NCBI GenBank assembly: GCA_027605045.1
Contig: JAQFWX010000038.1
Location: 186,001-250,000 of the forward strand
Length of the DNA stretch: 64,000 nucleotides
Direction of reading: 5' to 3'
DNA from: Phallus indusiatus
Lineage: Eukaryota; Basidiomycota; Agaricomycetes; Phallales; Phallaceae
The position numbers and the translations under genes were made by a program. Below are positions 1 to 64,000 of this stretch, piece by piece. Each line of letters starts with the position of its first letter. Positions within the stretch are counted from its first letter, which is position 1. Below the pieces are notes generated by a model. It made no database searches, was not told the origin of the DNA, and saw nothing but the letters and a program-made list of their open reading frames with translations.

Positions 1-1466
1 GACGTATTATGCGTCCCCCATAACGCACTTTACAAGGGGAGGAGGATCACTGAGATTATAATCAGTGAGGCCCACCAAATTGTTGGGCACTTTGGACGTT
101 ACAAAACGTCTCAGTACGTTAGACAAGCGTACTGGTGGAAATCGATGATTGAAGACATCAACACGTTCTGCAGATCCTGCGGAACATGCCAGACCAATAA
201 AGGGGAGAATAATCACCCCAGTGGTCTGTTAAAACAACTCCCGATTCCCAATAGACCTTGGGAATCAGTTGGAATGGACTTCGTCGGTCCATTACCCGTT
301 TCAAACAGCCACGACTTCCTATTCGTCGTGATTGATAGACTGACCTCTATGGTTCGTCTGATGCCAACCACCACCAAGCTGACCGCCAAGGGCACAGCCT
401 GGTTATACCTCAGTGAAGTCGTAAGACTCCACGGTGTCCCTGACTCAATCGTGAGTGACAGGGATGCACGATTCACTGCCAAGTTCTGGCAGGAACTGCA
501 ACGCCTAATGGGGACACGATTGCTCATGTCCACAGCGTTCCATCCGCAAACAGATGGATCCACCGAGCGAGCCAATCGCTCAATTGGTCAAATACTTCGT
601 TCCGTCATACAGAACGATCAAAAAGATTGGGCCGAAAGGATCCCAATGGTGGAGTTTGCTATTAATAGCAGCACCAGCGAAACCACTGGTTTCGCGCCGT
701 TTGAACTCAATTACGGCTACCTTCCCAGTTTGGGAAGGAAAATTGAAACGAACACCAAATTCAAAGGTGTTCAACACTTTGCTCAACAGGCAAAGTGGAA
801 TCTCATGATAGCGCATGACGCTATCATAGCCAGTCGCGTTAAACAGGCTCACTACGCGAACAACTCACGGCGCGATGCACCGGAGTATAAAGAGGGTGAC
901 CTCGTCTATCTGTCGACGAGGAACCTCAACCTCCCCAAGGGGAGAGTTAAGAAGTTGATCCCGCGTTATGTGGGACCATACAAAATATTGTCCGTTAAAG
1001 ACAATATCACAGTAAAACTTGAGCTCTCTGAAGAGCTCAAGCAACGTCGCATAAATCCCGTATTTCACGTGGATTTGATTAAACCTCACATCGCCAACGA
1101 CGATGAGAGATTTCCACGCCGCGATACACTCACGGCGTATGACTTTGGACAGCCAGACGATGCTGAATGGCACGTCGAGGAACTCCTAGCTCATCGCTGG
1201 AGTGGAACTCGCGAAAAGATCTCGAGTTCCTAGTCCAGTGGACCCTTGGGGATACCACTTGGGAACCTTACAGTAACTGTAAGGACTTGCAAGCTCTAGA
1301 CGAGTACTTGCAATTACGAGGCGTAAACGAGCCTCGGCAGCTGCCACGACTATCCAATCACGGAGAGTCGCGGACCAACAACAAGCGCCCAGATCCCACT
1401 CGGGATCTGCTTGAAGATCCCACCCACAGGGATCCACTGGCACTTCACTGCTACGCGGTGAGGTAA
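1..1466 (+). CDS. Gypsy pol C-terminus: integrase plus broken chromodomain
   Basis: The frame is open from base 1. An HHCC zinc finger (HQIVGHFG ... CRSCGTCQ) is followed by an integrase core with the DDE acids: D in GMDFVGPLP, D in VSDRDARF, and E in the HPQTDGSTERANRS block. The integrase C-terminal motif HPVFHVD/NPVFHVDLIKPH follows. Frame 1 stops at 1231-1233, but chromodomain residues (LEFLVQW, DTTWEP) continue in the -1 frame from about 1215 to the stop at 1464-1466. A single lost base near 1215-1220 (GAAAAGATC) would explain this. The product would catalyse insertion of element cDNA, and the chromodomain would target chromatin. This copy is probably defective unless frameshifting occurs. 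Confidence 0.92.
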
Positions 1467-1499
1467 TTTTCACTTGGGCGCTCCATGAGGCCGCCCAAG

Positions 1500-1506
1500 T
1501 ATATAA
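1500..1506 (+). promoter_or_regulatory. TATA-like box ahead of the 3' ORF of element A
   Basis: TATATAA lies about 40 bp upstream of an ATG at 1546 in the short gap between pol and the downstream ORF. It suggests the ORF could be transcribed separately. This is inference from spacing alone. Confidence 0.35.
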
Positions 1507-1673
1507 CCCAAAAGTCCGTTCACGGTCTTTTCTCCTCACACCCCCATGCCTGACAGCAAGGGAAAACAACGCGAACGATCACGCTCGCGGTCGCCTACGC
1601 CGCAACCTGTTAGTAGGTTCAAAAAGCAGAGGCTCAACTGGCCCTGCAAAGGTCCGAATGGACCTTAGACGCG

Positions 1674-3284
1674 ATGGACGGATGCATATCCGTCTATCAT
1701 AACAATGATAGTTGCACTGCGTGCAACGACTTTGCCAGTCACCTGGCAGGCCCCGCTGGCAGCGGGGCAATCATCCTTGACCATGATATGGTCAAGCATG
1801 CCGTCTACAAGGCCTTTCCCTTCATAAAGAGGGAGTACTATCATCTAGACGAACGTCTAGAAGAAGCTGAAAAGGACGTCAAGTCCTTGACAGACCACCT
1901 CGACGATGCGAATCGTCATATCTGCGAGCTGAAAGCTCGCATTGCTGAACTTGAACGTTCAGCGTCGACGGCAGGCCCGTCGACTACCCCATCGACCTCC
2001 AAAAAGCGGTCGAGAGACCAGGCCGATAAAGCGCCTGAACCATCCCAGGCAGCCCCTTTGCCTGATATCTTCAACGACATGGAAGACATAGTCGATGATA
2101 ATGACTATGATGACGACGCCTCCATCGCGTCGTCCACCAAACGCAAGCCTCAGCGTACCTACGCTGATGCAACCAAGGCATCGGGCTCTCGCGATGCTGC
2201 CCCGGTTTCTCCAAGGAAGCCCTCTGGTCCGTATCCACGGACCAAGCCAGGATGGGACTCCAACAGGGACCCATGGCCCTTCTTCGTCAAGGGCTTCGAC
2301 CCCACTGTTAGTGGGGATCATTCTCTGGTGCCTGGCACCCCCAATCCTACTGCATGGTATAACACCTGCAGCCTCGACGAACCATTGTTCGTCGAGATTG
2401 GAACCCGGGTTTGGACCGACCCCCCGGTGTTCACGTACCCCGATGACAGAGGGGTTCACATGCGTATTTCATACGCATGGACTCGTTGGCGCAGATCCAT
2501 GAAGGAGCGCCGCCTGGCGAGGAAAACAGCCAAGCTTGAAGCTATGGAGGCTGCCGCCAACCGTCTATCGGTGGTGTTTATCTCGGGAGAGTTAATCCAC
2601 CCCGAGATCAAGTATTTAATCAATACTTGGAATGCGGATCCTAACCAGGTCCCTCCCTACATCCGACTAATGTCGGATGGATCATTAAACCCTCAAGATG
2701 TTGAGGTGTTCGCATGGCCCAAACGAGTCACACGTACTCGTGAAGTACGTGCCAAGTTCCTCGAGAAGGCGGCTGAATGCCTCCTCGACCCCGCACTTAC
2801 TGTGTGGGAAGAAGTTCTCGGTGGTAGGGGTAATTCCTCCACCCACCTGCCTTCCACGCTCATGGAAGGCTACACTCGTTCCTTCGAGTGCAAATCCCCC
2901 TCCTCCATCACCATAGAGGAGGTGATTCGCTCCATGCATGCCAATGGAGCGACAACAAGACGCATCACTGAGGTGATCGCGCCCCTTCTCCAACGTTACG
3001 CCAATGGAGAAGATGTCAATCGCATCGCGCATGACTATCGCGTGCGCCGTGGACTGGATCGTCCAACAAAAAAGGCGCGTACGACTCAGTCGTCCGCCCC
3101 CGCCGTCCATGCGTCGGCATCACCTGCCAGTATTGCGGCAGGCCCGCCTAACAAGGTCTACTCCCCGTCCGTCCCAATTCAGATGACGGACGAGGAATTG
3201 TTGAGGCCCCCTGAGGACCTTGACGCGCCGCATCCGAGTGCCTCGGAGAGCATGGAGATTGACTACAGCAATCCCTCTGACTGA
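1674..3284 (+). CDS. Element A extra 3' ORF, coiled-coil protein
   Basis: A 536-aa protein is encoded after integrase and before the polypurine tract, where standard Ty3/gypsy elements have no gene. Visible features: an N-terminal CTAC pair, a coiled coil at about residues 50-95 (REYYHLDERLEEAEKDVKSL region), a Ser/Thr/Asp-rich linker (95-200), a Trp/Pro-rich globular-looking part (200-430) and a basic tail. I see no zinc knuckle, nuclease, protease, signal peptide or membrane span, so it does not look Gag- or Env-like. An Arg/Ser-rich leader begins at ATG 1546 and lies one base out of frame; joining the frames near C-AAA-AAG (1620-1626) would add about 43 residues. Function unknown. The start at 1674 is simply the first in-frame ATG. 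Confidence 0.7.
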   Translation: MDGCISVYHNNDSCTACNDFASHLAGPAGSGAIILDHDMVKHAVYKAFPFIKREYYHLDERLEEAEKDVKSLTDHLDDANRHICELKARIAELERSASTAGPSTTPSTSKKRSRDQADKAPEPSQAAPLPDIFNDMEDIVDDNDYDDDASIASSTKRKPQRTYADATKASGSRDAAPVSPRKPSGPYPRTKPGWDSNRDPWPFFVKGFDPTVSGDHSLVPGTPNPTAWYNTCSLDEPLFVEIGTRVWTDPPVFTYPDDRGVHMRISYAWTRWRRSMKERRLARKTAKLEAMEAAANRLSVVFISGELIHPEIKYLINTWNADPNQVPPYIRLMSDGSLNPQDVEVFAWPKRVTRTREVRAKFLEKAAECLLDPALTVWEEVLGGRGNSSTHLPSTLMEGYTRSFECKSPSSITIEEVIRSMHANGATTRRITEVIAPLLQRYANGEDVNRIAHDYRVRRGLDRPTKKARTTQSSAPAVHASASPASIAAGPPNKVYSPSVPIQMTDEELLRPPEDLDAPHPSASESMEIDYSNPSD

Positions 3285-3336
3285 TTACAGTCAGATGCCT
3301 CCTCTTCGCGATCCTATGACTTGGAGTCCAAGTCAC

Positions 3337-3346
3337 AAGGGGAGGA
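3337..3346 (+). other. Polypurine tract of element A
   Basis: AAGGGGAGGA ends exactly one base before the TGTAAC start of the 3' LTR. This is the standard plus-strand primer position for reverse transcription and fixes the element on the + strand. Confidence 0.88.
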
Positions 3347-3666
3347 TGTAACGGATCCACCGCATGCGGTGGATTGAGTATATGCCACTTAGGCATATAC
3401 AGAGGGCTTCGCCCTCTGCAGTAGTTACTATTACTTACTCTAATAATAGAGGCGCTTAACGCCTCTGGCTCGCCGCGTCGCGGCGAGCCATTATGTAATA
3501 ACTATACATTAGTAGTAGCTACGCGCGTGCTGATTCAGCACGCGCATTTTGTTTTACACCATAAAAAATACAGCACCCTTGGTCTGTTATTCGTGGTGTG
3601 AAACTACAGCGTGATAAAACTTGTGTACCGTACGCGGTACACTATAAAAAGTAACGAAACGTTACA
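3347..3666 (+). repeat. 3' LTR of element A (320 bp, hairpin array)
   Basis: The LTR starts TGTAACGGATCC and ends CGAAACGTTACA, with 6-bp inverted ends TGTAAC/GTTACA. It contains eight separate short palindromes: 3355-3374 (perfect 20 bp), 3378-3400, 3401-3417, 3448-3466, 3467-3489, 3523-3545, 3623-3642 and 3651-3665. They cover about half of its length. A second copy of the same length lies inverted at 4363-4682. By hand comparison the two differ at about seven positions. Confidence 0.95.
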
Positions 3667-5885
3667 GCTGGCTATCATACGGTCTCTAGAGGAATGGCGA
3701 CACTTTCTTGAAGGCGCGTCTCACCCTATCGACATACGGACTGACCACAAGAATCTCGAGTACTTCATGTCCGCGCGTAACCTCAATCGTCGTCAAGCCA
3801 GATGGTCAGTATATCTCTCGCGCTTCGATTTTACTCTACAGCATATACCGGGTAAATCAATGGGTAAACCTGATGGTTTATCCCGTCGGTCAGACCATGG
3901 CTCGGGAAAGGACGACAATCGTGGCGTCACTCTAATCCGACCCGAAATGTTTGCAATCAATGCTCTGCAAACATTCCGTCTTAAAGGGGAGGAGGAGGAC
4001 CTTTTACGCCAGATTCGCAAGGCCAAACGAGAAGGCAAGGTCGAGGATAGCGTGTCAAAAGCCGTTGCAACACTTCATGCCCTAGGTGGTCGCTCAGCTC
4101 ACTCATCGGAATGGTTCGAGGATCAGGACCTCCTTTATTATCGCGGCAAGGTTTACGTGCCAAACGTGGATGAATTGCGTCGGAAAATCCTTTCCAGACA
4201 CCATGACACCAAACTCGGTGGCCACCCCGGTCGTTTCAAAACTCTCGAGCTCGTTTCGCGCACCTTTTGGTGGCCAGGCGTCTCTAGGTATGTCCAACGC
4301 TATGTCGAGGCCTGCGATATGTGTCTACGTACGAAACCGTCTCGTCATGCTCCCTATGGCCTTGTAACGTTTCGTTACTTTTTATAGTGTACCGCGTACG
4401 GTACACAAGTTTTATCACGCTGTAGTTTCACACCACGAATAACAGACCAAGGGTGCTGTATTTTTTATGGTGTAAAACAAAATGCGTGTGCTGAATCAGC
4501 ACGCGCGTAGCTACTACTAATGTATAGTTATTACATAATGGCTCGTCACATCGCGGCGAGCCAGAGGCGTTAAGCGCCTCTATTATTAGGGTAAGTAATA
4601 GTAACTACTGCAGAGGGCGAAGCCCTCTGCATATGCCTAAGTGGCATATACTCAATCCACCGCATGCGGTGGATCCGTTACAGGCCTTCTCCGACCCACA
4701 GAAGTGCCAAGTCGACCTTGGGAACACATCTCAGTCGATTTCATCGTAGAACTACCAGAATCCAACGGTTTCGACACGATCCTCTCTGTCGTTGACTCTC
4801 TCACCAAGCGGGTTCATTTTGTGCCGACATTTACAACACTTGACGCGACAGGTCTAGCCCGACTGTACCTCCAACACGTCTGGAAGCTCCATGGTCTCCC
4901 CATGAAGGTGATCTCTGACAGAGGCCCCCAGTTCGCGTCCCGCTTCACACAGGAGCTTTCTAGGCTCCTTGGAATACGGCTTGCACCCTCAACGGCGTAT
5001 CATCCTCAAACCGATGGTCAGACAGAGCGGGTCAACGCAGAAGTTGAGCAGTACCTTCGACTTTTCACCTCAGAGCGGCAGGACGACTGGGACCAGATAC
5101 TGCCCCTGGCTGAGTTCGCATACAACAACCATGTACACTCAGCTACGCGTTCGACACCATTTGAGCTCGACACTGGACGACATCCTCGTATGGGATTCGA
5201 ACCGCTGGTTGCCGACTCAAAGATCGAATCTGTCAACGAGTTCAAGACGCGTATGGAGTCGACGATAGAGGAAGCCAAGGCCGCCATAGCCAGGTCGAAG
5301 GACGAGATGGCCAAGTATTACGATCGGAAACACATCCCGGCACCTGAATACAAGGTTGGCGACAAGGTATACCTCGATTCGAGCGACATTCGTACCACCA
5401 GGCCCTCCGCCAAGTTATCGCATCGGTACTTGGGGCCTTTTCCGATAGTCAGCAAGGTCGGGTCGCACGCATACAAGCTGCGTTTACCACTGTCGATGTC
5501 AAGACTCCATCCTGTTTTCCATGTCGGGAAGTTACGTCCCAAGGTTGAAGATACGATCCCGGGTCGTCGTGTTAAGGCTCCACCACCTCCTGAGGTCAGA
5601 GACGATGGCGAACACTATGTCGTGGAACGGATCTTAGACAGTCGTGTCTTCCGGAGACGACTCGAGTATAAGGTGCGTTGGGAAGGCTATGGTCCCGAGC
5701 ACGATCAGTGGGAACCCGAGTCGAATATTGCAGCCCCGGATCTCATTAAGGAGTTCCACCGCGAACATCCGAGTGTGCCACGCTCGATAAATGGCCTTCT
5801 TTTCCATCGTCGCCCTCGGTTCGATTTCTCAAAGTTACAAGCGTCATTAGTCGAAGCTACAGGCGTCGGGACGCCGCCTCGTTGA
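3667..5885 (+). pseudogene. Ty3/gypsy element B pol: RNase H, integrase, chromodomain
   Basis: The reading frame starts mid RNase H (LAIIRSLEEWRHFLEGA, then TDHKNLEYF and the QARW motif). It continues through the integrase zinc finger (HHDTKLGGHPG ... CDMCLRTKPS) to 4362, where a solo LTR interrupts it. After the LTR it resumes with SRPWEHISVDF, the integrase core (D, D and E in HPQTDGQTERVNAE), HPVFHVGKL and an intact chromodomain (LEYKVRWEGYGPEHDQWEPESN). Removing the LTR plus one 5-bp duplication (325 bp) joins the frames exactly. The N-terminal part was displaced by element A, which entered at 3666/3667. The stop at 5883-5885 is followed by a G-rich tract and the 3' LTR. Dead as a gene, but little decayed. 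Confidence 0.93.
4363..4682 (-). repeat. Solo LTR of the A family in element B
   Basis: A 320-bp reverse-complement copy of the A LTR is flanked by perfect 5-bp direct repeats GGCCT (4358-4362 and 4683-4687). No internal sequence remains, so a full element inserted and then lost its body by LTR-LTR recombination. Compared with 3347-3666, three of the differences (4546, 4548, 4550) are C-to-T or G-to-A changes in one arm of one palindrome. Confidence 0.96.
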
Positions 5886-5896
5886 AGGGGGGATGG

Positions 5897-6292
5897 TGTC
5901 AGGGTACGCTACCGCCGTCTCTCATTTTCTTATTTATTATCATCGGCATCATTTCTTTTCTATTTTATTTATCATTTCCATATTTTACTTTCACTCTCCG
6001 TTTCCTTGTTCTGTCTCTATTTCACTTTCTCTACTCGCGCGCGTCGCGCGCTCGTACCCGGCGTGATGCCCGTGACATCACGTCGCTTATGTTCGGCTTG
6101 GGCGCCTGGCACTTAGCTGTGTCAGGGCCACACGCCGCGTCGTCATTTTATGTATATAGTCGCTGTACCTAGAGTGAGGGTCCCTAAGCTTGTTCTCTTA
6201 GGATCCCCTCCCTCTAGGTGAGTAGTTAGTTTCTCTTCCAATATATTGTCTTAGGATCCCCTCCCTCTAGCCTGAGCTGAGTAGCCCTAACA
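5897..6292 (+). repeat. 3' LTR of element B (396 bp)
   Basis: The LTR starts TGTCAGGG and ends CCCTAACA, just downstream of the chromodomain stop and a purine run (GAAGGGGGGATGG). A 20-bp block beginning TTAGGATCCCC is repeated twice inside it (about 6209 and 6251). A solo copy of about 97% identity by eye lies at 38605-38999. The base run after the end (GTCAG, 6293-6297) would be the right target duplication; the left one is off the window. Confidence 0.93.
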
Positions 6293-6516
6293 GTCAGACT
6301 AACATTTAAACAGCCAGGCAATGAACTAGGAGTTTCCGATCCAGAACTCATGCATTATGCATGAATACGGGAAAGAACAAAGTTGAGATAAAGTCAAATG
6401 GGTGATGAAAGAGGTACGTACAGTCGTACCAGGCTTGAAAGAAAAGAAAAAGTGTTAATAGAATATTTCCTGGCAGTGGAGAAACATAACATCCAATCAC
6501 CCGTTTGTGACCAAAG

Positions 6517-7145
6517 GATTTCAATCTCCCTCCGAGCTCTCGAACTGGGAGTGGATGGAATTGTAGTTGCCAACCACGCGGGTCGACAGGTTGATGGAGC
6601 GGTAGGATCACTGGAGGTTCTTCCCGACATTGTTGATGCGATTCGCGGAAGAGAAAGAATGGTTACTGATGAAAGATTAAAGAGAATGATCATTTCGTTT
6701 GATTCGGGGATACGTCCTGGGTCGGATATTATCAAGACTATTGCGCTTGGTGTTGATGCTGTACTCGTTGGCAGGTACTACGTGTCATACTAATGGATTA
6801 ATAACAATTATTGTTTTTCTCATTGATTCATTCACGTTGATGGATAGGTCATATATTTGGGGGTTAGCGCATGAAGGAAAATCAGGGTGTAGACATGTTA
6901 TGAAAAGTCTTCTGGCTGATTTGGATATCACTTGTGCAGTTGCCGGTATCCCAAATCTTGAAGATATCAAAGGTAAATGTGATTTTTGAGGTAGATTTGA
7001 TGAAGGAGTTGTTAAGGCTTGTTGATATCAATTCCCAGGTACAATCCTAATGGTGCTGCGTGTTTGTAAACTGCGTTATGATCTTGGCACACGGCTTTCA
7101 AAATCATTCAGTCGAATCGAATTCCACCACTGTTATATAAATTGA
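6517..7145 (+). pseudogene. FMN-dependent 2-hydroxyacid dehydrogenase, 3' remnant
   Basis: The C-terminal third of the (S)-2-hydroxyacid oxidase/lactate dehydrogenase family is present. It has the FMN-binding stretch LGVDGIVVANHAGRQVDGA, then SLEVLPDIVDA, FDSGIRPGSDIIK and ALGVDAVLVGR. The segments join as 6517-6774, 6848-6972 and 7039-7145, with an in-frame stop. The N-terminal roughly 250 residues, including most of the flavin pocket, are absent, and the sequence before it is retrotransposon B. A 20-residue insertion (around RERMVTDERLKRM) precedes FDSG, unlike the family norm. I infer that the host gene was truncated or split when B inserted; the 5' half may survive beyond the left edge. 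Confidence 0.8.
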
Positions 7146-7405
7146 ACAGAGTTGGGTTTAAAGTCTTCCACACAATTTGAATGAGCCGCATGGAAGGTTT
7201 GATGATTCAAGGCCGAGGCCACGAGCTGAAGGGCCTGCGACGGTTGAAGAGGGGGCAGCTCAAACAGTTCCATTCGACGTCGACTCAGTTCACATGGATA
7301 TAACTCCTCTATATTCCTGTCCCGTACTTGTTTCTACAGCTCGGCCTACCGACTTGCACTGTCCTGAAATCCCCTCGTACTTTTCCATTTGACTATCTCT
7401 CGAAA

Positions 7406-9148
7406 ATGAACAATAGTACTGCTAACTTTACATCTGCCACAGTCCCTGCAGATCTGGTCAATGAGATATATTTAGGGTGTGTCTCAATCTCCAATATTCA
7501 ACGCTGCTTTGTTCATGAGTTCTTAGATATGTCGAGACACTTGTTAATGTTAGCTTGTTAGGTATGTCATCCGATATCTGAGAATCAAATGTTCTATGAT
7601 CAATGCACTACCTTTCAAGCATTCCTTTCTTATACCACCATACTGGCTATAACACAGGAAATGGAATATATGTGGTCCCGCAAATATATCAGTATTACAA
7701 CTGTGCTTTATGCATTTACAAGATATGGAAGCTTAATTGATCAAGCACTTGTCTTCTGGTTGGATATTCTTCCGTCGGTGAGCTGAAAGCTCTTAAACTT
7801 GAAAGGCTTGCAAATCGCAATGTTGAACTTGTTTTTGCAGCTCGGAAGGTGAGATAATAATTCTGATATAATTTTTGAATTTTTTGAAACAGTGTCAAAG
7901 CCTGTGCAATATTTTGATCGATGTACAAGGTGCTGAGTATACTTTGACGTTTATTGGTGTTCAAGGCTAGTGGAGTACATATTTGGAAATGCTTCTATGA
8001 ACATCTCGTTTAGGCTTATTGGTCGCTCGAGCATACTCACTATGTCAAGGGAATATGTTCATAGCTGGAGCTTTAGTCTTCTTTTCTATGGCGGGACTTA
8101 TCTCGAACATTTATCGTAAAGCTTCTGAGCAACGAGAACACACGATAATCTTTTAATTGACCATTTAGTCGATTCGGTGAATCCCACCTGTCTTTCAAAG
8201 TCCGTAAAATATTTTCAAGTTATGTTGAATAATATTCAATCACTTTCAATGAACGCTAACCCCTTTTTATTTTAGTGTCACCAATCTTCTAAGTGCTGGT
8301 GAGTATTGATCCAAATAGGTTAACACATCTTACTGTCATGAAACTTCTAAGATCCCATCGAAATTTTGGTCGCCGATATCTGTGTTTGTTTGACTGATAT
8401 GCTCGCTTTCAGTGTTTGCATGTGGAAGGTTTGGGGTACATGGAAGTTAAAACGTGAGACTGGCATCCAAGGTTATAACGACCTTGTTTCGGTGCTAATT
8501 AGACAAAGTAAGTTTAAATAAAACTATGAGAAAATCCATTGTAACGCGAGGTTATAGCTGTATCACGATTCGGGTGAGCGTTTGCCGTTCACGGTCTATT
8601 AGTACACCATGTCTCAATACGGCCTCTGAAAAGCTTCGTGATTACTTTTACAATCACTGTCACAATCCTTACCCAAACGGTAATCCTCATACCTTATGTC
8701 TCTTGTACAATCTCACCTTTTCTCTGCAGTTTGTAAGCATACTCTAGCAAATTATGGCCGTAGTATGTATGTGTTTCTGAACCCAATTATTTTTCATAGC
8801 CACAGGTTTCAATTATGATAACATCACCGATATATCTCTTCACCAGTATCCAACAAGGGTATTTTTCATTCTAACTGTCATTTAGATGTCGGTTTATTCT
8901 TCTTCAGTTTTTCGGCCATGTTACTCGCCGATTTTGCTTTGGATCTTCGTCGACAAAATTCCGCAGCAATTCGTGCCATCAACGTAACATTACCAAATAT
9001 TGAAATTACAAGCGTAATGAGCTATGTGCATGAATCTATTCTCGTGGAAATGGGTGATCATGAAAATGAGCAAGCGAGCGACGGTGATGACGATCCACCG
9101 GCTGGCTCGGGATCTCAGGACGTCGAAATTCAAAGCGAATCTGTTTAA
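7406..9148 (+). CDS. DUF6533-type membrane protein 1
   Basis: This is a multi-exon gene whose pieces match the DUF6533 pattern common in Agaricomycetes. A short N-terminus (MNNSTANFTSATVPADLVNEIYLG) is followed by the DUF6533 core (SYTTILAITQEMEYMWSRK, then TTVLYAFTRYGSLIDQALVFW, about 7629-7770) and several short hydrophobic exons between about 7.9 and 8.9 kb. The C-terminal exon at about 8906-9148 has LADFALDLRRQN and an acidic tail. The family is predicted to have several membrane spans; no biochemical role is established. I did not fix all intron boundaries. The C-terminal motif matches the other two copies in this window (around 22.06 kb and 44.15 kb). Confidence 0.7.
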
Positions 9149-9713
9149 AAACACGGTGTTCCTGGAAGGATGAGTGGTGGAAGATTCGTCGAGGTTCGGT
9201 CAGACTATTCATTGTTTTTTTTTTTGTAATAATTTGTCCCATTTAAATTATATGGCTGGAGCATCCGACCTGGTACTGTCAGAGAACCACCACTCACGCA
9301 ATGGTATTCAGATAATGGAATGATTCAATTTCAAAAGGTGATATACTAGGGATGGTTCTGACTGACACAATTGCACTAAAATAATCAATCCGAAAGCTAA
9401 GCGCAACAACCCAGTGATACCTACCAGTACTCCTGCTACTAGTATCCCAGTGCAGCTCCGCTATCTTTTCCATTCTGCCGCCATGAGAGGTTCCCGGAAT
9501 GAAACCCTCAGCCAGACAATTTCTCCCACATTAGGATTTGTTCGAAAACCGTCCTCTCAAGGCGATTTTTTTATCACGGCAATTCTGATGATAACGAGTT
9601 TATGTGGTTATTTGGGTTATGAAGAGAGTAGATATAAGTGACTAGGATTGAATGGTAAGCTAAAGTTAACATCTACACACAGAACTCCATTAACGTTTCC
9701 AATGGTTTTTAAG
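9149..9713. other. Intergenic region between convergent genes
   Basis: This separates the 3' ends of DUF6533 gene 1 and the methyltransferase gene. A 75-codon open stretch on + (9414-9641) has no recognisable motif and no supporting splice or promoter context. Nothing else is seen. Confidence 0.5.
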
Positions 9714-11760
9714 CTATTTCATCATAGTGTACACACGAATGACCCGCACCAGTTTATCAACGCCGTACTGCTTTGCCATCTCTCGCGCGATGAATTCTTG
9801 GTCGCCGGCCCAAGATGAGACTTCCTCGACGGCTTTCTTATTACCAGCAAATGTACTTATTAAACTGATCCTCTCCTTTTTTCGGGGACGTTTAATTTCT
9901 TCGACTTCGGTTTCGTCATCTGAGTCAGAGTCGAAACCACAACGCGAAATGTTTATATTCAGACGGTCGGACATTGTTCTAATAAAATACGACACGCAGT
10001 GAGTGTGAGAAAGACAAAGGGCGAGAAGGAAGTAACCAACCGATCATATGTATTCAATAATTCTTCCCATTCTGAATGTAGTTTTTTGCATTTATCGCCG
10101 GGGAGCAGGATCCTCGGGTCTTTAAGCTCCTGTTATATCTAATTAACATTTGGTATTCGAGACGCTAGTGTTTTGGCTTACCATATCCTTTTGCATCACA
10201 ACCATCGCTGACAATACATCTTGCATATTTTTTGTGGCATGTGCAATAATCTCTTCATTGGTGAGCTTGAGAGTGCGGTCATGAGTGGGTAACACCAAGC
10301 CAACGGGTTGCGGCTTCGGCGGTAACGGCCGCTAAACAAAATCCTTCAGATCTTGTCCCGTTGTGCATAACTGAGATAACAACCTACTTCTACATCAATT
10401 TTTTCTGAGTCAAGGCTCAGACTCGAACTGGAAGCCACCGAGTTCAAGCGCACCCGACTCATGATACGGCTCAACGATGGCCCACTTTCACGTCCACCCA
10501 CGCTGACCCGATCCGACCGTCGCTTGCCCTTTTTATTCTGTTCCGTATGGTTGGGTTTTGTTTCGTTCGATATTCCTATCGGGAAAACATCTTGGTGAAC
10601 GGCTGAATTACCTATTTTCAGCTTCTCAACCATAAACTTGTGAGTATCCAAAGGAAGCTGCCGTTCAGCCAAGAATGTAAGGAAACGAGTTTCAAGCAAG
10701 TCACATGTGAATTGATCCTCCAACGACATTTTTTTACTCTCGGGATCCGTGTAGGTAATAAAATCATCGTCTATGACTTCTGCATATCCTGCACAGGTGA
10801 GAACCCGATGAATGTCCTTCATTAAAACGCCCCACTGCAACGGGAATGTAAATGACAAAACATGTGCCTAATACCAAACAAAAGTGACTCACATCAGCTC
10901 TGCGAATGCACCATTTGAGGTTCGCTAGTCGAACTAAATCAAAAACGTTGTCAAGAAAGGGAAGTTTGTCAAGCAAGAAGTTGAAGGGGATAAATTTGAT
11001 GTTTCTCGCCAGCTTATCACCGTACTCCTTTGTTAGGTCTTCTGTTGTGGGCCATAGCTTCTGGACGTCGATTCCGTAAAATTGTGTATCCGGCCAGCAC
11101 TGAGCAGCGTCGATAATCCATGACCCATCCCCGCAGCCCAAATCGAGAACCCTCTGTGGGTGACGACTAGAGAATAGGATTTTATGAATAGTAGGAAATC
11201 CGTTATAAATCTTCTTTAAGAGTTCATTTGACCGTCGGTCACTGTAAAACAAGATGAGAAAAACAAACAAACAAACAAAGACAAAGTGGTTAAGCGAACT
11301 TTGTGAAAGTGTTGTTGCTATACGGCAACGGATACGGCACCACCTGCCAGGGATGAACTCCGATACAATAGCCGCTAAAATCGATCAAAGGGCTTTTATA
11401 AAAGAAAGCTTTTGCAACCATCTTAGCTTTGGCCTCCCGCGCTTCATACTCATCATCGGTTAAATTGTTCATAGATGACATCTGCGCATCGAACAAGGCA
11501 TCCTCCACCCATTGCCTGAAGGTGTATTTAGTATAATCTAACCAAGGCTTCTGGATTCGCAGCAGGTGAGTGTCTTTCAAATATCTCTCCCAACGTTCTT
11601 CGTGACCCCAATCAAAAATTATGGAATCCAAGGGTTGTTTATTTGGGGTTGGATTGGGTGCTTTAGAAGCTGTATTCATTATCCATGGTTGGGTTTTATT
11701 TCCCCTATTGGGCTTGGAGACAGCCGAAGGCTGCCTATTCAAATCTCTAGATTGAATCAT
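9714..11760 (-). CDS. SAM-dependent methyltransferase, 586 aa
   Basis: Six exons splice in phase: 11760-11300, 11241-10893, 10834-10388, 10331-10182, 10129-10041 and 9978-9714. The Rossmann motif I is RVLDLGCGDGSWIIDAA, with the post-I acid in QFYGIDVQKLWP; the core continues with FDLVRLANLKWCI and WGVLMKDIHRVLTCAGYAEVID (seven-beta-strand class I methyltransferase). Before the core are a long N-terminal extension and a segment DDEYEAREAKAKMVAKAFFYK. After it come a basic/Ser-rich linker and an acidic patch (DSDSDDETEVEE). Fungal proteins of this layout are annotated as methyltransferases of unknown substrate; LaeA-like regulation cannot be inferred from sequence. Methyl transfer from S-adenosylmethionine is the expected chemistry. 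Confidence 0.85.
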
Positions 11761-12397
11761 TGTGCTAGAGAAGAAAGGGGAAGTTGATGTAGTAGGGGAA
11801 AGTGATTGAGGGTGTTTTTAGTGCGCATCGAACGTCGAAAAGGTTTATAAGGTAGCGAGTGGACATGTCGTCCCAAAGCGTGTAGTTGTCCGCAATACAT
11901 GTACATGTCAAAGCTAACTAATGAACGAAACGTCCACGCGTCCCCGTATTCGGACCAACGACAATTTTTGTGGTTTTCTTCCTATAAACATATTTCGTCG
12001 CCGAGTCCATTGTGAAGCAATGGAATATCAGTTATTATGTAATTGAGTGTAGTATTATCGGCCTATCAGTGCACTGTCATTGTTATTGACGTGAAAAAAA
12101 TCACTTTGTTCAATGAATATTACAATCACTGGATTCTGATTCACTGCCGAGAAATTGGCAAAAGAAAAATTGGAAAACAGTGATGCCCACACGGAGACCA
12201 TGATCATGAAGAAATGCAGTGGTGTCAGAAATATGGAACAAGGAAAAGAAAACGGATGAATGTTATAGAAAGAATGCATTCACCGACATATTTATTCTGA
12301 AGAGGTCAAGAGTCGGTTGTAGATTGTGGTACATTCGTGCTATTAAACCCGCCTTCTGTACGGAACGAATGATATAGGATATATTCCTGGTTCATAA
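11761..12397. other. Intergenic, methyltransferase promoter region
   Basis: Upstream region of the methyltransferase gene on the - strand. It is AT-rich with no convincing ORF. The 74-codon stretch at 12055-12279 is hydrophobic, low in complexity and unsupported. Confidence 0.45.
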
Positions 12398-12942
12398 TTA
12401 TAATCTTCCAATCCTATCGAACCGTACTTCAGCGGTCTCCTTATTCGTTCCTTCCAGTTGTTTTGCACCTGTTCCCGCACCCCAAATACCTCTCATCGTA
12501 GTGTTCCTATCACACAAAGCACGGATAAAAAAGCAATGTGTAGGTGGGTAGATGACAGGCGCCGTCGACAGCGGCGGCCCCCTCGTATTGAACGTGCTGG
12601 TGCAGGTGTAAAAAAACGCATCGCTGATATGTCGCACTATTACCTACTATTATCATGCCACGGTATTCATCATGGGTTGAAATAGTCGCCGATTTCTCCT
12701 CGAGGAACTCAAAAGGTTTGTAGGAGTTCCAAGTTCGGATGTCGTTGCGATTGTCGTCTAATAAGAGTACAAGCATTCAGTTCCCAATAGACGAACGGAT
12801 AACTCTTCTCGGATTGGCAACGCATATACAATGCTCCTTCAGCTCTTCTCAGTTCCTCTGGCTTCAGATGAGCAATTTCAGTTCGCATGTAAAATGTCTT
12901 TATAGCTATACGTAATAAGTCGTATGTATGTGTCGGTCCCAC
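12398..12942 (-). pseudogene. Decayed 3' copy of the beta-lactamase-like gene
   Basis: The end of this stretch encodes GIWGAGTGAKQLEG then NKETAEVRFDRIGRL followed by stop. This matches the C-terminus of the neighbouring intact gene (GIWGAGNNVKEMEG, SKETAEVWFDRIGRL). Further upstream, in another frame, RRQSQRHPNLEL resembles RRQPDLVFSWDK of the intact gene. Frame changes and stops separate the matching pieces, and no SxxK or YxN region is present. It is a tandem partial duplicate that has lost function. Confidence 0.75.
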
Positions 12943-13127
12943 CGCCGGCCTGCTTTCGCTAGCAGCTTGACAGCTTCCGGCGGCTTAATATTCTCAACAG
13001 CTGTCCGTCCGTACGTAACAATCACATTACTCTGTGATTGTGTCTTATTACGCGCTGAGTGAACGAACATTTCACTCGTATTTGTCTATTCGCATACGTT
13101 CGTTCAATCAATCACAAACCTTACAAA

Positions 13128-15440
13128 TTACAACCTTCCAATTCTATCAAACCACACCTCAGCAGTTTCTTTACTCGTCCCTTCCATTTCCTTGACATTA
13201 TTTCCCGCACCCCAAATACCCTTTACCGCGACTCCTGGGCCTGAAATTCCCTTATTGTCCATTTCGGATTCTACAACAAAAGTAGCACGGGGATCTTGCA
13301 AGAACGGAGCCGGATAATCAGAAGCGAATGGTTTATTATCTCGCTCGTCTTCACTATCGGGGAAAGGCGGTGGATATATCGTAATCGGGTGTGCGCTGAA
13401 GGTGTTATTGTCGAGATGAGACATGAGGACGTGAGTAGACCAGTATTTGTCCCAAGAGAAGACGAGGTCAGGTTGTCGTCGAGAGTTAGTAGTAAGGCCG
13501 TCGGAGGAAGCTTGAAGGATTTCGGATACGACGGCCTTGCAATGAGAAAGGTAAGGTGAGGATTGAACTGAAGATGTGTACTTGTCTAAATCGAAGGGAC
13601 AGATGATGATCTTGCCGTATGCTGGGTTGGAATATATTCCCGTGTAGGAGACTATCGCATGGGTTGACGGTGCCAGTGGTTTAGACTCAGTGATTTCAGA
13701 TGCCGCTTTTGGAATTGGAACCCTGGAATGCAATATAAATGCTGTATCATTGGATGACGTACTTGAATGTCATAACTCACTTTGACTCCCAATCGACATA
13801 CTTCAACTTCAGTGCTTTCTCGTACAACCGCCACTTAACTAAGTCTAGGAGAACAGGTCCGGCGATCGGAAAAGTGTTTGTTAAAATTGCGATTCCAATT
13901 CCATCGTGCGGTGCACGAGAGATGACAGTCTCATGTCCGATGGTACTGCCATAGTGTTCAACAATCTATTGGGGAGACCATTCATTCATCTCTTACGCTT
14001 TCTGAAGCAAAGCATAAATTCATTTACGCACGTAGTGTCCTTGGTATGAAAAGCTTGTCTGGCCAAAACCATACAGTACCGGGCTTACTGAGGGATCTTT
14101 CGGAGAGGGTGTTTCCACAGATACTCCTTCGGATGCTTTTGAAATTGCCTCTTCTGGAATAATCTGCTCGTTGGTAACGGGATGACGTCCCATGAGGAGA
14201 AGAGTCTGCAACCATCGAGTCTTCCCAATGTTCAGATATATACTAATAGTGTAGGACCGGGAGAGAAGACTTACGACATCTTTGATGTTCGAGATGATAC
14301 CGCCTGGACCAGCATTGAGAGATGGGTTCGTTCGTGAATTGAGAAATGGTGTAGGCTTGTAAATGGCTTTGTCTCTTCCTTGGCCTTCGGGATGTCCGGA
14401 CTCAACGGCAACGAATCCGTCTGCAAGGCCATGACCAACCATAGCATCCTCATAAATATATGTTGAGACATCCATTCCGAGGGGTTTCAATACTTTCTCG
14501 GTAACAAATTCCTGCAGTGTTTTGTTGGTTACGCGCTCTACTATGTAGGCGGCTGTTGTATACATCTCTTTTGAAACGGAGTGAGCCTCAAAGTTTGGGT
14601 AAGTGTAACAATCCGCGTACGATTATTGTATTGATATCTGGAATAAGGATGAATAAATCTAGGATTCGGGTAAAGAAAGATAAATATTCTACGCACGTGT
14701 CTCTAAATTCAGCCGAGGGACGCAGATATCGCAGCTTGGAAACCTGAAGACGTCCACATAAACGACCCGATATCACATCAAATGCATTTACACCAAAATA
14801 CGTACTAAAGAGCGAGGCGTGTCGGTCGTTCTGTCGTAGCTGAAATCATGTCTTGGAAGACCTGTACGATGGCTGAGAATATCGACAAGCGTCGCATTTT
14901 GTTCCATAGACGGATCCTGCAGCACCCATTCCCCGTCCGTGAGAATATCTTTGATTTTAGTGTCCCAATTGATTGGGTATGCCTCATCTTGGACGAGAAT
15001 TCCGATGGCAAGGGCGGCGAAGAATTTAGAGTTGGAGGCAATTCCGAATAACGTCTATCGCGACGATATAAATGTTGCTAAATCTGAAAATGCTCTGGAA
15101 TTATACGCACACCCTCATCGACAGGATGACCCCATCTATCAGCATTGCCATATCCCTTTGACTCTGTAACCCACTGATCGCTCCATTCTCCGTCTGCGTT
15201 CTTCGTTCTACGCGTTACGGCAATAGCAACACCGTTCATTCCCCATCTATACCCGATCTCATTCATCCATTTCTCAAATTCGTCATCAAGAATTGATTGG
15301 AGACTTTCTCTGCCAACGTGTTCCTCCAAAAAAGGGGTCTGCATTTGATCAGAAGTTTGACCAACGACGAGACTGAGAAACAAAAAGAGAAGATATGTAA
15401 ATATTCCTATGGGACAGAACATAAGTAGTCGAAAGCGCAT
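13128..15440 (-). CDS. Secreted class C beta-lactamase-like serine hydrolase, 634 aa
   Basis: Eight exons splice in phase: 15440-15111, 15054-14806, 14743-14697, 14637-14621, 14567-14275, 14220-14032, 13965-13781 and 13722-13128. An N-terminal signal/anchor (MRFRLLMFCPIGIFTYLLFLF) is followed by the beta-lactamase/transpeptidase fold. The nucleophile motif SxxK is SNSK in FGIASNSKFF, the YxN motif is YNN in TYQYNNQMYTTAAY, and an HxG-type third motif is HYG in VEHYGSTIGHE. After the catalytic domain (to about residue 440) a C-terminal lipocalin-like region runs to the stop. Fungal members are esterases or peptidases of varied substrate rather than antibiotic resistance enzymes. The YNN motif is carried on a 17-bp micro-exon. 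A decayed copy of the 3' end lies downstream. Confidence 0.9.
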
Positions 15441-16548
15441 GTATCGATGTGGGTGATTCGTTGTGCAATTGCCATGTTGCGCTATCAACTGCGAGAAGGA
15501 TTGCGGCTACGGCGCGGCAAATTCCCATACCCCATCCAGACATGGCCGACGTCCCCGCAAGGAATGAAGCCGCTCACAAATTTGCAGGTGTCTCATCTTC
15601 ATTTGTAGCAATTATTTTGATCGTATTTATACTTTAAAAAGTAACTGACATCCTAGTCATAAAATTTTCAAGCTAAAGAAAAACGCTCTAGCTAATGCAA
15701 ATATTCGATATATATTTAGATAGCACAAGATCCATGTTATAAATTTTACTACAGTATGCACATAGCTTCATGAACCTGAAAAGAAAAGGAAGGAAATGAA
15801 GGGAAAAATGAAAATGAAAAATGAAAATGATATCGTGCTTTGAATTTCTAGATGGATGATCATAAGGGCGTCAGGCGAGAAGAGGATGCCGAAACTGGCA
15901 TGGGAGATACACGTTGTGTTTGCGTAAACACAATTGCGAATATATATCGAGCATGTGAGCATGTGAAAGAGGAAGGAAGAGAGACTAAGATATAATGGCG
16001 GAGAAAGGAATAGAACGAAAGGTCAATGAGAGCAAAAAGAAGAATCCAACCCCGAAAACGGAGAACGCGAAGCGCAAGGAAAATAAGCATAATGGCAAAG
16101 AACAACGACAATGATGACAATGGAACAGTTGATACACAAGACTGGGGATAGGTATGATAGTATCCGGAAGAATGAAGAAAAACGTGGTAATAGGTCGAGA
16201 AGCCTGAGTGAGAGGAAGGGTCAGGATGGTTATACAGGTTATGGTAATCCAGTGCTTCCTCGGGTGTAAAGTGAACGAAAAGAGTATGAGAATGTTGTAT
16301 GTTGTCGGTTCGGTGGATATCGGAAGATGATGCAATGATAGATGAACATAAATTGATGGTGTAGGAGACGAGCGAGGCAGAATAAAGTGAGGGTGATATT
16401 ATATGAACGTTTTTCATGATTGTGAATCAGGCTGCATGGTATGGTGGCAGGCGCGTGTTGAAAGAAAGATGAAGGAAAAATGGAACTGCATCCATCCTGG
16501 AAACGAATAGAAAAAAAAGAAAAAAAGAGTAAAGGAAGAAACACAACA
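15441..16548. other. Intergenic region, no supported gene
   Basis: This lies between the start of the serine hydrolase gene and the 3' end of the Spt2 gene. Open stretches on - (15860-16417, 15985-16335) are hydrophobic Ser/Pro/Thr-rich translations of biased sequence, in mutually exclusive frames, and probably the Spt2 3' UTR. Nothing else is recognised. Confidence 0.5.
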
Positions 16549-18249
16549 TTAATAGTCTCTTTCGCGCTCCCGTTCTCTCCGCTCCCTCTCCTTCTTCTTT
16601 CTCTTCTTCTCTTCTTCATGCCTTTTCTCCTCTGCAAGAGCATCTTCATCCTCTCGCATTGCCAATCGCGCACTACAACGAGCACCATTAACCCACCGGC
16701 CCAAAAGGACTGAAAGGATTAGACAAAAGAAAGCAACCCACCTTCTCGCCTCTTCTTTCAAAACCGATCTCGCATCAGCCTCCATATCCAAATCTTCCTC
16801 TTCATCGCTGAATCGATCAAGAGCAGCATACCGCTGCTTGTCTTTCCCGAACAGACTCCAAATCGTGTTTGAAATGTCCAAAGGATCCATATCGTCCGCG
16901 TCCGCTTGAGACTGACGACGTGGTTTGTTTGACGATGAAGAAGCAGCAGATTTAGACATGGAAGGTTTACTTGAAGAAGCCAAAGAGGATGAGGCGCCTG
17001 AGACCGCATTGGTCGAAGGACGAGATGAGTTACCGTTACTGCTCGTACCTATTGCACGGCGTTTAACAGCTGGAGTTGGGGAGAGTGATCTAGTGCGTTT
17101 CAAAGAGGAAGAAGAGGAAGTATTGGGTCTTGAGTTTCCGTTTCCGTTTCCGGGGTTTGTCGGCTTAGGATTAATCGACTTGAAGAAAGAGGAGCCGCCG
17201 TTAGTGGGTACGACTGGTTTGGGAGCTGCAGATTTGGTTTTGAATGATGGTAATGCCGAAGCGCTTAATGAAGATGATGTTGATAATGTAGATACCGTGG
17301 CAGATGCTGATAGTGTCCCGCCATGATTGTTTGATGATGACGATACGGATGTTGACGATTGCAAAGCGGGAGACTGTCGTCTTTCTGGGGTGCCAGCAGC
17401 ACTCAGCGAAGCAGACTTAGCCACGCTAGGTTCTTCCTTCTTCTTCTTCTTCCCAAACCAATCCGAAAACTCTCGAGCCTCGTCCCCATCGAGAACTTTA
17501 TTCTTAGCTTTGGCACGATCTAGTAGAATTTCGTCTATGGTTCGTAAATCACGTTTAACGGTATTGAGTTTGACAAGTGTGGCCGGTAAAGACGCAAGAC
17601 GTTCTCGTGCTGTTTGTCCTGGTTTTCCCGCCGGAGATGTCGTGGGAGGAAGTGAAGCAGATGGAGCAGATCCTTTGGGGTCGGCCAATTTTGAGTCAAC
17701 CGTGACATCAACCGCGCCACCTGGTAAACGACGCACAGTACGTCCGTCAGGTAAAGAAGCAAAGTTTCTACTTCCTGTGTTACGACGCGATGCCCCCGAT
17801 CCGGAACCAGACGAAGCACCCCTCCGCAGCTGAGCAGCAAACTTTCTCTCCCTTTTTTCTTCACGCGTAAGCGTCGAACCGCCACTCTTATCTTCCAAAT
17901 CATCGTCATTACCACCTCCAGCTTTTGCTTTGCCATTCGAGGTAGCTTTCTTCGGACCATACTTCAACGCCATCCTTATCTGCTCCTCCTTACGCTCCCT
18001 TTCTTTTTTCTTCTTCTCCTCCTCTTCTTGTTGCTGTTTCTTCCTCTCTTCCGCTCTCATCGTATCCTGGAGCTTCTTCAAACGCAGCTTGGCCTCGAGT
18101 TCCTTCTCTCGTTTCTCTTTCGCTTCTTGCTCGCGCTTACGTTGCTCGAGCTGGCGACGGTGTGATTCTATTTGAGACTGGACGGCCTGCTCTGACTCGG
18201 CAGTTTGACTTTGGGAGAGTTTCATAAGCTGAGCAAATGCAGACGACAT
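16549..18249 (-). CDS. SPT2: Spt2 (SPT2 chromatin protein), 543 aa
   Basis: Two exons, 18249-16742 and 16672-16549, join across a 69-bp intron. The protein is low in complexity and strongly charged. An N-terminal Glu/Lys/Arg coiled coil (about 25-100, QLEQRKREQEAKEK...) is followed by Ser-rich linkers. The diagnostic SPT2 C-terminal domain is at about 445-543: IWSLFGKDKQRYAALDRFSDEEEDL, then LKEEARSARLAMREDEDALAEE and a basic tail. Spt2 binds H3-H4 and cruciform-type DNA and helps restore nucleosomes behind RNA polymerase II. Splicing is needed to create the EEARSARLA junction; the unspliced frame adds hydrophobic residues not found in the family. Divergent from the RING gene 1.4 kb away. Confidence 0.9.
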   Translation of the reverse strand: MSSAFAQLMKLSQSQTAESEQAVQSQIESHRRQLEQRKREQEAKEKREKELEAKLRLKKLQDTMRAEERKKQQQEEEEKKKKERERKEEQIRMALKYGPKKATSNGKAKAGGGNDDDLEDKSGGSTLTREEKRERKFAAQLRRGASSGSGSGASRRNTGSRNFASLPDGRTVRRLPGGAVDVTVDSKLADPKGSAPSASLPPTTSPAGKPGQTARERLASLPATLVKLNTVKRDLRTIDEILLDRAKAKNKVLDGDEAREFSDWFGKKKKKEEPSVAKSASLSAAGTPERRQSPALQSSTSVSSSSNNHGGTLSASATVSTLSTSSSLSASALPSFKTKSAAPKPVVPTNGGSSFFKSINPKPTNPGNGNGNSRPNTSSSSSLKRTRSLSPTPAVKRRAIGTSSNGNSSRPSTNAVSGASSSLASSSKPSMSKSAASSSSNKPRRQSQADADDMDPLDISNTIWSLFGKDKQRYAALDRFSDEEEDLDMEADARSVLKEEARRWVAFFCLILSVLLGRWVNGARCSARLAMREDEDALAEEKRHEEEKKRKKKERERRERERERDY

Positions 18250-19653
18250 GATCGATGTCTAATTGATTGGATAAAATGGATTATATAAAAAATGGGCTTC
18301 TAGAGAGAAGAAACGTAAAGGTTAGAACCCTGGAACAATACTGGATAAAGTGGAACCAGCCTTCGAAGACTATGTATGTAGTTAACTTGAGGTCAACCTA
18401 TATTGAAATGGGGAATCGTGTACGAAGGGAATCAACTGAAAAAATAAAAAGAATAAAAAGCGAGTGTTTATGAAAGATATGTTGGTATGCGTTTTTGAAG
18501 GGGATGGCGAACAACCGTACGGCGAGGAGCGATGACTAAGCAAATATGCTGATAAAGGGAGCGGAGTTTTAAATGTTTGCTTCCGGAGCCGGCTTGACGT
18601 GGTTCATTTCCCGCCAAGTCCTCTCTTCATTGTGCTATTGAGTCATCGTGCTTATCTTGTTATACATGCCTGATACGTGACATTTGTGTGAATATCTTTT
18701 TCTGCATGATTCCAAGATTCAGGAGATCTGAAAAGCAGGCAGTGTGTCACGAATGTTGGGGATATGCAATGTACATAGCAAATACATAGGTCAGCTTTCT
18801 GGCACTTCTTATCTTCTTTTCAAAACTCGTCTGTCAATTGGCTCAAAATCAAATGAACAACTTCGACCTTTAACCTTTTGGTCGTCGAATCAGTACGCAC
18901 ATCTTTTGAAACCGGATAATGTACCTTGAGGACCGAGGCACATATTTAGAAAGACACTCGATTGTTCTCCGATATTGATCAATACCCACGATTGTCGATT
19001 CCACTTCCAAGGAATTAATCATCTTTTAAGGACCAAAATTCTTTGCCACAGGACTGCTTTCAATTTCACCAAAGTTTCACAATTGGATGTTTTGGCTTTG
19101 ATACACTTTGCATTTTTCTAGAAATGTATTTTGATTTCAATAACTTACATGAATAGCGTTTATAATGCAGTTTAGTAACGAACAACGATGTGGTCAAGTT
19201 TGAACCAGGAACTGAAGTGCCGCGGTCCGATCGTGACAGCGTTACGCGTTACGTACCATTTTCGTTTTGTCCACACCGTGGCTGTGAACACCGCCCAAGA
19301 ATTATTGTCCAATGTCCATGTCATGACCAATTCTCACTGTTCTCAACTTCTTTGACCAAAACTATTTTAACTATCTTGGGACATTAACCATATGGAAAGG
19401 ATATGCTTCGGCAACCCGCTGCTTGCGGACCAATACTTTCCCCTGGCTTGCCAGTTGGCCAACTGCCCTCAGAAAATTTTTTTCGACCGAGTATGAAATT
19501 TGTATATCAGGATGGATTTTGTCATGTTTGAGCGACAAGAACAAGTCACATCTTCTCTGCTAAATTCCAGATTCACAGCCTTTGTCATTAAGGTGTGCAC
19601 TTCCCCGTCATCCCATTCTTGTTAAGTCCTACAACTTGTACATCAGATACACC
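18250..19653. other. Divergent intergenic region
   Basis: A 1.4-kb region between the divergent Spt2 and RING genes. It is AT-rich with short unsupported ORFs (18267-18473, 18744-18929, 19190-19387). The translations show no family motif. It should contain both promoters, but no single TATA element stands out. Confidence 0.5.
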
Positions 19654-21293
19654 ATGTCGTCTACTCCCCTCAAACGCAAACTAGATTCAAACGATTCAAC
19701 CGAGGGCTCTCCTAAACGACAGCGTGTTGAGCCCAACGCTGGAGCTGGTGAAGGCAGCCAAGATTCGCGACAAGACAGCGTTGCGGCCCTACAGGCGAAA
19801 CTGAAGGAGGTGGCGGATCGTTACGCGAAACTAGAAAAGGTAAGGAATCCCCCAGATATACCTCAAACTTCTCCCGCCTCTTCGCTTTCATCAACATTGT
19901 ACTTACTATTCAACAGGAGGCCCAAGAAAATGCAGAAGCTCTGCAAAGGGCGAGGGATCGTGTGCAATGTTGCATTTGCAGGGATGCCATGTCCAACCCA
20001 TACACGTATGTATCACTCCGATTCCCATTTCGCTCAGTTGACCAAAGCCTGCGTAGTATGGAATGTGGTCACTCCGCCTGCCTCAAGTGCCTGAGAAGGT
20101 GCTTCATATCGTCACCGGCGCACAGTGAATACCCCGTATACGATGGTCAGGATGATCTCCTGACAGACGACGATTCAGACGGCGAGGATGCCAATAACGA
20201 AGGAGCTCAACAACAACAGGCACGACGCCCACATCATGGACGTCGTTTCCATTCCGTGGTCTCTTTTGCAAAACAATGCCCTATCTGCAAAAAGGTTATC
20301 AGACAAAGGCCCGTCGTCGATTATACCCTTCGACACATTATCGACGATATAAACCCGACACCCATATCTCCCAAAGCTTTGATGGATAGAGATCAAAGAT
20401 GGGGACGACGTCGGGATGTCTGGAGGGGTATCTTTCCAACTGATCCTTTCGCTGATAACGATCGACCACAAGAAACGCCACAAGCTGGGGCTGTACGAAC
20501 TCCGACGCAGGATCGAAATCAAACTCCTCTCGTGCTCGACCCTGCTCCTTCTTTACGAACCCGGCGCGGTACTGACCAACGTCGAACGGAGAGATGGGTC
20601 CATCCATATGATGTAGAAATGCGACTTCGTCGGCAGAGGAGAGCAGATTCTGTTCGTGATACGGATAGGTCTGTCACCGCGGTTGGCCGCCCTTCCTCTT
20701 CTCGGCCTGTTAGCGCAGCGATGGCTCTTGCTATATCGTCCTCATCTTCATCTCAACCGTCTGAAGAAGCGCCCGTGGCTGAACTTGGATCGGACTCGGC
20801 CTGGCCTTTCACCGTACCCCGACTTCCCTTCCTTGATACCGTTGAGGAAGCTGAGACTCGTGAACCATCGCCGCCTCTTCCGGAATTAGCAGATCTCCCT
20901 TCGGATTCCTCTTCAAGTGTGCCTTCCGACTCACCTGTCTCTCCTCAGTCGACAATTCAAGAGATTCTCCAAATTCTAAGACCTCACGATGATCCATTGC
21001 TTCCCACGTTCAACGAAGAAGCCGAAGACAAAGAGATTGAGGAGATTCTCACTAGTAGTGGTGCGCGGCCGGAACGGGAAACGGACGTAAACCAAGAGGA
21101 TTCAGAGGACTACGACGAACTTCAAGGAGACGAGGACGAGGATGTTTCACTGATCCATGCCATGTTGCATGGCGAGGGTCCTAGAACTAACTCCTCAAAT
21201 GTGGAAAGATACCCCGTTTATATTGAAGAGCTGGAACTGCCTGTCGAGCAAGGTGACGAAGGAGCTTGGCTTGGAGCCGACTTAGAAGATTAG
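19654..21293 (+). CDS. RING finger protein, 503 aa
   Basis: Exons 19654-19839, 19917-20005 and 20057-21293 splice in phase; the start is the ATG in CACCATGTCG. A coiled coil (SVAALQAKLKEVADRYAKLEKEAQENAEALQRARDRV) runs straight into a RING-type finger: CCICRDAM, then MECGHSACLKC and, after a 60-residue acidic insert, CPICKKVI. This fits a C3HC4-like E3 ubiquitin ligase with an enlarged loop between the second and fourth metal pairs. The rest is Pro/Ser- and Asp/Glu-rich with repeated EEAE and EDxD patches. The C-terminus (ERYPVYIEELELPVEQGDEGAW) reappears as a fragment at 33.2 kb. Substrate unknown. Confidence 0.85.
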
Positions 21294-21759
21294 GACTGCG
21301 TGGACGAATTATTAGTCCAAACACATTTTGTTGCTGTTTTTTTTTTCATCTGTTTTCTTCACTCTTCTTTTTCGTTTCACTTTTCACTCTCAGATTCCCA
21401 GACATACACGTACGTTATTATACCCCTTTAATTGATTTATATCTTGTACACTGCATGTATCAATTTCATATCCTGTATTCGAACAACCTAGTCCTGTATC
21501 TTTATTCTGATTGGTCCTGTATTTTTTTCTGTCTCGTATCTTTTGTCTCGATTACATTAATATCTATCTTCATCTTCACTTTTTGGGTTGGCTACGTATT
21601 GTACTCATTCTGCCTGACAAATTTGAATTCACTTATTTCCGATATCCGTTGTTTTCCATGTTTTATTTGTTCCCATTGACAAGTTATACATATTTCGAGT
21701 CAGTCTGTCCTAAAACCGTGCTTATGTAGCAACTAAAATAACATGAACTCGCATGAGCA
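21294..21759. other. Intergenic between convergent genes
   Basis: T-rich 3' flanks of the RING gene (+) and DUF6533 gene 2 (-). The open stretch at 21266-21679 is a hydrophobic translation of T-rich DNA and overlaps the RING stop. No gene supported. Confidence 0.5.
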
Positions 21760-23590
21760 TCAGGCAGAAGCACCCACAGATTCGTCTTGAGCCTGCTGAG
21801 CCTGCCAGGCGTAATCGTCCAAATGCCCGAACTTCAATCCCGAAAGCCCAGCGTCGCTAGTATCAGTATTCTCTCCTGTCACAAATTGAGCTTCGTCCTC
21901 TGAAGAAATGTCGTCACTATCGGCCATCTCCATAATGAACGACTGATGTATGTGTTGTAGCACGCTTCGAAATTGTAGCGGATTTGCGACAGGTATGTTG
22001 CTGACTTCGATCGATTCGGCATTCCGTTGACGGAGATCAAGTGTAAACCCAGCAATTAAAATGTTTGACAACCTGAATAGCGATGTGAGAATGTATGAAT
22101 GAAATTTCAACAAAATTACTTTACGTTGACTGAAAAGATACCACGATATCAAGTGCAAGACCCTTAATTGATTCACAATCAGAGTTACAAAGCACATGCG
22201 CACAGCATAACCAAATTATATGAACTGCCGTAGTTTGTACTTACATCCGTAATCTAAGAGGAGAGGTAAATAGTAAGAACATGATCGCCACCCTAAATCT
22301 AGACCTACCACTTCATTTATTATAGTGCTTGTAATGCTAATGACGATCACAAAGCTTGAAAAACATAATTAATCAGCACCATGCGGGAAGGAGTTATATG
22401 CCTACCAGAATCTGGTGACGACTGGGGGTGGTTGGGTTTTCAGGTGCAATTCTTGTAAAGTAATTTCAACTTACTTTGTTTAAGGAGTATTGAGACAAGA
22501 TCATTACTACTTTGAATTCCGGTTTCCCGCTTTAGTTTCCAAGTCCCCCAGACTTTCCACCAGCATATTCCAAATATTATACATTCAGTAATAATGTTGA
22601 TTATGTTTGTAACAAGAACGATTAAACCTTCTTCTTCTGAAATGCATATTTTTTGAAGGATTCAGTTATCAAGCTTGTCCTTCGAAGCGTTATGTAACAT
22701 ACGAGGAAGCTGGCTAGAGATAAAAAAAATGAGAAGAGAACTAAGGTTCAGGTTTAAATAATTGACTTTGGTTGACACCCGCTGAACGCTATTATATCTG
22801 ATTTTAAAAGAGTAAGCTATCTTGTTCCTAAGCAGCTCGAAGACTTATACTTCCTCACTCACCGAAAAGATATAGAATATTTCCTGAGAAAAACCCCAAA
22901 GCCAAAAGCCCTGCCAAAATTCTGTTTCCTTGACAAAGCGAATATGCTCGAGCAATCAAAAGGCCTAGAATGAGGATATATGTACAAATACGGGAATGCT
23001 CGTGATAATAATATGCATACAGATGCCACAAATGGACTAACCTTGAGCACCAATATGTGTCAGAAAAGAAACCGAGTCTCCTGCATTGGCGATATCATTA
23101 CAAATGCTTTCAAACTTTAGTCTTTAATGGGTTTCTGGAGAAAAGAAGAAATACCTTAGGTTTTCGAACTGCAGGAGATCATCAGTGTTGTGCTACGACT
23201 AACAACACAAAACCTAACTGGTACAAAATTGAGTGAAAAGTTAAGCCCCTGAGATAATAACCAGCAGTATCTTGTGAGAACATAAAATAAACTCGGTAAA
23301 CTGAATTTCTTGAGCCAGATATATTGGATCTCCTGGATCAGAGCCAACAGATTAGTGTAAAACAAAAGTGCTGGTGGCGGTTTTTTTGCAGTTCAACGTT
23401 GTGTTTACTCAATTTATATTTTACTCGCCTAATCCACTCATGAGGGTCAAGGTGTAGACATAACTGGAATTTTATGATAATTCCATGACTGTATAGAATA
23501 AAAAAATGAGCCCACGCACTTCTCAAAAGCTTCTTGAATTATCTGATCCTGCATGACCTGGGTGGTCGAGTTATTACTTGTGATGTTCAT
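21760..23590 (-). CDS. DUF6533-type membrane protein 2
   Basis: A multi-exon gene. The proposed start at 23590 gives MNITSNNSTTQVMQDQIIQEAFEK. The DUF6533 core at about 23365-23230 reads LLFYTNLLALIQEIQYIW then FYVLTRYCWLL. The terminal exon (about 22070-21760) has LIAGFTLDLRQRNAE, VLQHIHQSFIMEMAD and an acidic, Gln/Ala-rich tail. It matches copies 1 and 3 at the same landmarks. Predicted integral membrane protein of unknown role. Internal exons between 23.2 and 22.1 kb were not resolved, so the exact structure is uncertain. Confidence 0.7.
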
Positions 23591-23972
23591 TATCAAAGTT
23601 GCCTGTATCTTTGGGAATGAAATATTTGTAGCTTTCGTGAACCAGAGAAGTATTATCTACGCCGGAAATGTGTTATTAACTTCACATTTAAATGCTCTGA
23701 AAACGTAAGCAGGAAGCACTGTCATTTACACATCATATTTCCATCATCTTCTTACCTTCGTATGTCGGATTTCTTGGACGTATCATGTCGTCAAAACGGA
23801 AAAGCAAACGAAGATTGTTGAATCTGAAACGAAAGGGGTGAGGGTGATGGTGGGAATTTCAGTGTTGAGCTTGTGGTTATCTTCAGCTCCAGTCCTGAGC
23901 TTCAATGTTTGTTTTCACGCTGTACTCTTCCGCTAAAATGACACCCATGATCCGGAATTTGTAGACATGCCA

Positions 23973-24060
23973 ATCAGTGATCTGGTTGTCGGCTCTGAGC
24001 ACATCCTCCATCTTGAAACTTGATGGGATGTGCTTTAGAGCCGAAACCCAGATCACTGAT
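23973..24060. repeat. Imperfect inverted repeat / hairpin
   Basis: Two arms of about 34 bp (23973-24006 and 24026-24060) pair around a 19-base loop. Thirteen perfect pairs sit at the base (ATCAGTGATCTGG with CCAGATCACTGAT), then a small bulge, TCGGCTCT with AGAGCCGA, another bulge, and GCACATCC with GGATGTGC. It lies in the gap between DUF6533 gene 2 and the P450 gene. It could be a foldback element, a regulatory hairpin or a small-RNA precursor. Confidence 0.75.
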
Positions 24061-24397
24061 GCATATGTGCAATCATTCTGACTCTTCTAGGTGATGATAT
24101 CAATAGTCATCAGGAACTGTCACAATTGTGAAAATAGATCAATAATGCACTCGCAAGCAAACTGGAAAAAGATCTCCGATTTATCAAATACATCTTGACA
24201 AAAAAATCATTGAGAAAGCCAAGAAATGACAAACCGGAAGAGAAGGTGTAAAGGTGCTGAAATCCCGCAAATGTTCATTGTCGACACATGTATTGACAGA
24301 GAAGCCGAACTTGTGATTCTTTTTCCTACACAAAGCCTGGAGAAAAATAACCTGATCCTGAGCACACAATCGCATCACAGATGTCAACACATCCCTG

Positions 24398-26486
24398 TCA
24401 AATTTCTGGACGTTCTAAGGCAATGACAGCCTCTTGTAATAACTTCACTGCCTTTTCTGACCTGGGTCGAAGTCGCATCTTAAAAGCCTTTGGGAAACTA
24501 GCAGCTAATACGTCAGATAGCGAAAAGATTGATATCAGATTGCGTACCTAATTATAGTAGATGTGTATCCATGTTCGACTGGAATTTCCTTCCCATTCTC
24601 ATCGAGCGCAGGTACAACGTCACATGTCGCAAGCGTAGTCAAAATAATGGAGTAGAGCGTGCCCATAGCGAAGTTTTGACCGACACAAGCACGACGACCA
24701 AAACCAAAGTTGAGATCCATGACTTTCTTCATTTCCTCGTCTGAGTTATTATATCTGTCGGGATTGAATTTTTCCGGTTCAGGATACAGCTCGGGGTCGT
24801 TTAACATGTGCCTATGAGTAATAGACTCAGTACGTCTATGTTGAATGAACCTGTGACAATGTACCAAACACCGATAAAGATCGTTGTCCCCTTTTGTATG
24901 TATATGCCATTGTATTCATCGTCTTCTGCTGTGGAACGAGGAAAGCCTTTGAAGAGCCCGAGCATTACATAACTCTACGCCGGCTATAATAGTAATTATA
25001 TAAGAACACACCTAATGGTCCCGGTGTATGCCAACGGAAAATCTCCGCGACAATACTCCGGATATATGGCAATTCTTCTTTGTCCTCAATTGTGGGCAAT
25101 CTATCCTTTCCAACGACAGAATCGATTTCAGCTTGAGCGCGACGCTGGACATCGGGATGCATGACCATTGCTAGATAAAACGCCATAGCAGCGCAAATAT
25201 TCTGCAACAAACAATTAGATCGCGCGAATATAGGGATGTGAAGTGAAATGTACTGTGTCAAGGCCACCCGCCAACACAGAATACGCAGCCCATACAAGTT
25301 CTGCCTCATCGTCCTCAGAAAATTGTCCGTCGCGCAAGTACGGACTGAATAGGTTTGGCTGTAGTGTTTTTCCCGTTTCCTGAAGCACATTAATTGAGGT
25401 GATTAAACCGAGATGAACATATAATAAGTACCAAATTCTCTTTGTTCCATCTGTAAGGTCTCCAACATGCCTTATTCATAGCTTCCCTCCAAACTTTGGC
25501 TTTTTTATGGAATCCTGCACCAGGAAACCACGTTGGAATGTATTTTACTATTGGTGAATGGAAATAAACAAGCTTGAAAAATAAATGGAGATGATGCTAC
25601 GCACATTGAGGGAATGTGTCAACTAAAAAAGCACCAGGGAGAGTGCCTTCACCAAAGTACTCGAGGTGTTCTAAAGGAGCTTTCAAAAAAGGGTCATCCT
25701 GTGATCGTGCATGATATCCATAGAGCACTCTAATAATGATAACGCCAATTTGCCTGTTTATGTCGGTATTAAATTTTGAGTGTGGCCGTGAATGCATCGA
25801 ATGAGAGGTACGTACACTTTGAGCTGCAGTTCCAATTCATCCGGGCGAGCCAGAAGATTATTTACCAATATCTTAGCTTGTCCTTGCTGTAATTCAAAAT
25901 AAGAAGAAAGTTTGCTAGGAGCAAATTCTGGGGCCACTAGTCGTCTTTGTGTCCTCCAGCGACGATCATTATAATCTTGCATTGAGAATGTGCGATCCAT
26001 GCCTGCCCTGTAAAAGGTAAGACCGTATTCATAACTAGGATAACTATGCTTTGAAAACTAACAATTCACCAGCCATGGTCTTCGATAATATCGATTAGCC
26101 GCGCTCTAATAACATTGACACGAGGGATATTACTGACAAGCTTAGATCTATCTGAGTAAATGTGTGCTCGTTTTTCCAACAGTTCTTTAATCAAGTCTCT
26201 CGAATGAATGACAATCGCTGGTGCCGAGAGAACATTAAACTGGATAGCCTCTCCACCTTTTGAAAAAATAAATAATAGAAAACAACAATTTTCTCTCATA
26301 CATACCATACTGCTTTTGCCAGCGAGAGAACTCGAGCCACATCACAGTCTTAGGCAGCTGATGAGCATTACCGAGCAACGGAAGCCGGGGCGGGCTTGGA
26401 AATCCCCGCGGATGGGGTCGAAATGTCCTATAAAACCAGGTTACAGCTATAAGGACAACTAAAGAGAGCACAAGAGTTAAGCACAT
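24398..26486 (-). CDS. Cytochrome P450 monooxygenase, 528 aa
   Basis: Ten exons splice in phase: 26486-26306, 26256-26070, 26007-25816, 25753-25605, 25547-25432, 25379-25254, 25201-25012, 24946-24865, 24811-24548 and 24497-24398. An N-terminal membrane anchor (MCLTLVLSLVVLIAVTWFY) and Pro-rich hinge (FPSPPRLPLLGN) lead into the fold. The I-helix oxygen motif is AGGLDT, the K-helix ExxR is EIFR, the PERF-like stretch is FNPDRY, and the haem loop is FGFGRRACVG with the Cys ligand. Membrane-bound class II enzymes of this kind use a CPR partner and are abundant in wood- and litter-decay fungi; the substrate cannot be told. Another in-frame ATG at 26540 is possible. No other secondary-metabolism gene adjoins it. 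Confidence 0.93.
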
Positions 26487-27357
26487 GAAAACAGTCAATG
26501 AGAAAGGCGAAAAAAATGGGTGACGTACACAAAGATACATATGTAACGGTCAACGCTCCACATGCCCGTCTTGACTGAATTATCTGGGATTTTTGTTTTC
26601 CTAAAATGCCGCGGAAGGATCGGAGTGATCTCACATGCTCATGATTATCACTTTCCGGAGTTCAGCCCATTAGTATAAGAGTCCGTATGCAGCTCTATGC
26701 GGACGAATTCAACACCCAAGCTGTGCGACTTCGTTGAAATCAAGACAGACAAATCTTAGAGACGGGAAGACTTACAATTAGAATTGGAATTGTTTCCAGA
26801 TTTGAATGAATGTTTTCTCTTGCACGCAATATTGTTAAAACCATTGATGTAAAATACACACCGGAGTATGATGGAGTAGGCCGTGGTTACTAGCTAGCAC
26901 ATCATGTTACTTAAGGAATAAGCAGATGTTATGATTCCGCTTTGCCCAGTCGCAAGAAAAGAAAATGGTTTTTGACAATAGACCGAAAGTCATCAATGAG
27001 TGACGGCGGCGAGAAGATTCAGGCTTGTTACAGAGGTACTATACGTGGACCAGATGAAAACTCGCCGAAGAGATCAACGATCAACGTTCAACACGCGGCA
27101 CGGGTTTGGCGCTGAGAAAAAACTTGGACTGAAACCATGTTTGGGCCATGGACTCGCTCGATTTTTCGTCTGTCCGACTGTTTCTGTTCTCGTCCTTCTT
27201 TACGGACAATGTTTGACGAAATGTATATAAGGCCTAATGATTCCTCTAAGCTTTCAACAAACCAAAGAACTTCACACACTCACTACCCCTTCTCGTAACT
27301 AACAAGCACAGTCAAACTCTCCAAACTTCAACAACAAACTTTTTTTCACTCACAACA
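26487..27357. other. Divergent promoter region, P450 / secreted protein
   Basis: An 870-bp gap between divergent genes. TATATAA at 27224-27230 lies about 130 bp before the secreted-protein ATG, with a pyrimidine/A-rich leader, and the homologous site occurs at 35932-35938 in the other arm. Small ORFs here (27000-27230) are unsupported. Confidence 0.6.
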
Positions 27358-28626
27358 ATGCAAATCTCGAACCTCTTTGTGTCTCTCGCCGTCATCACTG
27401 CTTCCGCTTCTGCAGTTCCCTTGATTAACAAGCGAATCGCTCAATCCATTATCGATAGCGTTCAGCCTTGGGAAAACGCTTGCGATGCCGCAAATGGAGG
27501 TCCACAATGTAACGCTATTGCCGTCAATGCTTCTAGCGCACTTCTCGCTGCTGCAGATCCATGTGCTCAACAAGACTCGGGTGACATCATGGTGAACGTC
27601 GCGAAGAGTCTCGGAAACAACCAAGCGATGATAACCGCCGCTAAAATATTTGTTCAGCAGCCCAGAAACTCCCCAAACTCTGTCGCTGTCAATTATTGTC
27701 CGCGCGCACCTCAGAATCCCGAGTTGAATGGCTTATACCAGTGCCAATTCCAAGGCGTGAACGAACAGCAATTTGCGAACGGTCAAGCTCTTGGCGGCCC
27801 TGGAACGATTCCCTTCGGTCTTTCTGCTCCTGTGAATCCACCTGGCTCCTGTCCTGCACACGCTCAAGGACCTATTCCAGACGGTGTTCAGTTGTCTACC
27901 TTAGTATCTAGCCCTGGAACACCAGCAAACACATCTGCACCTGAACCGTCTTCCAAGTAAGTTATTACCATCTTTTTAACTTTCGCTCAAGTCTGATGGT
28001 TGCAGTTCATCCACCGCGGCATCCAATTCTACGACATCGTCCAATTCTTCTGATGACGCAGGAGATACTACTTTCCCTGCACCTCAACAAGATGGCGTTG
28101 GTTCTACTAACAACTCGGCTTCAGCTTCGTCGACTAGCACATCTGTCTCGCCCAACAACATGACTACAATGACTCCCGTTTCCACCCCAGCGGCACCTCT
28201 TGCTACTCCCAGCGCCTCGAGTAATGGCGGATTCCAAATGTCTAACGGTCAAAAAGCTCAGCAACAGAAGTACGTCGTTTTAAGTTATTCCATTGATAAT
28301 ATCTTTTGTTTATGTCCTTTTGTAGCGCTCAATTCGCCGGTCTCACCGCAGATTCTACTTGCACCGAAGGTCAACAAGCCTGCATCAACGGTGGATTCGC
28401 TCAAGTACGTCGCTTATTCCATTCAATTCCTTATCACGCTAATTTATTGAACTCGCAGTGCGTCGGTGGTAAATTTGCCATAACCATGTGTGCCGGTGGA
28501 ACACAATGTTTCGCTCTTCCACTTGTCAACAAGGCTGGAACGAGCATTGCCTGCACTACCCAAGATGATGCTAGCACTCGTATTGCCAACACCGGTGCTA
28601 CTGGAGGAATCGCCGGATCTTCTTGA
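27358..28626 (+). CDS. Secreted Ser/Thr-rich protein with CBM19-like tail, copy 1 (369 aa)
   Basis: Exons 27358-27956, 28006-28269, 28326-28404 and 28459-28626 splice in phase. A signal peptide (MQISNLFVSLAVITASASA) and a dibasic site (NKR) are followed by a Cys-containing N-terminal domain (about 25-165: CDAANGGPQCNA, DPCAQQDSGD, NYCPRAP, YQCQFQGV). A long Ser/Thr/Pro linker likely to be O-glycosylated comes next, then a compact Cys-rich C-terminal module (STCTEGQQACINGGFAQCVGGKF, MCAGGTQCFALPL, SIACTT). The spacing of the tail resembles the CBM19-like chitin-binding modules found at the ends of basidiomycete secreted proteins; that match is from memory. Expected location: cell wall or outside. 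An inverted copy sits at 34538-35802. Confidence 0.85.
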
Positions 28627-28931
28627 ATATGGAACCATAACCATTCACCCTCACTAATCTTCTTCCGCTTCACTTTCTTTCATATTCTGTCTGATTTCTA
28701 CTGCGTAACTTTTACTCAGGCTCTAATTCTTTCGATATAAAATGTATGCGTAACAGTTCGTTATCATAAAATACAAACTTGTCAATGTTCTTAACCGTCC
28801 CCATAAAATCATTTGGGAATCATAAACACCCTCGCGCACCCGCGAAATACCCAAACTATTTCGGTCTCAACTTGAATTTAATGTCTTTGTTGTCGTCGTT
28901 GTCGGAATCTTCCCCTGAGGTTTAATATACG

Positions 28932-29294
28932 TCATCCGAGCATTGTAATCCAAGCGTATAAGCCGCTGGTGGGAAACGATTGCGTTGTATAAAGACTTTT
29001 CTGGTGTCGTGCAAAGCCTCTCCTCCCGAGGTACTTGATAATACGGCGGTGTGTTTTTGCTCTGTGGTCACCCCAGCCATCCGATACTAGTGCTTCTGTC
29101 AAATCCTTTCTTACATTGTATGCTATCGCATATATTCCAATGGGATTGGTTATGACTTTGAGTGGACAAATGGGATACATAAGAGGACCCGTTTCCGTTA
29201 GTATCTCATTGGTTCTGGTTATATCTTGGCCCTGGTTCTCGTCGATCCTAGTTTGAAGACGAAAATAATGAGGACCACCGAGAATGATGTTCAT
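28932..29294 (-). CDS. Unrecognised ORF facing the secreted-protein gene (left arm)
   Basis: A 120-codon ORF; the same frame is open upstream for at least about 20 more codons (DLVLVNLSLFYAADAGWDAD precedes its first Met). A TATATAAAGAGGCAG promoter-like box lies at about 29650 on the same strand. A possible intron ending CCGACAG (about 29370) would add an upstream exon. Composition looks coding (YFRLQTRIDENQGQD, GPLMYPICPLKVITNPIGIYAIAY, DGWGDHRAKTHRR) but I know no such family. The gene converges on the secreted-protein gene. In the right arm the homologous frame is broken by an indel of about 7 bp near the N-terminus, so at most one copy is intact. Confidence 0.4.
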   Translation of the reverse strand: MNIILGGPHYFRLQTRIDENQGQDITRTNEILTETGPLMYPICPLKVITNPIGIYAIAYNVRKDLTEALVSDGWGDHRAKTHRRIIKYLGRRGFARHQKSLYTTQSFPTSGLYAWITMLG

Positions 29295-31330
29295 GTTATC
29301 TGCATCCCAGCCAGCATCTGCTGCATAAAATAGTGATAGGTTTACTAAGACCAGATCATCCGGATAAAACTGTCGGGGATGGGATCAATGAATCTCAATC
29401 AAGACCGGAAGAAAAGTAAACGGACTTCACAAAGTTTCAGAGGAGTTAGCGCGGAGCAATCGCGTGAGCCGCATGCGAGAGATGCTGAATGCCGACACGA
29501 TAAAGGTTTCCTGGGATGCTAGGGCGACTGTATGCGAGGGTTTGTGAAGGGTTTTGTGGGGGAAAAAACGATCTCACTGTGGGACCATGGAGATGGAATA
29601 AAGGTAAGAACGAAAGGGGTGTCAATATCGTGTGACGTGTCTACTGCCTCTTTATATACACTACGTGTGACAGTAAATATGCTAATATTTTAATTTTAAC
29701 ACCACGTCACCCTATGTCGATGATTTATATTTGGGATTCACATTTTCATTCACACCCGTAACGGTGACTAACCTCAACCCTCAGTTCCTCGTTGCTTATC
29801 TCAGATTGCTACCACCTATGTACGACTTTGAATCATTGATTTTATGGGTGTATAAATACACAGAATATGCCTTTCAAGAAATGTGCCAAAAGGCACCTTC
29901 CATAGACCTCGCTCATTGCGTTTAAACCGTTGATGTTGATTTGCAATAAAGCTGACAAATAGAAAAGTCGTTGGATTATTGATCGATTATTATTGATTAT
30001 CGGAACTCCAACCTCGAATAGCAAGTTTACAAACAGGCCGAGACCTGAAGTTTAGAAATGACTCTTTCGAGTGGAATCGGCACAATAGATCTTCCTGCTG
30101 TGGTGCTATCCTCACCGGAACTTGGCGCCTTGGCCGTCATATCGTGCTTCACCATACCAAAGCATTCTGGAGCAATCTCTGATTTAACACCTTCAGTTTG
30201 CCCAGGCAAATCAGAATTCAAGCTTGAGTCTAGCCCATTCTAGGGGCTAGACCGCGTGACGTATGCACGCTTGATACCCGGTCACGTGATAATTATGTCA
30301 GCAAACTGCTGCAAACGCTCAACTGTATCGATACCCATGAGCAACACGGTCAAAGACGATAGGATGCCATTTTTTTCATTCTTTTTGGTCGTGTCATGGT
30401 ACTTATCTTGTTCATGCAGGAGAGGGGATGAATAAATAAATCTGGATTCATGACCCTGAAACGTTGCACCAACAGCCACGGACGACACTGACCAGAGGCG
30501 ACGGAGATTCAATGTTGAGGCGAACGTTGTGTTGAAACGCGACGAAAAGAGACCCAATTGACCCAATTAGAAGGGCTGGTAAAACGTTATTGCTTGAGTT
30601 AAAATCCTGTTGATTGGATTGGTCGCCACGTTCTTTGTCAAGCTCCTTCCGCTCTCAATCCTTATACATCCCCGAACTTCGGTAGGAACGACGAATAGGA
30701 GAGGTAATCTAAGATTGCCTCGTGTTTTGAAGAGTAGTTTAAGATGGAGGATTCGTCGGATTGTAAGCCGGAAGTTTCTGGCTGGTGCATGAAGCTGTAG
30801 CGCCAGACTTGGGCTCCAACGACAAGAGGGTACGTCACTTCGGACTTCGATGAACGGAGTTGCTAACTTGAACGAGAACAGATCACGTTCATCGCGCACG
30901 GTTGTTTATCTGGGAGCCTTCTGGATTGTTGTTCGCATTGTCCATTTCTAAATACGCAAGTATTCAAAACCATCAAAACATTGTGAGTTGTGGTCACATT
31001 TGACGTGAGTCATGACGATTTCTGGAATGGAGGTTTTCGCGTTCATTTCTTCTATTTTCTAACATCTTCGGGCTAACTCTAACCCGTTCACGATTCACCG
31101 GCCTCGCAAAGGCGTATGGCCAATGACGTTTCGTCTTCTCCAAGCATCATGATCCACTTCCTTACGCCTTGCTTACATCTGCACGTCACATCGAAGTAAC
31201 TATGTTTCCGTCTACCTCCTCGCGAATCGTATAAATCCCTCCACGTTCATACCCTTTCTCTCTCAACTGTCCTCCCATATTCATCAGGACTTTTAAGTTC
31301 CCTCTCATCTAAATCGTCTAAACTATTATA
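29295..31330. other. Intergenic, inner left flank of the duplication
   Basis: About 450 bp of left-arm sequence, then unique DNA. Short open stretches on both strands (30058-30243, 30282-30566, 30567-30899, 30610-30792) give no recognisable product. The - strand piece 30282-30566 has an Arg/Ser/Phe-rich start that could be mitochondrial targeting, but nothing confirms it. The SatP promoter lies at the right end. Confidence 0.45.
31230..31236 (+). promoter_or_regulatory. TATA box of the acetate transporter gene
   Basis: TATAAAT lies about 95 bp before the ATG at 31331, followed by a CT-rich leader typical of well-expressed fungal genes. Confidence 0.6.
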
Positions 31331-32284
31331 ATGGCCGCAACGACAGCAGGTGCCCCAGTAGGTGACGCTTACAACAATAACGGAGGTGGATATGGTGGCG
31401 GTTACCATGAGAAAGGATTTGGAGGCAATTATGGCAATAACTCCGGATACCATCGTACCATGCTTCCCGCTAACGGTTTTGGTCCACACTCCGACGACCC
31501 CGTTTCGTATCAACGTTATTTCACGAGAATTGCGAACCCTGGCCCTATGTAAGTTATTTCATCGAACTCAAACTTTGTGCTCCGGCGCTGACTGTTTTCT
31601 TTTTTTCGCCTAGGGGTCTTTATTCTTTCGCTTATTCAACATTTTTGTGGTCCTTCTACTTAGTCCACACTCGTGGAGTTCAAGTAGCGAATGTCATGAT
31701 CGCCGTTGGTCTTTTTGTAGGCGGTCTAGTTCAATTTTTAGCCGGCATGTGGGAGTTCCCTAGAGGTAACGTCTTCGGCTCCACAAGTAAGTGATCCTCA
31801 GATACCAATTACCCGTGTTTATATTTCTGATGATTTGCATTGTTTAGTTTTCACAATGTATGCGGCCTTCTACTTTTCCTATGCCATCATTTTATTCCCA
31901 GGCGCGGGTATCACATCCGGTACAACGGCCTCTCAAACCAACAACGCCATCGGACTATACTACATGGTCTGGGCAATCATCACTTTCCTCTTCTGCTTCG
32001 TTGTCCTCCGTCGAAGCATTTCCTTCATTCTTCTCTTCTTCTCCTGGTTTTTAACCTACCTCTTCCTCGCTATCTCTCAATGGACGACCCATTCCGCCTC
32101 TGCTTTGGGAGACGCCGGAGGCGCATTCGGTTTCATTACAGCGATTATTGCGCTGTACATTGCTACTAGTCAGTTAATCCGGAGCGAGTTGGCTTGGGGA
32201 TTCAAGATGCCACTTGGACACCTTGGGCAGCGAGTGGGGGGTGGCGCGGGACCCGGTGGAGCTGCCGGCCCAGGACCAGTATGA
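31331..32284 (+). CDS. GPR1/FUN34/SatP-family acetate transporter, 275 aa
   Basis: Exons 31331-31548, 31614-31786 and 31848-32284 splice in phase. A Gly/Asn/Tyr-rich cytosolic N-terminus (about 1-55) is followed by the family signature ANPGPMGLYSFA (NPxPxGL-type), created exactly at the first splice. Six hydrophobic segments follow: YSTFLWSFYLV, VMIAVGLFVGGLVQFLAG, YAAFYFSYAIILFP, LYYMVWAIITFLFCFVVL, FILLFFSWFLTYLFLAI and FGFITAIIALYIA. The tail is Gly/Pro-rich. Members of this family import acetate (proton symport) or regulate acetate response at the plasma membrane. It is the only clear gene in the spacer of the inverted duplication. Confidence 0.93.
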
Positions 32285-33164
32285 GTGACAAATAAAGAAG
32301 TTCGAAGACGGCACAGCTTGATGACCTATGATGACTTTATCTCATAATGATATGCAGTTAATTTTCCTGTAATTTTACTTCTTGTCTTATCTTGTAGATT
32401 ACTACAATTCCTATTTTAAGATTAACGAGCTTGCTTATGACGATTTAAAAATGTATGGCTCGACATAGAGAGCGATACAGTAATCAGATTATTCATGATG
32501 ACTGGGTACACGAGAAGTCTATGATGTTGGATACAGGATTGAACTTCGTATTAAATAATCATCAACGACTACGAACGAGTTACTCTGGCGGAAAATTTTT
32601 GGCAATACAATATAAACGATGAAAATCGCTGTCAGAAATAAACGAATGCGAATCACATTGTTCCTCGTTTTCCTCTGAGTGTTTTCGGCTATACGACATG
32701 CAGTATTTGAAGTTAAATACCCTAACGAGACATGTGAGCATTGAATTCGTTGCAAAATAACGACGGCTAAACTAGACTGATTGAGATCGAGCCTCTAAAT
32801 TGAGTGATGAGTCCAATCCCAAAAGGTAAAAAGTAAGACAAAAAGAGCGGGAAAGTATACGTATGATACAGGACCGTTTGTAATAACATACAGGAGGTGA
32901 TTGAAAACAGGATATAAAAATGATACATGCAGTGTGAGAATACAAAATCTGTCAATGAAGTGTATAAGAAAGGTTTCTAAGTGCGCGCAATAAAACAGTT
33001 ATGATAAAGTATGAGTACGTCTCACAATCGAAAAAGAATGATAGATGATGCAGTGAGATGGAGAGAATATCGATGAAGCTCGTGTTTCCATTTAAAACGA
33101 AGAGAGAAAAAAGGAAAAAAAGAAAAGAAAAACCACGTTGAGACCAGCGGGCTCCACGCGACCC
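32285..33164. other. Intergenic downstream of the transporter
   Basis: AT-rich, with unsupported small ORFs on - (32519-32755, 32767-32955). No gene or repeat recognised apart from the RING-derived fragment that begins at 33165. Confidence 0.5.
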
Positions 33165-33258
33165 AACCCTCTAAATCGGTTCCGAGTCAAGCACCTTCGT
33201 CGTCTCCTTCGACGCCCAATTCTAATTCTTCAACGTAAACGGGATATCTCTCAGGGTG
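33165..33258 (-). pseudogene. Fragment of the RING finger gene 3' end
   Basis: On the - strand this encodes ERYPVYVEELELGVEGDDEGA followed by TGA, then TDLEGW-like sequence. The RING gene at 21.2 kb ends ERYPVYIEELELPVEQGDEGA, then W, LGADLED and stop. The nucleotide match continues for about 90 bp, with TGG changed to TGA in the fragment. No other part of the RING gene is nearby. It is a short displaced duplicate about 12 kb from its source. Confidence 0.85.
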
Positions 33259-33875
33259 CACACAGTCACGGCTTGCCCACGACGTGGACAAAAACGAACG
33301 TGGTAACGGGAGAGTAACACGCTTGCGGTATGTACTTGGAGTTGCCGAGTTAACGGGTTGCACATTTTGACCAACATGAGCTAAAGACTAAAGATGCATA
33401 CTAGTCACGTTATGTGAATACCAAATTTAAATCATCGACATAGGGCGACGTAGTGTTAAAATTAAAACATTAGCATACTTACCGTCACACGTAGTGTATA
33501 TAAAGAGGCAGTAGACACGTCACACGATATAGACACCCCTTTAGTTCTTACCTTTATTCCATCTCCATGGTGGCAGGGTGAGATTATTTTTTCCCCCACA
33601 AAATCCTTCACAAACCCTCACATACAGTCGCCCTAGCATCCCAGGAAACCTTTATCGTGTCGGCATTCAGCATCTCTCGCATGCGGCTCACGCGATTTCT
33701 CCGTGCTAACTCCTCTAAGCTTTGTGAAGTCCGTTTACTTTCCTTTCGGTCTTGATTGAGATTCATTGATCCCATCCCCGACAGTTTTACCCGGGCGATC
33801 TGGTCTTAGTGAACCTATCACTATTTTATGCAGCAGATGCTGGCTGGGATGCAGATAACATGAACATCATTCTCG

Positions 33876-34232
33876 GTGGTCCTCATTATTTTCGTCTTCA
33901 AACAAGAACCAACGAGAACCGACGAGAACCAGGGCCAGAAGATAACCAGGACCAACGAGATACGAACTGAAACGGGTCCTCTTATGTATCCCATTTGTCC
34001 ACTCAAAGTCATAACCAATCCCATTGGAATATATGCGATAGCATACAATGTAAGAAAGGATTTGACAGAAGCACTAGTACCGGATGGCTGGGGTGACCAC
34101 AGAGCAAAAACACACCGCCGTATTATCAAGTACCTCGGGAGGAGAGGCTTTGCACGACACCAGAAAAGTCTCTATACGACGCAATCATTTCCCACCAGCG
34201 GCTTATACGCTTGGATTACAATGCTCGGATGA
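33876..34232 (+). pseudogene. Unrecognised ORF, right-arm copy (frame-disrupted)
   Basis: Homologue of 28932-29294. From EIRTETGPLMYPICP to GLYAWITMLG the two agree almost residue for residue. Upstream, the frame that reads YAADAGWDADNMNIILGGPHYFRLQ here runs into a stop, because the segment around 33905-33935 carries extra GAACC/ACGAG repeats. The listed ORF therefore starts in a different frame (MVLIIFVFKQEP). Probably non-functional. Confidence 0.5.
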
Positions 34233-34537
34233 CGTATATTAAACCTCAGGAGAAGATTCCGACAACGACGACAACAAAGACATTAAATTCAAGTTGAGAC
34301 CGAAATAGTTTGGGTATTTCGCGGGTGCGCAAGGTGTATATAATTCCCAAATGATTTTTTATGGGGACGGTTAAGAACATTGACAAGTTTGTATTTTATG
34401 ATAACGAACTATTACGTATACATGTTATATCGAAAGAATTAGAGCCTGAGTAAAAGTTACGTAGTGTAAATCAGACAGAATATGAAAGAAAGTGGAGCGG
34501 AAGAAGATTAGCGAGGGTGAATGGTTATTGTTACAGA

Positions 34538-35802
34538 TCAAGAAGATCCAGCAATTCCTCCAGTAGCACCGTTGTTGGAAATACGTGAGCTAGCATCATC
34601 TTGAGTAGTGCAGGCAATGCTAGTTCCAGCCTTGTTGACAAGTGGAAGAGCGAAACATTGCGTTCCACCGGCACACATCGTTATGGAGAATTTACCACCG
34701 ACGCACTGTGAGTTAAATAAATCAGCGTGGTGAAATTTGGATGAAATAAGAGACGTACTTGAGCGAATCCACCGTTGATGCAGGCTTGTTGGCCTTCGGT
34801 GCAAGTAGAATCTGCGGTGAGTCCGGCGAATTGAGCGCTACAAAAAGTCATGAGCAAAACACTTTTATCAATAGACTCAACATGACGTACTTTTGTTGCT
34901 GAGCTTTCTGACCGTTAGACATTTGGAATCCGCCATTGCTTGAAGCGTTGGGAGTAGCAAGAGGTGCCGCTGGGGTGGAAACGGGAGTCATTGTAGTCAT
35001 GTTGTTGGACGAGACAGATGTACTAGTCGACGAAGCTGGAGCCGAGTTGTTAGCAGAACCAACGCCATCCTGTTGAGGTGCAGGGAAAGTTGTATCTCCT
35101 GCGTCATCAGGGGAGCTGGACGACGTCGTAGAATTGGATGCTGCGGTGGATGAACTGCAACCATCAGATTTAAGCCTGAGTTGAAAAGAATGGATAAACT
35201 TACTTGGAAGACGGTTTAGTTGCAGACGAGTTTGCCGGAGTTCCAGGGCTAGATACCAAGGTAGACAACTGAACACCGTCGGGAATAGGTCCTTGATCGT
35301 GTGCAGGACAGGAACCAAGTGGGTTCACAGGAGCAGAAAGACCGAATGGTATCGTGCCAGGGCCGCCAAGAGCTTGACCGTTCGCGAATTGCTGTTCGTT
35401 AACGCCTTGGAATTGGCACTGATACAAGCCATTCAACTCGGAATTCTGAGGTGCGCGCGGACAATAATTGACAGCGACAGAGTTTGGGGAGTTTCTGGGC
35501 TGCTGAACAAATATTTTAGCGGCGGTTATCATCGCTTGGTTGTTTCCGAGACTCTTCGCGACATTAACCATGATGTCACCCGAGTCTTGTTGGGCACATG
35601 GATCTGCAGCAGCGAGAAGTGCACTAGAAGCATTGACGGCAATAGCGTTGCATTGTGGACCTCCATTTGCGGCATCGCAAGCGTTTTCCCAAGGCTGAAC
35701 GCTATCGATAATGGATTGAGCGATTCGCTTGTTAATCAAGGGAACTGCAGAAGCGGAAGCAGTGATGACGGCGAGAGACACAAAGAGGTTTGAGATTTGC
35801 AT
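34538..35802 (-). CDS. Secreted Ser/Thr-rich protein with CBM19-like tail, copy 2 (369 aa)
   Basis: Exons 35802-35204, 35154-34891, 34837-34759 and 34705-34538 have exactly the same lengths (599, 264, 79 and 168 bp) as copy 1 at 27358-28626. Signal peptide, N-terminal Cys domain and Cys-rich tail are unchanged. Replacements cluster in the linker (for example NPLGSCPAHDQ versus NPPGSCPAHAQ, and ATKPSSK versus APEPSSK). Both copies appear intact, so both may be expressed. The start is the Met conserved in copy 1; a longer in-frame ATG at 35868 has no counterpart there. Confidence 0.85.
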
Positions 35803-36940
35803 TGTTGTGAGTAAAAAAAAAGTTTGTTGTTGAAGTTTTGAGAGTTTGACTTTGCTTGGTTGATACAAAAGCGGGTAGTGAGTGTGTGAAGTTGTTTGGT
35901 TTGTTGAAAAATGTTCAAGATGATCAAGGGTTTATATACAATTATGTATAACACAGCGTCCACGAAAGACGAAGGGCGTGGATAGAGGCGTTGGACAAAT
36001 AAAGAAAGGAACGACGTCCTGTCCACGCGTCGTTGGTTAAGGATGATCATGTCACGGTCCGCCCTGCAAGACGTGGAACGAATCTCGGTTCCTTGTCCGA
36101 ATGGTCAAATTTGCTTTTCCGTCCACAATGGTCGATGAGGGGTTTAGCTGGTTACACGATCAAAGCCCAGACATGCTATCGCAGCACTGCGATTCTCCCG
36201 AAGTAATAGGCTAAACCACGGTGGTGCAGCAGTCCATCGATTTCCTGGTTTGCACCGTCTTTCACGTCGATGATATTTTCAAAAGAGGTCCACCTCCAAG
36301 CCATGAAAAGGACCTGCAGGTGCTGACAGGGAAAAAAGGGGAGTGAAAGGATAGTTTATTGTTGAGGGCTGCGGGAGACTTATTGTAAGCAAGAAAATCG
36401 GGCGACTCAAAATAACCGACGCCGACTTTTGTACAACCTATCTTTCTGTATCCGGGAGTTTCCGAGTTCAACACCGCAATCTCACCCACAAGTCCCTTAA
36501 TATGTCTCTTGGTGAGACAAATAGTAGGACATCGTTAAGCACTAATACTTCATGGATACTTCTTTCACTAGATCAAATTTCGGCAATTAAACAAGAACTT
36601 TGAATCGACAAGCCTATTAGACATGGTGATATCGATCGTCGCTAGGGGCTCTGAAGGAATAAACTTACAGCCGATAGGGTTTTTGGAAGGTTATGTCCCA
36701 ATAATGAATATATTATCAAGATGTTTGAATTGTCGAACCAATTTTTTTGTTGTTCATTCGTCGTCTTGGAATCAGGAGAGGTCGGCACCTAATCCCCGGG
36801 GTGTGACAACGCGTTATTGACGCGTTTTTGGTTCGGGGATCCATCCCCTGCCGCAGTGTGATAAGGATGCACTCACTTTTTCCTTCCCCATTAACATACA
36901 CGTATCAGTCGCAGAATATTATTCCATCGACCATTCATAA
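35803..36940. other. Intergenic between copy 2 and the oxygenase gene
   Basis: It contains the TATA region of copy 2 and about 1 kb of unique DNA. Small ORFs (36262-36489 on -, 36623-36820 on +) show no known motif. Confidence 0.5.
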
Positions 36941-37783
36941 ATGAGCGTAACACTCAAAGATTACAAGGTTCGCCAATATCATTCCAACGAATATGATGCT
37001 TCTGTTTACTCAATTTTTGTGTTACCTCAGCTCTACTTGCAGAGAGTTCTTGACGAGGCTGTCGAATCTAAAGGATCGTTTGCCTTTCAAAAGTCTTATC
37101 AGGATTTTCCGAATCCGTGTCTCAGTGTCGAAGGCCTTGGTCAAATTGGACTCCCACTTTCTTCACGCGACGCCAAAGCACTCATTACGGAATGTTCACA
37201 GGCACCATTTGGACAGGGAACAAAGACTATTGTGGATACAACTGTTCGTAAGACCTGGCAACTAGATGCATCTAAAGTGAGTGATATGCTAGTATCTTGC
37301 ACTGTTCGCTGTTCATGATCAGTGGTTGATTGAATTATTTCAAAGGTTTCTTTTGAACATCCAAATTGGGTGGATTTTATTCGTAAAGTGCTTTGCGAGG
37401 CTTGTGAAGGCCTTGGTGTCAATTCTATCAGTCAGCCTGTCGGTGAACTTTACAAACTGCTACTTTACGAACCTGGCTCTCAGTGTGTTTCTCTCTTTTT
37501 CTCCGTCTTTTCATCGTACCTCCTGATTCTAAATTTAACCGTACATTTAGCTTCAAAGCCCATCAAGAGTAAGTGGACTAGCCAACATATCTGTACACCT
37601 GTAATAAACAACACACCATAGCACGGAAAAGAGCCCTGGTATGTTCGGAACCATGGTGATCATCCTACCTTCAAAATTCACGGGCGGAGACGTTCACTTG
37701 AAACACGCGGAATCTTCGAAGATATTCAAATGCAGCTCGAACAGCAATTTCAATATATCAGTACTCAGTTGGTATACCGATGT

Positions 37784-37795
37784 CTTCCACGAAGT
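37784..37795 (+). repeat. Target-site duplication, left copy (LINE)
   Basis: CTTCCACGAAGT is repeated exactly at 40240-40251. A 12-bp duplication of this kind marks target-primed insertion. Confidence 0.92.
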
Positions 37796-37854
37796 GTGTG
37801 TGTGTGTGTGTGAATCTTTGAGTCCCTGAGGGCGTAGCCCTATGTACCGGGACT
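37794..37854 (-). repeat. LINE 3' tail: (CA)n plus nested hairpin
   Basis: The element ends, on its own strand, in a CA dinucleotide run (37794-37812; its outermost bases overlap the target duplication). Just inside is a nested stem-loop: AGTCCC (37821-37826) pairs with GGGACT (37849-37854), enclosing AGGGC (37829-37833) pairing with GCCCT (37837-37841). A further stem (GTGGGGA...TCCCCAC) lies near 37930-37950. Such 3' structures are what LINE reverse transcriptases recognise in stringent-type elements. Confidence 0.75.
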
Positions 37855-38239
37855 TTAACATATGGAGATGGCCGGATCTCCTCATTTCGTGCCAGCGCTC
37901 GCTCAACCATAGTAATATGAGGTGTCGTGGGGATCTATGTCCCCACTGTTCAATTTCGTGTGTTCATCGCTCGTCTCCTCCTCCCTTTCCCTTTTCTCCC
38001 TTTCCTCCCTTCAACTATCGGAGTTTCGGGGTGACCGTAAGTTTGATATCGCTGATTGGGATTGACGGGATTCTTATCTGTCGTCGTTTGGGTTCCTGAC
38101 TTGGATCGGGTGTCGATGTTCGGATTGGTGTAGTCGGCATCTGTCTGGAGGGCGTTTCCTCTTCTCGTGGTTCTCGTTCGTGCCTTTTTTGAGGTGGTAG
38201 CTGTGTCTGTGGCCGTTCATGTTCATTGAGTTCCCAAGT

Positions 38240-38503
38240 TGTAACGTTTCGTTACAGTTTACGATTAGCCCGGTTCTTACGGACTCACAACAAACAGTAT
38301 AAAGCTGTATATTTGCAAGTGCAGGTAAGAAAGGCTGCCGGCGCCTTTACCGTTACGCGGTATTTACTGGTGTGACGGCGCCTATGTACATTACATAATA
38401 CTAGGTACTTGTGCAGACGACGATCGTCTGCATGCAATTGTATATATATACTAATATGTACTATGGGTAATAGTAGTCCGCTGGTCATAGCGGAACCGTT
38501 ACA
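38240..38503 (-). repeat. Solo LTR, family A2 (264 bp)
   Basis: Flanked by perfect 5-bp repeats CAAGT (38235-38239 and 38504-38508). On its own strand it starts TGTAACGGTTCC and ends TGTAACGAAACGTTACA, sharing both termini with the A LTR but not the middle. It too contains several palindromes: GCAGACGATCGTCGTCTGC, TCCGCT...AGCGGA, GGCGCC...GGCGCC and ACCG...CGGT. Inserted within the last third of LINE ORF1. Confidence 0.94.
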
Positions 38504-38604
38504 CAAGTCCAGTCTTCTTTTGTCCGAAAGTACTTATACTTGCTATCTTCCGTATTTTTTTCTAGCTCTCTAGCTGCTTCCTGGTACTTCGTGCAGGTTC
38601 TGTC

Positions 38605-38999
38605 TGTTAGGGCTACTCAGCTCGCACTAGAGGGAGGGGATCCTAAGACAATATATTGGAAGGGAAACTAACTACTCACCTAGAGGGAGGGGATCCTAAG
38701 AGAACAAGCTTAGGGACCCTCACTCTAGGTACAGTGACTATATACATAAATGACGACGCGGCGTGCGGCCCTGACACAGCTAAGTGCCAGGCGCCCAAGC
38801 CGAACCTAAGCGACGTGATGTCACGGGCATCACGCCGGGTACGAGCGCGCGACACGCGCGAGTAGGGAAAGTGAAATAGAGACAGAACGAGGAAACGGAG
38901 AGTGAAAGTAAAATATGGAAATGATAAATAAAATAGAAAAGAAATGATGCCGATGATAATAAATAAGAAAATGAGAGGCGGCGGTAGCGTACCCTGACA
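38605..38999 (-). repeat. Solo LTR of the B family (395 bp)
   Basis: Flanked by perfect 5-bp repeats CTGTC (38600-38604 and 39000-39004). It starts TGTTAGGG and ends CCCTGACA on the + strand, and is nearly identical to the reverse complement of 5897-6292, including the doubled GGATCCCC block. It interrupts the third zinc knuckle of LINE ORF1. Confidence 0.96.
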
Positions 39000-41284
39000 C
39001 TGTCCCATGAGGCATGCCCTTCGGTGTCGCAATTCGTGCATCTGAACTTGGTCTCGTCTTCAACTATGCAACCATCTGTTTCATGTTCTTCCGAGCAGGT
39101 GGCGCAAGTGGTTGCGTCTGACTTGCACTGGGCGGCTATGTGCCCCAGTCTCTGGCATTTGTAGCATCGTTTAGGTGTCCTCACCAGCTTCCTCGTTCTG
39201 ACTCTTTTGCCCTTGATTATGATGCCATCTCGTAGGATACTGTTTGCACTTTCTATGTCTTTGACCCGTATAATAAGATCCGCCGTTTCTTGACCTTCTT
39301 TCCGTTGTGTGCGCTTTTTGAGCCAGCTTGCCTTCATGATGCATCGGCTTTTCACCTCTGAAACCTTCTCGACCTTTCTTAATCCATCTTCGTTGTTGTC
39401 ATCAAAAGATACTGGCACCGATTCTGCAACTAGGGCATAGCTTCTGGTCTTGATTGCTACTGAGTGTCCGATATCATCTGAGACTTCTTCAGAATGCGCC
39501 TCCAGCCACCCGACTGTGTCCTCATCGCTTGTCTCCAACATGATTCCGCCGTTCTTCAGCTTTCGAGCACATGTGACTCTCCCTTGTGGTGCTGTGCTTT
39601 TGCCCTTTCCCACACGAGTCATTGATTGATTGACTTTCTTCACCAGCTCCTCCTCCATGAGCTCGTATAAGGTGAATTCTTCGTCATCTGAGGCTTTGTC
39701 CAGGAAGACCGTCCTTGCTTTCACATTTGGTTTCTCTGAACTTGGCTTAGGTGTTCTTCTTGTGATATCCGCAAAGGTCTTTGTATTGCTTGCAGGGGGT
39801 CTTTCTTGAGGTTTGCTGCTTTCAGTCGCTAGTTTCTTCAGAGTGTTCGTAGCTTCGCTGATTGTGTCGAGTGTTTCCTTAACTCTGCTTGCAATTGCCT
39901 CCGTTACCGCATTCGCATATCCGTTTGGTATCAGTCCTTGAAGGGCTACTCCCAAAGCCTTGACCGTGCTTTTGAGTCTGCCTGGGCTGGTCTCGTTTCC
40001 TTCAGATAGGGTAATCAACCATGGCGCAATGTCTTCCATTGTGATTTCTTCTTCTTTCTTCAGGAACCCTACTGCACATAGATATTCTTTTGCTTTCTTC
40101 ATGTCCGTAATCGTGCCGGTTTGGTTTGCCGTCGTTCGTCTCGTTTGTGTCCCTGCACCGTAGTCATCGGGCTCCGCAGGCATTTTCGAGCTTTCCAGCA
40201 GTTGAACTGGCTTTAAATGGTGTTTCTCGAAAGAAGATGCTTCCACGAAGTAAAGACCATTGACATGGGATATCGTCTCGCCCTTTCCTTCAACCTCCTC
40301 CATAAGAATACTGTGCACAAGCCTATTGTTCCTTCAGATATCGCAACCGGGGAATTAAGGCTAGCATTTCAGACCTGGTCACAGAGGAGAATAAGCCCTT
40401 CCCCAAGCAAATTGATATACCTCCTGGATCACGAGTACTCCGATGTCGGTTTACGAGCCTCTAGCCTTCTGAAAGGAATCGACGCCAAAAAGGTTGCAAT
40501 GATGTCACAAATTGGCACGCCACTAGGCTTTAAATTCGCTTTAGCTAAAGTGAAGCACACTATTCTCGCCGGCACGGACAACCCTTATGACAGTACCGTT
40601 TTGGGCAACATAGACTATATACATATGGAAGATATGGAATTCGAAACACCTGTCAATTTAGAAGGCTCAATCGTGGATATCGATATTACCAGCAATGAAC
40701 CGCATAGCGATAGGTCTCATCCGAGCCTTATGTACATGTACGGAAACAGCTACAAGAGTGTGTTCGTTCCTGAGGACCTTCCTAAGAGGATCAGGGAACG
40801 ACAGCCAGACGGCTGTTCCAAAGAACCATACCAAGGAAACGTAAGCCTTCCTAATTATTCGCTTCCGTATTATAAAGACTCACATAATGTATCCAGTATG
40901 GAGGCGACGCCAGTTTATGTAAATATGACCCTCCCAAGTACAATCCATTTTTGACGCTCACAACTCACTGACAGGGTACCATCGTACCGTTTTGGTTATC
41001 TGGCGCGATGATTCCAGCCAATATCCTGCTCAGCCTCCCCTAACGAAAAGGGTCGCACCTCCTAGAGATAAAATGACAGCGAGAAAACGCACGAAAGAAA
41101 ACTGATCTCCTGGAGTTGAGGCTTATAATTAAAACCCAATTCTATAAAATGGATGTACTACTGGCACAGGATTCGGGCTACGAATGCACAATGAACAACG
41201 AGATTTTTAGTTACACGATGTACAATCCCTTTAAAGTAGACTATAAATAAGACCTTGGAAGATAAAACCCAGTAATACAGTACT

Positions 41285-42871
41285 TTATTCCACTTTCCAA
41301 CTCGCGAGTCCAAGGAAAGTCAACGTTTTTTTCCCTCTAACAGAATTGACAAAGGTTTGCGGTGCTAGACCCTTCGCATCCTGCCCATTCACCGTATTTA
41401 TATATGCTAACATTACGGTACCCACGCCTCGTGGAACGTAAATGGTCCCACCCCATCCGCCTTCGGCATTTTGGAATAGAGGCTCCCGTGTACTACCAAA
41501 ATGTATAATAAGGCAGTGATTGTCCTCAATCGCCGTCGACAGGTGTTCACAAGTCTTAAAGACAGTGAACTGGTAATGGTTACCGCCAATCAGACTTTTT
41601 GCATACGGCTGAATTAGGTCGCGATCGAATTCTAAATCGTTGAATGATGAGAATAGATCCGGCCCTGGTGTAGGTTCAGCGGTGATATATTCTTCCCATG
41701 ATACAGGCCCGCCTTCTTCCTCAGATAACAGCTGGTAATCGGGATCCTCGGGATAATGCCGTTTACCAAACTCGACCGGTGTTAACGTGAACCATGAAGG
41801 ATCAAACCGTTTAACGTATGTTGATTCGCGAAGGGCTCCAGCCCCCCAGGTTGAGTCAATAAGTCGCCATTCTCCATCCATCAAAACGCAGTTCCACGCG
41901 TGGTTGCCTACAAATGGCGGAACGCCCTCTCCAGGTTGTAAAGGTTTGTACCCATAACCTTTGCCGTGACCACTGACTTTGTGTACTTGCAAACCAGCGT
42001 ATTCAGCTAAATTCCCGTACAGCGTCGAATATCCGTCGCAGACAGCTAGACCAGATTGCAAAACTGAGTCTGGAGTTGCATGTTTGAGATTACCACTTAA
42101 GAAACTTTCCGCGTCATAAGCGATATTATGATGCATCCACGTAAATATCGCTCGAGCCTTATCTATTTCCGTGTGAAATGGCTCTGTCAGATCAAGGGCC
42201 AGTGCTTGGAGAGAGCTGACGTGTTCGCGAGGGAACATGGCGGCGTGATTATCGACGATAGAAAAGTCGTGGCATTTCCAGCAAGATGTTCCAAGAATAA
42301 ACGGCGAATAAGTCATATCAATAGGTTCGGGCGATGCTGAAATAACTTCTGGTCTGCTTGCACGGTTTATGGGTGGAGGCGCTGGAGGCTCCGGTGTGGC
42401 CGCCTTTTTCGTTACTGGTGGAGGTGGGACACGTCTCAGAGGCAGTTGGGGCACTGCCGTTTCGGAGGGATTTGGTACGAGAGCTGCCGGTACTGGAGGT
42501 GGTTTCCTTGCCAAGAGTTGTCCTAATACTGGAGATGGAATTTCATTTTTTGAGCCAGGTGATCGATCAGTGGTAGCCCGAACAATCTTCCGGCGTTCTT
42601 TTCGCTGAGGGTGGCGCGGTGGCGCTGGAGAAGAAGGTTTTATAGGTGGAGGCGGAGGTGGAGGCTTAGTGGTGTTGGAAGGCGATCGCCCAACCTGATT
42701 AAGCTGCAAAGCAGCTATACGATCTTTTAAACTGATTAATGGCGGACTCGAATCTTCCACACCGTTAGCCGTGTCATTTCGAGCTGTAACTTGACCGGCA
42801 AGAACAGACTTCGTACGACTAGGTGGCGGTAGTGGTACACGACGGGGCGGCGCGGGAGGCAAAGTTGACAT
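41285..42871 (-). CDS. Transglutaminase-like (Cyk3-type) protein, 528 aa
   Basis: Single exon. The N-terminal 200 residues are a Pro/Lys-rich, probably disordered region with many PPPPP stretches suited to SH3 or profilin binding. The C-terminal half is a transglutaminase-like fold with a complete Cys-His-Asp triad: Cys in SGLAVCDGYSTLYG, His in GNHAWNCV, Asp in WRLIDSTWGAG. Domain order and the KARAIFTWMHHNIAYD entry motif resemble fungal cytokinesis protein Cyk3 and related proteins, but I see no N-terminal SH3 domain. Expected in the cytoplasm at septa or cell cortex. It may be an active thiol enzyme because the Cys is kept. Confidence 0.82.
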   Translation of the reverse strand: MSTLPPAPPRRVPLPPPSRTKSVLAGQVTARNDTANGVEDSSPPLISLKDRIAALQLNQVGRSPSNTTKPPPPPPPIKPSSPAPPRHPQRKERRKIVRATTDRSPGSKNEIPSPVLGQLLARKPPPVPAALVPNPSETAVPQLPLRRVPPPPVTKKAATPEPPAPPPINRASRPEVISASPEPIDMTYSPFILGTSCWKCHDFSIVDNHAAMFPREHVSSLQALALDLTEPFHTEIDKARAIFTWMHHNIAYDAESFLSGNLKHATPDSVLQSGLAVCDGYSTLYGNLAEYAGLQVHKVSGHGKGYGYKPLQPGEGVPPFVGNHAWNCVLMDGEWRLIDSTWGAGALRESTYVKRFDPSWFTLTPVEFGKRHYPEDPDYQLLSEEEGGPVSWEEYITAEPTPGPDLFSSFNDLEFDRDLIQPYAKSLIGGNHYQFTVFKTCEHLSTAIEDNHCLIIHFGSTREPLFQNAEGGWGGTIYVPRGVGTVMLAYINTVNGQDAKGLAPQTFVNSVRGKKTLTFLGLASWKVE

Positions 42872-43872
42872 GGTGGGTAGAGACTAGAATCGTTGTCGCC
42901 AGCGCGATCCAGTGTCAGGTACGACCAACACGGTTCTATCTCAAATAGGCTCTTGTCAGACCCTGTCAGATCCAATCCGGTGTTTTTAACACCGGTTGAT
43001 CTTTCCTATCGGTTCCTCTATCCAATAGCCATCCGTAAAGAACAGACGGCAGAAGATCCGGATTAGAAGAAATTTGAGGCAGGACCATGCAAGACCAGTA
43101 TCAATTATGCTGGAGATGAGATCAGGCAGAAATATCATTGGCAAGTATGTACTGGACTGACGGAAGCTGAGCAGTGCAGCAGTGCGGAGCGTGAAGTAAT
43201 ACGTTGAAACTCCGAATATGCCGGCCATGCCGCGACCTGTTAATAGTCACATCTTCTGGTTGATATGTAGAAACCAAAGCTGATCTCAGATTTACTAGGC
43301 AATGTACCATTGGAATTCTAAGAATGATGAGCACCTTTACACTCAGCATTTGTCGCACTATCGGTACCAAAACAACCACTGTAGTCATCAATACCATAAA
43401 CATATAATACTAATCCATAAATAAATCTTATGTATCGTGTACTACCTGTTGGATTTTATTAGTTCGGGCTATATTAAGTACAATATATATTACATAATAA
43501 ATAGAGCTTTTGTTCTCCACCCATTTTGTGCTGTGTCGCGCTGTATTGTGTGTGCCGTGTTGTATCGTGTCAACGTCGAATTTACGATCCATTACGTCTG
43601 ATTTTACTCTACATACATCTTATATTCCAATACTACCAAAGAGTTTCTTTAGAATAATATTTCTCCTTTGACATAAAGATGCCGAATTAATCAACGCAAG
43701 CGAACAATGTTTAGATCATAAGCTGAGAACAAGTTACAACTTGTAGCGCAAGGGTATCCATATTAGCAAAGAAATGGGAACGTGAGTATAATGTACAAAC
43801 AAGGAGATTAATAGATCTTTTAGGACATATATTAATCAGTACACGCGTCGATAAAAGGAAATATACGCAAAC
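42872..43872. other. Intergenic; possible membrane-protein remnant
   Basis: On -, 43403-43122 and an overlapping frame 43228-42986 encode hydrophobic stretches (MVLMTTVVVLVPIVRQML, LISSIIDTGLAWSCLKF) and VNLRSALVSTYQPED. This might be the decayed membrane part of a DUF6533-like gene. Evidence is weak; the rest is AT-rich and empty. Confidence 0.3.
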
Positions 43873-45616
43873 TCACCAGGCGTCATGTACATCTCCGTTT
43901 ACAATATTTGGCGAAGATTTAAATACATCGCTCTTTAAAATTTTTTTCTGTGATGCACTATCTTTTGTTGAGGTAAAATTGCCAAGTTCTATCACATCGC
44001 CCTGTGTCGGAAGTTCCAGATTACCATCATTGTCCCCAAAGTCTGTGTCAATATGAGTATCGAAACGACGGACAGCAGCTTGAAAACTAAGTGTAGAGGC
44101 AGGGGCCGGTTCTGTAGTTTCTTGTTCTGAATGCAGATTTCTGGCCGAGAGATCCAGATGAAAACGACAAATAAGAATAACAGAAACCCTATAGAGAAAA
44201 AATAATGTTGGTTTTTTATTCAAAGAGTAGCACGTCAGAAAGACATACGCTGCTTCTAAGAAAACATCGACACCGCCTATAGTTGGCTGATGAAAACGGA
44301 AAAAAAAATTAAGCATCAAGTTTTTCGACGTGTTGTACAATACGTACTCTCACAAGCTGGTTCGATTTTGAGATGTGAGTTTGCATTCGTGATAAGCCAT
44401 CGCCACTCACCTGTTTGACGATTATGATTTCTAACCCCCAAACAAAAATGATTCTGAATGGATTTTAGCTTGTAGATAACTACACAAGAAGTTGACTCAC
44501 ATGAAACGTAATATACCTGATAGACGGTGTCAATGTACTGCCATGTAGATGCCATCAGTCATGTACCTTGTTTCAGAATAAGACCCATTATTGTGTCTCT
44601 ATAAGCATCCTTGTCCCGATACACTCTCCAAGTATGACCGACAGTAAGGGTAACAATGGATAAGTCAAAACCAATAACGAAAACATCTCCAGCAGTCACT
44701 GTTTTTTCCCAACCAAACTTTCAGACTTGGCTAACCGCAAAATATGTTTATTTATACCTCTAGGATAGCGTCAGGTTTTGCTCGGAAATTTCGAAAGGAG
44801 GATACCTACATCTTAGGAATTATTGGCGAAGCCGAGGTGCAAGTCAGAAGGAACGAATCCGTCTAACACGATACAAATTAGCGTGAATTAGGGATCAATA
44901 ATTGATTCTGCACTTACGAAGTTAATGGCCGTACGTCCGAGAAAAAGAGCGAATGGAAGAATTACCAGCCATCGATGGCGATGACAAATAGCGTACACTC
45001 GTGCTAAGAGCAGACCTAGCAGCTTTGGGTCAACAAAAGAGAACATGAGATGATATAAGTTAGACTGACTATCAGAGCCGATACCAGATAATACGTTGAA
45101 AGCATTGTAAAAGCCTAGTACTTCGGCACAATTCCTAAAACATTGTCTAGACATCTTCACAACTGAGCAAATCGGAAAAACTGACTGAGGGACATCAATA
45201 TAAATATGACTCAATTAAATGACACGAGCACTCACCTGGATGAGTCCGGTAATCGGGCTAGGCGGCAGAAATGTATACATAATGTCCAAGATCATTGACA
45301 ATGGCGTGGCATAACGGGCAAGGATGTACGCAATAGTTCCGAACCGCAAACCTCGCTTCCAGATAAAGTTGACCTCCCGATCCATAGTCAGGAATACATC
45401 ATAGGTCACTAAAACTATAAGGAATAAGTTGAATAAGCCTAAACTAAAAAGGCGGTCATTGTATTTACCCATGGCAGAAACAGTAATATAAAGATAAACT
45501 TGTCTACAACGGGAGAGAAAACGCTGAATTTGTGGTAATTGCGGAAAAAGTCGAATGATGACTTACTCATCTGATTGCGCTTGAATCAGTTCGGCTACGG
45601 ACGCAGTATCGTTCAT
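43873..45616 (-). CDS. DUF6533-type membrane protein 3
   Basis: First exons 45616-45567, 45503-45469 and 45414-45236 splice in phase to give MNDTASVAELIQAQSDEQV, YLYITVSAMVLVTYDVFL and TMDREVNFIWKRGLRFGTIAYILARYATPLSMI, a clear DUF6533 core. A later exon (to about 44920) has LLGLLLARVYAICHRHRWLVILPFALFLG. The last exon (to 43873) has LICRFHLDLSARNLHSE, AAVRRFDTHIDTDFGD and a polar tail. Multi-pass membrane protein of unknown role; internal exons between 44.9 and 44.2 kb not settled. Confidence 0.75.
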
Positions 45617-47644
45617 ACTGATGCCTCGATAGTGAGAGAGGCTTGGGGAGGACCTTAGGGGCACCTGTTCGTTTTCTAACCCAGGAGAGACGACATAATT
45701 CAGACATAAATAGGCATCTCGCCGCTATGGCAAGTAAGCTGTCAGTTAATGAGGACCAATAAGGATGCATGCAGTGGAAAGAAGCTGTCCACGCTTGAGA
45801 CCAGAAAGGAAAGGCGCGCGTTGGTAAAAATGAGAATCCTTTGATCCTGATACTGAATTCAGGTACGGATCCAGCCACTGTCAATAGGAATCATGGTTTC
45901 ATGTGTTCCAGAATAGGACCATGGCTTGGCGTTTATGAAAATCGACTCAGGTGAACTCCGAATTATTAATGAGTTTACTGTGACCTCCTTGAATAGACGG
46001 GGGAATTGAGTTGCTGTATTGAGTTGCGCAACTTCAGTACGACCATTACATATGTATCTGGTACTGCCTTCAATAGCCGAGGAAGCTGTGATAAATTCAC
46101 TAACAGTCATCACTTTCCTGCTTCTAGTCTTGACATGGGAATTTTCAACTGTGTACACGGGTACCTGACACTCCTATCTCTCCGTAAATGTAGTATATAG
46201 GTGCACGAACACGGAAGTATTTCACGTACATAATGTCAGAACTGATATTTAGATACGGGAAAACACCTCGTGAATACTTGCGCCACACAGCGTGATCAAT
46301 CATGTAGATTATTCTCCATTGATAGTTTGTTCGGTAAAAAAGAAGCTGATGTAAATGTTCTGCAATCGATAAGTTGTTTTCATTGGTGCATATTTTTAGG
46401 TAATATCATTGCACGAGGCTGAAAGCAAATAGCTTGAAGCTGTTCATGTCACAATCAAAGGGCAACTAACTCGAGCTCTAAAGTACCGGATTAAGATGGT
46501 GCACGTCAGGAGTACAACGCGCCTACTGTTTTACGCCATCCTACTAATTCATAATCATTACTTGCGGACATGCGAACGACCACCTCATTGATTCCGCAAT
46601 CATTGTTTTGGATCTTGTTTTGATGCTTATCGTTAATCAGCATTTTCACATTCGTGTGAAGATCGCTCGCCATTTAACGTAACGTTCTTCTCTTGATTCG
46701 AAAGGAGTGGCAATTTTATTTTCATCTAATGTAGATCAGTTTGTCGACAGATGAAATGATCGAATGATAAACCGCCCTGAATCGTATAATTTTATGTTGC
46801 TAAACGCAATGTATGAGTGAGCAGAGCGGACATGATCCAGACAGTATCAATACAATGAGACCGCGAGTTATGATGCATACAAATAAAAGCGGAAATAGTT
46901 TTTGATCCCATTCCTCTTTTAACCAATATAGAAGATGGCGGAATGTGTGTAGACGAAATCAGCCGAAGGTTGCAAATCAGGTCCCAGTAATGAAAACTTT
47001 CCAGGTATATTGCATCCATCAATGATGAAACTGTGTTGAGCTTCTGCAAGAAGTTGAGAGAGGTTAGCCGTCAAGTTCATCATTTGATATAAAGAGTAAA
47101 ATTACCTCCAGGTTGCCTAAATACACACGCTCTTCATATTGTGCACACACACAATGCTCAGAGAAAAGTACGCGTCAAAATGAGAAATTTTCTTCAAAAC
47201 TGAGTTTTGCTTCTGGGGAGATCCATATGGGAAAATTTAAACCCTCTTAGCTGGATCATGCCTAGACAAAATGTGATGTGATGCTAGACAATATCGCGTA
47301 CAGGTCAAAGTTAGAGAAAAAGAATGTTTTGCGGTCGTGACGCGATCAGTCACGTCTAAAACCACTACGACCCATGTGTTCAAATACAAATACAAGTGCG
47401 AATAGACACAGGAGGAGATATGTACATAAAAGATAGAGCTTCTCTTCATTGGGACGGTACCTTATGATACCTCCTGTTTCATCTGAGGATTTTTTTTGAT
47501 GTCATGATCATGGTGCCAGTGGGGGGGAGCCGGTTCGATGAGCTGGCATTCCCCAGTAACTCAACATCAGCGGAGAATTGTTATATATATTCTATGAGAT
47601 AGTCACACATTTCGACACTCATAATCAACCGGTCGGCCGCCTCA
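45617..47644. other. Intergenic, no supported gene
   Basis: About 2 kb. The longest stretch (46158-45859 on -, 99 codons, MYTVENSHVKTRSRK...) has mixed composition without a known motif, splice context or clear start. Others (46792-47049, 47237-47449) look random. No repeat ends recognised. Confidence 0.45.
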
Positions 47645-48699
47645 TCACCATCGCCCTTCGCACAGGTCCTGAAATCGCTCGCGCGATAAAGGACCAACCA
47701 CGCCATCCAATGGGTTCCATTCCGTCTGAAAGAGAAACGCCCATTTCCACTTCTATAAGAACGAGTACAGAAACGAGAAGAAAATGCATGAATGAATTCG
47801 ACATAAGGATAAGAATTCACATACCAAATATTTAATCAGTTCCTTATCCCTTGGACGTACCTTCATCCACTCCCTCTCGCGAAAGCTTGTATTGGGACTT
47901 GAATTTGAATTTGAAACACTGTCGCCCTTGTCGTCACAGCAGAAACATCTCCACGAATCCAGAGCATACTTTCCCATGTTGGGCAAATGAGAAATCTCTG
48001 TGGGAGGATAATCGCCTGCTTTAAAATCCTTAGCTCTACTTTTGTACACCACCCCACGAACTGGGGGTGTTAATTCGTATGCAATGCTGAATTTAGTGAG
48101 CCAGAGGGCACGGGCGGTGCCAAAACCAAGAGGGCTGAGAAGGGCAGTCATTTTTCCGTGTGGAGCTATTTTGAAACGTTTCAACAATAGATATCATCAG
48201 TTGATAACATGTCACGAAAGTTGAATAGAGGGTTGGTGATTTAGGGCTTTGGTTAGAGGTTTAGTGAGTCAGGATTTCGCACGATGCGTACCCAAAGCCA
48301 TTTTCATTGGAGTAGGCCATAACGACATTAGTTCCCAGAATACGGGTATAGCTGCTTTACCCGTGGTTTTGTTGAGAAGGATAGTAGCAACGAGAAGGCG
48401 CCATGGATTCTGTGCTAATTGTTCTAAAGGAGTTCTTGAATTGAATAGAGAGGAAATACCACGATATCCGCACCTTGAATGAGTCTTGGTCGAGTCTGAT
48501 ACGCTTTAATGAACGTAGATGGTATACGTATATCGTTATATATTGTATACTCAGAGTCAGAACACTCGATCTCGTCGTCTTCCGATGAATCATTGGTTGA
48601 GGTTGTCATATACGCCAACCTTTCGTCCCCTTGGACATGGGTCATAGTTTTGCTAAAATAGGGAGAGATATGAATATGTTTTGAGGAATCACTCTTCAT
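47645..48699 (-). CDS. MBD4-like HhH-GPD DNA glycosylase, 268 aa
   Basis: Exons 48699-48474, 48423-48292, 48165-47825 and 47752-47645 splice in phase. An acidic N-terminus (SSEDDEIECSDSEY) leads to RPRLIQEQLAQNPWRLLVATILLNKTTGKAAIPVFWELM. Then come LLSPLGFGTARALWLTKFS and the helix-hairpin-helix/Asp region YPPTEISHLPNMGKYALDSWRCFC, ending in DKELIKYLKWKWAF. This is the MBD4 glycosylase fold (removal of T or U opposite G at CpG sites) without the methyl-CpG-binding domain. Catalytic Asp is the D of YALDSWR. A Ser/Asn-rich insert (GDSVSNSNSSPNTS) sits before the last helix. An upstream in-frame ATG (48747) would add 16 residues. Nuclear base-excision repair. Confidence 0.88.
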
Positions 48700-51600
48700 C
48701 TGTAATTCGCAGGGAGAGTCACCAGTGCCGCGGCACGAAAAAAACAAACATTATAATTCCGCGAGTCTAGTTGTGACGAGATCGTCACGCTGTCACGTCA
48801 CTATCAAAAACTCCGCTACAAGTCCGAGAGAATAGCAGTAGAACACTCAACCGAGCCTTTTGTTTCATGTGCGCTTGAACAAGTTTTGGGTTTCATGATA
48901 AGCATTTTTGTAAGACTGTTCTCTTCAACTGAACGATAATATGATCCAAACCATCCAATTAGGCTTTAAAAATATTCCCCCGTGGGCCGTCGTGACTGAC
49001 TCGGACTGAGGCTGACCCGACTCTTACATTGCTCTTACATCGTCTGATATTGCCACGTCGACTCATGTGGATAATCGAGGGGCCTGGGGATGATATACAT
49101 CAGATGGAATCCTTTCTTTGCACAAAACGGCTCCGCGAGAACTCCATCTGGCACCCTCATCACACTTTACCTTCAATTAATGGGGGACACTTTGTATGGA
49201 ACATCTTATTGTTTTTCCCTATGGTCAAACTCATCGACCAATATGATTGAACTGACCTTGCAGTCAAATCAACTCGATTCCAGGCGTGGGTGACATCGCT
49301 GAAGGTGCTTTCATACAATCGTTCACTGGTAACGATACCGCCTGGAAATTGGAATCCTCCTATTTGATATCAGATCGTGTGTTATTTTGCGTGGACTGTG
49401 GAACCAAAGTGAGACGACTCGGAAGTACTTATGACTCGGAAGTCTTTTCTGAACATCCGTAAATGACAATTACTGATCTGTGTGGTTGATAATAAAGTTA
49501 ATAGACGTGAACCAGGAGATCTTATTGTTGCGTGTGAAAAAAAAATAGATCTGGGAATGATTGCGTAACGCGAGTTGCATAAGCGTGTTGAGCCTCCGGA
49601 CGTCTGACACTTCCCCGAGGTTACTCGATACCTTACTAACTACCTCATTGTTTGTTCTAAAACTTCGGCTTAATGCCATTGAAGATGAAAGTTACACATC
49701 TAATCTGTATTTGCTCACGTCTGTATCCGCTCACGTCTCGATTTTAAGAATGCATCTTTTCTTCTCTCTGAACGGTGGGTACGCCACAGCATGTTCGCCG
49801 TGAATAAAAAAAACTTGTATGTTCTTGGGTTATTGTCTTTATATATATATTTATTATGACATTCCCGCAGTCTGAGTAAAAACGAAAGAGAACAAAATGC
49901 TTCCTGAAGTCAATCAAACAGGGTGGCGGTGGTTAGGCACTACGTCAAAAAGCTATGGTTGCTTTCTTTCCGTCAAATTTCTAATCCGAATTTTCTCACA
50001 GAATTATGAGTTTAGTGAACTTTAATCGAGCTCAGGCTTAAGGATCGTTCCACTGGATTCAAAATCTTGCAGACAACTTCTCAAGAATATCGGCGGTTAA
50101 CGATTCGACTAAGAAGTCTCATTTGAGCCCTTCGATGGCGAAAATCATCATCCTTCAGACTTCTCAGAATCCAGATGACGGTTATTCTACCAATGTTTTC
50201 AATCAACCTTTCAAGTTTCGCGATGTGCCCGTCTGAAATTCAACGTGAGAGTATTTTTCAACCGATGTCCTCATTTAGTTTCAACCGTCGATCTCAAGAT
50301 AAGCCGAAAGCAAATGTCAAGCCTTGCGTCAGGTACACGAGGATACTGCGATCAAGCCGTCGGCTTATCACGTCATTCGCTGACGATCATCTACAATCAC
50401 CTGCGCCATCACTGTGTCATTTAAATCAAGAACGCAGCTTGTCCCTGGTATGCAAAATGAACTTTATCACGGAGCCTGGAACTATATCACGGAACGTTTT
50501 ATATCCTGAAGAACTGAGATGGTTCCGACAGTCAAGTCCAGTATTTCGGTCGGACGAAGACGCAAAATCCTTCCGGTCGTATAACTTAACTTCAAACCTT
50601 GATGTGACACTCGTGATATCTGAAGCAATAACTGAATTATCAGTCACATTTTTAGTACAGCTCCTAAGTCCATCGCTTTCGTGCGTACCAATTGCCTGGA
50701 TCGTTAATGGACGAATTACGGAACCTTGTTAATCAAGCGCCACAAAGGAACTCAGTCCGAAAGTCGATCCGAAAATCCAATTTCATATTCTTATCAGTCA
50801 AGTGATTTGGCAAATACGCACTTTGCAAAAGTCACTATTTGACTTAGAATCGGCCGAATTGCTCTCACTACCGGCGTTGAAACGTATACATAGTTCCCAA
50901 TTGGTGTGTGAACGAACGTCCGTATTTCGTCACATTTGATGTTTAAATATATGCTGTCATTAAAAATTCATATGACTTGAAATCATTAGCTCGAACAGTA
51001 AAAAACGTCTTAAGAATCAGAATGACTAGGTCACTGTCTCCGCCTTTGAGTCCGAGACTCCCTCTTCATTTTCCTAAATAAACCTCTAAATTCGTATGCT
51101 ATCTCATTACACTTCATTGACGAAACACCTCCAGTTCACAAACTCATTTTCACCTGGCATTGAACCGAGTGAGCAGTACGCTTCCTCTACCGTGCCGCGT
51201 TTCCACACGCACACGTCAGCCCCCTTTCACGCAGCCTGTTGGAGAAATTACGGACAAAAAGTGACACCGGCTAGAAGCTCGAGAGGTGCGTTTTACATGT
51301 GAACGGCGAGGCGGTACATGCACCACTTGGGCGATATTACGGCCGTGCCAGGTTCATCCTTGTTTATCCACCCCTCAAAGCCGCACGCTCTCCCAACTTG
51401 GCTTTCATGACCAAAATGTTCCTTAGTGGCATATAATCTCGAAAACATTTTGTGGCTTTTAAAGCAGCTCAACGTGATAAAAGATGTCGGAAACTTCGTC
51501 GTATTGTGCTTTAAGAGATATTTCACGAAATATTGACAAGTTCTTTTGTATTGCGAAGTGGGTGGCAAATACCTGGAATTAGGCGTCATTTTCTTTTTGT

Positions 51601-51809
51601 CCACAGCTAGTTAAAATACGTTATCCGACTCTAACACGAGGCTAAATACCCTGCATATCATCAAAATAATGCAGTTTGAAAACTCACGCTCAGGTCTCCC
51701 GTCCCCTTCCCCGCAAGAAGATAAAAAGGCGTGGTGTCCTCAGCGTTTGTTCTCCTCGTCTACTTCAGCTCCTCTGACTCGTCTCCCTCCCCCACATCAA
51801 ATCTTTACT
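48700..51809. other. Long intergenic stretch, no recognised gene
   Basis: About 3.1 kb. A 185-codon open stretch at 50175-50732 (+) and a 73-codon one on the other strand (50647-50426) overlap, and neither shows a domain. 49029-49293 (+) and 49561-49803 (+) are also unsupported. The last 150 bp contain a CT-rich leader (about 51690-51800) just before the zinc-finger gene, and an upstream in-frame ATG at 51669. Confidence 0.45.
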
Positions 51810-53504
51810 ATGAAGTCTAACACTCAGATTAACGTTGACATTCACACTGTCCCCCAATCTCCAGTCGAATATCAACTTAGTTTCTTCGACAGCCTTCAAT
51901 CTCTGTAAGTCTGTCACCGCGTTGAATGTGCTCAGCAACGTTGACTGACCTTTCTTCAGCGACGCTGTACAATTTAAGAGGCCGATTGATGAGTTCTATA
52001 GTAGCCTGCCTCACTATTATGTGGCAGATACAAAGGCACCAGTCTACGCCGCCACAGGCTCAGAGGACCCCGTCTTATCGATGGGATTGCAGGCCGGCGA
52101 ACTTACAATCCCCGACGCAACCTACAACGTGCACAACTCATACGACGGGTAAGCTTATCATCACTTCAATCTATGTTATCAAAGTCGGCGTAGTAATTAT
52201 GAATGATTTAGCCCATATATGTATCCTAATTCGGAACATTACACGGGCCAATATGGCTTGTCTACTATGCCTGTCGTGCAGCAGGACTGGTAAGCCATTC
52301 TTTAGCATATCCTCAGTGCTGTCGCCGACAAACCGATTCAGCGTCGTACCCTCCCCGTCATATCACCACTACGATTATGGAGGGTACAGCAGCCCACCGT
52401 TGTACAGCACAACGCAGGTGTTGAATGTGTATGTTTATTAACTCTCGACGAAGTATAGTTCTAACGTTGCACTGAAGGGCTTCACATTCCAACACCTGTC
52501 ATAATTTGCAAGAATATCACATGGACGCAGGGATGTCAAACAATCACATCCCTTTAAACTATGTGATGCAAACACACTAGGTGCCGGAGAGCCTCAGTTG
52601 CTCTTCAAACCGTTATCACCCGTCTATCCCAGATTTCCAAGCTTTCGGCCGCGACAGTCAATACACTCCAGGTTTCAGCCCGGTGAACGAGTGTCAAAGT
52701 ACCTTGGCGCCGCAGAATACGCCACGAGCTTTCAACTCTGACTTCTCCATCTCACCATCAGGCCTGGAGACATCGTTGCCTTCTTGGTTCGCTCAACAGA
52801 CAATACCCATATCCTCCTCCATCGACACTTTATTTCCCACCGCCTCCTCCGACTTCGTTATACCCCATTATACCCAGTCTGATTCACCCCCACCTACTTC
52901 TTTTATTCCTAACACATCATTCGCCGCTCCTCATGACTTCACTGCCCCCATTCGCGAACCATCTCCCGCTTTACTACATCCTCTCATCTCACTCCAACCT
53001 CCGGTCCCAGTTTCCATTGCCACAACAGAGACCAACCCTCAAACACATAAAAAGTGTAATAAAGTTCGTAGCCGGCGTTGGCTAGTCAAGTTTTTTGACA
53101 AAGTCACGGGTCGCTGCAAGCTCTGCGGCCAAGGACCTACACTATATCGTGACGATCGGGCTCTCGAGCATATCGCTTCGAAGCACATTCTACAGAATGT
53201 TAAGAACAAAAGTGATATCAAGGCGATATCGCCTGGGAGCCTGGTTAAGACGGAGGCACAGTTTGCCTACGCTCGTCTTCGCGTGCAAGAGATCCGATGC
53301 AGGCTTTGCCATGATGAGACGTGCCTCGTAATGCGAGAAGATGCAGTCGCAAATCATGTTAAGAAGAAGCATAAGGATCTGCTGGGACCGATAGAAGACG
53401 CAGAGCGAAAAAGGGTGAAGGAGTTGATGGATGGGAAGGGAGAGTTTTATAATGGACACGATAAATTCCTGTACAATTTTTTCATGTATCGTAATAGCAA
53501 TTAG
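51810..53504 (+). CDS. Zinc-finger protein, putative transcription factor, 453 aa
   Basis: Exons 51810-51904, 51960-52148, 52212-52289, 52342-52417 and 52581-53504 splice in phase. The first 300 residues are Ser/Pro/Tyr/Gln-rich, like an activation or disordered region. The C-terminal 150 hold two atypical fingers: CKLCGQGPTLYRDDRALEHIASKH and CRLCHDETCLVMREDAVANHVKKKH, each C-x2-C followed 16-18 residues later by H-x3/4-H. A basic stretch (KCNKVRSRRWLVKFF) precedes them. Layout fits a DNA-binding regulator common in Agaricomycetes, but target and process are unknown. ATG 51810 was chosen because it follows a CT-rich leader; 51669 would add 47 residues. Confidence 0.78.
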
Positions 53505-54925
53505 CGAGTTTTTATAGTTACCTCTCGGTTCCTTGTTTTTCCTGTTTTTTTCTTCTTGTCCGTAGAGTACACTGGCATGTAGCGATCGATAAAACTGTTG
53601 CGTCACACGGCTGTGACAATTTCATTTGGCTTTTTATAAACTTTTCTTCTCCCAACCAATTTGTCCGAAAAAATTATCTTTCTTGATTGGCTGGACGGCA
53701 TCATCGATAAGTTTTATTTTCGTTTTCCTGAGCCGGTTTGGATTTATTTCTATGACAATTGTGCAGACCTCAGTTCGGGCAGGCACCCGGCGTTGGACAC
53801 ATACTCGTGTTCCAAAGTCAGGATCGGGTGTTCTCGAGATGTCTTATCAAAACCAAAGCGGACAATTCCTGTGGTTTACTCTCGTCGTCATTCTTGATAC
53901 GCTTGTCAAATAGAAACTTTGGGCCAAATATTTAGGTTTGTATACTCGCGATGTTCCACATGAAATTCAATAGAACGACACTTCAGATTATGCCTAGTTC
54001 GCTTCACTGTTCTCGTCGTGTTTCTCGCTATGTGATTAACCATAATGCATCATCCTGCACATTCTCCTGCACATTCTTGGTACTACATTAGTACTATGGC
54101 GTGGTGGTTTCCACCGGCGGCATGAGCCTACGAACGGCATCCTCCGCCCGTGTTCGCGCTTTCCCGATGGTTTCTGGAACAAGCGAGCACAGTGGAGTGT
54201 TTTTTCTCCGAAGTCCGTGATTTCAACATTTGTGAAAACTTGATGAAGATACCGCGTGCCGCACTAACATTGCATTTATCGCAATAAAATACCTGAATTA
54301 ATATCCTCTTATTTCTTTGTTTCGGCCTAAAACAAGGATCGCGTCTGCAGCTGACGAAGGGTTGCTTGGATGGTCATAGAAAGCGAAAACAATGACATTG
54401 TTCCTTCCACAATGTGTTCGGAAATGTTAATAAGGTTCTCAGAATGCACGTTTATTGAGATATTTGCAGTCTATCCTTTTAGCATCTCCCATCTTTATCG
54501 ACACTTTCTCTCTTGTCTGTGTCAACTTGGTATGTGCAAACGTTTAATTTACCTTGTCCGTTGTTAACGTTCGCAGACTTATCATCAACAGCGTCGTTGA
54601 GTTTCTCACAGCCGCACAGAACATGTTAACTTTTCAAGTTTAAGTGACTACCCGACTACCTGCGGTGACGTTATCGACTCCTCTTAAAAAAATTGTCTAA
54701 CGAGCACCGCTTTGGGCACTTGATAAAGTACTGACAGATTTCATATAAGGCGACTCCAATAACATTATAATCACCCATCAACTACTCAGATTTCTTTCAC
54801 GAAGAACAAGATCGATCAGCTCAGACACATTATTGGACAAGCAGCAAAGAGATACCCAATTCTTCGTTATGTTTCTAAATACAAAAACAAGTCTAAGGAT
54901 ACATGTTTATGAGGTATCATTCATT
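53505..54925. other. Intergenic, no supported gene
   Basis: About 1.4 kb, AT-rich. Overlapping open frames at 53626-53913 and 53661-53897 show no domain. Nothing else seen. Confidence 0.45.
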
Positions 54926-55329
54926 TTAATCAAAAGCTTCGTCAAGTTCCTTTTCTTGTTTGTAAGCTTTCACGTTTTTATCCGTAGGACGAAGACGCTG
55001 GTTAATCGTGGCACCACCTCCTATGGTGTCTTTGAGGTTGTCCACCGAAGCTTAGAGAAAGTGTTAGGATACGGTGACAGTCTAGAAACAATGGATAACG
55101 CACCTTGTGAAATTCTAGTATCCTGGTTTATTCTCTCGTTCATATTCTCCTCTCGCTCATCTTCCACTTCGTATGTGGGCGCAGTAGGCTCTTCCTTGCC
55201 GACGGGAGCATTGGGATTGTACTCTTCAGCATCAGCGCGAGGAACGAACTGGTCACGAACGACGGGGACGGGGCCGTCCGCCATTTGAGTTTTGGGTACA
55301 GTAGATTTAGACTTGTAAGATTGAGGCAT
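54926..55329 (-). CDS. Small hydrophilic protein of unknown function, 116 aa
   Basis: Two exons, 55329-55104 and 55050-54926, splice in phase to MPQSYKSKSTVPKTQ, DQFVPRADAEEYNPNAP, EVEDEREENMNERINQDTRISQ and ASVDNLKDTIGGGATINQRLRPTDKNVKAY, ending YKQEKELDEAFD. Strongly charged, no membrane span or signal. The DNLKDTIGGG stretch recalls an amphipathic helix. TATA-like T/A sequence (TTTTTATATC) lies about 50 bp upstream. I do not recognise the family. The clean splice and the low hydrophobicity make it a likely real gene. Confidence 0.6.
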
Positions 55330-56247
55330 GGTTAACGCGTAAAGTAGCTTCAACCTCAATTCCGGGTTCCCCTTTTTATATCATTTTCGACAGGTAACGT
55401 TATGTCTCGAAGAATACGTGTGTATTCTAAACACATCGTCAATATCGTCACCCGTCGTTGGGTCTCCAACGCCTAACAGCGAGCCGACGGTGTATCTTTT
55501 GAGGCGGGACGTGTCAGTTGTGTCATAATGATGATAATTTATTCTGTAATTGTTACGCACAGTCTCGAAAGGGTGTTGGACACGTCTACGTATTAAACCT
55601 GCAACACACTGACGTATGTGGGTAAACCTTTGAAACGAATAAGTCACTGGTGTTAGAAATGGTTGGTCTCCATGAAGAAAGCTCGAAAAGACATGTCCGG
55701 CAAGTCATGCAATTTAATTTCCTGCACGACTATTCTTCCGTTGTGACGGGCCCCATTAACCGGAAACCGAAAGACTCGGGGCTTTAGGCGTGGACAGACG
55801 AGTTGACAAAAACTCATAATCTTTCTGAGCGTAGAAATTGATATTTTTTTAAAAAAAAAATGTTCGTGAAGCCCATCAGCAAAACGAGTCAGGTTCTCCA
55901 AGCCAATAGCAGCCACTATGGGGTTTCCTGGTGATCCTTCTCTAACAGAAGGTTCTGCGGGATCACCCTGAAGTACTTGTCGGATGCATTCTTGTTCCAC
56001 TGATTCAGACGGAGGTCGCGCTTGATCACAGCTTCATCCCTTTAGTATCACACCTTCAATGGTCAAAGAGCTTTCACTTTCAACGCGTTTGCCTCAATAA
56101 ACCCGGGTCTCGTGAGGCTACGGCTTTTGTGTCAGCTTTATCACCCTTTTCCTTCGTTGGCAATGAATCAATTCAATATCTGACCAAACCTAACAAAGCA
56201 CACCCAAACAACATTTGTACAGCAAAACTCAGAAAAAGTTCTATCAG
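55330..56247. other. Intergenic with unassigned open stretches
   Basis: On -, 56000-55860 reads MEQECIRQVLQGDPAEPSV, NPIVAAIGLENLTRFADGLHEHFF before an A-run, and 55647-55381 is another open frame. They look locally coding but join to nothing recognisable; possibly a gene remnant. Confidence 0.35.
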
Positions 56248-57320
56248 CTAGAACTTGAGAAAATTTAGGGATAACAGCGAGTGAAACCAGCCGACAATCG
56301 CCCCTATAACACCTTGAATGAACCTCGCTAAGAACGCGCGTCCTCCCATTGCGATGGAATCAACGATTGCAAACCAACTGCCTTTTGTCACAGCAGCGCC
56401 CCAAAACATTCTTTGCGCCCATGCCGCAAAGGTGCCTGTATCAAGTACGCGTATTAAGGATAATGTCAACAAGTAATGAGCTGAACATAATTACCTTTCA
56501 CGGGTCCGAGAGGGCCCCAGCCGAACAAGCTGAGGAGCGGTCGCAAGAAAAGGCTAGTTGGTATTATCCAAGCTATCACGGAGGTGAGAATAACTTCAGC
56601 GAGAATAGGGTGATTATCAATTATTCTTCCTATCATATTTCAGCTGAAAAAACGCGTATGAGATGTGTAAACAACCAAAGGCATACCCGCTATTAAAAGT
56701 CCCGATCTCAGCTTTTCGTTGAGCTCCTTAAAACCCTCTCTTATACTGTCTTGTTTGTCTTGTGAAACGGTTGCAGGTATGATTTCCATGAACGACTCCT
56801 CCGCTTTTGTAAGAACGGTAGAAATTATAGCATCCCGCCGTTTCTCTCTTTCAGTTAGGTTTTGCGGCAAGTCAGCGGTGAACTCCTCCTGCATTTGGCG
56901 ATATATAACTCCACACTGATCTTCCCACTTTTCGAGAACATGATGCATATTCACTTCCGAAAAGTGTTTGTGTTCAAGAAAGTGCTTCACCATAGTCCCG
57001 AACTCATCCATTTCATTTTTGAACTCGCTGATAGCACTTGTCACGGCTGGGAGGCGTTTCGGGACGTCATCAAGACCTTGTTTTGCTTTCTGAATGACTT
57101 CTCGAGCATTTGACATAGCCCTATCCCAGAACTGTTCCAAGTCTGTTAGGGGAGAGTTGGTGGCATATTCGACTAGCACTACAAAGAAGCAACAGCGCGT
57201 CAATCCTGATATCTACCAATCATAAGGTGTCGAACCTTGCTGTGTAGTATGAGCGAAAAAAGCAGAGCGCACAACAGCGAAGCTCGATATGACCGCGACG
57301 AAACCTAGGGCAAAGCGCAT
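56248..57320 (-). CDS. Secreted helical protein with ISG12/IFI6-like C-terminus, 299 aa
   Basis: Exons 57320-57236, 57178-56687, 56629-56495 and 56435-56248 splice in phase. A signal peptide (MRFALGFVAVISSFAVVRSAFF) precedes a long amphipathic helical region (about 30-190: DLEQFWDRAMSNAREVIQKAKQG, EFKNEMDEFGTMVKHFLEHKH, REGFKELNEKLRSG). The C-terminal 90 residues are hydrophobic and Gly/Ala-rich: LFLRPLLSLFGWGPLGPVKG, TFAAWAQRMFWGAAVTKGSWFAIVDSIAMGGRAF. The PLGPVKGTFAAWAQ pattern is that of fungal ISG12 (IFI6/IFI27-like) proteins, which are expanded in mushrooms and of unknown role. Joining a secreted helical head to an ISG12 tail suggests membrane insertion after secretion, but that is inference. 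Confidence 0.75.
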
Positions 57321-57788
57321 GGTGATGGAGCTGTTGCCAAGTGGTCAAAGGGGAACAAGCAACAGATGTTTCCGTTGTTTAAGACTCCGCGATGATTTAA
57401 ATAAAGGAAAAATTCAAGTAATTAATGTGAAAAGGCCGCTGATGATCGATGTGCACTGCTTACATCGTGTTGACTTAACAGCGGTCGAAACTCGAAGACT
57501 TCCGCTCTTTGGAGTTAAAGTTTGTCCTAATTTTAGCAAAGGGACACGTGATTGAATATTATGTAATATGTTACATTCCTGTCACAAACACGTGTTTTTC
57601 AGTTCCAAGGAACTTCACTCCACCGCGCTCAATTAAGAATCCTAGCCCAATTTAGCACTTGACAGCTGTATGGAGAAGGGCATGAAAACATGCGTGACAA
57701 AAGCCACAGAGGACAAGATTCATCCCGCGATCTTGTCGCATTCGTCGGTTTTTGAAGCCTGGTCAACCATTGCCTTGACACTTGGTCG
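57321..57788. other. Divergent intergenic region
   Basis: A 470-bp gap between the ISG12-like and PalI-type genes, holding both promoters. The 88-codon frame at 57289-57555 overlaps the signal-peptide exon on the other strand and is not supported. Confidence 0.45.
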
Positions 57789-58595
57789 ATGAATCCCCTC
57801 ATCCCAACTTTCTTCTTCACGATTGTTGTTTTTGTTTTACTGTGCGTTATCATTCAAGTTCAAGTTTCCGTTCCGATTCAACTTTTTTGTGATTCACATT
57901 ACAATCACAGGATTCTAATCACTGTCTCAGCCCCATTGATACAGTCTCTTTACTTCTTGAAAGCGACTGTTCAGGATGAAACCCTCCTGTTCGGCATGTG
58001 GGGCTTTTGCTCAGATGTATCCGGATGCACTTCACCCAAGTTGGGGTACCACAGAAGCCCCGAAATTGTGCTCTGGCTAACTCAAGCTTTAGTTCTATTT
58101 CCAATTGGTATAATAATTCATTGTTTTACCAGCTTAACGGATGTGAATGAAACAGTTTATTTCTGATAGCCACCGCTTTTGCGTTCATTTGTCTGCTTGG
58201 CCTTTTCCCGTCCGCCCTCGTCTTCAGAACACGAGACACCATCTTTCCGCCACCCTTGCAAAGCCTTGCCGCTGTGCCGACCGCAATCTCTTCCGTGCTA
58301 GCTTTTATTTTCATGATCGTGTTATTTGCAGTTGCGAAATCAAAATTCGACAAGGAACCGTCAAGCAGTGCATCTTTCGGACCTCTAGTGAGTCCTTGTT
58401 CATCTTTCTAATAAGGATCTTTTTATAATATGAACATGAACGTCGTTACAGATATGGATGGCTCTCGTTGCCATGATTATCCAGATATGCGTTACATTCT
58501 ATACAGGCTGTGGATCGACATGGAGAGGGCCTCTTGGCGAATGGTCACCCCATATCAGAAACCGGAACAGTGCCGTATACACTTATACGTACTGA
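57789..58595 (+). CDS. PalI/Rim9/SUR7-type membrane protein, 226 aa
   Basis: Exons 57789-58107, 58170-58387 and 58452-58595 splice in phase. There are four hydrophobic spans: IPTFFFTIVVFVLLCVII at the start; LVLFPIGATAFAFICLLGLFP after the first splice; AAVPTAISSVLAFIFMIVLFAVA; and IWMALVAMIIQICVTFYTGC at the end. The extracellular loop has the claudin-like motif LFGMWGFCSDVSGCTSPKLGY (GxWGxC...C). PalI/Rim9 relatives act in ambient-pH sensing at the plasma membrane, SUR7 relatives in eisosomes; the sequence alone does not say which. The stretch 57855-57905 (GTTCAAG...CACAG) could be an extra in-frame intron. Confidence 0.78.
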
Positions 58596-58865
58596 TTTTT
58601 CATCTTTACAGTCCCAAAAGAATCCTTTCATGAACACACCGTATAAATGTACAACTATGATATTTGATCAATGTATTCCTGCTTGTATCCCTTCCGCACT
58701 TCTCCAATGTCGCCGTCGTTGCTTTTCGGTAGTTTCCGATGCACATGTCACGTGCATGTCACATGTCAACACGTCACCATAGCTTCTCCATCTCCTTAGT
58801 CTTGAATCCGGCTTCTATCATCTATCTGGCTTCGATGAGAATGATTGTGTTCTATCATTACTAAG

Positions 58866-58873
58866 TATATATA
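58866..58873 (+). promoter_or_regulatory. TATA box of the FAD oxidoreductase gene
   Basis: TATATATA lies about 40-47 bp upstream of the ATG at 58913. Confidence 0.5.
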
Positions 58874-58912
58874 GATGTAATAATTATCTCCCCCTTAAAA
58901 ATTCGCGCGACC

Positions 58913-60381
58913 ATGTCCTCGATTCTTCGCTCTGAAAAAACCTCCGATACCTCGAACCCCACTTTCAAAGAACGAAACATCGTGATAGTGGGAGGTGGAA
59001 TTATTGGTGTTTGCACAGCATACTACTTGGCTAAAGCTGTTAGAGACTGTCAAGACAATAGTCATCCTCCGATAGCTATAACGATTCTTGAAGCGAATGA
59101 TATAGCGAGTGGTGCGAGCGGTAAAGCAGGTGGGTAAGTTCATTTCTTTCATAGACTGCATATTATGGTAAAAGACTGATACTCAAAATCATTATGACAA
59201 GATTCCTAGCGAAAGATTGGCATTCACGAAGCACTTCGTCTCTAGGACATCTATCTTTCACTTTGCACGCGGACCTAGCGCGAGAGCTAAACGGAGAAGT
59301 GGTATATGGGTATAGACATGTCAGGTGTTTTGGCGGGGCTGTAGACATCCCAAAACAAGAGCAAGAGGGGTCTGACAATGATCAATCAGAAAAACATCCA
59401 GAACATATCGTCGATGTTCCACCCGCTCAGCCTACCCGGACACATCCTTCTCCATTACCGTCTTCTCCAGATACCCCTACATGGCTTCGTTCTCCGGAGA
59501 AGTTTTCGTTAGTAGCAGACGAAGAAACAACGGCTCAGGTTCATCCCTATCTATTCACACGAACGATATTTCAAGAGTCTCTGAAGCTAGGGGTGAAATA
59601 CGTTCAGGGACACGCGTCGAGCTGGGATCGGAAACAGGGCGTGCTAACCATTCAAGGACAAACAAATGAAGGATCCTCTGCTATACCTGCGACTACATTG
59701 ATAATAACAGCCGGACCGTGGAGTGGACGTGTAGCAAAAGAGCTGGTAGGGATCAATGTACCGATCAGCTATCTACCAGGCCATAGTCTCATTTTGCAAT
59801 CACCCACGTCGCAAGCGCACAATCAGGCTCATTCCGCTTTTATTGAGATTCAAAACAATGGAAAAGGTTCATTGGCAAAAGATATAACCCGGACACCTGA
59901 GATATTCCTACGACCGGATGGAACGATTTATGTCGCTGGTGAAAACACGGGCGCACCGCTTCCTGATGGTACGAAAGAGGCGGATGATCTGATTGATTCT
60001 GAGGCTATGGAGAAATTAAGGCAGGCTATACGTGTTTTAGGAATTGCGGGTGGAGAAGTCCGAGAACAGGTATACATTGTTTATTCAGCTTTGATCTCAA
60101 GCAGCGGTTTATTTACACCATCTGTTTTAGCTGTGTTACAGACCTTTGACCCGTCGTGGCGTCCCAATTATCGGAAAGCTGCAAGATGAAGTTTATATTG
60201 CAACTGGACATGGTCCTTGGGGCATTTCGCTCGGTCCAGGTGGGTCATCTCTCGTTAATAAAGTTCTCTCAGTTCAATGAGCATGCTTTCTATAGGGACC
60301 GGAAAAGTTCTTTGCGAGGTTGTACTAGGTCACTCTTTGAGCGCGGATATTTCGGACCTTGAGGCGAGGATGCACTTGTAA
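58913..60381 (+). CDS. FAD-dependent oxidoreductase (DAO family, Tda3-like), 427 aa
   Basis: Exons 58913-59133, 59202-60069, 60131-60239 and 60296-60381 splice in phase. The N-terminal dinucleotide fold is NIVIVGGGIIGVCTAYYLA (GxGxxG) with the ribose acid in ITILEAND. The signature ASGASGKAGGFLAKDWH spans the first splice. Later blocks are TLIITAGPWSGRVA, IFLRPDGTIYVAGE, LCYRPLTRRGVPIIGKL and the C-terminal flavin loop YIATGHGPWGISLGPGTGKVLCEVVLG. This is the D-amino-acid/sarcosine oxidase superfamily; closest layout is yeast Tda3-type putative oxidoreductases. An acidic/Pro-rich insert (about 140-185) is extra. Substrate unknown, probably an amine or amino acid. A TATATATA box lies upstream. 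Confidence 0.88.
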
Positions 60382-60593
60382 GGAATACAACGGATTATAT
60401 GAGACGGAGATTGTGGATCATTTTTCCGTTGCATAGTGGAGAAGGAGACGAGAAATTCCAAGTTCTCAACAGAATCGGCATGTACTGGTGCAGTATTAGT
60501 TAAAAGCTTAACCTTATATACAAGTTAAATATATCAGTACCATATTATTCGTATCAAAGACTATAAATATATATTTGAAATCTCATATAACAG

Positions 60594-61985
60594 TTATAGA
60601 TCATCCCACTCTCCTTCAAACTCTTTCATCTGGCGCATCATTTTAATCTCCGACTCTTGGATATGATGCACACAAACACTATTCCAGCCAATCGCTCCGT
60701 TGATTTCGTTGACGTATGCTCTGCCGGGGTAGTCATGCCATCCAAGGTCGTTGACAATAGTTGTTTCAAGTGGAGTTTCGAGAAGAAGCGGAGGGTGAAC
60801 GCGCACGGCATCGTCCCAGAAGTGGTTTGGGGGTTTTGTGAACACGTTGTGTGGTTCTGCAAAGTTATTAAGAGAAGCTAGCCAAGAACCGACCATGACG
60901 TCGTCGTATGGGTAGTGAATGTGGTGTGGGAGTGGGTATTGTGTTGCTAGTAGTGTTTGGACAAGAGAGGAACTGCAAGGGTTCGGTTGAGTATTCGAAC
61001 AACTGGCATGCATGCACTCGTTGAAAAAAGGCTACCTTAGCATGTATCCTATCCCTATCGGATATAAGAACGTCGGACCGTCAAGATAGACGTCTTCCTC
61101 TGTCGTGTCCTTTTTTTCGTCAGATACCGATGTAAGCCAATACCTCGAATGCGGAGACATTCGCGCAATGATGACTGGTTGTTCTCTCGGTTTAATGTTT
61201 CTCCCTTCGAGAACTGATGGAAGACGACGCGCCAAAGCACCGAACCGGACGAACGTGTCTGAGTCAAGTGTCATGAAGTAGTCGTAGCTCGCGTTCGAGA
61301 AGGAATTTGACTGAAAAAAAAAAAGTCATAAGCTTCCGATGAAGGTCGATAGGAATAAGACAATGCTTACCCATTTTAGACCGTGATATCTCTTTTCCGA
61401 CAACCTATACTTAGATTCTTTGAGATCCAGTATCACCATATCCCCATATTTTTGCTCTTCCTGCCTCAGTTCCTCCAACCGATGTTTATTTCCAAACCCA
61501 AACCAATTATTCGGCTTTCCAACTAAAAAGCGATAGTCAATTCGGACTTCGTTCGGACGGACGCCTCGGAACATGTTGTCCCGTATGAGCTGACGACGTT
61601 CAACTTCTTCTGAATAGGATAACACGGCAACACGTAAGGAAAGCGGTGGCTCCTCCACAGACGACGATGATGAGTTGACGAACATCCACGCCGGTCGTGA
61701 CTCCGTGTCGAAATTATATATCGGGGCTGTCCATTTTGGTCGGCGGTTTTTGGATTTACGGATGAGTATGACAAGTACGACAGTGATTGCTATAACGACC
61801 ACGATGAAGATTATTCTCAGACGGTGGGCGAGTCGGAGGTGACGAAGACCGCAGAATGATTTTTTGGACTTGCGTTTTGGGACGATATCAGATCCATCAA
61901 GGTCGTCGAAGTCGTCGATATCCTCGGGATTGGTGGGTAACTTAGTATAGTATGTATAAGGGATATACCGCTTGAGTCTGATCAT
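60594..61985 (-). CDS. GT31-type beta-galactosyltransferase-like, type II membrane protein, 422 aa
   Basis: Exons 61985-61371, 61310-61036 and 60972-60594 splice in phase. A cytosolic acidic N-terminus is followed by one membrane span (RIIFIVVVIAITVVLVILI, about 58-76), then a lumenal GT31 domain. Motifs: ERRQLIRDNMF, FLVGK, EEQKYGDMVILDLKESKYRLSEKRYHGLKW, the metal-binding DxD in FMTLDSDTFVRFG, YWLTSVSD, DGPTFLYPIGIGYML and the YPYDDVMVGSWL acidic motif. Expected in the Golgi, adding a sugar in beta linkage to glycans. A longer in-frame ATG at 62066 exists but would add a Ser/Phe-rich leader not expected for the family. Confidence 0.85.
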
Positions 61986-63040
61986 AGCGCGAGTGCGAAG
62001 GAAGGAGAAGGAGGAAGAAAAACACAAGAAGGTGCACTCTCTAGTGCTGAGGTAAAAGACTGCCAAGGCTGTAGCGATGCATCAAGAGAGGTTATGTCTC
62101 TAAGAAATGACAGCCCGTCAAAAATTACAGTTTTTGATTTGCCACTCACGCTCTCTCACGCTGTGCCGTGGGTCGTCTAGTACATCTCGCTTCTTCTTCG
62201 TTAGCGCCAAGCATTGAACCTATCAGCTACGCCGCCATTTCCGACAGAGAGCTGATGCTGTGCTAATACTGATCCTTGCCTGATCAAGTGACCATAGTAT
62301 AAATAACGTTCCTTCTGGAATCCATTTATGTTTTCTTTGAACTTCAAAATCAACCTTTATCTGCTGCTGAGGGAGGAGTGATATTCAGTTGGTACACGAG
62401 TGTTTCGCGCACTGCGAACTCAGTAGCTCCGCTTCTCCGCTTCTAGTGCACGTCCCGATAGTCGGCCTCGGGCACCATCGGACACAGCTGCCCTCAGCTA
62501 TTACCACTACTACATAATAACCACTAAGTTTACTGGTTAAAACGAGTGGGCACCATTGGATTTTAATGGATTTAATGAGCTTCGGTGTCCTAAAATTTCA
62601 CGCACGTGCGGATTTCGGAAGTTCTTGGCAATCCCTAATTCCATCATGGAAATCTTTCCAATTGCCAAACACGGTTATGTATATTCAAATGCAATTTTTT
62701 TAGAGTCAAGGTCAATGACATCGACTCAAGGTAGCTCACTCAGAGCTATTTCTTGCGAGACGTATCAACACTTCTTCCAGCTTTCATTTTGCAACGACTA
62801 TTTACATTTCCAAAACCATTCTACCTTCTTTTTATCCTGACTTCGGGTACCCTGCCTGTGGTGGATATACCATTGTTTAAGAACGACACCGATAAATTTC
62901 CCAATCAGTCAACGGCCGGTCAAGTCAACTTCCACCTCAACGTTCTGATTTCAAAAAACTCTGTATACAAAATATAGAAACAATAGGAAGAACTGGCCAC
63001 ATTGGCCCAGGGGACATGATCCTAACCCTACGTCTAGAAT
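61986..63040. other. Intergenic, no supported gene
   Basis: About 1 kb upstream of the GT31 gene and downstream of the edge gene. Frames at 62556-62840 and 62753-62977 are not supported. A CT-rich stretch near 62170-62480 may be promoter. Confidence 0.45.
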
Positions 63041-63902
63041 TCATTTTCTGCGTTTAGGCGGAGGAACTCCGGCTGCCAATGTCAATGCAATTGCTAGCTC
63101 TTCAGGACAAAGCATCCTCATAGAACGGTATCCAGTGAGTCGTGAGTTGAGAATCGAAAACCGGGATGAATCAGGTTCAACATCTGGATTCAATAACCAT
63201 AATCTGACAAATTTCTCCAACTTGCTGTTTATGAGAAAACCAAGGACGGTCTGGTTCGTTGTATTTTTATCATTTTTGTGCTCCAATCTAATAGTATTCT
63301 CCATAGCTATCACGTGTTCCCGCGGGATCTTTGACGAAATTTCCAAACACTTCCAAGGCCTTAGGGTGTAGTTCGTTGGTGAGATAGATATCAACACTAG
63401 GTGTTTTTTGACCTTTCAATATGTTCTCAACAACTGAAAGGAAGATACCCAGAATCGTAGAGACGTGGAGATTTGGCGATCCTGCTTTTCCGTGATGCGG
63501 AAATCTAAGAAAAAAAAATATTGACTTTAGAGATTTCCATGATTGATTGATTCTCACCACGTATTTTTCAGCGCTGACCGGGGTATCTACATATGAAGTC
63601 AAGCGCACGGATTTTGCCGTTAATGTTAAGATTATCGTCCGATAGATCGTTCAGCAATCTGAAAACATACTCGTTTGTTTTCTTGTCTACGCAGTTGCGA
63701 ATGCACATCTGATCAGGTCCGCCATCAAAAAGCATGAACTGACAATGTCATTGTGAGATCTCTGTTTTGTCTTGATTAACTCCTAAACCATATACTCAAG
63801 CATTAACGCGTCGCCATGAATGGCTTGTACCTGAATGAAAAGAAATACAAGGTTTGTGAAATCGAGACTTACAATGTGCAAGTATCCATAAGGTTTAGTC
63901 AT
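63041..63902 (-). CDS. Putative metallo-beta-lactamase-fold protein (uncertain model)
   Basis: The start ATG at 63902 reads MTKPYGYLHI; the next exons read VQAIHGDALMLEYM and FMLFDGGPDQMCIRNCVDKK, then LLNDLSDDNLNINGKIRALDF. A following exon reads FPHHGKAGSPNLHVSTILGIFLSVVENIL, SVDIYLTNELHPKALEVFGNFVKDPAG, and the last ends KLEKFVRLWLLNPDVEPDSSRFSI ... KRRK. The GDALMLEY/LFDGGP pair and FPHHG recall the ComEC/Rec2-type metallo-beta-lactamase fold, but the HxHxDH metal motif is not present in what I can read. The splice near 63555-63590 needs either a GC donor or a one-base change, so the gene may be damaged. It reads away from the right edge of the window. Confidence 0.4.
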
Positions 63903-64000
63903 AGAGATGTGCAGTGCAGCGAATGGTCAAATTAGTCGCTGAGACTTAAACGTTAAACATTCCCAGTATGGTAGATAGCAAAGATGACGGAAAATACCGA

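Follow-up and report, generated by a model that had tools for sequence, protein, structure and literature searches.

The window analyzed here is a 64,000-nucleotide stretch of the Phallus indusiatus genome (67.2 Mb, 206 contigs), comprising positions 186001 to 250000 of contig C138. It contains a LINE-type insertion on the minus strand that encodes an ORF1-type zinc-knuckle protein, is enclosed by target site duplications (TSDs), and interrupts a host coding frame. Its features are given below in window coordinates, followed by a second copy found elsewhere in the genome.

37608-37795, plus strand: host-gene coding sequence to the left of the insertion (flanks joined with one TSD form one open frame)
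37784-37795, no strand: TSD copy at the 3' end of the element, CTTCCACGAAGT (exact 12-bp repeat)
37796-40239, minus strand: ORF1-only LINE insertion, together with the two solo LTRs that entered it later; its 5' end is on the right and its 3' end on the left (TSDs; second copy of the same layout at L009)
37796-37812, minus strand: 3'-terminal (CA)n, read as (GT)n on the plus strand (sequence; LINE copies end likewise)
37798-37952, minus strand: 3' stretch common with the 3' untranslated region (3'UTR) of LINEs carrying ORF1 and ORF2 (83% over 156 columns to L029)
37821-37854, minus strand: 3' hairpin AGTCCC...GGGC...GCCC...GGGACT (alignment of 14 tails; folds; no covariation)
38015-38239, minus strand: ORF1 segment 3, the C terminus with the TAG stop at 38015-38017 (piecewise match to the C128 ORF)
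38240-38503, no strand: solo LTR 1, 264 bp, within ORF1 near codon 426 (absent in C128; dispersed copies; junctions)
38504-38604, minus strand: ORF1 segment 2, the 101 bp separating the two LTRs (identical to C128)
38605-38999, no strand: solo LTR 2, 395 bp, interrupting knuckle 3 near codon 394 (absent in C128; dispersed copies; junctions)
39000-40183, minus strand: ORF1 segment 1, from the ATG through the N-terminal part, the central domain, and two complete knuckles (1 and 2) into knuckle 3, of which it holds the first half (LINE ORF1 alignment)
40184-40239, minus strand: truncated 5' leader, 56 bp, against 152 bp in C128 (comparison with C128)
40240-40251, no strand: TSD copy at the 5' end of the element, CTTCCACGAAGT (exact 12-bp repeat)
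40252-40954, plus strand: host-gene coding sequence to the right of the insertion (flanks joined with one TSD form one open frame)
C128:371839-373705 (L009:5840-7706): second ORF1-only copy, matching all non-LTR parts of the window copy at 98.6 to 100%

The perfect 12-bp duplications proposed in a preliminary description of this DNA are present and enclose exactly the listed unit; a repeat of equal length was reached in 11 of 20,000 random pairs of 26-bp window stretches. When the flanks are joined over a single TSD, the frame is uninterrupted from 37608 through to the stop codon at 40952-40954, and the element therefore sits in a coding exon. The host frame around the insertion reads ...SWYTDVFHEV/KTIDMGYRLALSFNLLH... 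(slash, point of insertion). Pfam returned no significant match for the host protein, which may resemble 2-oxoglutarate oxygenases.

Two LTR elements struck the window copy after it had inserted, leaving solo LTRs bounded by 5-bp repeats (CAAGT on both sides of LTR 1 and CTGTC on both sides of LTR 2), as the preliminary description had supposed. Both LTR sequences match many dispersed sites in the genome. The LTR 2 family is very abundant, accounting for dozens of 81 genome match rows, some on the same contig. Outside the LTRs, the window copy follows the second copy closely (99.4% over 1,241 bp for the region of ORF1 segment 1 against L009). In that second copy, which is free of LTRs, the predicted 499-codon ORF1 is found intact, with exactly 499 open codons and the same stop as in the window. 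A tblastn search of the 64-kb window with LINE ORF2 gave no match at E values of ≤1e-3, in agreement with the claim that neither endonuclease nor reverse transcriptase is encoded.

The copy on C128 repeats the layout of the window unit, including an identical ORF1-to-tail junction, and likewise carries ORF1 with neither enzyme. It is flanked on both ends by its own exact 13-bp repeat (CCTTAGAGAGGGT), which was equaled in 2 of at most 20,000 random pairs (near pairs skipped). The 10 kb surrounding this copy matches the window only inside the element, and comparison of the 1-kb flanks of the two copies produced no match; an allelic or segmental duplicate is rejected on this basis. The ORF1-only form has thus inserted more than once, at two loci with their own TSDs and unrelated flanks. 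The layout of the window unit alone is what would be expected if a LINE copy had simply lost ORF2 in a one-time deletion and nothing else had followed, yet the same form occurs at the unrelated C128 site with a separate TSD and no LTRs. Because the C128 copy exists, we reject such a single internal deletion, whose probability we regard as very low.

A third locus (C24) holds a relic that is 89% identical over 930 columns, and carries a deletion of 10 bp, after which it breaks off, its 3' part being lost. No ORF2 remnant was detected in the 16 kb around it at E values of ≤10. The relic begins within 10 bp of the start of the C128 copy, which itself reaches 96 bp further in the 5' direction than the window copy (leader of 152 versus 56 bp). 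For these two reasons the window copy is 5' truncated, and truncation accounts for the difference in leader length between copies; the preliminary description had credited the window unit with complete ends, which does not hold for its 5' end. The family in this genome comprises two tailed copies (window and C128) and one relic (C24). A different public assembly contributes a 285-residue piece of the same ORF1 (P0002), which departs from the C128 protein at one residue, and that residue is the one found in the window copy.

The ORF1 protein contains three zinc knuckles that align with those of LINE ORF1 proteins, every knuckle cysteine and histidine being common to the four genome LINE ORF1s used for comparison (among which L045 and L047 closely resemble one another). 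Identity to these proteins over the whole alignment is 26 to 28%. Pfam reported one knuckle (zf-CCHC, E value of 5e-5) and did not recognize ORF1 as a whole, while a profile search of the PDB yielded eight weak matches (E values of 0.021 to 0.069), all zinc-knuckle proteins. Structure prediction for codons 1 to 394 from one sequence gave a mean pLDDT of 40 and was unusable. Five ORF1s were used in a profile search against 5.8 billion proteins; among the 7,996 candidates scored, it retrieved P0002 and a weakly matching fish protein. At their C terminus, the LINE ORF1s carry a longer, acidic tail that is absent from the ORF1-only protein. In L030:5202-6833, L046:101-1714, and L047:350-2047, this tail bears a QxxLxxF/Y-like motif that the ORF1-only protein lacks; we presume that it has the look of a PIP box.

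A search of the genome with the ORF1 protein returned 31 rows (34 of 34 candidates scored), six of which correspond to the window, C128, and C24 copies; the other 25 show 24 to 37% identity. The corresponding ORF2 search returned at least 46 rows (35 of 168 candidates scored). Among the ORF2 matches listed, a same-strand ORF2 lies downstream of all 25 of the other ORF1 rows and of none of the six rows of this family. The distance is no more than 2 kb in 20 of the 25; the remaining five, at 2.5, 7.2, 9.9, 11.9, and 20.6 kb, are taken as LINEs split by later insertions. Direct reading confirmed both ORFs in L029 and L030 and showed ORF1 followed by the beginning of ORF2 in L046 and L047, while the examined stretch of L045 stops at the end of ORF1. 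The ORF2 of L029 contains RVT_1, Exo_endo_phos_2, and RNase_H domains, and the ORF2 homologs with organism names among the 120 matches listed belong to mushrooms, including Trametes, Rhodofomes, and Armillaria. The possibility that all further copies would contain ORF2, raised at the outset as fatal to the ORF1-only reading, is not what the genome holds, as the other complete copy is also ORF1-only and occupies an independent site.

Spliced L1 insertions offer a parallel for a different account, in which the mRNA of an unseen full-length LINE recurrently loses ORF2 by splicing or template jumping, and the window and C128 copies are independent dead insertions of this by-product with no self-maintaining lineage behind them. 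The small number of copies and their identical ORF1-to-tail junction would both fit such an origin. Against it, among the 34 of 34 candidates scored, no ORF2-linked ORF1 exceeds 37% identity to this family. The sequence that separates the ORF1 stop from the shared tail was also compared with LINE ORF2 ends, and the candidate ORF2 relic was rejected, the three alignments being matched by 251, 441, and 500 of 1,000 shuffles; similarity no better than that of shuffled sequence at the junction argues against removal of ORF2 from a LINE transcript.

The 3' ends do connect the family to enzyme-encoding LINEs. The last 155 bp of the C128 copy are 82.7% identical to the L029 3'UTR over 156 columns, with the match ending at the L029 ORF2 stop, so that full LINEs sharing this tail, which the preliminary description had suggested looking for, are indeed present. 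A genome search with the tail returned 34 rows, consisting of one for C128, two for the window, and 31 others, and in eight of these 31 the tail lies directly behind an ORF2 row among the ORF2 matches listed. In 10 of the 20 loci examined out of the 31 (L023 to L030, L035, and L038), similarity to the L029 LINE continues into the body. Repeats of 10 to 11 bp abut both ends in four of the 20 (L027, L028, L030, and L035); an exact-match scan found no terminal repeats at the other 16. We conclude that the ORF1-only family sharing its 3' end with enzyme-encoding LINEs is real. The extent of tail divergence also counts against the loss of ORF2 from a full-length mRNA: the LINE tails present are just 83% identical to that of this family. 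Taking the two sides together, we consider that account unlikely and favor a distinct ORF1-only family.

The other 10 examined loci (L031 to L034, L036, L037, and L039 to L042) share only 59 to 134 bp of tail and no LINE body; they may be extreme 5' truncations or members of an unrecognized SINE-like family. L036 and L037 come from separate contigs and match at 98% across the 2.7 kb surrounding the tail; they therefore lie inside a larger repeat.

The structured tail, described beforehand as a hairpin plus (CA)n, was recovered with some qualification as to the hairpin. Its sequence is strongly conserved in 14 tails, with 96.4% of cells paired, and none of the 10 pairs shows covariation; the evidence for the structure is therefore the conserved sequence together with single-strand folding. 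Relative to shuffles, the fold is modest for C128 (z of -1.70, with 12 of 200 as good) and reaches a z of -3.29 for L029. At the opposite end, comparison of the 5' leader with L030 and L029 retrieved just a 9-bp match (BLAST E value of 0.51). The motif TTCTCACGC lies near the first base of both the C128 copy (L009:7692-7706) and the L030 LINE 5' end; given that E value, a shared 5' terminal signal is just a hint.

ORF1 is under purifying selection. Across 232 codons, 37.5 synonymous and 29.5 nonsynonymous changes separate the C128 copy from C24, giving a dN/dS of 0.20 (Fisher P value of 5e-10; as low in 0 of 2,000 neutral simulations). Because the 3' part of C24 is lost, this selection is not wholly assignable to the ORF1-only state, and the C24 ancestor may have been either an ORF1-only element or a full LINE. 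The C128 and window copies show 14 differences in 1,765 positions (six synonymous, five nonsynonymous, and three in the 3'UTR), for an ORF1 dN/dS of 0.24 that is not significant (P value of 0.09). The earlier idea of a family under purifying selection thus stands for the comparison with C24, and the comparison between the two tailed copies is suggestive only; continued selection on ORF1 after ORF2 was lost is only suggested. The weakness of the latter signal is a further point that dead by-product insertions would accommodate.

Purifying selection, together with the distance of this ORF1 lineage from the LINE ORF1s of the genome, is also what one would expect if a host gene had been domesticated from a LINE ORF1 and its retrocopies had acquired a LINE tail by chance. 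The three loci with a close ORF1 nonetheless look like element copies, two having TSDs and (CA)n and the third being broken, and no single-copy host locus is found among them. The tail, moreover, is common to many LINE insertions. Retrocopies of a domesticated gene are accordingly a very improbable source of these loci.

We therefore consider it likely that the copies represent a low-copy family of ORF1-only non-autonomous LINEs, putatively mobilized in trans by means of the tail shared with enzyme-encoding LINEs. In this model, a transcript with a leader of ∼150 bp would encode a single protein, the 499-residue, three-zinc-knuckle, ORF1-type RNA-binding protein, which may coat its own RNA. 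The RNA would end in the hairpin and (CA)n, matching the 3'UTR of LINEs that encode endonuclease and reverse transcriptase. The ORF2 protein of a partner LINE of the L029 type could then recognize the tail, nick the target, and act in trans to reverse transcribe the RNA, starting at the 3' end. Such a process would be expected to yield the 12- to 13-bp target duplications and occasional 5' truncation that are observed. The window copy landed in a host coding frame, lost 96 bp at its 5' end, and was later struck by the two LTR elements. A more extended version holds that this is an old, Gag-only fungal lineage (its ORF1 being ∼30% identical to those of the tail-sharing LINEs) that parasitizes their ORF2 proteins obligately and makes an RNA-binding protein for itself, with the tail kept close to theirs by selection, in a HAL1/HeT-A lifestyle that arose independently of animals. 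We regard the arguments for and against this version as evenly balanced.

Several known systems bear comparison. The fungal LINEs with apurinic endonuclease-like, reverse transcriptase, and RNase H domains (APE-RT-RNase H), here presumably of the Tad-like group, resemble this element in ORF1 architecture, in the 3' tail, and in the size of the TSD, and differ from it in possessing ORF2. Fungal SINE/LINE pairs with a common 3' end include Mg-SINE/MgL and SINE2-1_BG/Tad1-24_BG, as named in passages of PMC3747384, where the SINEs are of the tRNA type; the present element, in contrast, codes for a 499-residue protein. MoTeR2 of the blast fungus is a telomeric, non-autonomous element that shares its 5' 860 bp and 3' 77 bp with the reverse transcriptase-encoding MoTeR1 and probably uses its enzyme, an unrelated 786-bp sequence without evident function standing in place of the reverse transcriptase region, according to sections of PMC7367193. 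Unlike MoTeR2, which lacks one, this element keeps an ORF1-type protein, and its 3' end is shared with the partner while the leader has no convincing match.

Searches of titles and abstract openings, a scope excluding subscription papers and Repbase entries, found no description of a fungal ORF1-only LINE, and novelty in print is probable. In L1 cell culture, an Alu transcript made by polymerase II needs ORF1p as well as ORF2p, as stated in part of the report by Kroutter et al. (PMC2666806); a polymerase II-transcribed non-autonomous element might for this reason keep an ORF1 of its own. If our reading is true, elements that retain ORF1 while relying on borrowed endonuclease and reverse transcriptase evolved outside animals, within a group of LINEs marked by a specific 3' hairpin. 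Where the ORF2 of such a group recognizes a defined tail and the partner element provides an ORF1 for itself, the role of ORF1 in cis could be tested directly.

The closest parallels in lifestyle are animal elements. HAL1 (half-L1) of mammals is a non-autonomous LINE derivative that encodes only ORF1p and reportedly had several origins, by the account in portions of PMC5753468; the fungal counterpart of HAL1 envisaged in the preliminary description is supported by the C128 copy and the shared LINE tail, with mobilization in trans as the putative route. HAL1 derives from L1, for which mammalian recognition is tied to poly(A) in the relevant passages of PMC3747384, whereas this element has a fungal host, a three-zinc-knuckle ORF1 rather than an ORF1p of the L1 type, a hairpin plus (CA)n tail, a very low copy number, and mushroom ORF2 homologs among the 120 matches listed. 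HeT-A, at Drosophila telomeres, is a Gag-only non-LTR element without pol that is thought to use the reverse transcriptase of TART or TAHRE, as presented in parts of PMC5537684. HeT-A adds to chromosome ends, whereas this element inserts internally with 12- to 13-bp duplications, the window insertion being TSD flanked and within an open frame. The family therefore probably works like HAL1 or HeT-A and is neither of them.
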